A stretch of DNA of 64,000 bases from Rhyzopertha dominica. Taxonomy: Eukaryota; Arthropoda; Insecta; Coleoptera; Bostrichidae. Position numbers and translations under genes: made by a program. The stretch spans positions 38,992,942 to 39,056,941 of the forward strand of contig QCXZ01000001.1 of the NCBI GenBank assembly GCA_025024175.1, read 5' to 3'. The notes under the pieces were generated by a model. The model was not told the origin of the DNA. It ran no database searches and was given only the letters and a program-made list of their open reading frames with translations. Of the stretch, positions 1 to 64,000 are shown in pieces (the stretch's first letter is position 1; each line of letters begins with the position of its first letter).

Positions 1-659
1 GTACGAAAAGTCTTTCTTTCACTTGATACTTTTCTAAAATCCACTGACGAATTCCACTAATGGAAAAATAGCTTGTTTGGCAAGTCAGTTAAAAGTTATT
101 GTCGATATGCTCATTTCAGTGGTATTTATTATAATGGCACAATTTCACTCACACTCATATGTGGATCTTTCACTACCGAACCAAATACCAAAAATTTATT
201 TCTTTTAGGGGCAACAACGTTCAATCTAATTATTCGATGATATTCCACACTCCGAATTCGAAAACATTGCAAAAATCTTGGGAGCAGTTAATTCTTGTTA
301 AGTGATAACAAAATCGACGATTTCCGATAAATTGCAAAATTTTGCTGTTTTTTAATTCCCTTAAAAGCAGTCAATTTGAATTTGAACAAAGCTACATTAA
401 ATATAAGGAAATTTATTTTTGCGTTCGATATCTTATTAACTTATTTGAATAAATCAGGTTATTTGCGTGCACCAATTTCAAAAATTAATTCGTTGCAAAA
501 TGATTTTTTATGTTATTTAGAACACCAAAAATCTCATGATCCTTTCACGTTTAGTTTAAAAGTTATTTGATAGTTGCCATTGCTTGCACAAATTGTCGAA
601 TAACTCCAAGCTGGCACATTTTGGATCTAGGATGATTCACAAAAGAGTACTACGCGGCT

Positions 660-2310
660 ATATATTGACAACCCGTCACGTTATCGCTTTGGAGACAGAT
701 TTTTTTTAATAAAAGTTATTCTTGAAATTTACAAAAAAAATCCTAAGATTTCCGCTAGCAGTGTATCACATTACATTAAATTACAAATAAACGCAAATAA
801 TTCCAATTTGCCAATAAATGTAGGTGAAATATAGTATTTATAGAATCTATGTCTAATTACCTAAACGTATCGTTACATTTTTTTCTGGTTGAGACGGTAA
901 CGACACTACAAAACAAAATAATCTCGAAACTCCTAGATATTGTATCTTCGAAACGCCCCAACCAAATTCAACGAACTAGGGCTCATTTTACAGGAATTTA
1001 CAATTAGATTAGGATTTTGGCATAAACTGTTCCAAACATGATTTTTTTAAACAGCAGTAAAGGGCGCCATTTAAAAAAGTGTCGTGCTATCCACGATTTC
1101 TTAAAAAATTAAATAGAACGATATATTTTTTTAACTTTGTTTTGTAGGCTGGTATGTAAGAAATAGAATGCTGAGAACCCGAGGTGAGTGTCATTTTATG
1201 TTTTGAAGTTATTTCCACAACAGAACAAACAAGACAAATCAAAATAAAAAAGGAACCTTCCCTAAAAAATTAACATGACTTTTTTACTTTGTTTTGTAGG
1301 TTATTATTTAAGAAAAAATTAAGTAAAGACGTGAACTGCCAAAACACTATACATACACATATCGAACCATTTAAAGCGTCACGGTTCAAATTAATTGGCA
1401 CTTACAAAGACCAGTATAATAATTATGAATTTCTTAAAATTATTCACAAGATATTATTCTTTATTTAGGGTTAAAAATATATTTTTAGTGATTAAAATTA
1501 GATATCTTATTACTGCTACATTCACGGTTTTACCATGTTACGAGTAGTTTGGAATAAAGTACGCTCTGCTCTGTGACAACGGTATTCACTGTATTTTGGT
1601 AGCTGTTGATTGTCGCTTTTGAAAAAATTATCAATCTATTAAGAATATAACATTTGTATGTAACTATTGAATAAATTAGCAAAACTTGTTGTTCTGTTAT
1701 GTGTGTTCTGNGTACTGTTTGGGCTATATATAAACGAGAAAAGGGTGTTTACTAAAGTTTTTCTTAAATAGTAGCCTCTAAAATAAAGTAAAAACAAATT
1801 TAGTTNGTCGTATTTAGGTTTTCTTCAAAAATCATTAAAAAAGTTCCTTTTTTATTNTGTTTTGCTAATAACCTTAAAACGAAAAATGACACTCGCCTAG
1901 GGTTTTCACCAATCTTTACCTAACATCCTGCGAAACGAAGTGAAAACAATTTTACCGTCCAATTTAAATTTTTAGAGAATTCCAGTAAAGTATGACAATT
2001 TTCCAAATTAGAAGATACAACCGCTAGAGTTTCGAGATTATTTTGCTTTGCAGTGTCGTTACCGTGGCAATTAAAGAAAAAAAGTACCGTAACGTCTAGA
2101 TAATTACACAGAGATTCTAAAACTACTATCTTCCAGCTACATTTTATTGGCAAATTTTGGATTTATTTGCGTTTACTTGTAATGTGATGTCAAATACGCC
2201 TTCTAGCGGGTAACTTATTAACTCCACAAAATTTTAGTATATTTCTATGGAACATTTTTATTTACATATTTTTTTCCAAGATACAGCCTTTCCACACCCT
2301 TAGTGAATCA
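660..2310. mobile_element. Non-coding element with long terminal inverted repeats
   Basis: Arms of about 600 nt: 660-1340 and 1745-2310 pair in inverted orientation. Examples: GGTAACGACACTACAAA (left) against its complement near 2055; GAGTGTCATTTT at 1187 against AAAATGACACTCGC at 1883; AAAATAAAAAAGGAAC at 1240 against 1840. No transposase ORF is found in the 400-nt loop. Three N bases fall in or near the right arm. Confidence 0.6.
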
Positions 2311-3279
2311 CCGTGTATTTAATAAAGTGAATGTTATACGGAATGCAACATTTGAATTAAAAATTATTAGATGAACCATTAAAAACAGAAAAAATTACTG
2401 TGCATTTCCAGCAAAACCGGAAGTCCATTATCTTTGGAAATAATCTTAGGGGTGAAAATAGTACTCTACAATCCAAAACGCGTCTATATAAATAATTTTT
2501 TGCTTTTCAATGGTTGTGAAGTTAAGGAAGTAACAGGTACGTTCAGTTTTTCCCTCTCCGTATTAAAGTCCAATAACATTATAGGTATTAAAACATATTT
2601 GTAATACTTATACGTGAACGTCGTCGTTTTTATAGCATCTATACACATATACGCTACCTACTTCACCTTCACAGCAGTTTACAAGAAAATATTACTCATC
2701 CACTCGAGCAGATAATAAAATATAATAAGGCAAAAAAGAAGATTCGAATGAAATTCCAGCGCATGGAAAAGAAGCAGTATACCCTTTATCTTTTTCAAAT
2801 AAATGGTCATCAGCATCTGAGAGCGGCCAGTGTTTTATAAACACTTTTAAACGAGATAAATTTATTAGTTTTATTTTTGATGCTCGGTTAATACTAAATC
2901 TGTGTCTTTAAAACAGGACTGAACCTTTGTCGGCTGCCGTTTGCCAACCATAGGTCGGTAGCGAGTCGCTATTCCGTCGGTACGTACGGTCGCCTTTACT
3001 TTCAAATACTTGACATACCATGCGCGCCTCGAATTTTTTGACTACTGTAAGAATTTCATTTCGATCATAGACAATTTTAACGTAACATCCGAGTGAGGCG
3101 CATGTAATTGCTTGTTCGTAGGTAGGAACTTTGAGTTCACTTTTACTTTCTCATGACGAGCGCTATAAGTATAAAATCTCAGAAACAAAATATAGGTGAG
3201 ACTTTTACGAAATGTGTATGTTACGGCTAAAAGCGTTACTATGCTATTATGAAAAGTATCAGGTTATGGCGCATAATAA

Positions 3280-4240
3280 TCAAGTAGCTCGCTATTTTAA
3301 TAAAAATCCGATTATCTATCAAATTAACTGGTCCTTTTTGGATCGTTTCTGAACAAACTGATTAGGTAGTATGCAAGATATCAAAAAGAAAGTGGTTAAT
3401 ATTATAAACGGTATAGTCTAACAAGTGTAAAATAATAAAATCTAGCTGCATAACAACTAATCAATGACATAAAGTATTGTCTGCATTGATTAATTTGGAA
3501 ATTACGGACTTTATTTCATTATTTTGCTACAGGCCTACACATCCAAGGGGATTCTAATTCTAACATCATTTTGTATTAATAAATATAAATATGTTTGTTA
3601 TCACAATATACAAATACCATAGAAACAATTTTTCTTTCGTAAGATAAACAACGCATAAACAATATTAAAAAACGACATGTGTAACATAACATTCTCGAAT
3701 ACTAAAAAAAACTAACGTGAATATGGGATAGACACAATGTACCTATAAAGAATTAGATAAAAATAGTATTACACAAAAGAACTACAAACCTAAACCTAAT
3801 AATTATTATATTGTGTTCATTGTCACAGTCCTACATGTGCGTTATACCATTTGCTGTTATATTTAATGTGACTGTGAACGGTTTAAGTTAGCTATTACCA
3901 GAAATATATGTAAACATTTCTTTTTTTACCTACCTAGACCTTTAATAGGCAAATTACTAAAGACAATTTTTTTTTATAAATTAACTGCTATACCTAAAAA
4001 CAAAATATTTATACTTAAACCACAGTCTGGTTAATAACTGTTCAGCAACTATGGTCATTTCTTAAACATTCAGTGCAGTTTCTAAAAGTATATTCCTGTA
4101 TTTAGTCCTGAAGTTGGCTACTTCCCCTGAATATTTTGTTTAGTTACTAATTAATTTGTTTACAAAGCATTCAAAATATACCTGTTATTTTGACAGAAAA
4201 TGCGATATTAATTTATCAATTAAAATAGCGAGCTCCTTGG
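3280..4240. repeat. Possible non-coding element with short inverted ends
   Basis: AGTAGCTCGCTATTTTAAT at 3282-3300 is mirrored by TTAAAATAGCGAGCTCCTT near 4219-4237. The 0.9 kb between is AT-rich with no ORF. A direct similarity TACGGCTAAA is also shared by 3210 and 4410. Confidence 0.3.
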
Positions 4241-4800
4241 TTAGAATATACAATATCTGGGTAATTTGCATAATAGTCGCAAGTAACGGATTAAACAGTA
4301 AAATGTAACACTGTTCACTGATATTTTACGTTTTGTAACTTTACTACNCTTACCATAATAAGGTAAAGCAACAGGTACTCAATATATTAAGGTCTTAAAA
4401 TATGGTACGGCTAAAGCCATCATTCCGCTATTATGTAAACCGTCTAACTATTGGATGCAGGATAAGTCAAACATATGGAATTATTTCTGTAAATATAATA
4501 TTTACAGCAAAACGTCCTTATAGTTTTTGCGAATTGTTCATTTCTTAGCAAAGTTTTTTGTTTTATATGTCAATACAAATGCCACCCAAGCGATTTTGGG
4601 TGGTTTCGTATTGCTATTTTTATTCTTGAAATCACCTGGTGTTCAGGTACTTTGTATGGTTTGATAGCAACATTCTATTTCTAAAATGCATAATCAAACC
4701 CAGTTTCGCAGGTGTCCGCGCTGGTTTTTACTCATTTGATGATAATTCTAATGCTCGTAATACCTTATTAACTTAAATAAATCTTTACATCCAATTAAAT

Positions 4801-5236
4801 ATATGTATTTTTTTTCTTCTTTTGCTGGTTTACTCCAAATATTAAAACTATATTCTTTTATGCGACGTTTCGGTGGATAATTTTCCACCTTTTTCAAGCT
4901 TTTATTACTTTTTCTACTTTATAATACAATTCTGAAATTATAAAACATATATCTTTGATAATGAAATACTATAAAAAATGATTTACCTGTATTATATGTA
5001 TCATATTCTGTTGTGGTTATTGAAATAATTTTATGCTTTTATTTCTTTTTTGGTTTATTTTTGATTTTGTCAGTGTCAATGTCATGTATTTAATTGAAAT
5101 TTTTGTAGTTGTTTTTATACACTGTTTCCAAATTTTGAATTTATCGTTTTATTTGGTGGGTTATTTATCTGTCGCATAAAAGAATATAGTTTTAATATTT
5201 GGAGTAAACCAGCAAAAGAAGAAAAAAAATACATAT
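4801..5236. mobile_element. Inverted pair of Penelope-like terminal fragments
   Basis: Arms 4801-4866 and 5171-5236 are nearly perfect inverted repeats (CCAAATATTAAAACTATATT and its complement are inside), 304 nt apart. Read on the minus strand, the left copy extends upstream into a hammerhead-like motif (4864-4900): stem GGTGG/CCACC, then GAAACGTC. The right arm begins exactly at GTCGCATAAAAG, the ribozyme's GTC. The right end runs into a (TA)n tract at about 5233-5252. It encodes no protein. Confidence 0.65.
4864..4900 (-). ncRNA. Degenerate hammerhead-like motif
   Basis: Minus strand: CTTGAAAAAG (for CUGANGA), stem GGTGG/CCACC with an AAAATTAT loop, then GAAACGTC with the palindromic ACGT used in dimeric hammerheads. 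Confidence 0.45.
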
Positions 5237-5279
5237 ATATATATATATATAAAATAACTCCAACAAAATAAAAGAAGAT

Positions 5280-5885
5280 ACAATCAAATTAAATGTTTAA
5301 AATAAAAACCTCCTACAGCTTGGTAATAATTAACCCGGTCTGATACAGATTTTGCAATTATTTAAGCGGTATTTCTTAAATGTCGTTTCTGATTCTGCCT
5401 GCAGCTTTTACAATTGGAGATTTTTCTTTGTACACCTGACTTTTTAAACCGTCCCAGAGGAAAAAATCCAATAGTTTCCCGACGTCCTATCTGTGGACCT
5501 TGGAAGATGTAATCCACGTACTGACGGGCATTAACTGCAAAATGTGGCGGAGCGCCGGCGCCGGCGCCGTCTTGAAAGCAGACATTGCGTTTTGGGATTC
5601 TTCGTCGATTTCTTTGGAAAATAAATGCACATTGTTAGGTACAATACTATCACGCTGTAGGTTCAAGTCAGGTCAGGTCAAGTTGCAAGTTGCATGGTTG
5701 ACGTTATCCATAACGCTAACTAATACATCAAGAGCTTGATCATTATTTAGAATTGGATAATGAACAATAAGAATCCCTTCCGGATGAACGTTATTAAGCA
5801 AATCACAGGCATCTTGGTGTGAACATCGTCGATCCCACAGCCAACCATCATAAGGATTTCAAGTCGTTCAGTTTCACTGAATTTG
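5280..5885 (-). pseudogene. Tc1/mariner-like transposase remnant (copy 1)
   Basis: On the minus strand the N-terminal FSETERLEILMMVGCG (about 5883-5830) is followed by QALDVLVSVMDN, then GAPPHFAVNARQYVDYIF and IGRRET, then a tail with IITKL and EVFIL. The order is that of one transposase with a large internal deletion: the helix-turn-helix start, the second catalytic region and the C-terminal end are kept, the middle is lost. A short CGGCGC duplication (GAGAGAPP) interrupts the GAPPH motif. Many stops; not functional. Confidence 0.7.
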
Positions 5886-8719
5886 ACCACGTTTACAAAT
5901 CAAAATGAAACTCCTGTGAATGAATTAATCTTTGAACTTAATAAAAGGTACTTCAAGCTGGAATAAAAAAAGAGAGGTCACTTTATTGTTTGTATAATGA
6001 TTATGGTCAAATAAATAAGAACCAATTTTAGATCTGTAGAACCTGATTGGATAAAGCTTTTTGACATTTATTGGAAAACAGGATTTTTCGCTAAAATTTT
6101 GTTCTCAAACCATGCAAACAGATATCAAGTCATTTCAATGAAAAAAAGGAAACAAACCTGATAAAACCCATGGCATAAATATATTAAAAAAGGAACACGT
6201 TACCATAAATATGTGTAGCAAGAAAGTTAAGTTACCAAATTTTCAGAACATAAACACCAAGATTTCTCTCAGACTTTTTAAAGGTCTCAATTCAGAAGAC
6301 GTTATGTAACAACATATAATTACTTGCAAGAATTAAGAATCAGCAGATTTCTCATTAAGCGAGTCGTCTCGAATTCTTGTTCGCTATTGTAGAACTGCAT
6401 ACATTAACTTATTATCAAATTCTACGATAAAATCAAGTTTTTTTTCTATAAGAACTATCTAAGTGATAAATTTTGTAATGTAATAACTAATAATGCAGAG
6501 TACAGAAAATGCAATTAACATGCTATATAAATACATCATATTGTTTGGAAATGGTGATACTGGTATTAAATGTCACTTTTTTTGTGTAGGTCAAGCACTC
6601 TTGTATATTAGTTTCCTAAGCTGGTATACATACTCTTTAGAATTCATTTTTTTGTTAAGTGCCTCATTTTGAATAAAGAATAATGCTACCAAGCATACAC
6701 ACCTATTCATCTTCAATTCATATAGGGACATCATTCAATCCAAAACTAATGTCATGCAACTTGCATAATATATATACTCATTAAGATTATGGATATAGTC
6801 GGCAAACAACCTAAGAAAGTGCTTAATTTATCAGACACCCATCTAACAAGGTAGCGATATGCCTGTAAAATTATTAGGCACTGAATGGTTTCTTTGACTT
6901 TTGCCGAATCCGTGCAGAACGACAAAACTGCTAATTCTATCTCAGCAGTAAATTTTACATTTTCTATGTACCTGTCTTTCGCATCTTAGCTCCCAAAACA
7001 AATGTTATGCAATATAAATGAGCCGTATTTGAGTAGTTTTATTATGACGCATCTGTACTTACTCGTACATACGTACCTCAATAATATAATGTATGGGTGC
7101 AGCAGAAAAATAATAAATGCAATAAAAATATAAGCTCCTAGATTATAATTAAGTCAAAAAGTTTTGTACGTCTGCTTGTAAACGAGTCAAATTATGAAAA
7201 CACGTCATTTTTTAAATTCGTCTGTTTTTCAGTTTATTATTTAAATATTTTTCTGCCTAGAAACATATTATTTTAGTTCGAAATTATGTATTTAGCTTAA
7301 AAAAATCAGATTTTTCTTTGTAACACATCTACAAAGCAATTTTACGATGTTCTTGAAAAGGTGTCTCAAAAAATATTGGTCTTCATCGCGTTTAGGTCTA
7401 GCGACATTCTTCAACAAGATCTTTTGTTTGGCACAACATTTTAAATTTTTTGTAAGTTTTCATAAATAGATATGTACCTAAATAGTACTGCGAAATACAT
7501 TAAACTATAGCAATACTATTTTAATAAACTACTATTTCAACACTACTATAATAATTCAATTAACCACTATTCAAAACACTATACTTCACTAGAGTCACTT
7601 TAAAACACTTGGACGTTATTCGTCGTAAAATTAAATACGGCCGATAGTCTTACTATGCCTCAGTCTTGGGAATGTAATTTTTCATAAAGATAATAGAAAA
7701 GTCCGAACAGCTAATAAAGAAGAGTTCGTAATATCAATAAAAACAGAGAAACACAAGATAAAGATTGTTTCCGCGTATATATAATAATAAAAAATATAAT
7801 GAAAAATCATGCTCCATATTGTTCACGGGAATTAGGAAACTGTAGAAACGTAAGCTTTTGTGGCCAGTCATATTATCATATCTTGGTCTTTTTCTGTTAG
7901 AGCTCAGCCAAATTCAAGTCAAGTCAAGTTTGTACTACCTATATTCCAAATTCTCGTCCTGATGATGATGAAGAGCAGCCTGCACATCGACCGTTTCCAA
8001 AACCGATGAGGTGTAATTTAAAAAGACCAAGATTTCAACCTTGAAAGCGATCTAGTCAATACTACACATTTTTTTCTAGGTAAATAATGGAATTAAAGGT
8101 TAAGTTCCCACAGAATCACAATAAAAGATCCCGTATAACTCTTGTGTCAAGTGTTACATTGAAGAAACTTCACAATATATTAAATACAGGATTAGGTAGC
8201 ATATAGTGGACTGTAAAACGAAACTGAACACAAATTATGACAAAAACGACTCAAATTTTTCTTAAATGGGTAATGATTCGATTTGCAAAATTTGAGATTC
8301 TAGATTTTGAGAATAATCGGTACAAAAGGAACATCAAAGAAATGATAAGTATGAATATAAGCAAGAAAATTAATTTTAGGGAACACGTGCAGAAACTTAA
8401 TAATGTTTACACCTTAATTTTTCATGATTCGTTAAAACAGAAGTAACGGTTGAATGATTTGTCTGTTACTTCGTTATATTCGTTCTTTACTTTGCTTTTG
8501 TGCGTCCTCGATTGCTCTGTATATTCGTAATTTGACAGCATGTGTTCAATAAAAATTATTAAAGAAAGACAAATAGCAAGTGACAAATCTTTTTTTTTCA
8601 AGATATAAGGTAAATTCTGTTTTTTTGTCTTTCTAGGTTGGTCCTAGATGTGAATAGTTTAAGTTTAACCCTTAAATAAGGAAACAAATAAATAAAGCAT
8701 TTCTCATTGGTTTGGCATT
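5886..8719. other. No gene recognised
   Basis: AT-rich sequence with short ORFs only (the longest, 8237-8446, has no recognisable motif). No RNA gene or clear repeat seen. Confidence 0.5.
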
Positions 8720-9110
8720 GACCTGTTTTATTTTAACATCCAAATACCTCACAAAAAAGTAGTCGTGTTAAACACGGGGAACGAGCAGGGCACTCGGTGG
8801 CGCCGCTACGCCAAAAGTATCTTCCTGTGTGCCTAATATTGTTAAGGTAGGCCCTCACCCGTCTGAAGTAATGCGAATGAATGCTGTCCTGTAGGAATGT
8901 TACTTCCATCCCGTGAAAATTTTCAAGGGTTACCTACACCGTCAGATTTATTGCGCGGGTTCGATGGCGGGTCCATCACGGTAAAATAATAACCATAAAG
9001 TTTAGTTACCTTGAATAAAATTGGACCGAAGATATGGTCGAACCATTTTCATTTTTATGGATGCAATTTCCATTTGGCGAGGATTCTCTGCACTGAACAC
9101 AAGCATACGC
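8720..9110 (-). pseudogene. Tc1/mariner-like transposase remnant (copy 2)
   Basis: Minus-strand fragments read AENPRQMEIA, NFIQGN, HYFRRVRAYLNNI and GATECPARSPCLTRLLF, in the family's order (pre-catalytic block, then the PPHY-VRxYLN and WPARSPDLTPLDFF blocks). Frameshifted and substituted. A GC-rich island in an otherwise AT-rich area. Confidence 0.65.
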
Positions 9111-9539
9111 TGTCACACATGGCAGTCTGAGATACAGGCCGAGTAGCCTTTGCCGCAGTTTCCACAATAATGTCTATATTTGCAACAGGTCATAAAAAAT
9201 TTTTAAATCACCTCTCCTAGGTATTTTGAACAAATCAAGTCCTCCTAATGCGCCTCATTGAAGATTCGTTCTGTTTGATACCAATTTCATAGGCATGAGT
9301 ATAAAAATGGAAAAAATAATAAGGCATTAACGATAGAGGCAATAAAAAGCAACAGAAACTCTTAATACAACAGTCGGGATAATTGATGCAGACAACTGAT
9401 GAGTCACTGTATAGATTCAAAATATGCAATATCGTGCGCTTTTATCTAAGTCACCTTCTGCTTGCTTGACCGTGGCATCAACTTAAATTTTGAGAAAACA
9501 AAAAAAAATTTTCAACGATGTTTATCTCAACTAGGAATA

Positions 9540-12417
9540 CCTCCACCCAGGATGCCGAACAAACGATTCGGAAGCGTCCCTGGTTTTGCCGGCGAATTCA
9601 AGCTTTTACGGATTGCCGATAGGTGGCGCCCCATGTTAAGTGTTAAGTTAAACACAATGTGACACAATTTCTTTTTTACTGGTTAAACATTAAGTTTAAT
9701 TTTCATTTCAAGTTGTAAAACTACAAACACCAACCATTCGGTTTATCGCCATAAGTATAAAATTACCGTACAATAACAATGCTCATCGTAACTTAACAAT
9801 TGAGAAGCTATATACCACCGCACATTTATTCGTTTTTCTGCTCTAAGCGACCTTCAATTTCGCCAAATAGAAAGTCAAAAAACGAATTTAACAAATTTCA
9901 AACTATGGTAAGCTCAAAAACGCTTAAAAAGTAAACGAAACTTGTGAAACAGTACTCAATTTAAAAAAATGTAGCACCTAACCTTATCCGTGTTGTAACT
10001 GTTCAGAGCACATTGAAAGTTTATATAAGATANNCCTATGTCACGTCCTCCAATTGCATGATTATTATTATGTGTTTAATTTTGAATAAGACGATATAAA
10101 AGATGTAAAAATCTTACACTTGTAAGTTGCTGGCATCAACCGGTGTCTTTTGAAACCTCTAACGCCGTGTTTCTAAAAGACCATTTTGTAGCGTGACAGA
10201 TGCAAAGTTCGTTATCCTTTTAAGTAGAGCTATCCGCAATCTCAACCTTCCAACACAAAGCATTCAAAAGATAATATGGAATAAACATTTGAAGTGCAGT
10301 GTATTTTAGCATTTGCTACTCCTAAAATTTGGATTCTACTCACACTTGAACTACAGGGCTCCTATAATAGATAGAATGTCACACCACAGCTCCGAAATGT
10401 GAACTTTCTGCAACCTTAAAGTTAATTATCCCACAAAACGCTACAGAATATTCTGAAAATAAACACCCCCAGGCGTGTTCTCATATTAAAATGTACCAAA
10501 TAATTCAAAAATCGGTAGATGACAAGTATACGTCACTTTCCCGAGAGGCGGCAAATTGATTTAATCGATAATTGCCATAAGCACCTTGGATGCATGAATC
10601 ATTTATAGAAACCCTGTATAATTATGCTAAATTAAGAGGTCAGCATCTTAAGTATTACTACTCCGAGGAAAATCTTGCAAGATATCAACAAACTCCATTC
10701 AGATTTAATATGAACTCAATAACGAAATTTCACAGTTCAAATACAAGGTTAGGTTTCTTAAACGAAAAGTATAGAACGCCTCTATAGTCTCTAAAATATT
10801 GGCTTGCTGCAATCTTGCAGTGGCAGACTTAAGGGCGTTAATCGTAAAGCTACAATTAGTAAAATTTATGGGTATACCCAGACCCGCGCTTTAGGAAAAC
10901 AATTAATTAAAATGCGGTCTTTATCTAGAATTTCGTAGTTAACCTTTATTGTTCTCAATCTAGGACCTCCCGTAAAATTAAAACAGCCTGATGCAAAAAG
11001 TTGTAAAGATAGGACGCATTTTTAGAGCCAAATTTACATTAGGCTGAAGGTTCATTACGTTTATTCAGAAATTCCGCTATTGAGTATTACCTTTATATTA
11101 GTACTATTAGGAATTTTAAGTATTGGTTTAACAAGACCACCCAGAACGATTCTGCTTCTCTTCCAGTAGTTCTTATCTTTATGGCAGACCTTCCGTTGAT
11201 ATACACAGGTAGATGCGGGAACCAATTTGACAAATATAATGGTTCGGACTTCTTCGGCAGCATTATTGTTTGGCCTATAAATTATTCTTGTTTTATTGCT
11301 GCAGGCAAGTTTCGAATATAAACACACATGCAAGCAAACTTGGTGCAATGTTGCACAGTGTTTTTTTAAGTAATTGAAACTTATATACATTTATTTTATT
11401 TAATATAAGGCATAACTTTTTAGTTATCAGATATACTTAGATATCAGAAGCTGTTACTGTCAAAAATATATTTCTGAATCGCCAACGGTAAGGCCTGCTT
11501 TAGATATGTGTGGTTGGTTATACTAAAATACTAAACAAAATATTAAAGTCGCCTAGATGTAGTAAACGATGCTTTCGAAAAATTGTTGATATCGCGTAAG
11601 TACAAGTTGTCTCTAAACTTAGTAGAATTGTTTTAGCAAAATGTTAGACAAGTAAAATTAGATGAACTCTTAGTGTGTTTTTCCTAAGAGCTTCTGTTTT
11701 TGAGATGCAGAGTATTAAAGCTGTACTTGGGTACCAATTGAATCTTCCCTTATAACTTCTTTCATAATGGAGAGTTTATATTTTGCAGCCACCTATGACT
11801 ACATATTTAAAGGAATCCTAGTATACACAATGTGGCAAAGCTATGGGTTGATCTAAAGTTAATGTCAATAAAAAGTAGGGTGATGGATAAATGGGGACGT
11901 GTGACGAAAACTCAGATAGTTATATTTTTTATACACCCGTGGACACTTACCTTAAATGCGTGGTAGAAGAGGCAGTAAATTTTGAGTTAAAATGCGAAAC
12001 AGGTTAGCTCCTATATATATTTTCTAAATTAAGTACTGTTTCACAAGTTTCATTTATATTTTAAATATTTTTTAACTTGTTTAAGTTTTGCTAAATGCGT
12101 TGTTTAACATTCGATTTAACGAAATTTACCGTCGCTTAGGGTAGTGAAACAATTAAATCTGCGGGATTATATAAATCTTTTAATATTACAAGTATAGATA
12201 CTTATGACATTAAATTGAATGGTTGGTTTTTTGCAATTTTATTACATAAAATGAAAACAATGCCTAACATTAACCAGCAAACAAAAAATTGTCTAGTTTG
12301 TTCAAAATTCATCCACCAGTCTTGGGGCGCCACCTATCGGCAATCCGCAGAAACTTGAATTTGCTAGCAGAAATAGGGATGCTACCGTATCGGTTGTTCG
12401 GTATCCTCAGTGGAGTT
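9540..12417. mobile_element. 2.9-kb element with ~400-nt terminal inverted repeats
   Basis: Left arm 9540-9966 and right arm 12026-12417 pair inverted: GGATTGCCGATAGGTGGCGC (9610) against its complement near 12325, AACGATTCGG against CGGTTGTTCG, and CTTGTGAAACAGTACT (9941) against AGTACTGTTTCACAAG (12033). A third, solo copy of the arm lies at 57317-57525. The interior holds one ORF of note (11061-11390, minus, 109 codons) with no recognised domain, and a 75-nt segment (10545-10615) repeated at 36150-36225. Confidence 0.6.
10545..10615 (+). repeat. 75-nt dispersed repeat, copy 1
   Basis: GAGGCGGCAAATTGATTTAA and TTGGATGCATGA recur at 36150-36225 in the same order. Confidence 0.5.
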
Positions 12418-12648
12418 ATCCGAAGTCCAGCGAAATAAAATTACTTTGAATGATTAATCTTTGTAATATTTGTTTTAATATCAAAGTTAACTACCTCCTC
12501 TACCACGTATTTTAGATACACGTGGCTACGTTAACGTTACGAGTGTATCGAAAATACATCCATCTGGGACTTTTTGACGTAATGTCACCCAGGTGCTGCC
12601 TCTGAGGTCAAAATTCCCATTTTTTACACATTTGATGTATTGCTTCGT

Positions 12649-13018
12649 GAACATACCCAAAGGAGCAAGAATTCGATCTTGATTCGTAGGGGTCGTTGAG
12701 CATAACTTTTGATGCTGAGTATGATAGGTAGTCCATACTAAATTTGACTAAAACCTGTGAGACACATTCAAATGCACCATGGTACCTAAAGGTACAAAAA
12801 TTCGATTTTGCTTAATAGGTATCGTTCAGTGTAATTTTTGTTAATGAGTATGATAGTACATGCACAATTTGGACTAAGACTTTGAAGGATATGCTCCATG
12901 GTACCTAAACGTTTGAAAATTCTATTTTGCTTCGTGGGTGTCGTTGAACGTGATTGTTGATGCTGAGTATGACGGTACATGTCAAATTTGGATTAAGACT
13001 ATGACGGACATGCACCAT
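12649..13018 (+). repeat. Tandem repeat, about 119-nt unit, three copies
   Basis: Unit starts near 12649, 12774 and 12893; shared landmarks are CCATGGTACCTAAA, AATTCGATTTTGCTT, GTCGTTGA, GATGCTGAGTATGA and ATTTGGANTAAGAC. Units 2 and 3 are closer to each other than to unit 1. Confidence 0.6.
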
Positions 13019-13029
13019 GCCCAACTAGC

Positions 13030-14200
13030 AATTTACAGTTTTATAATAGTCAGCCAAACTTTTAAAAACTATTTTTATAAAACAACTGCACTCTTGTAAA
13101 CATTGTCACAACGTTTATAAAATGATTAAAGACGCAAATAGTCGCATCTTTACAGAACATTTTATATATAGTATTTTATAATGGTTTTAGTAGGTGTTAT
13201 AGAACAGTTTTGTAGATAGTTACAGAGATGGTATAGATTCTTTAAATCAGTTACAAAATGGTTTTATAGCAATTTATTATAAAACAATTTTATAAATATT
13301 ACGGTACTTTCTATTATGCAATTGTTGCATTCAGCATCTTCAAAGGGATCTTTTGGTGTTTTAACAGATTTGACGAAGAGTGATTTATTTCTTAACGATT
13401 AGGTAAAGTTGCAACCCATTCCTCTTGCGTAAAATAAAACATGTCCGCAGACCGAAATATATACCGTACCAGAACACATAAAAATATGCGTAGCACTGAA
13501 CTGTAGTCACATGAAACTACTACCAAACAAAATTTGCTGTTAAACATATGCATATGTGCATACAAAATTTTTAAGCGCTTCGAAAATAATAAGTAAGTAA
13601 ATACTTAAAAAATACAAAAAATATTTTTAATTATGTGGCATCTTAAACCTATCTGCACTGTTTATAAATCTCACTTTATAATCACTTTTGTTATAAGCAT
13701 AACTTTTGTACATTACGTTTTTGTAAAAAAAAATAACTGTTAGTGAGCTTTACACAATGGCGTCCATATATGTGATTAAAATCAGGATAATAATATGCCT
13801 TCCGCTTTATAAAACACATTTATTACAGAAGAAATAGCTATATAGCAACAATATTTTTTACATGGTCAAATCAAGACTTAATATAATAGTTTTATATATG
13901 TTCACAAGATGACGATTCAGTGTTGAATAACATATATTTAAACCCTTTATAAAATAATTTGTGTCCACTGGGAAAATGTTCTGTAAACGTTTATATAATG
14001 AGCATAGAAACGTGTATTATAATTTTGCCGTGAATAGGTTCCTAACACTAAACTATATAACAATTTAATACTGAAGTTGAATACTCCGAAAAGAATACCC
14101 TATAAAATAGAATAAGCGTCGAGGAACAATAATAAAACAACAATAGTTACCCGTTGCTATTTGGAAATTATAAAATAATTTTGCTTGTTGTGATGGCACC
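13030..14200. other. AT-rich stretch with recurrent TTTATAAAAT motifs, no gene
   Basis: TTTATAAAAT-like words recur irregularly (for example 13077, 13111, 13262, 13807, 13948, 14170). No periodic unit or ORF. Confidence 0.35.
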
Positions 14201-17200
14201 TAAAGATGCAAAAAAAGTTGTCAGACCAGACTAAATAAACACCAGGCCATTTCAAGGATAAAAAAGCGATACAAATCGGCAAAAAAGTGGCTTGGTTGAT
14301 ATTAAAAAAACAAAGAAGAAATACAAAAATACAAAAATAGTTTGCAAAAGAAAGCTTTTGTTTGGGATATTTTACTATAAAGTTGTGCCTAAATAAACCG
14401 GTTATTCCATATTTTTAACTAACCCTGTACCTACACTTTCTCTAGTATACTGAAACGATACACCTACATTGCTTGATTACATTATTTATGACTTACGATT
14501 TCTGGCAGTATATTTCGGGATATAAATCAAATACTACCCTAAGATTAATTGATTTTAATATGCCCCATTATGCAGCTACCGAAAATCAAATAAAGCAGGT
14601 GTTTGAATAAATAAGGGGATCCGAAAATCAACCCCTACTATACGATGCGTTACGCTATAAGTCTATAACAATGGACTGCTGCATCCGCGTGTGCTTGCAT
14701 CTAACACTAGATATTATTTATTATATACCAACGATTTTGAAAATATAATAAATGTTTATTGTTCATAGTAAGTGTGCAGAATATTTATAAACAGAGATGC
14801 TTTGGAAGCTACCCAGCTTGAAGTCTCTTCATTGGTAGATTTTGAAATCCGTGGCAACAATGTACAAACGGCTAAGTGGATAGCTAGATGTCTCATTAAA
14901 AAGTTGACGATTTGTTTATTAAAACATTAAGACAATGTGAAGAGTACACACTATAGGTGAAAAATACAACGTAGGTTGTATACCCTATGTAAATCAAAAT
15001 TTGCTCAAGTATCTGAAGGAATGTAATTTGCAATACGGATCAAGAATTATTTTAACCAGTGATACATAGTTAGCAACGTGTTTACGAATTTGTATTCAAA
15101 TTGCCATAATTCATTAGTTAACACATGTTTACTTTACTCGAACCACAAAACGAGCGGTTGCTAAACATAGTAAATTTCATTAGATTCAAAAACTGCCCAG
15201 TAAATGAAAAATGGAAAACTTAACATTTACACATTGTCAGAAGAAGCCTCTAATATATTTTGTTTAAAAGTACTTGGCACATTTAATCACTAATANTTGA
15301 TTCGGTAAAGCGACGCATGCCCATTTAACGATATCGGTTGTCTGTGTTAGTTATTACAATTGTTGTATTGTGCTTTGACGTTGTTTCCTTATTACGCTTG
15401 TTGAGTAAGACTTTAGACGCATGCTGTAGAATATCGTTTAGCATAAACACTATTCCGTCTCAAGGTACTGAAACGCAGTGCATCTTTCGATGCTGTAAAT
15501 TTGACGTATTTTGCATATTTATAAGCAGTGGTAATATATGGAACTTTATTGTGGGTTTATCTAATGTTACCATTTTCATTCAATAGGTAATAATAAATTA
15601 ATGACTTGTCCAAGACGCATCTTATGCGAGAGAATCACAATATCATTTTAGCACATTAAAGATAAGTACATTATATAGACCAATTCTATGCGATGTAGTA
15701 TTTCAATGCATATTTTTTGCCAAAATAAACAATTTTATTGTTAAATATACGGTAAAAATCAATGTAATGTAAATGAAAAACGCTTTATTGCAGTACAATT
15801 ATTGTAAGGTTCAATTCAAAGTTCTTATTTTAGCAGTTTTACTTTGAAACGTGATTATGTAATTTTTCACACATTCTTTGAACAACAACAAAATGCTCCT
15901 ACGTAATCGAACCATCGAACCATTTATTTTAGCTAACTTTCAGTATTTCATGCATCCAACAAGTGGCGACAGCGAATTAACAAGTAAAACCAATCAAATA
16001 ACGAAAAACAAGGGTAGTTTTAGGAAAATGGGGATTTTAATTTTTAGTTTTACCACTAGAGGAAGCAGCCAGGTATCAAAATAAAGACTAGAACTTGGCT
16101 TAGCAAATATAAATAAGTGAAGTGATTTGAGCACATCTTCTATTATTACTTAACTAGTTTTGCGATGGTTCTACTGAATATCAGATGAATAATGACTTCT
16201 TTAAAATATTCGGTTTAACAATAAACAGGATACTTATTGTACAGTAAATAAAATGGACTCTATAAAGCTAGGCTCCCGCATATCGCTTTTTAATAAAGAG
16301 CACTTGTATCGATTTGCACTCACTTTGATCCCCAAAATTAGAACTTGCACCTACAACCCTGAAAAACTGGGAAGAACTATCATTTTCAACGACAAATGCA
16401 GATTTCCTTAGCATATAACATTTTCTAAAAAATGCACTTGCGCTGGGTTGGAAAATTACATCTTCAAAATTAAGTTTTCTTATTGTTTTTCTTCTTCCTT
16501 TAATACTATTGATTTGCATAAAAAGAAAAAAGGTTGGCATTCGCTTAAGTTTATTGATCTAGTTTCAACAAATATTTTTAAACATGTTACATGTAGCTTA
16601 GAATCCAAATTAGTCCATAATAAAGATAAAATTCAAAATTTTCAGGGTTGTCAGTATAAGCTCTAATTTTGGTTGTGCAAGGTGGGTGCAAGTGTATTTT
16701 TTATAAAATATGTATATGCGGGAAGGGATCTGCGATTGTTTGAAAGTAATAATTCTTTGTAGTTTTTCAGGGTTGCTGGTGCAAGCTCTAATTTTTGTGG
16801 TGTTATATTCGGGAGTGTAACTTTACCGAGCCAATAAAATTTAATCAAAGAAACTGTATACTGCTTAAGAATATAAATGTGTATTCTAAGTGTAACTATT
16901 TCAACAATAAGCTTAGAATTCGAGTTAAGGTGGTTTGCAATATAGTAATGCGTTTATGATTAATAGTCATGATTTAAAATGCATTGACGTTTGATTTATC
17001 TTAGCAATCTAACAGTTTAAGAATAACTTTTAGATTTATATTAATTGCTTCATTTTACACAATAGGACATAGCACCATTTCTAGCTAGTTGAAAATTTTC
17101 TCTTTACGTTATTTGTACAAATCTGAACATTATTTAAAATGTGTTCTGTTAAGCGTCCATTGTATGTTGTAATGTTAGCGTGACCGTATTTCACGGACCA

Positions 17201-17559
17201 TATTATTATTGAAACGGGTAGGTAAGGATATTGAAGTCAGCGTGGTATATTATTGGGGACACGTGCTCTTATAAAGCACTAACCCTAGACGGTTTTATTA
17301 AACTCCACCCCTCGCCTATTGCAGTGTTGAACATTTATTATATGGGGTGACCACTTGCCCATGATTAAAGCAGGCCCGGCAAAGATCGGAATTTTAATAC
17401 ATGTCAGGTTTTATTAATGTTCCCTCTCTTATCACTTTTCTCAGCTCATTTAGTTAATTTGAAGGAAAACTAATTGCAGGTGTTTGACCAGCGGTAGGAA
17501 CCAAAACAGAAACAAATCTATTTAGCAAATTGTGTAATAAAAACTTACTTGCAATTTAA
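14201..17559. other. No gene recognised
   Basis: Short ORFs at 15338-15586, 15878-16084 and 16268-16848 have no recognised motifs. The last group lies in a local repeat listed separately. Confidence 0.4.
16268..16805. repeat. Local repeat with two direct and one inverted subcopies
   Basis: TTTTCAGGGTTG followed by GCAAGCTCTAATTTTTG-like sequence occurs at about 16640 and 16768 (plus) and inverted near 16335-16365; the inverted copy also shares CCCGCATAT with the ATATGCGGG at 16714. Looks like debris of a small inverted-repeat element. Confidence 0.45.
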
Positions 17560-18125
17560 GATTAATAGATACCTCTCAGTCTAAATCATTATGGCGTGAG
17601 CTAAATAATCTTGACATATACATCAGCAAAATTAAAAAAAGTAATTGAGATTCCACCACATATTGCAAACCCGCAAGATATTAATAATTTCTTCGTAAAT
17701 TCTACAAAAAAAAAACTTTATGCAAGGTGACACGGAAAAACTAATTTCTTCATACATGGAGCCAAATCAAAATATAACAGAAAATTTTTCATTTTCGCTG
17801 CGTGCTGAACATCAAATTTATAAAATGCTTTACTCAATATCTACCGGCGCTATAGGCTTCGACAGCATAACAGTTTAAAACCCTGCTGCCCATTTATCGT
17901 GCCTTATTTAACACACATTATTAATAGCTGTTTGTTAAAAAATTATATTTCGTCGCTCTGAAAAACCTGAATAGTAACTCCGCTTCCAAAGTTCATAATC
18001 CATCGAGTTATAGTGACTTAAAGCCGATTAGCGTACTGCCATGTTTACCTAAAGTGTTGGAAAAAATTGTCTCTGGACAAACTAAAGATTACTTAGAAGC
18101 GCATAATATATTAGCCCACAGTAGC
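17560..18125 (+). pseudogene. Jockey-like LINE reverse transcriptase remnant
   Basis: Pieces in shifting frames: INNFFVNSTKK, KMLYSISTGAIGFDSITV and YSDLKPISVLPCLPKVLEKI match the pre-RT and early RT blocks (the last is the NYRPISLLPxLSKVLEK block). The catalytic YADD part is absent: the relic stops at about 18125, where GC-rich sequence of another repeat begins. Confidence 0.65.
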
Positions 18126-21100
18126 GGATCCAGGGGGGCTAAGGGACACAAGCCCCCACCCCCCAAAAATTTATTTTGGATGAAAATGGCATCTAAACGT
18201 AAACAACGAGATCTTCGGTTTTAAGGCTTCCGTGGTTGTTGTCGATGACATGTTGTTTTCTGGGCTCGTTCCCACGTTGGTTAGTTGTCCTTGACGTTTC
18301 GACACTCATGTCGGTGTCTTTCTCAAAGTAGCTCTGAAACTTTCATTTGATTGTTGTGCACAATTTTTTCTAGATATTTTCCATTTTGGGCACACATTTA
18401 TACACATCTCTAACCACACACTATTTTTATGTATTATTCGCTTTTAGAACAATGTTCGGAAATCATATTAAACTGCTAATCCGCAGAAAGAAACGACTCC
18501 ACGAAAACGGCGTACGTAGATGCGTCAGACAATTCGCATGAGATGACAAACGCACGACAATCTAGAATGAAACGTGACGTCACACGTCGTTTTTAGGGGA
18601 CATGATTCAGTGCAATTTTCAGTTTCAATTTAATTTGAAACTGTAATTTGTTTCTATAGCTGTATTCTTTTACTATAGCTTATATAAACAGGATGTCCTC
18701 ATAATACACCGACAACGTTTGACAGGTGATAGAAAACGCAATTTGAAAAACCATTTTCGAATAAACAAAATTCAGAAAACGCTTTTTTTTTAAATACAGA
18801 GTGTTGAAATTCAGTTTAATGATCTGCGGAGACCAGCAAAAAAGAGGAAGACCGTGCTTTACATCGAAAACAACGATAGAGGGGATAATTCAGAAGTCAG
18901 AGAAAAACGGATAATAATAGCCAAAAATGATAAGGAACAAGAAATTAATCGAGCTACACCTTAACATGCGCTAGGCAGTCGCAGTAATAGCAATCAGCTT
19001 GTGCCCCTTTAACCCAGCGTAGACGGCCGGCCCGGCGGTATATCCGGGAGTGGCAGAAATGCTGACCGTACGCTGGTTCAATCAATCAATCAATAAATCG
19101 AAATAAGTTTTTAAAATTGCGTTCTTTTCAAGCGTTGTCAGTTTCAATAACATTTTTGTGATTTCACAAAATAATGGCGGTGTAGTGTTTTTCAACCAAA
19201 AAATCAATTTTATGGACGATAGAGTCGTTTTACGGCAAACTTCAAAGAGACATGTTTTATTTAGAATTGATTAAAGATTACAAAACTGTATTAGTTTTGT
19301 CTAAAAATCCACAGAACTAAAAGTTCTATTAAAAAAGGGGTTTGTATTACCCAGCGCGCGCCACTGGTGCTTTAGAAATTTCCCGATTATTTTTTTATTG
19401 TACCTTATACTTTTATAATTCCCACCAAATTTGAAATTGATATCTTTTATAGTTCAGGAATAGTTTTAAAAATTCATTTTTTAAAATTCAATTTCAACAC
19501 CTTATATATCAAAAACAAAGCGTTTTTCTTCAGCCGTCTTCCCAATATCTAAACCTTTCGAAATTTAGAAAGACTTTTGCTTTTTATGTCTGTATGAAAA
19601 AAAACGAATTAAAATATTGGAGTTCATTCCGTTCAAATGTCGCTTTTAATAACGTCATTCATTTATCGGATAGAGGCGTCTTCCAGACAATACAAGCCGA
19701 AAATTTTATTCGGTCGTAATGCTATCTGTGTATTGAGGAGTAAAATTTCCATACTCTACAAGTTCAAATTGCTTATAGAAGGTTTTTAACGTTGCTATTT
19801 ATAACAACGAAGATATTCAAACATTTCATCATAAACTCTTACACAAGAATGATTTTTTTCTAGGAAACGATTATCGGCTTTTTCAAAGGGCTGCCGATTG
19901 AAAAAGAACACAATAGAAAGGGCATGCAGTGTCGGGCTATTATCCAAGTGCTTGAAGCTTGATATTCAATATGTTAGGGGTGAGCGAAGAGCTATCATTG
20001 CAATTTATATCGGATTAGGGTGAAGAGCCAAGTAATATATAAGCCCTCAACGCTGTTCACCCCACAAGATGCCTCTAATATATTTGACAAATAGATACGT
20101 GTTATTGGTTTACGAGTGATTCCCTTCCGGGGTGAAGTGCTCATGGAAATTGAACTTGTTCCTCAGTTAGTAATAAAACATATTTATTGAAATACTTTAT
20201 TGTTTAAAGGAATGAAATACCTATTTTAACTACATATTCATTTGTGTGGCTTTTGAGTCTAATGTCGCAAAAAGAAACGGATAATGACAGAATATAATAT
20301 GAAAGGCTTTTAGAAACTTTCATTGCAGATTTAAAAAGGTTATGTACAACATTTCTGACATTAGGGGTTTGTTGCATATATCAGTATTTACAAACAACGA
20401 TAGAATAACAACTTTAACTTAAAAAAAAACCTACCTTGTACAAGAATGTCCCTCTGGCGGGAGCTAGACATCCTATTATAAAACAATAAGAAATGTAAAT
20501 ACCTACTCAGTTGTTGCTCTATTTCTATATAATTAACGTTTATATTATGTTCTTTACAATTCGTAGATCAATACTTGATCAAGACTAATTCGTATTCATC
20601 ATGCCTTCGCCTCAGTTTTTTAGGCTGTGATTTTAGCTAAATTAACAAGTATAAGCACCCTGTTCCAGTGATGGGCGCGTAGAATACTCCATGTAGATTA
20701 CGCCATTATCTACGCGTAAACTATGTAATATTCTACTTTAAAAGTCTACTGTAGAAAATAACTTTATGTAGATAAACAGCAAACTAGTAATATTTAGTAT
20801 TTTTAACAGCTCCAAATGCCTCAAGTGACAGTATTATTTTGTATATTATTATTTTCGTTCTCCCATCGATCATACCGCGAGGTACGTGAAAAAGAGAACT
20901 ATATACATATATCACTCAATGGAACTGAGTTGATCCGATCACAACCAAACTTGGTATGGTAATAGCCCATGACCTTCTGAGCTCCAATCCGGAGCCCTAT
21001 GCTGTAGACTCTCACCGTTCAAAAGTTACAGGACATCAAAGTTGCTGCAGATCGCCGTGCACTAACGTCAGTAGGTTGGAACTACGCGTGGACCACGACC

Positions 21101-21914
21101 GGAACTACATGGAGTCGATCATAGGAGAACGTTTTTTTCGTTTTGGACGATTCCACTGGTTGTTGCTTACTAACTAAACAAAATACTACTTCGTTGTAAT
21201 TAAAATAACTAGAGCCACGTTAAACAACAATAACTCGTTTCGACATACATTTGTTAGGGTCAGAAGGCACAAGCGTGCTTTGGAGCCCTCAATAGGTCAA
21301 TGGGTTCTTAAATGACTGTAAACTATGATTTTATCTTTCTTGTCTATAAACGGAAGAAGACTGGCTATTTCATATACTACCTATTATACCTAATATACTC
21401 GTAGAAGAAAAGACTTCGAAACGCATGTTTTGTCCGAAAGAAGTAAGAAAATCGTTTGGGTATTCTGATGACTTACTAAAATAAGTTATGCAAATTTATA
21501 ATATAAATATTAAAAAACTGCAGTGCTCTAAAAAATTTTAAGAATTGACCCATAAAACAGGGAAAGAACAAAATAATTTGCACAATACACTTAATATACA
21601 ATAGCCATAATATACTCGTCTCATATTTTCTACGCCAAAATGCTTTATCTACATTTTCTACGCGGGTAATGTAGAAAATTATAATCACTATGATAATCAC
21701 TATAGCTATTAGCAATAATGCAGCTAATCCTTCGCCTTATAAGTAAGAGATGTTACTACAAACCGAATTGGACTATATAGAACATTTCTGATCCCAGAAC
21801 ATTGAGCTCTTCTTTGGCGTATGCCCTCAAACCAACCTCATAAGTGATATACAAGGTTAGCCAAATGTATGGAACAAGAGGCTTATTTTTATAAATTATA
21901 AATATAAATAATCA
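18126..21914. other. No host gene recognised; scattered repeat debris
   Basis: A GC-rich start (18128-18175), a Penelope-like terminal relic (18200-18360), a GC-rich segment ending in TTCAATCAATCAATCAATAA (19010-19100) and a CAGTGATGGGCGCGTAGAA end resembling a hAT terminus (20668) are visible. No coding exon could be supported. Confidence 0.4.
18293..18330 (-). ncRNA. Degenerate hammerhead-like motif
   Basis: Minus strand: TTTGAGAAA (for CUGANGA), stem GACAC/GTGTC enclosing CGACATGA, then GAAACGTC. Probably a remnant of a Penelope-like terminal sequence (about 18200-18360). Confidence 0.45.
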
Positions 21915-23190
21915 AAATGGTTTAACCGAAGTAGTTGAATATTTGATATGAAATGGAGCCAACGTAAGTGCTACAGATGGAATTTGTAAGACATCCATGC
22001 TGTTGTATAACACGAACATCTAACAAAAAAGAATCACAGACATTTCTCAATTTTGTAAGGATCTTGACTGAAAATGGAGCCAACATAAACACTGCTGATA
22101 ATAAAGGTTTACACCATTCATCTTAGGCAATCTAAATTGTTTAACCGAAGTAGTTAAGTATTATAAGTAGTATATAAATGGGGCCAACGTAAACGCTATA
22201 GATGGACTTGGTAAGACAGTACTACATCTTGCTGTAACTCAAATGTATGACAAAAAAAGAACTACAAGCAATTCTCAATGTTGCAATGGAACCTACGTTG
22301 ACGATACTAATAAAATAGGTTATACACCAATCATAATAGCCGATGTGTTTAATTTACCTGAAGAAGTTGTATATTTGATAGCAAATGGTGCTAATGTGAA
22401 TACTACATCTGTACATCTGCTCGGCAACAGTACTATTGGTTACCAATCCACTTAAATTCAAGAAAAATGAATCGCAAACGTTCTGCATTCTGATAATGAC
22501 GGTGATGCACCACTTATAATATCTAGTGCACATAACTTACCTGAAGTTGAATATCTTACATAAGGAGCTAACTTACATACTGCAAACAAAAGTGGATGCA
22601 CAGCACTAGATAAAAAGACAAAAAAGTGTTGAAAACAATTCTCCTCATTGTATAGGTCTTAACTAAAAATGGTGCCGACACTGATGCAACTAATAAAGAA
22701 AGGTGTGATCTTATGCTAGCTAGTGAGGCTGGTTTGCATCAGGTAGCAAAATATCTGACACTGAAAATTAAACGTAAACGTAAATCAACTCTTCTTGACA
22801 ATATAATTAGTATTGCCTTACGAGAAAAGTAGTTTGAGAACAGACTAGACATTTCAAGTAAATGCACACAACTTGTTGTATTAAGGGTTCAAATTACAGA
22901 TTAATAGTACAACTCATAATATATATGACTAGTTTGTTAATTCATTTCAAGCGTACTTACTTTCAATTTCTTTACATATTAATTTGTAATTTATAAACAA
23001 CATTGTAATAAAATTACTTTAATATGCAATGTTTAGTTAGCAGCTGTTGATGTGTAAACATTTGTTACTTTTAAAATTTATTAGTGCCATAAAAATAAGA
23101 AGTTAAGAATAGTAAATAGGAATTAAAGTAGTTTAATTTTATATGTACATATAAATTTTATGCTTTTTGTTTATTATTTGTATTCAACAA
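21915..23190 (+). pseudogene. Decayed ankyrin-repeat paralogue of the NLR-like gene
   Basis: Translated pieces in shifting frames match the 3' ankyrin repeats of the gene at 28501-35520: GTTGAATATTTGATA, GGAGCCAACGTAA and ACTGAAAATGGAGCCAACA recur with the same 33/43-residue alternation. The reading is broken from the start (TGA after TTGATA at about 21949), with further stops and frameshifts, for example ACATAAGGAGC near 22560. The longest surviving frame is 22243-22455. Homology continues past the coding end into the 3' flank to about 23190, so this is a genomic duplication rather than a domain-only transfer. No hydrolase or NACHT sequence is visible upstream. It lies 5.3 kb upstream of the intact gene, in the same orientation. 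Confidence 0.8.
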
Positions 23191-26100
23191 CAAAATTCAT
23201 ACTTTTGTAACAATAAATCTTAACTATAAAGTACCTATTTGAGGGACAATACTTTAGATCGTTAACATGTTTAATTCCGATAATTGAATTATAAGGTACA
23301 GTGAGCTTAATCCCTAATCTATTAAAGAAAACTCGTTGGTACTTTTTAAATAAAGCATAGGATAGGATGCAGCAAATACATTCAATCACAAGTGGATAAA
23401 GATAAATTTTTTTTTGGTATAATTTCCTTATCAGCGTCATAAGTTACACATAATGCAGTTTACCTTAAACGAATAAATAGGTACTTCAAACAGATAAAGT
23501 ATTGGTAGTTCAAACAAGATTATAACTAGAATCCTTTAGGTATATATGCGAAATGCCATTGTACCTCTTTAATGTCTAAGTGTTCATCGAAGCAACTTGT
23601 AATGCAACATGTTTATAACCAACGAAACTGGTAAGTTAATATGAAATTTTTACAGTAATTCCTAATCGAGACACAAAATAACTCATACTCAGGTACTGCA
23701 ATTATTGACTAGAAATTATAGCATCTCTTTTAAGAATATATTGCAAATATAATAAGATAACTCTTCTGATAATATTTCAGAAACAGCTGAAAGCAGAAAC
23801 TAGTTTCATTTTCATTCAGCGGACAAAAAAATATTAAGAATTTTCGTTGCTGGACGAACATCTTTTAAGATTATTGACTATTAGAATGATGTATACCTTA
23901 AATATATATTATATATTGTAGATCGATGATTTTATAGTCCAGTCAACGAAGCAAAATGAACGGAAATAAATCGTGTGGTTCTGGATTTTAGTATAGTGGT
24001 AGAGGTTATTTCCATGAACAAGGTACTAAAAGTCCTGACCTCCTGACCGTTGTTGTGTTGGGAGGGAAGGGGGTGAAAGGTACGTTTTTTACGTTTTTCG
24101 TAAATATTTCGAAAAGGGCGCCTTGCAGCGGAAAATGCGTAAAGTGTAAAGTAAATTAAATTTCACACCAAAAAGGTCCTACACATTTTTTTTTATCTTC
24201 AACACCTGACAGGATACAGAGGGTAGAAAGGTCGAACGTAGTAGTGTCACAATAATAGGTGAAGCTGTCGACTTGATTGTTTTGCTTATTGCTTTGGCGC
24301 CACTAGGAAGAAACGTATTCTTCTTGAAGCCTGGCAGGGAAAAGTGGAGTCAAAACTCTATTAGGCAATAATTAAACTCCAATAACTTTCCTTTGCTAAA
24401 ACCACCCTCCTTCTACACTCCTTGAGCTGTTGCGATACTACCTCGTTCATTTATAATAAGAGCAAAAGGGGTATGGTTAAGTTGTTCAGCAAATTGTCCA
24501 ACCCAATAAAATATATATCGAACGTCTTCGTAAACCCCACCCAGCAACAGAAACGATTGCACAAGTTGGTGAAAAATGTTTCTGCAAGTCTACCAGGCGA
24601 CTTTCAATCAGAAAGATTTAAACAGGCTTATTCGATATGCAACTTCCTTGAAAGTTTCAACGAAGACAAAACTAGACCTAACCTCTTCACCACCAACTAG
24701 AGCAGCGGCAAAACAACACTCTTTTAGAATTTATTTACAGGTATTAATTTTGTTCAATAGTTTTTTATTATTGAAGTATTTACTTACTACATGTATAGAT
24801 TTGTACAATGTGGTTTAGCTTGCACATTTATTGTTTCATTACTCGTTACCAGATCCAGCAATGGCTGTATAATTCAAGCATACAACCTCTCGAGTGGGTA
24901 TGGTTCAGAGGTGAGGATGGCTCATTGATTCATTTGAAGACTTTGAATATTCAGATGACGATCTTTAAGATTAACATGATCATTAATAATAATTTAATGG
25001 AATGAACTACACCATTTATTTCCGCTCAGAGGTCTTTTTTGAGTTTCGTTGGCTGGACTATTAGAGATAAGTTTCTAATGGATAGCGCTTCCTTCTTAGC
25101 GGGGTTGACACCCTTTCAGGATTACGGGGTAGTAGATCAATAAGTTCCGGGAAGCAAATTACCTATCCTTACATACTAAATTGAATATTTTGGACTATTT
25201 TCAACAAAGCGTAATTTTTGGAGCAATAGTAAACATTTGTCGCAGTGGAGTGGCTATGTCACTTATAGGGTAAGCGTCATTAACTAGAAATTTGCATCAA
25301 AAGTTTAGATTATTTTAATTTTTTCTTGTATTTTTAGTAGGGTGAGAACTCTAAGTTAAACATCACCTGGCAAACATGAACCCAAGTCTGTTCCATTAAT
25401 TTTAGTGGCTGTAAACAGTTATACGAAATAATAATCAGACTTGATAGTTATGCCATTTCATTTTCCTTTACGTTACTACATTTATCAGTCACTTCAATAA
25501 ATTATTATGATTAAATTGGTAGTTAAATAAAAACAACTTATAAGCTTTGAACAATAAGTTCCTAAAGGTGATACAGAGTACTTATCTACTTTTATCTTGC
25601 GCAGGAAAACTTGATGGAAAAGTGTCTCAAGTGCACTTCACAAATATCAAGTTGTGTCAAGTTTTTACTTTTGGTTTTCCTCTTTTGTTAATTATTGGAT
25701 TTCGCTATTTCTCACAACTATTTTGTATGTTAATTGTAAGTTAATTCATAGAAAAATGTTGGTTATTACCCAAAAAATTGCGCGCAGATAAGCAAGAAGA
25801 AATCTGCAATCTGATTGGTGAGGATAGCACTATGTCACAAAAACCAAATTCTTGAAATAAAATCAACAACTAGAGGTAAGTTTATCGACCACTGCAGACC
25901 ACTAAATAAATTATATTAAACATTTGTTTTGTACCAGAAAGACGTAATACTCTAAGATACTATCCAAAATAGACTATGCCATTCAATATAATAGAGCAAA
26001 AAATATTTTTTATAGATTAATTTGGAATTCAAGTGAATTCTAGAACCTACGGAAAGTCGCAGAACAATAACTTTGCTGCTGCAATGCGCATTAATTTATT

Positions 26101-26858
26101 GTAAGTATTTGTTCACCGTTCAAGATGAGCCGTACGATGTAGACCACTTCGGGAAATTCCGAGGGAAATTCTTAATAATTTAATTGGCTACTTAGGCGAA
26201 GAAATACATAAGAGATGCATATTTTGCAATAGGCAACGTCAGATTTCATAGAACGGACAAAATTCAATAACTGATAGGAGCTCATGGCCATGTTCCAATT
26301 TATTTATTTAACCAATGGAAAAATAACAAAAAGAGAAGTCAGCCCATGAAGCTATAGCACAAGAACATTACCAAAATTATGTTCGACATATGAAAATATA
26401 TTTGGACGATTGCCTCAACAGAAATTAAATGTTGAACTAATCCAATTTTTTATACATATGTATAGTTACTATTGTTGTAATCGTCTTGTTTTTCTGACAG
26501 ATTGTGCGTCTTCAAGTCTTCAACTGTTTGTGCTTTGTTTAAATTAAAAAAAAAATAGTGAATTTCATTTAACGTATTAATGTCAGCATGTCGTAAAGGT
26601 GAAATAGTTTTGATATTAGTGAAATACTTTGGGTAAAAGAGTAAAATCGAAAGAACGAAAAACATTTTTAAAGGGGCATACAGTAGAATTTACATATTAA
26701 TGATGTATGCTCCATTGTTTTAATAAAAATAATTGTTGGAATGTGTATGATATTCCACAAACAACACTGCACATTAAATAGTTTTTCATTTTCATTTTCT
26801 AGTACACACCAATAAAGATGTATAAAGTTTGTTATACAGGAAACAACCTGTCAATGCT
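23191..26858. other. No gene recognised between pseudogene and palindromic element
   Basis: ORFs at 24422-24700 and 24576-24818 have no recognisable domain. A frame-shifted stretch near 26155-26235 (REIPREILNNLIG, RCIFCNRQRQ) hints at coding or transposon origin but is too short to name. Confidence 0.35.
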
Positions 26859-28132
26859 GTACAGGGTGGTCCAGTTACTGTGCTCACCCGATTGACAGCT
26901 TTATTTGAAATTTTAGAAAAAAAATGTTTTTAACAAAAGTTGTAGCGATCAAGGAGTACTCGATAATGCAGCGTTGCCCGATTTCGAGTGATGAACCAAA
27001 CTTACATTTTTTTTTAAATAGAACTACCTACTTTTTATGCGGTATTCTGATTGTGCATCAAATTCTGAGCAAAAAATTATTAAGATGCATGTGTCCTAAA
27101 ATTAATGGTTTCGGAGATACGCATGGGTGGTCCAGTTGTTGTGCTCACCCAATTGACGGCTTTATTTGAAGTTTTAGAAAAAACGTTTTAAATAAAAGTT
27201 CTAGCAACCAAGAAGTACTCGATAATGCAATATTTATGCAGCGTTGTCAGATTTCAAATAATGAACCAAACTTGCATTTTTTAAAATAGAACCACCTACT
27301 TTTTATACCGGATTCTGATTACACATCAAATTCTGATCAAAAAAAATATTAAGATACATGTGCCCTAACATTAATCGTTTCAGAGATAAGCATGGGTGGT
27401 CCAGTTACCGTGCTCACTCAGTAGGTGGTTCTACTCAAAAAAATGCAAGTTTGGTTCAGTACTCGAAATCTGAAAACACCGTAAATGTGTTATATCGCGA
27501 GGACTCCTTGGTTGCTACAACTTTTATTTAAAACATTTTTTTTTCTAAAACTTCAAATAAAACCTTCAATTGGGTGAGCACGATAACTGGACCACCCATG
27601 CGTATCTACAAAACCGTTAATTTTAGAGCACATGTATCTTAATAATTTTTTGCTCAGAATTTGATGCACAATCAGAATCCCGAATAAGAAGTAGGTAGTT
27701 CTATTTAAAAAAAATGTAAGTTTGGTTCATCACTCGAAATATGTCAACGCTGCATAAATCTGCTATAATGCATTATCGAATACTCCTTGGTCGCTACAAC
27801 TTTTGTTCAAAACATTTTTTTCTAAAACTTCAAATAAAGCTGTCAATCGGGTGAGCACGGTAACTGGACTACCCATGCGTATCTCGAAAACCGTTAATTT
27901 TAGAGCACATGTATGTGAATATTTTTTTGCTCAGAATTTAATGTATAATCAGATTACGGCATAAAAAATCGGTGGTTCTATTAAAAGAAATGCAAGTTAG
28001 GTTCATTACTGTATATCTGGCAACGCTGCATAAATGTGTTATATTGCATTATCGAGTACTCCTTGGTTTTTTTCTAAAACTTCAAATAAAGCCCTCAATT
28101 CGGTGAGCATGATAACTGGACCACCCTGTACA
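26859..28132. mobile_element. Palindromic transposon with internal ~265-nt subrepeats
   Basis: Ends TGTACAGGGTGGTCCAGTTA (26859) and its inverted partner ending near 28132. The subrepeat start GGGTGGTCCAGTT recurs in direct orientation at 26864, 27124 and 27395, and inverted at about 27600, 27877 and 28129, so about 2.5 units on the left face 2.5 on the right across a centre near 27430. Unit landmarks: GAGTACTCGATAATGCA, AACCAAACTTACATTTTTTT, TGCATCAAATTCTGAGC. No transposase. Its right end lies 370 nt upstream of the NLR-like start codon. Confidence 0.75.
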
Positions 28133-28500
28133 AACAAAAAAAAAAGTTCCTTTCACAAATTTGAAGGATTTGTTATGATTGAACTGTGAATTAAATAAAA
28201 TGGCACAAGTAAGAAGATAGAGTACTTGATAAATTATCATTCACGCGCACTTCAAAAATAATGTTCATAATTCTTTGTACCAAGCTGTTATACATTTTCT
28301 TGGAAACTAATCAACAAAACCTGTAGAAATACGCGTCTTCATCAATTTATGATCACCCATTTCCCAAATTTTCAAACTGCAATAAACACAACTTTGCAAA
28401 ACACTGATAAAAACACTCATTATTTGCTGAAGCTACTGAAACATAGTCTTGTCATATTTGCAGGTACAAACTACACCAGCTTATTATAATACTTTTCGCA

Positions 28501-31500
28501 ATGGGTGATGATGAAGAATTGAACCACTTTGTACAGACAAACAACTACCATGAAAATGAGGCAAAGTAAGTACAATATTAATTATTACATCCAACACATG
28601 ATGTATTAATATATGCACCTGTATTCATTGAGTATTCCAATAAATCAGGAAGACTTACCATCATCACTGAGAAGGAAAAAAGCTTTTTGACAAACTTGGA
28701 GGTAGACAATAAATTGCAGTTAGCCAAAGCCGATTATGAACATACGTTGCGTCCAGAATGCACATACACTCATGGAAGCAAGTCAACTCCAGACACAACA
28801 GAAATTGATTTGGAATCCGCTGTTCAGAATGCATATAACAGCAGCAAGTTCCACAACTTCACTGACTATAAACAAAACCTCAATCTACCTGAAGGATGGC
28901 AGCTTTTAACAACGGGTTACAACAACAGCAAAGGTAACGGTTACTTTGGTACGGCTTTGTGGAACAAAGAACTCTGCACAATTTGGATCATCCACATGGC
29001 AACTTCCTTTACGTTTAACTTTCTGAGTATAGACTTCTTAATTAGCATGTGGCAAGCGTTATTTAGGCTAGACTTAGGTATGGTCAAAATGTTTTTCTAC
29101 GAGCCACAAATTAAATCTGCTGTGACCTTTACTGATAACGTAAAACAAGTGCTACAGAATAAAACGAGCTGCTTAGACATAAAATTTTGCTTCTCTGGAA
29201 ACTCCATAGGGTCATGGCTTGCAAGTCTTTCAACCTATTCAGTAAAACACTTACAAGTGATACAGCAAGTTAATGGAAAATACTATTTCACAGAACAAAC
29301 AGGTGCCAACGACAAAGTCTGTCAACAGCCAATTCATATTGCAGTAGACCATCATTTGCAACTGAGTAATCCAAATTTTCATGAAAGAATTAATCCAATT
29401 GAGACAGATCGAGAAACATTCCTTAGTCAAAATCCGTTTCCAACACCAAAAGAAATGGCGATGTTTGCTAAAGCGGCTTATGTTGAACTGTCAACACCTA
29501 ACTACGAAAAAGAACTGTACTTACCAGACGGATGGGAATTTTTAACTGCCGCATTCAACAATTCGTGGGGAAACTGTTATTTTGGTATTGCTTTTTGGAA
29601 TCCTATATTACATCAAATAGTTGTGGCCCACAGAGGTACTTCACCTAGTGTCTATAATCTCAAACGGAATTGGTCAATCTTATATAAAACAGATTATGTG
29701 GGCATATCAAAAATTCAGTATGTACCTCAAGTTATTTCAGCCATTACATTTGCTGAACAGATTAGGAAAGCTATTGTAGATAAACCTTCAATACGCCTCA
29801 ATTTTACTGGTCACTCTTTGGGAGGATGGCTCGCACAAGTTACCACATTTTCCGTAAAATATTTAATACTGCAAACAGATAGAAACCATTTCACGCTGCG
29901 TCTAAATACTGCAGAAAATTACCATCCACATACTATTGCTTTCGAAACTCCGGGTTGTAAAGAGATGTTGCTCAAAATGAAAAATGATTTCGCCCCAAAA
30001 TATCAGAACGGGGTGGACATCGAGAAAAGATTAGATATCACTATTTATCTTTCCAAACCAAACTTAATCAATACTAGTAATACTCATGTAGGTACCATTT
30101 ATGCTTTTAACAACAATCTGTATGGATGGGTTGACAGACTAAGCTTTGCCAGTCACGTACTTCAAACACACGCGATCGATAACATCGTTAATGCATTTCT
30201 ATCAGAGAGTAATCACTCAAAGCTTGTGCAAGTAGTATCGGATTTTCCTCAAGGCAATGATCAACGGCATCAGCTCGAAAGCTATGACGAAAAATCATGT
30301 TCTTTAAGTTTATTTTCAGAAAAAGAANTGTGTTTACTAAATATCCTTGAAACACTACAAACAGAAATGAAACATTTTACGACCAATTGTTACATTGAAC
30401 AGAAAGTTGCAGGGCTACCTAAAATTGCATTAGATGGCAATGCTTACAAATTAAAGCTTACAAATCAAAATGATCTTAATGACGTTGTTAAGTTCACAAA
30501 GCAAGGNACANCAGTTTGTCTAAAAGAGGTCTTAGAAGCTTGTAATTTAAATACCTTCACTATTACACACAATACTCTACATTTTCTGGACAACTTTGGT
30601 CTAAAAGAATTTTTGTTGGAATCTAATGAACACCTTCTGCAAGTAGTTGCCGACGATTTGATCGTAATTTCAGCAATTCACAGTATCTTAAAAAACTGTC
30701 AGGTTAACACTCTGATCGATTCAACATTATACCTAAAATGGTCACACTTAGAAAGAGTATGTAAGTTTATAGACATATCTGTGATTTTTAGTATGGCCAG
30801 ACTTGTTATAATTGAAACTGAACAGTCTTCGGGATTCAAAAATGATATTATTAACTGCAGTGAACAAAACAAAATACAAAAATGTATTTTAATTTTACCG
30901 AATAATGCTAGAATTTCAGACAGAGCGCCTTTGAAAGAAATCCACATCGAAACCTTAGATTTGGAAAGAACATCGCAAGAAAAACTTCTAATTCAAGTAC
31001 TTAAACAAAATACACCCCACATCAGTGCTACAGATGTTTTCTATCAAAATATAAACGAAGAAATTTATCTAAAGAATGTTACACTGTACCTACAAACTGA
31101 AAAAGATACAAAATTCTTTATAAGCTGCTCCACCAAAGAACATATATATGCATATCTGGATAAAGAGGGAATTAGAGAAGAGTTTGAGAAAGCAAGAGAA
31201 CAAAATCTAATCGCAATTAGAAATGGCAACAGGGAAGATAGCGAATGGATGAAAGACTTTAAAGAATTTTGCCAAATAAATCCCAAAAATCGAGTGATTT
31301 GGCTAGAAATATCAGCAAAAGTTGAAGTTCCAAGTAAAGCTTGTATCTGTAAATGCATATACGACAACAAGTTATGCATCTCTAGACAACTTCAAAGTAG
31401 GTGGTTTATAAACAAAGGTTTAATAAAGGAAGACTTGTTAAGTAACCAACTAAAAGATACATGCATCATTGTTGTCGAGGAAAACAGCGACCATGCAAAA

Positions 31501-34500
31501 GTATTAAAACAGGAACTAAATCGAGTTAAAAATGTACGTTTTGTGTCATCGATGGATGACGCAAAAGAGGAATCTAAAATAATCCATTCTCCACATCACA
31601 TCCTAAAATTCACGCGTTCACAACAAATCGAGTGGAAAAGTTCAGTTAATTCATTAAGTAGCATCAAACGCTACACAGCACTTGAACGTAACGATACAAA
31701 CATAAATGAAGATGATTTCTCAGAAATACAAAAGAACGCAGCTGATGATAATACTCCTTTTATATCTGAAACTAATTTCATTGCACAAACGAAGAAAATT
31801 GTTGTTATTGGAGATGTACCAGGAATGGGTAAAACCACCACTTGTAGAAAAGTCCTACATAATCCTAACAATGAACTACTGATTCATTTCGATCTGATAA
31901 ACCATATCGAAGACATTCGAAAACTCGATACCAATCTGGACGTAGATAAAGCTATTCAGTTCTTACTCAAAAACATATGTCATGAAAAAAGCACGTTAGA
32001 CAAAAGTTTAATAAAAAAGGCTTTAAAAGAAAATCTGCAAAACAATAACAAATCTATGGTTTTAACGCTATTATTTGATGGCTTTGATGAAATACCCCAA
32101 GAAGGTCGAAATGAACTGCACTCCAAGCTATTGAACCTCCTTCAGTTTTTGTCGTACGAAACAACAGCGAGGGTATGGGTAACTACACGGAAACATTATT
32201 TGGATATGCTGGAAAATAGATTGCTGACACTAAGTACAACGTTCAAAAAAATATCCGAATCTGTACAAAAAGAGTACTTGATGGACCACTGGCAAACTGT
32301 TTTAAAGCTACAATTAAATTCAGATGAGGATTATAATTTGAAAAGTTACACAGACGAACTATACAGCACTGTCAGACAAGCTCTGGATGCAAGTATTGGC
32401 CATTTTATGGGAATACCACTACAGATGAGAATGTTGTTAGAGGTGGCAAGACCAAAGTGTGTTGATCATAAAATAGATACAAAAGTGTTTAAAATTAATA
32501 ATGTTGTTAGCTTATACGAAGCATTTGTAGAGTCAAAATTTAAAATTTACTTTCAGGATAAATCCTGCAGTTCTAAGACAGAAACTGAAAAGAAAGAACT
32601 TAAAGAAGTGTGCCTTAGTAAACTAGAAAACCTCGCCTTTCATAATCATTTTAATTTCGAAGCTGAAACGCTATTAACAAAAAAAGAAAAGGATTTTGAA
32701 AATTTAAGTGAATGTTATAGATTAGGACTTATCCATCGAACTAACTCTACCTTCAATAACACAGAATTTATTCACAGAACGTTTCAAGAATATTTCTGTG
32801 CACAAAAACTATTTGAACTGATAAGTGACAAGCGTTCACCACATGTCGTTGATCTTCTGTTAAGCAAGGTATTACTAAAAGAAGATTACAGGATCGTCCG
32901 ACTTTTTCTGAATCATCAACTCCAAACCAGAAAACTCCAAGCAGATGATGAAACTTTTTCGGAACACATTTGTAAAATGTGGAAGCAAAACAGACATAGA
33001 CTATTTGACATAGATGGCATTTCGTGTTCCACCACATTAGCGGAAGAAAATCATGTCTCTTTAATGAACTATTTAATCAGTGTTTTGGATGACTTCGCTG
33101 CTAAAATGTTATCAATTCCAAACATACATAATGAAACACCATTAGCCATAGCAATACGAAAAGAACATTTTACTTTAGTTGACTCAATGTTACGTGAAGT
33201 GTCTATCAAACATAGAAATGAGATAGTGGAAGCATCAATATTTCACACAGACAGTTACGAAATACGAAACTATTTACAGTACAACTGCAAACTTGAGAGT
33301 TGTTACGAACAATATTTTACGAAAATGAAGAAATGTTTGAATTCATACTTTTTAAAAAATGCGGATGGCCTGTTGCAAATTGATAACCTTCTCTCAGAAA
33401 GTGACTTCTTTAAAAACGAGGCTCTACTGAGAGCTGCTTCTCATGGCTACTATGAAACAGTAAAACAGCTGGTATCACGAATGAAATATTTGGATTACTC
33501 ACATTGTAACGGACAGACTGCACTACATTTGGCTGCACAGAAAGGCTATTTTCAAATCGTACAATTCTTATTGGAACAAGGTGCTAACTGTCAAATACGA
33601 GACAATTATAACCGAACATTCCTTCATTATGCTGTTAGATATTCAGAATCATCAGACCTCGAAATACTTTACAAATATATAGATACAATCCTTGTATGTT
33701 TTGAACTAAAAGATATTGAGCCTCGAGGAAATGAAGCGCTGTTTAGGCGCATGGTTAAATGTTGTCAAGAACAATCAGATAAACGAAAAGATTTTCTGGA
33801 GTTGTTTGATTTGCTTATCGACTGTGGAGTTGACGTAAATAAAACAGAGAGGAATAAAAAAACATTGTTAATGTATGCTTGTAAAAATACTCTAATAGAT
33901 GTTGTTCAGTATTTAATAAGCAAAGGCGCCAAAGTAAATCTTAAAGATAAAACTGGCAAAACAGCTTTAGATCATGCTATAGGCAACTTTAGTCTCACTG
34001 AAAAGAAAAAAACAGTTTTTTTGAACATCCTAAATCAAAGTAAGTCTAACTATATTGATCCTAGTGACGTCAATATTGAACTACTTCAGTCGTCCAGTCA
34101 AAAGTGTTTAAAAGAAGTAGTAGAACATTTGATATCAAAAGGAGTTGATGTAAATGTTGCAGATCAAAATGGCATGACAGCATTACTTTCAGTTATAAAA
34201 CAATACATCAGTAGTGCACCAACAGCACAAGCAATCTACAGAATTGTAAATATTTTAATTGAAAATGGTTCGGACTTTAATGGATTTAATAATGAGAAAA
34301 TTACAATACTTACATGTGCACAACAACATAGCCTGTCAGACATGATTAGGTATTTGATAACAGCAGGTGCCGATGTAAACAAAGACTACTTTCATAGTAC
34401 ACCACTACATATGACAATAGATTGTCACAGCACGCAATCATCAGTAGTTTTAGATGTTTCAAAAATCTTGGTTGAAAAAGGAGCTAACATTAATGTTGCT

Positions 34501-35520
34501 GATTATGTAGGTACCACACCACTTATGTCAGCTTGTCAAAATAATTTACCCGAAATAGTTGAATATTTGATATCAAATGAAGCCAATTTGCACGCTACAA
34601 ATAATTATGGCGAAACAGCACTACATTATCTTACACATCAACAGACATTTGGTTGCAAAAGAAAAACACATATAATTCTCAACGTTGCAAGGATCTTAAT
34701 TGAAAATGGGAGTAACGTTGACGTTACTAATAAGAATGGTTTTACACCACTCATGTTAGCCAGTCAAAACTGTTTACCCGAAGTAGTTGAATATTTTATA
34801 TCAAAGGGAGCCAACGTAAACGCTACAAATAAATATGGTGAGACAGCACTACATTCTGCTTTAACTCAAATATCTGACAAAAAGGAACCACAGAAAATTC
34901 TCAGTGTTGCAAAGATTTTGACTGAAAATGGAACCAACGATGACGCCGCTGATAAGGATGGTTTTACACCCCTTATGTTAGCTTGTCAGAATGGTTTACC
35001 TGTAGTAGTTGAGTATTTAATATCCAATGGAGTCAATGTGAACGCTAAATCTGAAAATTGCTCGACAGCGTTACTACTGACTGTAGATCCGTTTTTTGTC
35101 AACAAAAATGAACCGGAAACAATTTTTGGTGTTGTAAGAACTTTGATTGAAAATTGTGCTGACACTAACGCTGCTGATAATGACGGTGATACACCACTTA
35201 TGTTATCCAGCGCATCTGGTTTGCTTGAAGTAGTTCAATATCTGATATCAAAAGGAGCCAATTTGCACGCTACAAATAAAGATGGCTACACAGCACTACA
35301 TTATGCTGTAGNTATTCATAAATTTGATTGCAAAAAGGATCCACAAACAATTCTCCACCTTGCAAGAATTTTGATTGAATATGGTGCTGACANTGACATT
35401 GCNAATAAAAATGGTGTTACACCACTCATGCTAGCCAGTGAAGTTGGTTTACGCGAGGTAGTAGAATATCTGATACTGAAAAGTGTACATCTACCTACTG
35501 CAGAGCCGCTCTTTCTATAA
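28501..35520 (+). CDS. NLR-like STAND protein: tandem lipase-like domains, NACHT ATPase, ankyrin repeats
   Basis: Two coding exons, 28501-28565 and 28653-35520, give about 2310 residues. Exon 1 starts at an ATG and ends at a GTAAGT donor; the acceptor ending at 28652 restores frame. A TTTGCAG at 28457-28463 could be a 5'UTR acceptor. Order: lipase-like domain 1 (about 80-260) with GNSIG in place of the nucleophile motif; lipase-like domain 2 (about 289-538) with HRGT (348-351), GHSLGGW around Ser410, and candidate Asp483 and His500; a linker of unknown fold (about 540-1065); NACHT (about 1068-1235) with Walker A GDVPGMGKTTT (1075-1085), Walker B LLFDGFDEI, sensor TTR near 1200; a winged-helix-like FIHRTFQEYF near 1395; then about 20 ankyrin repeats to the C terminus. 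By STAND family logic the ankyrins sense, NACHT oligomerises and the hydrolase is the effector; that is inference. No signal peptide or membrane segment is evident, so probably cytosolic. Five Ns fall inside the CDS (30328, 30507, 30511, 35312, 35393 region). Confidence 0.9.
28566..28652 (+). other. Intron 1 of the NLR-like gene
   Basis: An 87-nt intron with a strong GTAAGT donor. Two candidate acceptors lie 4 nt apart (CAG ending 28648 and AAG ending 28652). Only the second keeps the 2-nt carry-over of exon 1 in frame with the long exon; the first reaches TGA within seven codons. This decides the start: without exon 1 the long ORF has no early in-frame ATG, since its apparent start at 28687 is TTG. 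Confidence 0.65.
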
Positions 35521-35966
35521 TAAAACTAATGTTTCAAAATACGGTAGTTTCAATAACGACTTGTTTTAATAATTCAAATTAGAATTACTGCAACATATAA
35601 CATACCACCGATTTGTTCAATTATGTTTTAAACATATTTAATATTAGGTTTTTACATATTTAATTTATATATATTATATAGCCATATTTTAATAAGTAAT
35701 ACTTAAATGTTTAGCAAGTAGTTGTAGGTATGTAAACATATTTATTACTTTTAGAATACACCGACTTCATATAAAAATTATACAACTGCACTTACCTATA
35801 AGTAGCAAATAGGAATAAACTCGTTAAGCTTTATATGCTTGTATAAATTTTGTACTATATATTTTAATTATACGTAACTTACTATTTTAACTAATTTAAT
35901 TAATAATTTGTGGTTATTATACTCACTCTTTGGTACCTGTATTGAACAACAAAATACAAAAATAAA
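35519..35966 (+). promoter_or_regulatory. 3' flank of the NLR-like gene with candidate poly(A) signals
   Basis: AATAAA overlaps the stop codon (35519-35524) and occurs again at 35961-35966. The flank up to about 35970 resembles the flank of the ankyrin pseudogene (about 22850-23190), including GTATTNAACAACAAAAT, which supports a shared, duplicated 3'UTR. Confidence 0.4.
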
Positions 35967-36149
35967 TCTTAATGCGGAGAACTGCCAATGTGCAATATGG
36001 GTTACTCGCATATAAAAGTTGTGTAGTAAATATGAATAAATTTAAGATCACGTTCAGATTATTTTCAAAAGCTACCTTCTTAAATGTATTAAACAAGGCG
36101 TAAATAAAAAAATATAAACTATATTATTATTAAGTTTTCTTCTGTCCTT

Positions 36150-36225
36150 TCCTGAGAGGCGGCAAATTGATTTAATCGATAATTTCCATAAGCGCCCTGG
36201 ATGCATGACTCATTTATAGAATCTT
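36150..36225 (+). repeat. 75-nt dispersed repeat, copy 2
   Basis: Same family as 10545-10615; suggests that a piece of the 9.5-12.4-kb element family also lies downstream of the NLR-like gene. Confidence 0.5.
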
Positions 36226-36367
36226 TGTTACAGATTACAGAGCCACCGGGCACTTTCCGGTGGGACTTCGGGCCAAGGGCTCTCTTTTCAGAGTCAAAAT
36301 AATCCAATCAAATGAACTAGTCGAAGCTTCCGGCCCGTTATGCAGTGGTCTTGGCTGTTGTAAAGCA

Positions 36368-36402
36368 GACGTTTTGCCACTCGTAACGAGTGTATCTTCA
36401 GT
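36368..36402 (-). ncRNA. Degenerate hammerhead-like motif
   Basis: Minus strand: CTGAAGA, stem ACTCG/CGAGT, then CAAAACGTC (GAAA changed to CAAA). The match of layout with the other motifs suggests another Penelope-like terminal relic, about 450 nt beyond the NLR-like gene's 3' flank. Confidence 0.4.
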
Positions 36403-37070
36403 GTTTCATGCAACAAGTTAAGAATGGCGTGGAAGCCTAAAGATTATTACTCTAGTCAAATGATAACTTTCTTATAAACATTTTGGGTAGGTAGCGATTA
36501 TAATTTTTCGTTATATTTGAGGGTAGTGAATGTAAAACCAAGCTTCTGGGACTGCAACCCTGCGAAATAGTTTTTTTAGCGATATGCCGGTAAATATTAC
36601 CCTATATGCCCTATATACAGAAGATTTTGGATATTATTTATTACTAGACAATACAATGGACAAATGAACTACAATTTCGTTAAATATTAATATCGACTGA
36701 GATGACTCCGAAGCCTTTGCACATACGTTATTGTTTCAAAAAAGCTAGTAATTAAAAAATACAGGTAATATTCAACTTAAAATTAACCGGTGAAGATATT
36801 GTTGACTAAAAAATAAAGATGATATGACTCGTAAAATGATTGAAACACAATTACAATAAAAGTTTAACTTAGTAAATGAGTTGTATTTAGAAATTTTAGT
36901 TTCTTTATATGATTATACCAAGTATCATACTTATTATAGTATTATACAACGTTTCGAGAGAATATTTTCTAAATATGTAAATTTAACATTTTGATATTAC
37001 GAAACACATGTCGTTCAAAACATGAGTTTTGCGATGATAGAAAATGTTTATCGAAAACATCAATTAAAAT

Positions 37071-37334
37071 ATGAAATATCATTTCTTGTTTCTATTTCAG
37101 AAACAATTACAGCTCCAGGTCCAAGAATCCAAAGGTAATTATTTTGCAGTTGTGGACATCCCACTTCTTCAACGTCGAATTACAGTTGTAGAGAACGGAC
37201 CCATTTTCTCCATTCTGCTGACAACGCTGTCTTGTGCAACTGAATTGCAGGCAGAACGATTTATGAATGACCATTTCACAGATATTTGTGGGATACTAGC
37301 TTACCTCATAGGGTTGTTATTTAACAGAATTTAA
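37071..37334 (+). other. Unassigned ORF, possible exon
   Basis: 87 codons; a TCTATTTCAG at about 37091-37100 could be a splice acceptor, after which the frame reads KQLQLQVQESKGNYF, then LLQRRITVVENGPIF and TELQAERFMNDHF to a TAA. Composition looks protein-like but I recognise no family, and no neighbouring exon was found. Could be an exon of an unseen gene or transposon debris. Confidence 0.25.
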
Positions 37335-37485
37335 TACACCCTTTCCGGGAATACGTTTATTTAAGAACTGAGGCTATGGTAGAATTTAATCCACCGACTT
37401 ATTTTCGATAGTAGAATTTAGCCCATTCACAGTTTTGGTAGAATTTAATCTACCCTATAGCAGTTGAATTTAACCCACGCTGTAG
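37328..37485 (+). repeat. Short interspersed motif GTAGAATTTAAYCYACC
   Basis: Related words at about 37328, 37379, 37410, 37438 and 37463, spaced 25-51 nt apart. Irregular; function unknown. Confidence 0.35.
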
Positions 37486-38046
37486 AATCATTTGAGTAGA
37501 TTACATTTAAATCGGTATTTTCATTTCAGCTAAACTTACTGCCTCAAGATTATTCCCCTCGCCAATTGTGGTGACCCAAAATTATTTGTAAGCTGAATAA
37601 TACACACCTTTAGTAAGATATTTTTATCCTCTCCAAAATTTCTACCTCCTTACTGCCTTACACTAACAACAATATAATAATAGCCTTATAACTATCATGG
37701 GCTTTTACCGCTATACTGATGTAGGTCTCCACGTTAGATAAATTTAAAAACGCAATTAACAAAAATGATGTTAGCCAAATTTAAATTGACAGTATCCTTG
37801 TTGTCCCGCGATGAGGATCAGATGCGTAATATGATAAAAGCGGCAGCCATTTTGATTCCAAAACGTATCCCTCTCTATTTAACTCATTGCGGTACTTTGT
37901 TACATATAGTGGCTTTAGTCGCCACTACAGCATTGAACTATAAGCAAAGCATGATTAGAGTTAAATGCGCTAGAGTCACTAAATATTATTACAGTATTAT
38001 TACGGCAATTTTAGGACAAATAGTAACAAGAAATTTAAATGTTTAT

Positions 38047-38535
38047 AAAGGAGATGAGAGAGGTAATCAAACTATCAAACCTAACTTTAAAGATTATAGA
38101 ACTGCCAGATATGAGAATGTTGGAATCTTTTGTAATACCTAGTAAATCGTGCGCCATCTAGCGTGTATGTTTTACATTTGTTAATGCTACGAACTCCACC
38201 GTACGTTTGTAAAAATAAACAGACAACTATGTTAGCCGTCAGTAGCTATCCATATCTTATCAAGTATGTAATGTAACGACGTTAGAACGTCACGTTCAAG
38301 TTTAATAAAACGAGGTCCTTCGATTCATTCTTGTGTTTTACTATTCAAGTAACAAAATAGTTCAACACAGACTCTAGTGCACAAAGCACGTTGTCAATTA
38401 CCTAGAAAGAACTCAAACACAACATAAACAATTGCAGCAACGTGCTTTATGCGTCAGAGCCTTATATCTGACGGGTCTCTGCTCTTAAGATTAGGTTTGA
38501 TAGTTTGATTCCCTCTACCATTTCCTTTATAATCA
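38047..38535. repeat. Nested inverted repeats
   Basis: Outer arms 38047-38095 and 38487-38535 (AATCAAACTATCAAACCTAA and complement); inner arms about 38372-38397 and 38434-38460 (GCACAAAGCACGTTG against CAACGTGCTTTATGC). The outer left arm is inside an ORF (37765-38142, 125 codons) that I therefore consider repeat-derived and not a gene. Confidence 0.5.
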
Positions 38536-38742
38536 TTTGCATTTTGCGCCACTATTTTGCCCAAAAATGACTAAAATGTCTATTTCGGTACTGTAATATA
38601 TTCAGTTTATTGAAGTTTTCTGTATTGCCTGCATGTAACAATTAACAACAATCATTAAATAAAACAGCCAATCTAAACTTATAAAATTAAAGAAAAAAAT
38701 CTTATAAAAAAAAACATTGTTATTACAAACGTGGTTATAATA

Positions 38743-38748
38743 TTTATT
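38743..38748 (-). terminator. Candidate poly(A) signal of the odorant receptor
   Basis: AATAAA on the minus strand about 270 nt after the TAG stop at 39016; it is the first clear hexamer found downstream. Confidence 0.3.
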
Positions 38749-39015
38749 TATACATATATTTCTATCATAAACTAGGTATACATTTATAGCGAGCTAGTAT
38801 TGAGAAAATTCCCTAGGGTAACACGGTGTGCAGTTGTTTTGCTAAATAAGTTCAAATCATGTCTGGTATTGTAGCATTTACTCTGGAAATATTAATCTAT
38901 ATACGTTCCCGAACTCAAATGATGTTTACAGCTAAAAAAAACATGGTGTTTTCTAATGTGACCCTACGAAACTGTTAATGCAGTAGAACTCCAGTGGTAG
39001 TATATTCCACATCCT

Positions 39016-42000
39016 CTAGATATTTATACTACGAAGAACAGCTAACAACGAAAAAGCTCTACGTATTACCTAGAATAATTAAAAAATATATAAATATGTC
39101 AGGTTAATATGTATATATGTGTTACCAGTGCGAAAGTTTCAAGAGACAAGTCTATAACCACAAGTCTTATTTTCAGTGGTCGTTTTGCACGTTCCATTAA
39201 AATCAATAAATTTTTCTTCGTTTTCTGATCGTAATTCCACCAATCTCCTAAATATATTGATTGCGTAAGAGTGGAACTCTGAAACCAAATCTGCTTTCGC
39301 GTTCCGAATTATAACCCCTTCAACTTACTTGTTCAGTTAACACCGTTCCAATAAAGCATAAAAAGTATAATTCTATGAGAATCGCACCGTTAAATGATAA
39401 ACTAGATAGGAACTCCACGCTAAGGGGTTCTTGCTGAAAAGGATTTTAGGTCTAAAGTATAAATATAAATAGCTGCTTTAAGAAATAAATTTTCAGATTT
39501 CAGTTTACTAATACGTGATTATGTATATAATGAAAGTGGCCTTCAAATTAGATTTGACATCAGGCACTTGCCATTAAAAAATTCGAATTCGTAGTATCTA
39601 TGGTGTCATTATAAATGTTGGGAAACACTTTACACGAGGAGGGCATTCTTTGGTGATTTTATCCGATCCTAGCTTAACGCGTAAATTATTTCTGTTATTC
39701 AAAACTAAAAAGTAATTTTTTCACATTTTTGTTTTAAAAACCGTGGTCCCTGATGGGCCTTGGGAGGGGTGTTCTAACCCAGAGCCCTCCTCCATGGGCA
39801 CGCCATTGGTTGGGTGTATGTAATGCATAAATTGCATACATTGTAAGGTGTTTTAAAAACTATTAAATAATTTTAAATTTGGATTTTCCGGGTGCAACTA
39901 ATAGACAAATGCTAGAAATTGTTAGCAACGTGGAAAATCTGGAAATGTATGATCGAATATATAGCTCGAGAATTTAAAATAATTAATCCTATCTTAAAAT
40001 TTGGGAAATGTGATTGAGGTCGTGTTAGAAATATATATGGAAGCAGAGAGTATTTATTAGAGGAACAATTGGGTATTTGCCATGTATTTATATTTTATTA
40101 AATTGCATATTAATAGGTAGCATCTAATCCACAAAACAGTTGTGACAGCTTATAAATTCGAAAAAATTGATCGTAAGGTGTATTTTTAATATTAAAAATG
40201 TGAATATTTAAAGGGACCGCCAAAACGCGAACATATTGGCCGTGACGTCAGGTGTCTTGTAAATGGCCGCTTGTTTACATCTGGGGTCAGCGCGTCACGA
40301 GTCAGCCTCAGCCCGTCAATTTATTAGTTTTATTGTTTGCGTTCATTTTATGACAAGCAAATTGAAATACGCCAAGAAAAAGTGAAATACTTATAAGTTA
40401 TGACTTCTGAAGTCATGTTCATTGTTATGGAATTTGTGAACAGCGACGAGCGGTTCAACTTTTTATCAAATTAACTTAGCATTGATAATTTGATCACAGT
40501 AAGTTGTTGGAAACATAAAAATGTAAGAATAATAATGTACCCTAAACTTGACATTTATGTTAGAGGTCAGAATAAATATAAATTGCCATTTATTTTCGGG
40601 GCTCTTGCGGCTTGTTTCCGGTCTGGCTAACAGTCGAATATATGGGGAACAACATCGTTCTTTATTATAACATTTCCCTCTATCAACTTAAAACGCATAT
40701 AATTTTTCATATCCTCTTCAAGCTATAACAAAATGGAAACTGAATGGTAAACACTTATAACCCCAAAAAGAACAATAAAGTTTACAGTAAGAATTAAGAT
40801 GATCTTTACAACAGAAAAACAAACTGCGATTTCGGCATATCACGTCTAGGGGCTTTAAACAACTTTTTCATACGTTAATAATCTCGAGGAACGGTTACAA
40901 AAAATTTGTTAGCTGTACTGACTGAAGTACTCTTATAACCATGTACAAAACAACACTTGTTTTGTTTTCCATACATAATAGATGCTTGTAAAACTACACA
41001 AATCACCTTTTGGTGCGACCTCTTACACCGTCTTTTCAATAAACACCACACCAAAAGCTTTTCCAATACAAGACTGATACTACACCATCAAACAGCACGC
41101 TCCTCGGTAATGTTTACATGACACTTGACGTCACAAGTTGAATAACCTTGGATAGAAGCGTTTTGGCGGTGGCTCCTAAGATTCGAATTTCAGGCCTGAA
41201 ATTCTCTACCTACAAATATTTTTTTTGTTTTTTCTAACATTGCATACGATATATATGCATTTCAAGATTCATTTTACGTAATTTTCAAAAAAAGTGATAA
41301 TACCCAATTAGGAACAGCGCAATTTTTTCTACTACGGAGTTATGGAATTACGGGACATATTCTGTGTAATTCTGTGGTAGTAGAAGAATATGATGCATAC
41401 CCAAGAAAAACAGCTTTGGGAAACTATTTTAAACCTAAAATAAGTCATGTATATGAACGTTCCGTTTTTAGGAATATGACTCAGCAACAAAATGAAGAAG
41501 AAGTTTACAACATGGAAAGACATGTTATTTTAAGGTTGGGGAAGTGAAAATCGAAACTAAATTATCGTAACCTGTATGTACAAACAACTAAAGAAGAGAA
41601 TTTTAAAAAGATCACGTGCACTGGAAGCAATATAAGAACAAGTAAGAGGTATGAATGTCACCTATAATAAAGCGGACGATTTATAAGAAATGTAAAAAAA
41701 AATCTGCGTTAAAAGAGGAACAAACTTGCCAAAGTATGTCATACAAACGAATAGAAGTTAATAATAAATAGATAAGGCCAGGATGTAAAAAGTAAGGAGT
41801 AAGGAGTAGCAGCAGGGAAATGAAATAATGAAATATTCATTACTGGCAACAGCTTAAGTGATGTGGGAAAAATGAAGAGGGTTTTATTGTAACCTACAAG
41901 TTATTAACCCAGGAGTAGCAACAAATGCGAAGATGGAAGTAGAATGAAACAAACATTTGGAAGCGAGAAACGGAAGCTAATATTGTGATTGTTATGTGAA

Positions 42001-45000
42001 AGGCCTAACCTTAGGAGAGAAGACTGCAGCAGAATTAAGGGGTTTAAACGCTTATTTGTAAATTAGAGAAAATTACGTACACCAGTGATCGCTAAAGGCT
42101 GTTCTCCGGGATCGCAACTGATATTGCTGTAGATAAAAAGGTCAAGTGTATGATACAATCATATAGATGAACTTCAATAAGTTAAAAGGCAGCCGTATAG
42201 GAAAGAAACCAGAAAAATTATTGGAGGCCGTTTACAGTGCGCGTCCAAAGTCTTTCCTCCTCATATTAATTTTTAGACCCATTAAATCAGAACGTTTGGA
42301 TAAAGTGCTGATAATATCGATGGAGAATGGCTTCTTTTTACATGTGGTATGTTTTCCTCAGAGCACCAGAGTTACTACTAACTCGAAAAAGTAAATACGG
42401 AGTTCCCGGATGCAACTACTATTAGACAAACGCTACAATAACTAAAATATATAAGTATGACATGAGCTAGATCACAAACTGTTTGATGTGCCCTTACTCG
42501 TACATTATTCTCCGAAGTAATTTAGTAAAAAGCTCGAAACCTGCAATTTACGTTTCTGAAACCCTGCAAATCTTAGTTTTGCACTAATAGGTGTCCCTAA
42601 AAGAAATGTAAATAACATGAAATGTAGAACTACTCAATTCAGTTTTATTTATAGAAATCATGTTTCGTGTTATTCCTAACAATTACTGAACCTTCCTACG
42701 ATGATTTAACTACTTCAACCTCTATTTGTAAGCGGTTTAGTAACGTTTTCTAAGATTAAGTCATTAAGGTCTAAGGGGTTCCAATTTTTGGCAATGGTTT
42801 AAAAACAGTTTTATGTGCTTAACAATAAAGAGCCAAAAGTCCCGAAGACTCCTTTTATTTACAATCCCACACATACCCAATGACATTCGATGTAATTTGC
42901 GAAATTTAGTTCTTTGTGACAAATCAAAAGAATATTTGAAAAATAGGAGATAAAACAAAAGAAAAAGTTGTGTCAATATTATTTAAAAACCGTATATAGA
43001 AACGATGGTATCTTACATAAGTAAGGACGAATGTTGTCATGCAGATGACCAAAATACTGCTCATATTTTGTGTAAAGGCGGGGAGAAAAAAGGTCTGTTC
43101 AACAAGTCTAACGTGTCTGAAACAAATAATATTAAAATTGTTTTTATATGTAGCTATGATAATTGTAGTACTCTATAATATAAATGTGGTCATCGATGCA
43201 TTTAGATACTCTCTTATACATTTCAGTGCAGTGCTCGGGATCAACGCCACCATTATTTTGCAATGGATTTAAATTTTTCTCAGCGTACTTGTTCAGTTCT
43301 TGGAGTGCCTTCTTTAGTATTTTCATCTTCACTATATCATGCATTATAAGACCTGTGATTAGAGTATCAAAGGCTGCATTTGTTAAAGCGCAAAAAGCCA
43401 AACCTGGAAAGATTCAAAAATTATTTCTACGTAAGGGTAACCATATATCTATAATATTTCAACCACAACCTAAAATAATTTGGAATGCCACCTCATATAA
43501 CATTAAATAAGATTTAAAAAAACTATTGATTTAAGATAACGAAAATACAGAAGTTTTGAGGTAGGTATCGTCGCCAAATTATAATCGACAATTACTTTAT
43601 TACTTTATAGGTTTGGTAATTGGTATATGTATTTATTAATTGTAATTGTCGATTATAATTTGGCGACGATACCTACCTCAAAACTCCTGTATTTTCGTTA
43701 TCTTAAATCAATAATAAATCAAACTAATAAGTTTGTGAGTACCTTACTGGCATGTGAACCAAGTGAACAAAACACATCGTTTGGAACACGAAACATTCAA
43801 ACTGCGATAAGTTTTTTTTACATAGTCTGGTGCAAAATTAAATTTCCTCTTGATATAAGGTACCAACCGTTTTCCAGCAACTTGCACTTTTCTGGTATTT
43901 TTATCAAGTACCTACTCCTCGACGAGCCGTAGCAGCTTGTTGAGCTTTGCTGCTGATGATGCTGAGAGCGGCCCGGTAAAATTATGAGTGAGATTTAAAT
44001 ATTTACCTGAATTTACTTAATTACTGTCTAAAATCACAAACAATTGTTTTGTTAGTTAGTATAATACAGAAAATATCCACATTTCTTGAACAACTAGCCA
44101 GCACAAATTGTCTTTGAACATCTGGTCGAGTATTGTGAGCACTCTTGTAAAAGGCCCGTTCTCTCTCAATGAGCGTTTAAATGGCCAAGTTTATTTAGAT
44201 TTTTTAAAACAAATAAGCAATTTATAATGAAATGTTCCTCTAGCCACTCTTAGGGATATGTGGCTACATCATAATGGGACTCCAGCAAGGCAAGTGGTGG
44301 AGTTTTTTTAATGAAAACATTCCAAACAAATGGATTGGGCGAGAAGGTGTTGTAAAGCGCCCCGCAAGACCACCAAACTTGACAACTGAACTTTTTAATG
44401 GAGATTCGTGAAAAGCTGAACTATACCGCCCTGGGCCGATAAATGCGGAAGTGAATATCGTTGGCATTTCAGAACGTTACACCTAAAATGCTTATCAGAT
44501 TTGAGCAGTTTTTCCAGAAGCGGGTTCGACTTTGTCTTTTAATGGTGGGCATTTTGAACACTTATTGAAATAAACAACAAACATTTTAATATGTACCATT
44601 CTTGACATTCAGAAGCGGTCTTTAATAAGCGTGATTGTGTCGACAAACTTAGAGAGGCACTACTGGAAAACCACGGATTGGTGAGACAGAAAATTAAGTC
44701 TGTCAGTGATTGTGCAAAGCTCACTACCATGCAGGGCCTATCAGGCAGTTCAATGAAGGAGATCTAGTGTGGCTGTATAACCCGAAAAAAGAAAAGGACT
44801 TTCGCTAAAGTTGTCAGCATTCTGGGAAGGACCGAATAGATTAGAGAAAAGGTTTAACGACGTAGTCTATAATTCCGTGGTACTCAAGAACAGATATAAA
44901 GGTGGTACACCTGAATCGTTTATTCAAATACCGCGGAGATCCTGAAGAATGGTACTGATCGGGATAGTGTTACGATGTGAACCAGTGAACGCCTATTTGG

Positions 45001-48000
45001 TAGGCAACCAAATCTACACGTTTGCATGATTGTCCAATGCAATGTGGTTTTATGTTTGCGAATATTCTAGTTTTGGTGCTAGACAGCGAGATGACCTGCA
45101 GAAGCATCAGTTACGATCATAATTGTTCATTATATATTGTTGACGCTTCCAAAGTAATTGCTGTGCATCAAACGTGCCAGGAAGATGACAAAGGCGTTCT
45201 ATTTTATAGTTGCAAACGACAATCTATGAGACTCATTATACGAACAGCCGATTACCGCTCACAATGGTTTACAAGTATTACCTGAAGCTGTCGGAAATAA
45301 CAGACGGGTTCGGCACGTTCCACTGTTTTGCAGCGAAGTGGACCGTATCCAAAAATTGTGTTTAGGCCTTTTTAGATTTTTTTGCCGTACACATAAATCA
45401 ATGAGCATTATTTTGTATTATTATTGGAATGTGATGGCGAGAAGCAACCTTTAGATAAAACGCAAGAAGTGACTTGAACTCCATGATCATCTGAAGAACT
45501 GTTAAATCCGGGCCTTCAAAGAGAAAGATAAGATCCGACAAGGGCAGTTTTAAAAAATTTACTGCAACTCACGCAGATCTTATTAGAAGAAACATTTATG
45601 AAATGTTATTCCAACAATCGCCGTGTTATATAAAAAATTGAAAAATGATAATATTATCGATTGCTCCGAGCATACCCTGCAAAAGTATGTTAAAACCATT
45701 GGCTTTTCAATGAAAAAGGTGGAGAGAAGCAATGCTTGATGGAAAGCCAGGTAATAAGAAAGTGGAGATACCATTATTTAAAATCTATAAAAATGTATAG
45801 GCAGGAAAATCGTCAGATATTTTTCCTCGACGAAACATATTACGATACCCATGATACAATAAAAAAAGGATGGTTTGATGACTCAGGGAAGTGCAACGTC
45901 AATACTCCGGCGTTAAAAGGAAAAAGAATAATGATTCTACACAAAGGAGGTGAATATGGTTTCGTTCCTGGAGCCCTGAATCTTGGATGTAAAAACTTAA
46001 AAGAAGCAAGCGCCGATTATCATTCTGATATGAATGCGAAAGTGTTTGAAAATCGGTTCGAAATCATTTTATTGCCCAAATTGCCACCAAACAGCATCAT
46101 AGTAATGGACAACGCTAGTTACCATTCCGAGGAACTGGATAAGATTCCAAATACAACAACTAATAAGGCAACCATTCAAGAGTTTTTAAGAAAAGAAGAT
46201 TTATATTTCGAAGAGGACTACAGAAAAAAACAATTGTTGGAAGTGCTTGGAACAAAAAAAATTTCGAAGAAATTTAAAATTGACATTCTCGCTTCTGAAT
46301 GTGGACACACCATTCTAGGATTACCCTCATATCATTGCATTTTCAACCCCATTGAGATGATATGGGGGCAGTTGAAACAAAAAATTCGACAAGAGAACAC
46401 CGGTGGAAAATTTAGCAATGAAATGCTGCTAAAAAGTAGACACGAAGCTGAAATAACAAGTGTCCATGCATGGAGAAATTCAGTGCGGCATTAACTGGAC
46501 ATTGAAAATCGGTACAGAGCGAATCATGTATAAGAATTAATAATAGAAGTTAATCGTGATTTTAGCAGTGAAAGTGATAGTGAGTAATTTTTTTTTTTAG
46601 TTTGTGACTCTTGTAATGTGCTTATTAACAGGCTGTAATGAACATAATCGATACCATGTATAAATTTTATTGTGCACTATTGTAAATTTTTTCTAACAAA
46701 TGTAAATAACTTTCTACTTACTAATTTGTATGTTTCTGTATTAAATTTGTATAAATTCGTTATGACATGCAAAGGCTTTTATTTTATACATCACAAAATT
46801 TAAACCCGTTAAGAGTATCACATAAAAATAGATCGCGGGTTGCGCCAGTTAGCATCAGGTATGCATTAAATAAAATTTATTATAAAAGCTTCTATGTTTT
46901 ATTGATTGCTAAATTATCACAACTAAGAAATTTCAAAAATTTATAGTGGAGAAGTTAAAATTTTAGCCAACAAGATTTTTTTGAATACGGCCCATTTAGG
47001 AACTTTGAATCGTGCCACTAATCCCAATAGTTTAGGACGGCCGACCATAAGGTTGTAAAAACCCTCTGTCAGTCTCATAGATCGTTGCTTGATACTTTAA
47101 TCGAACATACTTATTCGAAATCAATGTAAATATATTTTATTTTTGTTTTTTCACTCAACATGACTCATGTCCCAACTATAAAGTGACAAATACAATTTTA
47201 ACATTGTATATGTGGATAAACAGAACTTCATTGCACCACATGGAATTTGAACCCAAGACCTCATGGACCAGAAGCAAACGTGCTACACAATGTACCACAG
47301 TTTATGTCATACATGAACCTCAAATAAACATTCAAATTCCAACCACTACCTCATAGTTAGGAGGCCGACACTCACCCATCAAAAGTGCGTAGGAAGTATC
47401 CTTACTAGTAAAGAAATAATCTTGTTTATTATATTCGGTAAGAAACTCTTACCGCTATTATATGTTAAAAATCGCTCATCTGACGCATTTACATCCGCTA
47501 ACATTTAGCTTGAAACATATATCCCGCTAACCCGCTGCCCTACAGGTGAAACCGTTTGGCCACGAACGTCGGCCTCTTAAAGGAAGACAACAATATACCC
47601 AAGATATCATCCCCAAGATAAAGACCACCATACCGTTTCAGTAGTTCGAGATATCCTGCATAAAGCACAAAATTATAATTTCGATTACCATAACAACAGT
47701 ATAGACAAACAGTTCAAAATCTGCAAGCATCACCAAACACCTGGAGCTTACACACCAAATTCCTAGAGCAGAGGCCCCTCTACGACCAGTTGCCATAATG
47801 ACTTCTCTTCTTTGGATGGGAGGAGTTATGTCATAACGAATCTAAGTGATGAACAAAAAACGAAAGAATTTCTCATCGAGATGCACACCCGAGTCACGAT
47901 GCATCAGCGAAACATCGCTGATAACGACCTGATAACGCAAATCCACCTTCATTAGGAGGACACGATGTTGGTAGGTTATTTTTTCCAAGCTTCTTGTTAC

Positions 48001-48723
48001 AGTTCATCCGAAACAAATTTTTACAATTAAGTGTTAAAAAATGTTTTTTTTATACGAATTTAAACTGGCAGGTGCCCACCAAATAAAGATTGCATTCTTT
48101 TTCTATAATAAACAAATAGAAAAATCCGTATCTACTTTTATGACATCGAGTGAGCTCTTATGTTAAGTACATTGGAATAATGTCAACTTACCTATGTGTA
48201 AATACAGTACAGTAAGCACAAATGAAAGAGTATCCGTTTTGTAGTCATATGGTAACCATAAATCTAGCGAAAGCTTACGCTCTGAATCAAACAAGGTTTT
48301 CAGAGCAAGCATACAGTTAGTGAATTCAAAATAAAATATATAAATCTTGCTGTACAATCGAATTCTCTTAAGGGTATCATTTACCATTTCGTCACTTTCA
48401 CTGCTCTGAAGAGTTGGTTTCTGGTCGTAAAACTTAATAACAGCTTTAACTTGTTTGTGTCTTTTTAACAACACGAGAGTTTTAAAGGGAATTATGCTTA
48501 TACAAGTTAACAGAAATGCATTTTCACATATTCTTCTCCAATTCGTCTCCTTTTCTACAATATACTTCGCTAGAGGTGATAATATTATTGGTACCATTAA
48601 AACAATTTCCATCAGAAAACTATATAACAGATAGATGGGTACACTGATGTTTTCAATGGGGTAAGCGCCAGCCAAACTTAAGCCAACAACGTTGGTTTTT
48701 AAAGAATCTTTAAACACTCCCAT
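39016..48723 (-). CDS. Insect odorant receptor (7tm_6 family), six exons
   Basis: Exons in transcript order (complement): 48723-48192, 43403-43172, 43116-43017, 39433-39329, 39278-39126, 39069-39016; they join in frame to 391 residues and a TAG stop, the usual size for the family. All splice sites are GT-AG (donors GTAAGT, GTACTA, GTAAGA, GTAAGT, GTAACA); intron phases are 1, 2, 0, 0, 0. Family features: an N-terminal SLAGAYPI segment, LWLPYDYKTDTLSF near the end of exon 1, NAAFDTLITGLIMH in exon 2, VEQTFFLPAF and SSILVIC in exon 3, FLCFIGTVLTEQ in exon 4, GDWWNY, KNLLILMERAKRP and DLSLETFAL in exon 5, and a short C-terminal exon of 17 residues. Insect ORs are ligand-gated cation channels with Orco in sensory neuron dendrites (family knowledge); the ligand is unknown. 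Introns 1 (4.8 kb) and 3 (3.6 kb) are crowded with transposon remains. Confidence 0.92.
39735..39812. repeat. Possible hAT-like transposon end
   Basis: A GC-rich block (GGGAGGGGTGTTCTAACCC, CCCTCCTCCATGGGCACGCC, CATTGG) in AT-rich sequence inside intron 3 of the odorant receptor. CAATGGCGTGCCCA-like ends are common in hAT elements; the other end was not found. Confidence 0.3.
40208..41178 (-). mobile_element. THAP-domain DNA transposon remnant with terminal inverted repeats
   Basis: Ends: GGGACCGCCAAAACGC at 40213-40228 and its inverted partner GCGTTTTGGCGGTGGC near 41157-41172. Between them the minus strand reads KCCFVHGYKSTSVSTANKFF then VTVPRD (frame 41066-40875), APRRDMPKSQFVFLL, CKDHL, EEDMKNYMRFKLIEG and DVVPHIFDC down to about 40620. 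This is the order of a C2CH THAP zinc finger (CC, then C..H of CKDHL) and its following segment, as in THAP-bearing transposon proteins. Frameshifts and stops break it, and no catalytic region is seen, so it is a truncated copy. It lies in intron 3 of the odorant receptor, same strand. Confidence 0.7.
41179..43010. other. Odorant receptor intron 3, remaining sequence
   Basis: No additional exon or recognisable element. A short similarity (CCGGRTGCAACTA, TTAGACAAAYGCTA) links 42412-42435 with 39890-39915. Confidence 0.4.
43525..43712. repeat. Near-perfect 188-nt hairpin in odorant receptor intron 1
   Basis: Arms 43525-43594 and 43643-43712 are almost perfect complements (about 70 nt; ATTGATTTAAGATAACGAAA opposite its complement; one visible mismatch, CAGAAGTTTT against AAAACTCCTG), with a 48-nt loop. 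No coding content. Either a very young MITE or a source of hairpin RNA. Confidence 0.8.
44080..44425 (+). pseudogene. Tc1/mariner-like transposase remnant (copy 3)
   Basis: Reading through frameshifts gives FPLNERLNGQVYLDFL, then LWLHHNGTPARQVVEFF and NKWIGREGVVKRPARPPN. This corresponds to the family block around the second catalytic Asp (D/N-GAPPH...) and the RWIGRRG-WPARSPDLTPLDFF region, here with several substitutions. It is the same family as the relics at 5280-5885 and 8720-9110. It directly precedes the gypsy fragment. Confidence 0.65.
44640..44962 (+). pseudogene. Gypsy-type LTR retrotransposon integrase C-terminal fragment
   Basis: Frames around 44640-44735 give VDKLREALLENHGLVRQK, and 44740-44960 give FNEGDLVWLYNP followed, after frameshifts, by VVHLNRLF and YRGDP. 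This is the typical end of a gypsy/Ty3 integrase (the region before and around the DLVWL box). At least two frame changes and a stop break it. No LTR or protease/RT part is visible nearby; only the tail of the pol gene remains, in intron 1 of the odorant receptor. Confidence 0.7.
45590..46580 (+). pseudogene. DDE transposase (Tc1/IS630-like, DDE_3 type), broken
   Basis: The main open stretch is 45736-46494 (252 codons). It carries the three acidic motifs of the DDE fold: FFLDETYYDTH, IIVMDNASYHS and NPIEMIWGQLKQK, in the order D-D-E. N-terminal family sequence (EHTLQKYVKTIGFSMKK) lies in another frame at about 45640-45735, so a frameshift separates it from the catalytic part. At the C end a TAA at 46492 and another near 46530 interrupt sequence that continues in frame (IENRYRANH, then an SESDSE tail) to a TAA near 46577. 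It sits in intron 1 of the odorant receptor, opposite strand. Terminal inverted repeats were not found. Confidence 0.85.
46581..48160. other. Odorant receptor intron 1, first part; no other gene
   Basis: Only a tRNA-like segment (47226-47300) and a short inverted repeat (TAGGAGGCCGAC near 47358 against GTCGGCCTCTTAA near 47570) were seen. Confidence 0.4.
47226..47300 (-). tRNA. tRNA-like pseudogene or tRNA-derived SINE head
   Basis: Minus strand: GTAGCACGTTTGCTTCTGGT then GGGTTCAAATTCC, which resembles a tRNA D-arm/A box and a T-arm/B box at about the right spacing. The T stem has a mismatch and a G-T pair, and no acceptor stem is convincing, so not a functional tRNA. Confidence 0.4.
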
Positions 48724-48734
48724 TTCGAACTAGC

Positions 48735-48769
48735 ACTGAGCGAATAGTGAAATATTATACTATATAATG
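48735..48769 (-). promoter_or_regulatory. Candidate core promoter of the odorant receptor
   Basis: Reading the minus strand, a TATATAG box starts at 48766 and an arthropod initiator TCAGT lies at 48739-48735. Its A is about 29 nt downstream of the box and 14 nt upstream of the ATG. Spacing fits a TATA-Inr promoter, with a very short 5'UTR. Confidence 0.4.
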
Positions 48770-49261
48770 AGCAGTACCTATCCGACGTAAAAATTGCAGC
48801 GACACTACTACTTATTTATTTTTCCACGTGTAAATTNCGGGAAATTGATTTATTAATAATTGACAATGCATAGTTTAAAAATACACGGTAACTTTCGAGG
48901 ATATAAAGTTGCGGCACTAAAACTCCATAACGCTTTTTTCCATTTAAATCATTCAAAACGTAGACACGTGCAGCAAAATTATAGGGTAATTTTATAACGA
49001 TACAAAAATGGACATAAGACTTTCTATTACTGAAATTATATCACCCTATAGTAAATTTGCCAATGCAATAGGCAAAATATTTTTTAAACATTCTCGACCT
49101 CTGTTTGNGGTAGNCATCAAGTCGTGAATTAGCGTCATTGTTCACCGAATATTTCAATTAGTTCGCAGAAAACAGGTATTAGGGATTTAGACAACCTTAG
49201 GCGATGCACTTTAGTTTATTAGTTTATTTCCAGCTAACTATATTGCATGCATTCTAGNATT
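48770..49261. other. No gene recognised
   Basis: AT-rich, four Ns; nothing supported. Confidence 0.4.
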
Positions 49262-49960
49262 CTACATAACAAGAAGAATATTATTGCTGGCATTCTCACT
49301 TGTCACTTTCGCTAGGGAGGAAATGAGGCTGATAGGACGATAATTGCAGGGATTTGATGGGTCCTTGCCAGGTTTAGGAATTGGAATGACGTAAGAGGAT
49401 TTCCAGGAGGTGGGAAAATAGGTTAGGTGGAGAATTGCGTTTTTTATGTAATGAAGTTCAACTATAGCTTTTTTGAATGCATTTTTGAGGAGGATATTGT
49501 CTACTTTGTCGGGACCGGGTGCTTTTTTAATTGGGAGATATTTTAGGATATTTTTAATTTCGGTAGGATTGGTGTAGAGGTGGGTACATGAGGCTATTGT
49601 AGGTGTAGTGTTTTGGAGGTAGTCTTCTGTTTCGTCGATTATAGTTTGTTGTACGTCTGTGTTGTTTGGGTCAAGGTCGTGTATGTGACTGAAGGTGTCA
49701 GCCAAAGTCTCTGCTTTTCCCGCATCAGTCATGGGTGAGTTGTTGTTGTTAAGTGACGGAATGGGTGGTCTAGTTGTCTTTAGAAGTCTGGTCATTTTCC
49801 ACAGCGTGTTGTCACCGGGTTTTAGTGAATTTAGTAGCGCAGTCCACTTATTGTTTCTGTATGTCTGTATCATTACTTTTATAAGCGCACCCAGTCTTGT
49901 AGAGACCAATTGCAAGAATTTGAGGTTATTTCGGTGTGCTTTTACCAGATATCATATCCG
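49262..49960 (-). pseudogene. Jockey-type non-LTR retrotransposon ORF2 fragment
   Basis: The open frame 49915-49262 (217 codons) contains NNKWTALLNSL, DNTLWKMTRLL, KKAPGPDKVDNILLKNA, FPTSWKSSYVIPIPKPGK and NYRPISLISSLAKV, the pre-RT segment and first RT blocks of Jockey-clade ORF2 proteins. It is cut on both sides: the endonuclease is missing and the frame ends just after the NYRPIS block, before the catalytic aspartates. The upstream end (about 49960-50005) runs into a 5S rRNA-like sequence in the same orientation. Confidence 0.85.
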
Positions 49961-50005
49961 ATTTTACTTGCTATTAAATAATAAAACTATGCCAAAAACG
50001 AAAGT

Positions 50006-50120
50006 GTCAAAAGCTGCGGTGTTTGCAAGCGGTCACCAATCCAAGTACTGACAGCGCCCGACATTGCTTAACTTCACTGATCGGACGAGAAGTGGTGTTT
50101 TCAATGTGGTATGACCGTTG
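50006..50120 (-). pseudogene. 5S rRNA pseudogene
   Basis: The minus strand matches eukaryotic 5S rRNA almost end to end: CAACGGTCATACCAC at the 5' end, TCTCGTCCGATCAGTGAAGT, TTAAGCAATGTCGGGC, and GTCAGTACTTGGAT-TGGTGACCGC (internal control region, C box). Length is about 115 against 120 nt. Differences from the usual sequence (for example ACTT for the GGTT/ACCG stem, and a lost terminal GGC) and the single copy point to a retrotransposed pseudogene. Its 3' end leads within 50 nt into the LINE fragment in the same direction. Confidence 0.8.
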
Positions 50121-50676
50121 ACAATAACGACAATAACTTTTGGATTTTTATTGGTATATACGCTACAGTTTCAATTATTAGGACTACTTTAAAAACTGCA
50201 TTGTCATATAGTTCTAAACTATATTTAAAATTTGAAGCCTCTAGTTCATCAGGAAGTTACTTTAAAATCGACTGTTTAATTTATATCGAACCGAACTGAC
50301 AAGCAGACACGTAAGCGAGTTAACTGCTAAAATAGAGCGGTTCGAAGTCGAAGGCCTGAAATATTCAGATTTTTAGACAACTGCAATAATAGACTGAAAG
50401 CATTCACCCTCGTAAACTGTAATAATACGTTTCCCGGACCTTCATAATAATTTTGTTTGCAGAATTGCAGAAATGTAAACTGACATGTTATATTGTTTAC
50501 CAGCTAGCGGTGGAAAGTATCAACTAAGTTTTGTTCTTGGTTGATCCAAGTACACACAACTTATTCGTGTAAACGGGAACTAGCACCGTTGTAGAAACTT
50601 GGCCGGTCAATAACGATATTATTTAGTGTATTAGCTACTAGATGGCGCATGTTGTATAAAATCAGTATTACCATTA

Positions 50677-50889
50677 GGCCCGGTTTCTCTTCATCTCTTC
50701 ACTTTGTTACAGTTGATGTTAGCTAAAATCACACAATCACAGAAATCGTATATAAGAAATAAAGAAACATATTTCTGTTTCTAGAATTAACCCAGTAACC
50801 ATAACAACACCTTAAATAGAGGTATGTGATTAGTTTAGATTTAAAAGACAGTGTTGATTTTAGCTTAAAACAGAAAAGAGAAACCAGCC
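50677..50889. mobile_element. Palindromic MITE, copy 1
   Basis: Ends GGCCCGGTTTCTCTTC and GAGAAACCAGCCC (inverted); inner landmarks GTTGATGTTAGCTAAAATCA, CACCTTAAATAGAGGTATGT and GATTTTAGCTTAAAACAG. Same family at about 54025-54166. Confidence 0.65.
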
Positions 50890-51013
50890 CATTGAGTTTA
50901 TTTTACTCCTATGTGGAATATTATAATCAAAGGTATTATATTATAATGAAATATATATACATAACTTTGAATATTAATAACGGTCGCAACTTGTTGAATG
51001 TTCAAGCTTCAGA

Positions 51014-52126
51014 AGTAGGGGGCATTCGACCTTTTGATTTAATAAAATTAAGCAAACTCTTTTTTTTCATTGCCAAGCTTTCGTCTTTATTTAAGACATC
51101 ATCAGGGCTTCTACAATAAATTTTCAATGGAGTAAGCATATCATAACAATACTAGGTTTTACGTAAATCTTACCGAAAGTGAGATTAATTTAAAAATATT
51201 TTATGTTGTGAGTTATTTTTCTTCAATATACCATGCAATTTCTTCGTGTTCCTGCCTCTATAGTAGTTTAAATTAACAAGAAATAGATAATTGATCGTAG
51301 AATATTCAAATATAGCTTAAAATTGTACTTTAAAATTCAACACAACAGGAAATATAGACAGTGTCAATATGTCGGCGTCAAAAATCACAGCCTTCCATCA
51401 CAGCAACATTTTCTAGTTTTCATATAGTTAATTATTCAAAATCCCTTCCGGAAGTAAATATGTATAAATATTACTAAGATTTTGGGTGTCTGACTTTTTA
51501 TTAATAGTATTTGTATGTTTGTTAATTTGATACATTTCCAAAATTAATCTTTTTCTTGTAATTTTTTCTTTTTCCAAAATTTTAATTTCTTGCCAATTGA
51601 TTGAATGTTGATTTTGAATTGCATGTTCCGCTAGAGAACAACGACCTCTTTTATTAGTTTTGATGTCACAATTATGCAGATTTACCCTACTTGATAGCCA
51701 CTGTGATGTTTGTCCAACATACACACACATTATTACAATTTTGACACTCTACACAGTAAACCACATTTGACTGGTATTTTACTGGAATTTTGTCTTTAAG
51801 TTTACTAAAAATGTTTGAACCTTTCTTAATGTTTCTTATGGATATTTTAATCTGTTCAGATTTGAAAGTTCTGATGACTTCAGTTACTAAACCTGTTATA
51901 TTTGGAAGAGATCCGAAACGGGGAATTCCTTCTATGTTATTTATTGAAGAATCTATGTTCTCTTGCTGCCCCACATTTTCTTGGTTATTTGTACCACCGT
52001 TTGTTACAGAGAAAATAATTTTATTTAATAGAATCTTTGGATATGAGTTTTCCAATAACATAATTTTGAGTTTGTTTAAATTTTTATTTACTAAACTTGG
52101 ATGTGAAATTTTTAGAATTCTACGTT
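51014..52126 (-). mobile_element. Penelope-like element, 5'-truncated copy (minus arm)
   Basis: On the minus strand this copy encodes the C-terminal part of a Penelope-like ORF: a linker region, then CVECQNCNNV with the GIY-YIG endonuclease continuing as YVGQTSQWLSSRV, CSLAEHAIQNQHSINW and LEMYQINKH, ending before a 3' tail with a hammerhead-like core (51075-51106) and GGTCGAATGCCCCCTACT at the end. The frame is broken near 51725-51730, inside the GIY-YIG start. It is truncated at 52126, within the linker, so no reverse transcriptase domain is present. It is the mirror image of the copy at 52131-53398. Confidence 0.88.
51075..51106 (-). ncRNA. Hammerhead-ribozyme-like core in Penelope-like tail
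   Basis: Minus strand: CTGATGA, a stem GTCTT/AAGAC with an A/T loop, then GAAAGCTT. This is the hammerhead core (CUGAUGA, stem II, GAAA), with the palindromic AGCT able to form stem III between two RNA copies, as known for Penelope-like elements. Confidence 0.6.
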
Positions 52127-52130
52127 TACA

Positions 52131-53398
52131 ATTGAAAGGGAGGTTAATAACAGTGTGCCATTTCTAGACACTAGGGTCATAAGACAAAATAACATTTTAA
52201 TTCTAGACTGGTATCAAAAACCAACCTCTTCCGGTAGGTATTAAATTTTCTATCAAATCATTCAGTTAGAATAAAAACAAATTTTGTTAAACAAATGAAA
52301 CGTAGAATTCTAAAAATTTCACATCCAAGTTTAGTAAATAAAAATTTAAACAAACTCAAAATTATGTTATTGGAAAACTCATATCCAAAGATTCTATTAA
52401 ATAAAATTATTTTCTCTGTAACAAACGGTGGTACAAATAACCAAGAAAATGTGGGGCAGCAAGAGAACATAGATTCTTCAATAAAGAACATTGAAGGAAT
52501 TCCCCGTTTCGGATCTCTTCCAAATATAACAGGTTTAGTAACTAAAGTCATCAGAACTTTCAAATCTGAACAGATTAAAATATCCATAAGAAACATTAAG
52601 AAAGGTTCAAACATTTTTAGTAAACTTAAAGACAAAATTCCAGTAAAATACCAGTCAAATGTGGTTTACTGTGTAGAGTGTCAAAATTGTAATAATGTGT
52701 ATGTTGGACAAACATCACAGTGACTATCAACTAGGGTAAATCTGCATAAAAGTGACATCAAAACTAATAAAAGAGATCGTTGTTCTCTAGCGGAACATGC
52801 AATTCAAAATCAACATTCAATCAATTGGCAAGAAATTAAAATTTTGGAAAAAGAAAAAATTACAAGAAAAAGATTAATTTTGGAAATGTATCAAATTAAC
52901 AAACATACAAATACTATTAATAAAAAGTCAGACACTCAAAATCTTAGTAATATTTATACATACTTACTTTCGGAAGGGATTTTGAATAATTAACTATATA
53001 AAAACTAGAAAATGTTACTGTGATGGAAGGCTGTGATTTTTGACGCCGACATATTGACACTGTCTATATTTCCTGTTGTGTTGAATTTAAAAGTACAATT
53101 TTAAGCTATATTTGAATATTCTACGATCAATTATCTATTTCTTGTTAAACTACTAGAGGCAGGAACACGAAGAAATTGCATGGTATATTGAAGAAAAATA
53201 ACTCACAACATAAAATATTTTTAAATTAATCTCACTTTCGGTAAAATTTATGTAAAACCTAGTATTGTTATGATATGCTTACTCCATTGTAAATTTATTG
53301 TAGAAGCCCTGATGATGTCTTAAATAAAGACGAAAGCTTGGCAATGAAAAAAGAGTTTGCTTAATTTTATTAAATCAAAAGGTCGAATGCCCCCTACT
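52131..53398 (+). mobile_element. Penelope-like element, 5'-truncated copy (plus arm)
   Basis: This copy starts slightly further upstream in the element than its partner: 52150-52290 carries the end of the RT region (VPFLDTRVI, LDWYQKPTSSGRY, frameshifted after GRY). Then 52295-52723 is open (142 codons) through linker and GIY-YIG start NNVYVGQTSQ, where a TGA replaces the TGG of the other copy; the downstream GIY-YIG part (SLAEHAIQNQHS, KRLILEMYQ) follows. The 3' tail holds a hammerhead-like core at 53309-53339 and the same terminal CCCCCTACT. Only about 5 nt separate the two truncation points. Confidence 0.88.
53309..53339 (+). ncRNA. Hammerhead-ribozyme-like core in Penelope-like tail (second copy)
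   Basis: Plus-strand mirror of the motif at 51075-51106, identical in core: CTGATGA at 53309-53315, stem GTCTT/AAGAC, GAAAGCTT at 53332-53339. Confidence 0.6.
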
Positions 53399-54024
53399 AC
53401 TTATTAAAAGTTTATATTAAATATTCCTTTAATGTCCACCTATAAGGGCAGGGTGATAACTAAACATCGATATATCCATAACAAAACTTATCGATAATTG
53501 TCGATATTTCGATAACTATATTTAAACAAAAAAAGATAAAACGAAATAAATTCTGTAATTTTTTATGGTCGATTGTTTGAAATTGATCTAATTGCACTAA
53601 ATAAAATTTCAACTTTTTTTCTACTAAAAATTGTATATAAATATTGTATTAATTAATTTCGCAAAGGCCGAATAAGGCCGGATCATAGGTCTAAGGCCAC
53701 ATTCGTTGCATGGAATCTGTCTGCTGGTGATCTGCGATCTACGGAACGCATGCTTGTACATTTGCACAATACGCTGAGGTACAATTATTAATACTTATAT
53801 CGCTAGGCGGTAGTTATCGATAATTATCGATATAACGACAATATACCTATTATACCTGTAAATCACAATACACGTAAATTATGTAAAACGTATAAATTAT
53901 TACGTCATGTCCTGCAGGTGACAACTGACAAGTGCTAAGGATTCATTATTCACTAGACTCCAGAATTTGTCAGTTGAAATTTTCATAATGTAAGTACACG
54001 AATTTATATGTAATTTACGTTATA
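53399..54024. other. No gene recognised
   Basis: Contains ATCGATA/TATCGATAA-rich sequence (53465-53520 and 53815-53835, inverted), possibly ends of a small element. Confidence 0.3.
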
Positions 54025-54166
54025 AAGCCTTTTTCTCTTGTTAAAGTTGATGTTAGCTAAAATCAACCCTCTGCCCATGATAATACCTTAAATTGAGGTA
54101 TGTGATTGGTTTAGATTGTAAATACAGGGTAGATTTTAGTCTTAAATAGAAAAAAGAAACCGGTAC
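54025..54166. mobile_element. Palindromic MITE, copy 2
   Basis: Shares GTTGATGTTAGCTAAAATCA, TACCTTAAATTGAGGTATGT and AAAGAAACCGG with copy 1 but is 70 nt shorter. Confidence 0.6.
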
Positions 54167-57100
54167 ACAGTTTGTTTTTTTTAAATATTTTTTAATACAA
54201 AAAATTGCCGTTGTTTACATTGAAATTAAAGTTAAATTAAAAATAGGTAGACCCTATTGTATTGAATGTTTTATTATTGAACCAGTAATTCCCAGCATAT
54301 TTAGCTAATTTATGATAATGTATCTCGACTAGGAAAAATCTTTTAACAGAATGCATCGTTGTTTCAACCCGAGTCTTCTGTCTCTTTCCAACCACCATGG
54401 CGTCTTGCATCTAAAATATTTGCTCCTGGATCGAGTGGTAACGACCAACGACGCAGCGTCATTTATTTCTACCAAGTTGCATAAAGCAGCTATCATTTCT
54501 GTATGCAAGAAATAAACGTGCATGATTTACTTCATTAAAACGGAGATAAACTTGTAACCACAAAAGGAGGAAAAAGGAAAATAGCTATATGCAAAATTTT
54601 GTGACGATGTTATTTTATTTTATTAAACCGACTCAGTAAGGGTGCGTCAGCCAGACGAGTAGAGCAGTGAGTGGTCAAAAAAAGTTATTCAAAATAATAG
54701 AGGGCACCAGGTAATTATAACGCTACCCTTATCACCTTAAAGTTGCTGTTAATTACCAAAAAAACAGCTAGCGGTAGTCGGTAAATAATTTAAACCATTT
54801 TGTGCTAATACCTCAGTAAGGAATAATACAAACTAAATGGCTTTCGTGAATGCGCATACACTTACAAAATTTTGTTACAAAAATTATGATTAGATGATTA
54901 ACACTATTAGGGAAAAATGTTTTAAGGTTCAATTTGTGATAAGCACGCTAATTCTGGATTTCTTAATTCTACGCTTATCTGTCCCACTCCTCGGTAGTGA
55001 GGTTAAGCTGTTGGCTGTTAATCCAAGAGCGTTAGGCAGCAAGGTGCTCCAAACAGTGGCAGCAAGTAAAGGGCCTGTTGCCCCCATTTTTTCATTGCAG
55101 AATATTAATCTACATGAAAAAATATAGACCCCTGTTATTTTATTTTTTCGCAAAGTGCTTAGTTAATGCTTAAAAAAGATTGTTTATGTTTAAAGTTTGA
55201 ATCTCTGACGTCAGCGTTCCCTGGCGCGCTTAGTGCGGTGTAACTTCGTGATGTTGCCACGCCATTTTCTGATCCTGGCATTCCTGTCGGCCGAGATGAG
55301 GTTTCTGAAACCGAAGTCGCAGCAGCGTTGCCATTTTATTCCAAACTCGCAATCGTAATTATGAATTATAAAAACCTACACGCGAATGGATGTGTTAAAC
55401 GCGATTCGTTGTTAGTCGTTTTCACTGTAAATATTAAAACGTAAAATATATTAAATTAAAATTATAACTTACAGCGGATATATCGCAAACAGAATTCATT
55501 TTATGGCAGCCGAAGGATAAGTTCATATTTCAAGTAATATTAAAACTGGAACAACTATTTATTAAGTAGGTAAACTTGTTTGAACCTGAGTTACAGCATG
55601 TATAGCTGCCATTATATCATTTTATTCAAGTCGCAACCTTTAAATAGCAAAATCGCCTAATTTGCGTAAAATCGAACGATCTGGCCACACGAGTTTCCAT
55701 TCATGTAAAATTCGACAATCATGTGTAATTTTTGGTAAATTGTGCGAAGATCCCTTCACATAATCTTGCACAGTCTATGTTTGAACAACAACGAACTAAG
55801 TAAATAATAAAACTTTAACGCGTCCTCCGTTCTCAAACCAAAACGTAAACAAAGGTACAAAGGCACAGAACCACAGAACATACGCGTGTTCAACAGCGAC
55901 AAAGGTGTCAAGCATGCAACAGGGCATGCGGCGCATCGGCGCAATAGCGGAGTGCGTCTCCAGGAACGGTGACGTATCACGAAATATTTGAATTTGGCGG
56001 TAAACCTTTAAACGTAAAAATAAGATACCAAACATTAAAAATATTTTTTCTATTGCCAGCTTCATTAGGTAAAAGCAAAGTCGCACATGTGTTATAATAA
56101 CGATTTACTGTCAAGGGCAGCAACCCCATTGCCCTCGTACGGCCTCACGGTTGGGTAGATGGATAGAAGACTGAAATAGCAAAAAGAAGACAAGGGAAAA
56201 GAGGAAAATGCCTAAAATAAATAGTAGAAAGAAAAAATACAATTTGGTCGCATGAAGAAGATTTGAAAGTACGTACCGAAAGATGTTGTGTGGCCTCTTG
56301 CGTGAAACTTGCGAGTACTACTGACTAATCCACAAAATATGAGACTTCTGATATGACAATATTTGAAGGGCTTGAATACTCGAGATAACGGCGTTCCCTT
56401 GGCGAAAACAGCAACACCTCAGAAGTTCTACAGTTGAACTCCAAGTTCAAAAATTGAGAGATATTTTCTTCTTTTCTTGACAACCTTAATTTTCCCAAAT
56501 GACATCTCTCCACGACTTGATTTTTAAAAAAAGCATGCAGAGGTAGCTAAGATTAGACCGTTACAAACTTACTATTATGTACATCTTATGTGGATTTGAT
56601 TCCCTACCTCTACCTTCATCAATAACTGTAAACTTACTTTGGACACCTTTCTTGGAGTAAAGAATAGTTGCAATTAATAATAGACATCCTTACTGTCATT
56701 TATTTTGATATTTATGAGTTTCTTTCCCACCAGACCCCTTTAAGATACATTATGAAAACAACTTACAAAACAAGAAGCTCCATATTATTTTTCAACCATA
56801 ACGTTTCGATGGTATATTTCAATTTTCTTCAGAATAGAATAATGTTGTTCAATAAAACGACAGAACCACATGTGTGAAAGAATGAAATGACAAAATGACT
56901 GTGAGGTACATGGAAAGCCGCCCTTAAAATATGAACCAGATCGGATGGACATTTCCAAAAGTACGACGCGCACCCCCTCGTTTAGGAGTGGTTTTTATAG
57001 GGATCGTCAATCCAAAAGGCCGTATCTCCGACACGGGAAGTCGAGATGATCGTGGGCATGTAGCATTAGTCTTGAAGGAAAATTTTTTGTTCAAACCCTT

Positions 57101-57316
57101 GTTTATGTTAAAGAGTAATTTTCTTCGAATGGAAATATTACATTAAAAGATTTGTTGGCGGCAACTTACAAGAAGTTGCCGCCAACTTTTTTACTTTTTT
57201 TTGCTCTTTTTATTATCTTATTTAGAGTGAAACACATAATAATGATCATGCTATATGAGTATGTGACACTTGGATATGTAATATAAACTTTTAATGTTCT
57301 ACGAATTGTTGTTCGT
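54167..57316. other. No gene recognised
   Basis: Short ORFs without motifs. A 14-bp palindrome GTTGGCGGCAACTT...AAGTTGCCGCCAAC (57153-57187) is the only structured piece; it may mark the end of an unrecognised repeat. Confidence 0.4.
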
Positions 57317-57525
57317 TGTTTAACATTCTATTTGACGAAATTTAAGGTCGCTTAGAGCAGACAAAAAAATTAATGTGCGGTAGTACATAGCATTGTTATT
57401 ACACGGTAATTTTATACTTATAACGTAACGATGAACTGAACGGTTGGTATTTGTGGTTTTATAACTTGGAATTTAAATGAAACCTAACGTTTACCCAGTA
57501 GAAAGGAAGTTATGTCACATTGTTT
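57317..57525. repeat. Solo copy of the 9.5/12.4-kb inverted-repeat arm
   Basis: Shares CGTTGTTTAACATTC, GGTCGCTTAGAGCAG, AATGTGCGGT, CGGTAATTTTATACTTATAA and GTCACATTGT with the arms at 9540-9966 (inverted) and 12026-12417 (direct); closest to the left arm. Confidence 0.55.
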
Positions 57526-57599
57526 ATGTATCAAAATTATAAAATAAATAAATAAATTGCAAACTGTTGAAGGCCGTGCTGAATCGCTACAGCAGAAAC

Positions 57600-59050
57600 A
57601 CCGACAAAATCAATGTTATTAAACTTCAAAGTTAACTTACATATTCGATCATAAAGTGCGTTAATACCATATGTCGTGGAATGAAATGTTATACTCAACA
57701 AATGAAAGCTTCTGTCGCGGCCATCCGGAACATGAAGTTCAAATAAATTCAGAAGTGGAGGATAATTAATTTGCTATCTACCGTAACACCCAAATCACGA
57801 AACTTAACAAGGTTTGCCAGTTTGTAATCTCCAATAAAATAATCGCTAGTGCTAATTTGTCGTTTACGGCTAAACCTTAAGACTGAACACTTAGCTACAT
57901 TTAATTCTGATTATCTTCACATCACTTTACAATGGAATCTATATCTTCTTGAATTAAACCATACTCACTGTTAACTGAAAGACTCCTAAAAATTTTAAGG
58001 TCATCAGCACAGTAACATATGACAATGGACTACACATACTACATCATTGAAAAATATCATAAATAATACAGGACCTAGATGGAAATTCCAGACGAAGCAG
58101 TAATTGAACCAGACTTTATATCTCTCATCACCACGTACTGTGGGCGTTCTTACAAATACGATCTTATCCAAGACAATAAAGGATCACTGATGCNAATTAT
58201 ACAAAGCTTTAATAGCAGTGTCTCAGCGTTAACTCGGCCAAAAGCTTTGCTGAGATCAGTAAGTATACAGTCAACCTCAAGGCCATCCTCAAACTGTCAT
58301 TTATAAACAAAAAGCTATTTGATGAAGTAGAAGGACCCTTTATAAAACCGTGTTGCTCATCTACTATGATTTGCTTTACGCAGAATGAAACATCTGAAAC
58401 TATATCATCGAGTAACTTGTCTACAGGCATCATTAAAGAAAAGCTCCTGTAACTTTTTACATCCTGCTTGCAACCCTTTTTATACATTGGTTTTATGTAG
58501 AAATTTTTCCATAGTTCAGGTAAATACCTTTCATTTAGTGATTTATTGAACAAAAACTTTAGGGGATGGCACAAATTAATAACATATTCTTGTAAAAAGA
58601 TTATTGGAATACAATCAGGGCTCAGACTTCTAGGGGGCTTCAAAATAGTATAATCAGAAATTACAATTTGCTTTATCATTTCACACCAACCAGAAAATGA
58701 CGTATTGCAGGTTTGGTCGGTCGAATATACCGATTGAAAATAATTAGCAAGCGAATTGACAATATCTTGAACAGAACTCGCTGTGTTATTATACATCGAT
58801 GATGGAATCCCACTATCAGTGTTTCTATTAGAATTAATAAAATCCCAAAAATGCTTAGGGTTACATGAAATACTGTCCTCATCACCAAGGATGTAACGCC
58901 TCCTGCAACGACTAACGGCTTCGTTGCGTTTTCTCCTTAAAGAACTGAAGGCCAAATAGTCAGATACGTCACTTGTACTTTTAAACAATTTATGGGCACG
59001 TTTTTTTGCGAATTATAAGTGACTTAATATACCCGTCAAACCAGCTAGGA
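57600..59050 (-). pseudogene. LINE reverse transcriptase, decayed (Jockey/CR1-like)
   Basis: The open stretch 58988-58209 (259 codons) covers the pre-RT region (RRRYILGDED, KHFWDFINSNRN) and RT blocks: PRSLSPDCIPIIFLQEY, LPELWKNFYIKPMYKKGC, VKSYRSFSLMMPVDKLL, DEQHGFIKGPSTSSNSF. After a frameshift the minus strand continues (58210-57900) with LSKAFGRVN and CADDLKIFRSL, the latter the catalytic [YA]xDD box, then DLGVTVDSKL near 57770. Several stops and one N (58194). A 5' part with further LINE sequence may reach 59100. No tail or target duplication identified. Confidence 0.8.
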
Positions 59051-59989
59051 AAAGTATAATTTCTCACATTTCTCAAGGGTACGTATTCAGCTATTAATGA
59101 ATTGAACTTATCGTAAAAGAAAGTAATAATACATTTATCCATAGTTGAAAAATTCTGTAACAGCTACCACTGAATGATATCTAAATGGGTATTTATTAAC
59201 TAATAAGGAGCACTTGTAAAGACATTAGGATAGTGGTTTAAATGGAAAAGTTTCTTGAGTTTTCGAGAAGAATTTGATGGTGTTTACAAAAACACAATTG
59301 ATGCAACGATTTCAAATAAAAAAGTTAGCTATTGTAGACTGTTTCGCGAACACAAATCATATTACCTAAAATATCTCAAAACAAATGACTATAGGGTGTT
59401 GGTATCTAAATAATTTTTTGTTTAATTTGATGTGGTGAATCGAATGCGCTATGAAAAGTGGGTTCGTTATATTTAAAATAACAAACTTGTAGTCAATGTC
59501 TTTGACGTATGATGCTTAATTGTTTTTATACAAACACCATCAAATTCTTCTTGAGATATCAAGACACTTTTCCATTTAGACCACTATTCACGATTTCAAA
59601 TAAAAAGGTTAACTATTGTAGACTGTTAGCGTGAACACCCTGTATCTACTATACTAATAAATATACTCTTAACCACAACTCTTCTCTATTTCCCATGTAA
59701 ACATTTAGCACAGAGATTTAATCGTTAGTGGTGTAGTAAAGTGGTGTTGGTTAAAGTCGCGAAATCAAGTACGCCTTCTCGCGCTACTATAGGTAAACTA
59801 TAGATAAACACATCGATTGGACGACTCCCTAGACGTATGACCGGGATCTTTTTGGTCGAAAAGTATATCAAGTTAAAATCGCATGGCCACACGATATAAA
59901 GTTATGTCCGGAAATGCGCATCTGGAGCACCGAGGCTCGGAGAAGGCGCTCCCCATGTAGTGATTTGAAAAAGTTGCCCCGGATTGTCC
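59051..59989. other. No gene recognised
   Basis: Contains an inverted similarity (CATCAAATTCTTC, CTATTGTAGACTGTT) between 59265-59345 and 59535-59625, probably a small decayed element. Confidence 0.35.
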
Positions 59990-61698
59990 AGAGCTAGCAC
60001 CACATAGCTAGCTAGCTCCATCATAATTCAGTAGTTGTAAACTTATTTTCGGGCGGTGCTAACTTAACGTTATCTCGCCATTACTTTAAAACTTACCCCA
60101 GCTCCAGATTGACTAAAGCCAGCTACTACGTCAGTAGTTATCATTTCGGGAAGGGGGGAGGGGGGTTCTAACTTAACGTTATGTTCCGCATTGCTAAAAT
60201 CTGTTTCAAAATCTAGTACAATCTACTCATCATATGAATTTCTGTATTACCATTTACTCCTATTTCTCCGCTACTTTGAAAATTCAGAATGCGGGTAATC
60301 GGCGGCTCGATTAACTTGCCCCTTCCCCCCCAACCGCCCTTTTTGATATCCATCCAAATAGGGGAATTGCACACAGCTAGCACACCCTAGCACACTTCTC
60401 AATACAGCTAGCACATATCCCGTTTCCTCTCTTTTAAAAAAAATATTTGGCGAGGGCAAGTTAATGTTATTCCCCCCAACGGCCCTAATCTTTAAATTAC
60501 TTATCATGTTGAATAAGCACCTTTTGCGCAGTCTAGAACAACATTCAGAAAACCTAGCACACCCTTTGCTTCTTAGATATATGACTTTAAATGCGGGGGG
60601 AGGTCAAGTTAATGTCGATATCGAATTTGAATTACAAGTGCTATACACATACCGTCGGGTAGTCTTGTGACTACACACCCTAGCACACCACTAAAAACAG
60701 CTAGTACATCTCCCGTTTTCTTTAAAAATATCTTTGGGGCGCCAAGTTAATTTTGTCCCCCTCGGGCCCATCTCTTTTAATTACTTATCTATGCTGAATA
60801 AGCACCTTTTGCACAGTCTAGCACAAAAATCAGAAAACCTAGTACACTCTTTGCTTCTTAAATACATGATTTAAAATGCGGGGGGGGGGGGGGGCGAGGC
60901 AAGTTAATGACGATATTGAATTTGGATTACAAGTGCTAGACACATACCGTCGGGTAGTCTTCAGACTGCACACCCTAGCGCACCACTAAATACAGCTAAC
61001 ACATATCTCGTCTTCTCTATTTAAAAAAAATATTTANGNGCCGAGTTCATGTTGTCCCCCCTCCGCCCCTTCTCTTTNAATTACTTATTCAGGTCAAATN
61101 AGCACCTTTTGGACAGTCTAGCACATCAATCAGAAAACCTAGCACACTTTTTGCCTCTTAGATATTTGGGAGGGGCGAAGACTTCAAATGCGTGGGCGGA
61201 ATAGTTAATTAATTGATTAAATTCAATTAATTACTGTAAATGGCTATGTAAATATTTTCAGCATAGTATGGTCGGACGATTTGGTCTATATCAGGATTCT
61301 ATATTACTCGAATGTCCCAAACTGCATATACTGGATGTCCCGCATTATGTGGGCAATCTCTCGGAATCTAAAAACTGGTGTAAAAATACTATTTTACAGT
61401 ATAACTTTTTTTTTAAATAACACCCGCCTACTGAGATGTTCATTCTTAAACATGAGGGTAGACAAACAGTTTTTCAAAAATATATCTTAGGCCGATTGAC
61501 ATAATTTCATAAAACTTGTGGAAGCCATTAAAGTGATGCACACATGTTTGGGGAGCCAACCCTCACATTTTAGTAATCCATAATTTTAGAAGGGGTAAAT
61601 ATTTTTCTCAAAAATATGTGTTTTTTTTAGTCTTTGGGCCTCGTAAACAAATGTGGCTCTAATTGACTCTTTCCGAGAAAATTGGAGTTGAATGTTAG

Positions 61699-61994
61699 GG
61701 TTCACATTTACACTGCTTAACTAATATCATTTTGTTTTTATCAAATTAGTTGTAACAAATAATAAAGATTGAGATTTCACCCCCTATGACCGCAAAAATT
61801 TTAACATTTTGAAACAAATTTAGGTGATTTTCAAAATAAGAAGTTTCTACTATAGGAAATCATTAAATGCATGTTATCGTACTCATTTATTATCAAAATG
61901 TTAATGAAACAATGACAACTACGACTGTTGTATTATTTATCACGGCCAATTTGACCAGAACAAATGATTTAGTTAAACAGTGAAAATGTGAACC
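61699..61994. mobile_element. TTAA-inserted MITE (piggyBac-type) nested in the foldback left arm
   Basis: 296 nt with ends GGTTCACATTTACACTG and the inverted GTGAAAATGTGAACC; flanks TTAG (61695-61698, one change from TTAA) and TTAA (61995-61998). The opposite arm has the uninterrupted CCCCTCTTAACATTCAACTG near 62905, i.e. an empty TTAA site. Confidence 0.75.
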
Positions 61995-62299
61995 TTAAGA
62001 GGGGCGTTTACCTAGAGCGAAGCGGGTCATTTTAAGCACCTACCGTTTTACATTTTACCGAGTTATTCGAAACTTTTTCGAAGTGAAATTTCGACATGGC
62101 AATGACAAAAGATGTAGCTACAACGTAGAGTTCGAGTTTTTTCTGAATTTGGTACGGTAATGTAAATATTTGTTGTTATATTTTGCTTAAAAATGCGTAT
62201 TTTTNGCGAGCTATTTCTCGAAAACTAAGGCACATAAACGAAAAATTCGAACTCCACGTTGTAGCTACATATTTCTTTGTACACTACCAAAAAAATAAG

Positions 62300-62870
62300 C
62301 ACGATAAATAAGTAAAATCATTCAAAAAATCTAAAACCGCAAACCCTTTCGCACGACTCCTTCAAGAGAGCGGAATGCGAATGCCCATCCCCACCAGATC
62401 CGTCGCTTAGTATCCAGAGACAAGTGAGGCTAAGATACAAACCTGTCGGGAATGATCGTGCGGTATACGATTTATTCCGATATGACAGGATTTCTAAGCT
62501 TTTATGTCTAAATACACGTGACAAGTTTAATGTTAAAAGCTCTTTCACATTAATTTACTGTCTGCTGAAGCAATGGGGAGGCGGAATGAAAATTATTATA
62601 AAAAAGTTCCTCCAGAAATCATAGTCGACATGCAGTTAGAATGAAATGTTATATAGTTCATATTTACAGAAATAAATGGGTTATTGCATATTTTGAATAA
62701 CCTGGTATAATATTATAGTAAGTTACTAATATCATACTTACTTTTTTATGCACACGCTACAGTCAGCAATTTTCCGAATATTAGTTTAGCCCATCTGATC
62801 TTTGCGAGATTTCAACCTATCGGCTACCCTCTTACGTCCCATGTCCCGCTCGTAGCATGGGTTGCATAGT
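62300..62870. other. Sequence present only in the right foldback arm
   Basis: Between the central hairpin and the AAATGCCCCTCTT block the right arm has about 570 nt without counterpart on the left, with two short overlapping ORFs (62318-62548 minus, 62424-62624 plus) of no known family. Either an insertion here or a deletion on the left. Confidence 0.4.
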
Positions 62871-64000
62871 TTACATTTTGCCCGATCGCTCCAAGTAAAT
62901 GCCCCTCTTAACATTCAACTGCAATTTGCTCGGAAAGAGTAAATTTTAATCGCATGAACAACGAGTACTTTCTTTGTTTACAAGATCCAAAGATTATAAA
63001 AACAGATAGTTTTGAAAACAATACTTACCCGTTAAGTGTCAAAATGTGGGAGTTTGGCCCCCTCCCGGCCCCTCAAAACATTTATTAAATAAATGTGCCC
63101 ATCATTTTAACGGTTTCCACTTGAAGTAATAATTACCAAAATTTGATCAAATTATAACATTACATCTTGAAAAACTGCTTCCCTTACCCCATATTTAAGA
63201 GTGAATATCTTAGTAGGCGGGCGTTATTTCGAAAAACTGTACTGTAAAATAGTGCTATTTTTATTTCAGTTTTCAGATTGCGAGAGGTTGCCCACATAAT
63301 GCGGGACATCCAGTATATGCTGTTTGGGATATTCGAGTAACATAGATTCCTGATATAGACAAAATCGTCCGACCATATTATGCTGAAAATATTTTCATAG
63401 CCGTTTACAGTGATTAATTGAATTTAATCAATTAATAAACTATTCCGCCAAGCATTTGAAGTCCTCGCCCCTCCCAAATATCTGAGAGGCAAAAAGTGTG
63501 CTAGGTTTTCTGATTGGTGTGCTAGACTGTGCAAAAGGTGCTTATTCGGCATGAATAAGTAATTAAAAAAGAAGGGCCTGAGGGGGGACAACATTAACTT
63601 GGCTCCTTAAATATTTTTATGTGTCTAGCACTTGTAATCCAAATTCAATATTGTCTTTAACTTGCCTCCCCCCGCATTTTAAGTCATGTATCTAAGAAGC
63701 AAAGAGTGTACTAGGTTTCTGATTGTTGTGCTAGACTGTGCAAAAGGTGCTTATTCAGCATAGATAAGTAATTAAAAGATATGGGCCAGAGGGGGACAGC
63801 ATTAACTTGGCGTCCCAAAGATTTATTTTAGAGAAAACGGGAGATGTGCTAGCTGTTTTTAGTGGTGTGCTAGGGTGTGCAGTCACAAGACTACCCGACG
63901 GTATGTGTATAGCACTTGTAATTCAAATTCAATATCGTCATTAACTTGTCCCCCCCCCGCATTTGAAGTCATGTATCTAAGAAGCAAAGGGTGTGCTAGG

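Follow-up and report, generated by a model that had tools for sequence, protein, structure and literature searches.

Accounts of insect immunity usually centre on Toll, Imd, RNAi and STING, and one long gene of the beetle Rhyzopertha dominica raises the question of whether an insect can also encode an NLR-like receptor. Drosophila and C. elegans are said to be without NLRs (PMC7308585). The gene lies in a 64,000-nucleotide stretch of DNA (the window; C1:38992942-39056941) of a 479-Mb genome assembled in 138 contigs, on a contig (C1) of 44.5 Mb. An earlier note on this stretch had described one intact protein combining hydrolase domains, a NACHT ATPase and about 20 ankyrin repeats, and had noted that insects are generally described as without classical NLRs.

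The main open frame stands apart from all others in the window, in which the runner-up among the stop-to-stop frames (listed from 85 codons upwards) has 267 codons. The chance that a random frame with the gene's own base composition stays open over such a span is about 3e-78. Counted from a TTG at 28687 to 35520, the protein has 2,277 amino acids, and six N bases inside the coding sequence give six X in one translation and four in that of Biopython. The frame of the ATG at 28501, however, meets in-frame stops at 28567 and 28579, so that 28501-35520 is not literally one intact coding sequence, as had been supposed; what holds is the long frame that opens at 28582. A GTAAGT donor at 28566 would end a first exon in phase 2, followed by an intron of 87 or 117 nt according to the choice between two in-phase acceptors, both of which are poor and neither of which has a good pyrimidine tract. 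In each of the three paralogues scanned (C75a, C75c and C43a) an ATG is likewise followed by a phase-2 donor, GTAAGT or GTATGT, with an acceptor in phase 60-95 nt downstream; the ATG was a chosen one, and in C75c and C43a alternative ATGs or GT sites yield other frames. All three C53 copies have a main-frame ATG upstream of the first, half-length lipase, and the C86 copy has none there. It is likely that the window copy has a short first exon, as predicted from these signals. The first ATG within its open frame sits inside the half-lipase, and a start there would keep lipase 2, the NACHT and the ankyrins whole.

The proposed effector-switch-sensor order, hydrolase then NACHT then ankyrins, is borne out within one open frame by the positions of Pfam and HMM matches (Table 1). 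By whole-protein E-values, Lipase_3 (E 8.4e-9, 35.9 bits against a cut-off of 22, in two stretches), NACHT (E 1.1e-6, 29.0 bits against 26.7) and ankyrin families (Ank_2, E 4.5e-94) all lie above cut-off, and structure models support both the hydrolase and the NACHT fold. The plural in "hydrolase domains" is correct for one domain and a half. Lipase copy 1 stops short of the region of the acid and the histidine in all six tandem copies aligned, among which the serine is retained solely in the window copy; as read from this alignment, it is a catalytically incomplete half domain. The second copy, for which the structure model backs a complete fold, is class-3-lipase-like by profile, predicted fold and GxSxG nucleophile (GHSLG). 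The usual class-3 Asp position is apparently not conserved as Asp, and the putative catalytic acid was assigned to E/D420 by conservation alone.

No Pfam family matched the spacer that leads from the lipase to the switch. The structure model of the NACHT region matches NLRC4, NLRP3 and NOD2, and other fold matches include NLRP structures of the oocyte cytoplasmic lattice and the SCMC. The Walker A and Walker B motifs claimed at the outset are both present: the two G and the K of Walker A are invariant across the 30 rows of alignment A5, and DGFDE fits the Walker B signature of NACHT proteins, D[GAS]hDE. Moreover, GIP or GVP occurs in all nine copies with an open frame, and TTR and FIHRT each occur in eight, the C3 copy having ATR and FSHPT. 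By Walker A, Walker B, profile and modelled fold the window protein is a NACHT-type STAND NTPase. It falls outside the strict animal NLR class (NACHT plus LRR), as Pfam searches up to E 1 found neither a C-terminal LRR nor an N-terminal CARD, PYD or death domain; unlike NLRC4, NLRP3 and NOD2, it has ankyrins in place of LRRs and a lipase in place of CARD or PYD.

The third part of the protein is an ankyrin array, including a super-repeat of about 225 nt at 34428-35538, but of the roughly 20 repeats first estimated the repeat model counts 15; this model was built from paralogues, and weak or diverged repeats may escape it. Besides these 15, it detects 34, 31, 19, 12, 6, 5, 5 and 2 repeats in the other eight open copies, with 2,796 of the 2,830 codons of C43a available for counting since that frame ended with the fetched stretch. 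This spread bears on a rival explanation, in which the protein would have a structural or developmental role unrelated to immunity, like that of several vertebrate NLRPs in oocytes. The matches to lattice and SCMC structures speak for such a role; a common fold, however, demonstrates no function, and the retained active-site residues of the lipase and the widely varying array size are unlike a structural housekeeping protein. We regard this explanation as quite improbable.

Table 1. Features of the lipase-NACHT-ankyrin gene, in window coordinates.
Feature	Position	Strand	Basis
Proposed coding exon 1 (MGDDEELNHFVQTNNYHENEA plus two bases), before GTAAGT donor	28501..28565	+	sequence; predicted
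Proposed phase-2 intron	28566..28652	+	acceptor 28652, alternative acceptor 28682; predicted
Main open frame, 2,312 codons (28582-35517) plus stop (35518-35520)	28582..35520	+	open-frame listing
Lipase copy 1, N-terminal half of domain, residues 58-219	28858..29343	+	HMM E 2e-25; alignment of 6 tandem copies
Lipase copy 2, complete class-3-lipase-like domain, residues 271-504	29497..30198	+	Pfam Lipase_3; HMM E 4e-77; model pLDDT 81
Ser377, nucleophile of GHSLG	29815..29817	+	GHSLG in 9/9 open-frame copies
Glu420, candidate catalytic acid	29944..29946	+	E/D in 9/9 open-frame copies; putative role
His495, candidate catalytic His	30169..30171	+	9/9 open-frame copies; putative role
Spacer, alternating strands and helices in model	30199..31782	+	Pfam search; structure model
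NACHT NTPase and winged-helix region, residues 1033-1409	31783..32913	+	Pfam NACHT; HMM E 2e-96; structure model
Walker A GDVPGMGKT, residues 1042-1050	31810..31836	+	sequence; fits GxxxxGK[TS]
Walker B DGFDE, residues 1131-1135	32077..32091	+	9/9 open-frame copies
Ankyrin array, 15 repeats detected, residues 1482-2268	33130..35490	+	repeat model; Pfam Ank families

The gene is not alone in its genome. Residues 1-1504 match 17 genomic places, read as about 11 gene copies plus small fragments: the window copy on C1, three copies on C75, three on C53, two on C43 and one each on C86 and C3. Nine copies have a single long frame, which spans 1,506-2,903 codons and in C3 starts within the lipase; the other two, C75b and C43b, are broken. 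Eight of the nine open copies form one clade (SH-aLRT 100), and the C3 copy groups with the database proteins P0002, P0061 and P0108 in a group of 12 rows. No NACHT beyond this family was found in the genome in searches with PF05729 and with P0137, a lipase-less NACHT protein. The PF05729 search gave seven matches, all in family copies, and missed four of the 11 copies, the window copy among them; the P0137 search, with 33 of 72 candidates scored, gave six NACHT places in family copies and two ankyrin places, and the N-terminal module of P0137 had no genomic match among the same 33. Eight of the 11 copies (on C43, C53, C75 and C86) sit no more than about 2.1 Mb from the end of their contig, and for both C43 copies this distance is at most 55 kb. 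These eight are perhaps subtelomeric; the copies of the window, C53c and C3 are not near ends. Exact (TTAGG)6 is absent from the 479-Mb assembly, and thus the usual insect telomere repeat seems to be missing or unassembled.

Most database relatives of the window protein are metagenomic, as would be expected if a bacterial gene had entered the insect assembly through contamination or misassembly. Nevertheless, the gene stands on a 44.5-Mb contig, with an odorant receptor fragment (7tm_6, E 3.6e-7; 48163-48723, reverse strand) 13 kb away as the single sequence sign of an insect host, about 11 diverged copies are spread over six contigs of 8.5-69.6 Mb, and there are donor sites of eukaryote type, which makes an artefact of this kind exceedingly improbable. 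The gene is supported as a host gene, one of about 11 paralogues. Elsewhere in the window, dense diverged direct and inverted repeats of 44-176 nt, mostly 82-95% alike, occupy 26864-28132 directly upstream of the gene and look like nested MITE-type elements, and a DDE_3 transposase fragment (E 5e-11), which we take to be mariner-like, lies at 45736-46494.

Substitution rates indicate how this family has evolved. In 31 of the 36 copy pairs dS is at least 1.5, and in 18 of these 31 it lies beyond correction; on synonymous divergence, the family is thus old in its beetle host. Over the lipase-to-NACHT part, dN/dS is 0.34 between the window copy and C75a (dS 0.90), 0.28-0.42 within C53 and 0.28 between C43a and C75c. 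By domain, lipase 2 and NACHT give 0.23-0.37 over five pairs, with upper 95% bootstrap bounds of at most 0.54, and in none of the domains of these pairs does the ratio exceed 1. The ankyrin part has the highest ratio of all domains in every one of the five pairs, and exceeds the rest in 498, 499, 500, 470 and 500 of 500 bootstraps, respectively; three of these pairs are C53 pairs and hence mutually non-independent, and misregister of repeats could inflate the ankyrin values. Judged by these ratios, effector and switch have been under past purifying selection and the ankyrin array has changed faster. Together with a repeat number of between 2 and 34, this faster change fits what is expected of a sensor.

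Whether such constraint still applies to each copy is a separate matter. The first open piece of the broken C43b has a dN/dS of 0.25 against C43a and 0.32 against C75c, as low as between intact copies, and the low ratio therefore speaks of past constraint and not of the present function of a given copy. A decaying relic without present function would agree with this, with the two broken copies among the 11 and with the fact that the unspliced window copy has no in-frame ATG upstream of the first lipase. The window copy has nevertheless kept 2,312 codons open, its non-ankyrin domains show a dN/dS of 0.26-0.33 against C75a (upper bounds 0.38-0.51), and the phase-2 donor recurs in three of three paralogues scanned, so that decay appears very improbable.

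That insects would lack such proteins is not supported as far as NACHT and ankyrins go. In 2016, NACHT homologues of an ankyrin-latrotoxin protein of prophage WO were described from across the arthropods, on contigs that also carry animal genes (PMC5062602); insect NACHT-ankyrin proteins are thus not new, and share with the window protein the combination of NACHT and ankyrins in host chromosomes. The word lipase is absent from the main text of that report, and a literature search found no title on insect lipase-NACHT proteins, one match concerning nematode-trapping fungi. Our NACHT search returned 42 proteins, including relatives in eight named insects (mosquito, ant, bee, two beetles, stick insect, cockroach and damselfly), seven of which have ankyrin domains, Onthophagus being the one without. 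With the lipase profile made here, none of the eight carries a lipase, whereas the window protein is lipase-armed. Many lipase-less NACHT proteins from other insects and from metagenomes (e.g., P0113, P0127, P0137, P0138 and P0145) have instead an N-terminal FDD..QxK module without a Pfam match; among 22 chosen lipase-less proteins FDD is present in 20 and QxK in all 20 of those, six of them from the eight named insects. This module, which in our view resembles PD-(D/E)XK nucleases, is possibly a nuclease effector of that type.

The lipase-NACHT combination does occur in other arthropods. A lipase-NACHT profile search yielded 105 proteins, and in the pooled set of 150 sequences, part of which also served to build the profiles used for the domain calls, 106 have the lipase and 77 both lipase and NACHT. 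Among named species, both domains occur together in the mite Blomia tropicalis (P0001, P0006, P0007, P0052 and P0119, the last found via NACHT), the spider Parasteatoda tepidariorum (P0062) and the springtail Folsomia candida (P0079), with 28-40% identity over 11-36% of the query. As in the window protein, the lipase precedes the NACHT, and some Blomia proteins have two lipase regions; ankyrins follow in mite and spider, whereas the Folsomia protein has none by Pfam. Another Blomia protein, P0025, has two family lipase regions together with unrelated Pfam domains under a CCHC-type name, and is possibly a fusion or a gene-model error.

Bacterial relatives hold parts of this plan. No named bacterium among the 150 pooled sequences has lipase and NACHT together; a plasmid protein of Symbiodolus (P0067) has ankyrin and lipase without NACHT, and one MAG each of Wolbachia and of a gammaproteobacterium encodes NACHT proteins that have no lipase. 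A further relative, P0004 (3,973 aa), carries OTU and ankyrin domains by precomputed annotation, and lipase and NACHT by the profiles made here. Two genes of an Amoebophilaceae MAG place a related lipase (34% identity, best segment) ahead of a STAND-type switch in one chain, with NB-ARC (above cut-off in one of the two) and TPRs where the window protein has NACHT and ankyrins; these genes, L001:7686-12647 and L002:7689-11336, each adjoin other long ORFs. A NACHT tree of 73 rows, of which 43 carry the lipase and 30 do not, requires a minimum of nine changes of the lipase label; the tree was built quickly and has many weak forks, the count has no shuffled control beside it, and some truncated proteins entered as lipase-less. 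With their long branches, the trees give no clear direction to any transfer between arthropods and symbionts.

Among more distant systems, Avs-type bacterial STAND proteins (Avs4) have another effector and sensor, PADLOC models having matched the ankyrin part only. The hydrolases of fungal NLRs belong to other hydrolase families. By size, alpha/beta hydrolases rank in the top four NLR effector families of fungi, and NLRs with SesB-like alpha/beta-hydrolase or patatin domains resemble the window protein in their N-terminal hydrolase effector, there linked to regulated cell death (PMC9815663).

These symbiont relatives also invite the explanation that the gene is a laterally acquired symbiont toxin or manipulation module, which retained the plan of symbiont ankyrin proteins and is now non-immune in the insect, e.g., in genetic conflict or the germline. 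P0067, P0004 and the NACHT proteins of the two MAGs would fit, as would long frames with at most one short proposed intron. Wolbachia ankyrin genes have often moved into ants (PMC13320244), Folsomia is reported to have eight Wolbachia ANK genes (PMC5490193), and in some CifB toxins nucleases and ankyrins are found together with an ATPase-like domain (PMC12445526); the word lipase is absent from the main texts of the first and last of these papers. The age of the family in the beetle and the lipase-NACHT relatives in mite, spider and springtail argue against this origin, and no latrotoxin, TcdA/B or nuclease domain was found in the window protein by Pfam up to E 1, which separates it from symbiont ankyrin toxins of the CifB or latrotoxin type and from the prophage WO NACHT-ankyrin-latrotoxin protein, with which, by description, it has NACHT and ankyrins in common (PMC5062602). 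Phage records gave no match. We consider a symbiont module unlikely, if worth keeping in mind.

The reading we prefer, which we hold to be about evenly poised between right and wrong, is that of a host-encoded, NLR-like STAND receptor of the insect with a gated lipase, from a set of about 11 paralogues. It would be a possible insect equivalent of the danger sensors of other animals, plants and fungi. Domain order, intact motifs, predicted folds and the multicopy family are all evident from sequence and models, and a conserved effector and switch are joined to a faster-changing sensor. Most likely, the protein works like a hydrolase-armed NLR, in which the ankyrin array would gate the NACHT and clustering would activate the lipase; its function would lie in immunity or cell death. 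At rest, the NACHT would be ADP-bound and the lipase held inactive. An infection- or damage-related ligand, such as a protein from a pathogen or symbiont or a host protein that has been modified, would bind the variable ankyrin array, and nucleotide exchange would then open and oligomerise the NACHT. The clustered lipases would hydrolyse membrane phospholipid or another ester lipid, leading to a lipid signal or to local membrane damage and cell death, and the dead half-lipase in front may serve as a non-catalytic partner or lid for the active one. On this reading, the module belongs to a NACHT family present in arthropods and in certain bacteria of theirs, whose N-terminal effector, either the lipase or the nuclease-like FDD..QxK module, is exchanged.

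In a broader and more tentative proposal, which we think somewhat doubtful, arthropods would have an NLR-type system of their own, of NACHT receptors mostly with ankyrins and with swappable enzymatic N-termini (nuclease-like ones in other insects), which would have been built from the effectors of intracellular symbionts and traded with them, represented here by a lipase-armed repertoire of about 11 copies with diversifying sensors. If so, this system would have been overlooked because it has neither LRRs nor death folds. A multicopy family under constraint, in which a lipase effector and an NLR-type switch are joined to a faster-changing sensor, would make the question of NLR-like receptors in insects directly testable, and the repeated exchange of effectors and the relatives in symbionts suggest from where such receptors may have arisen.
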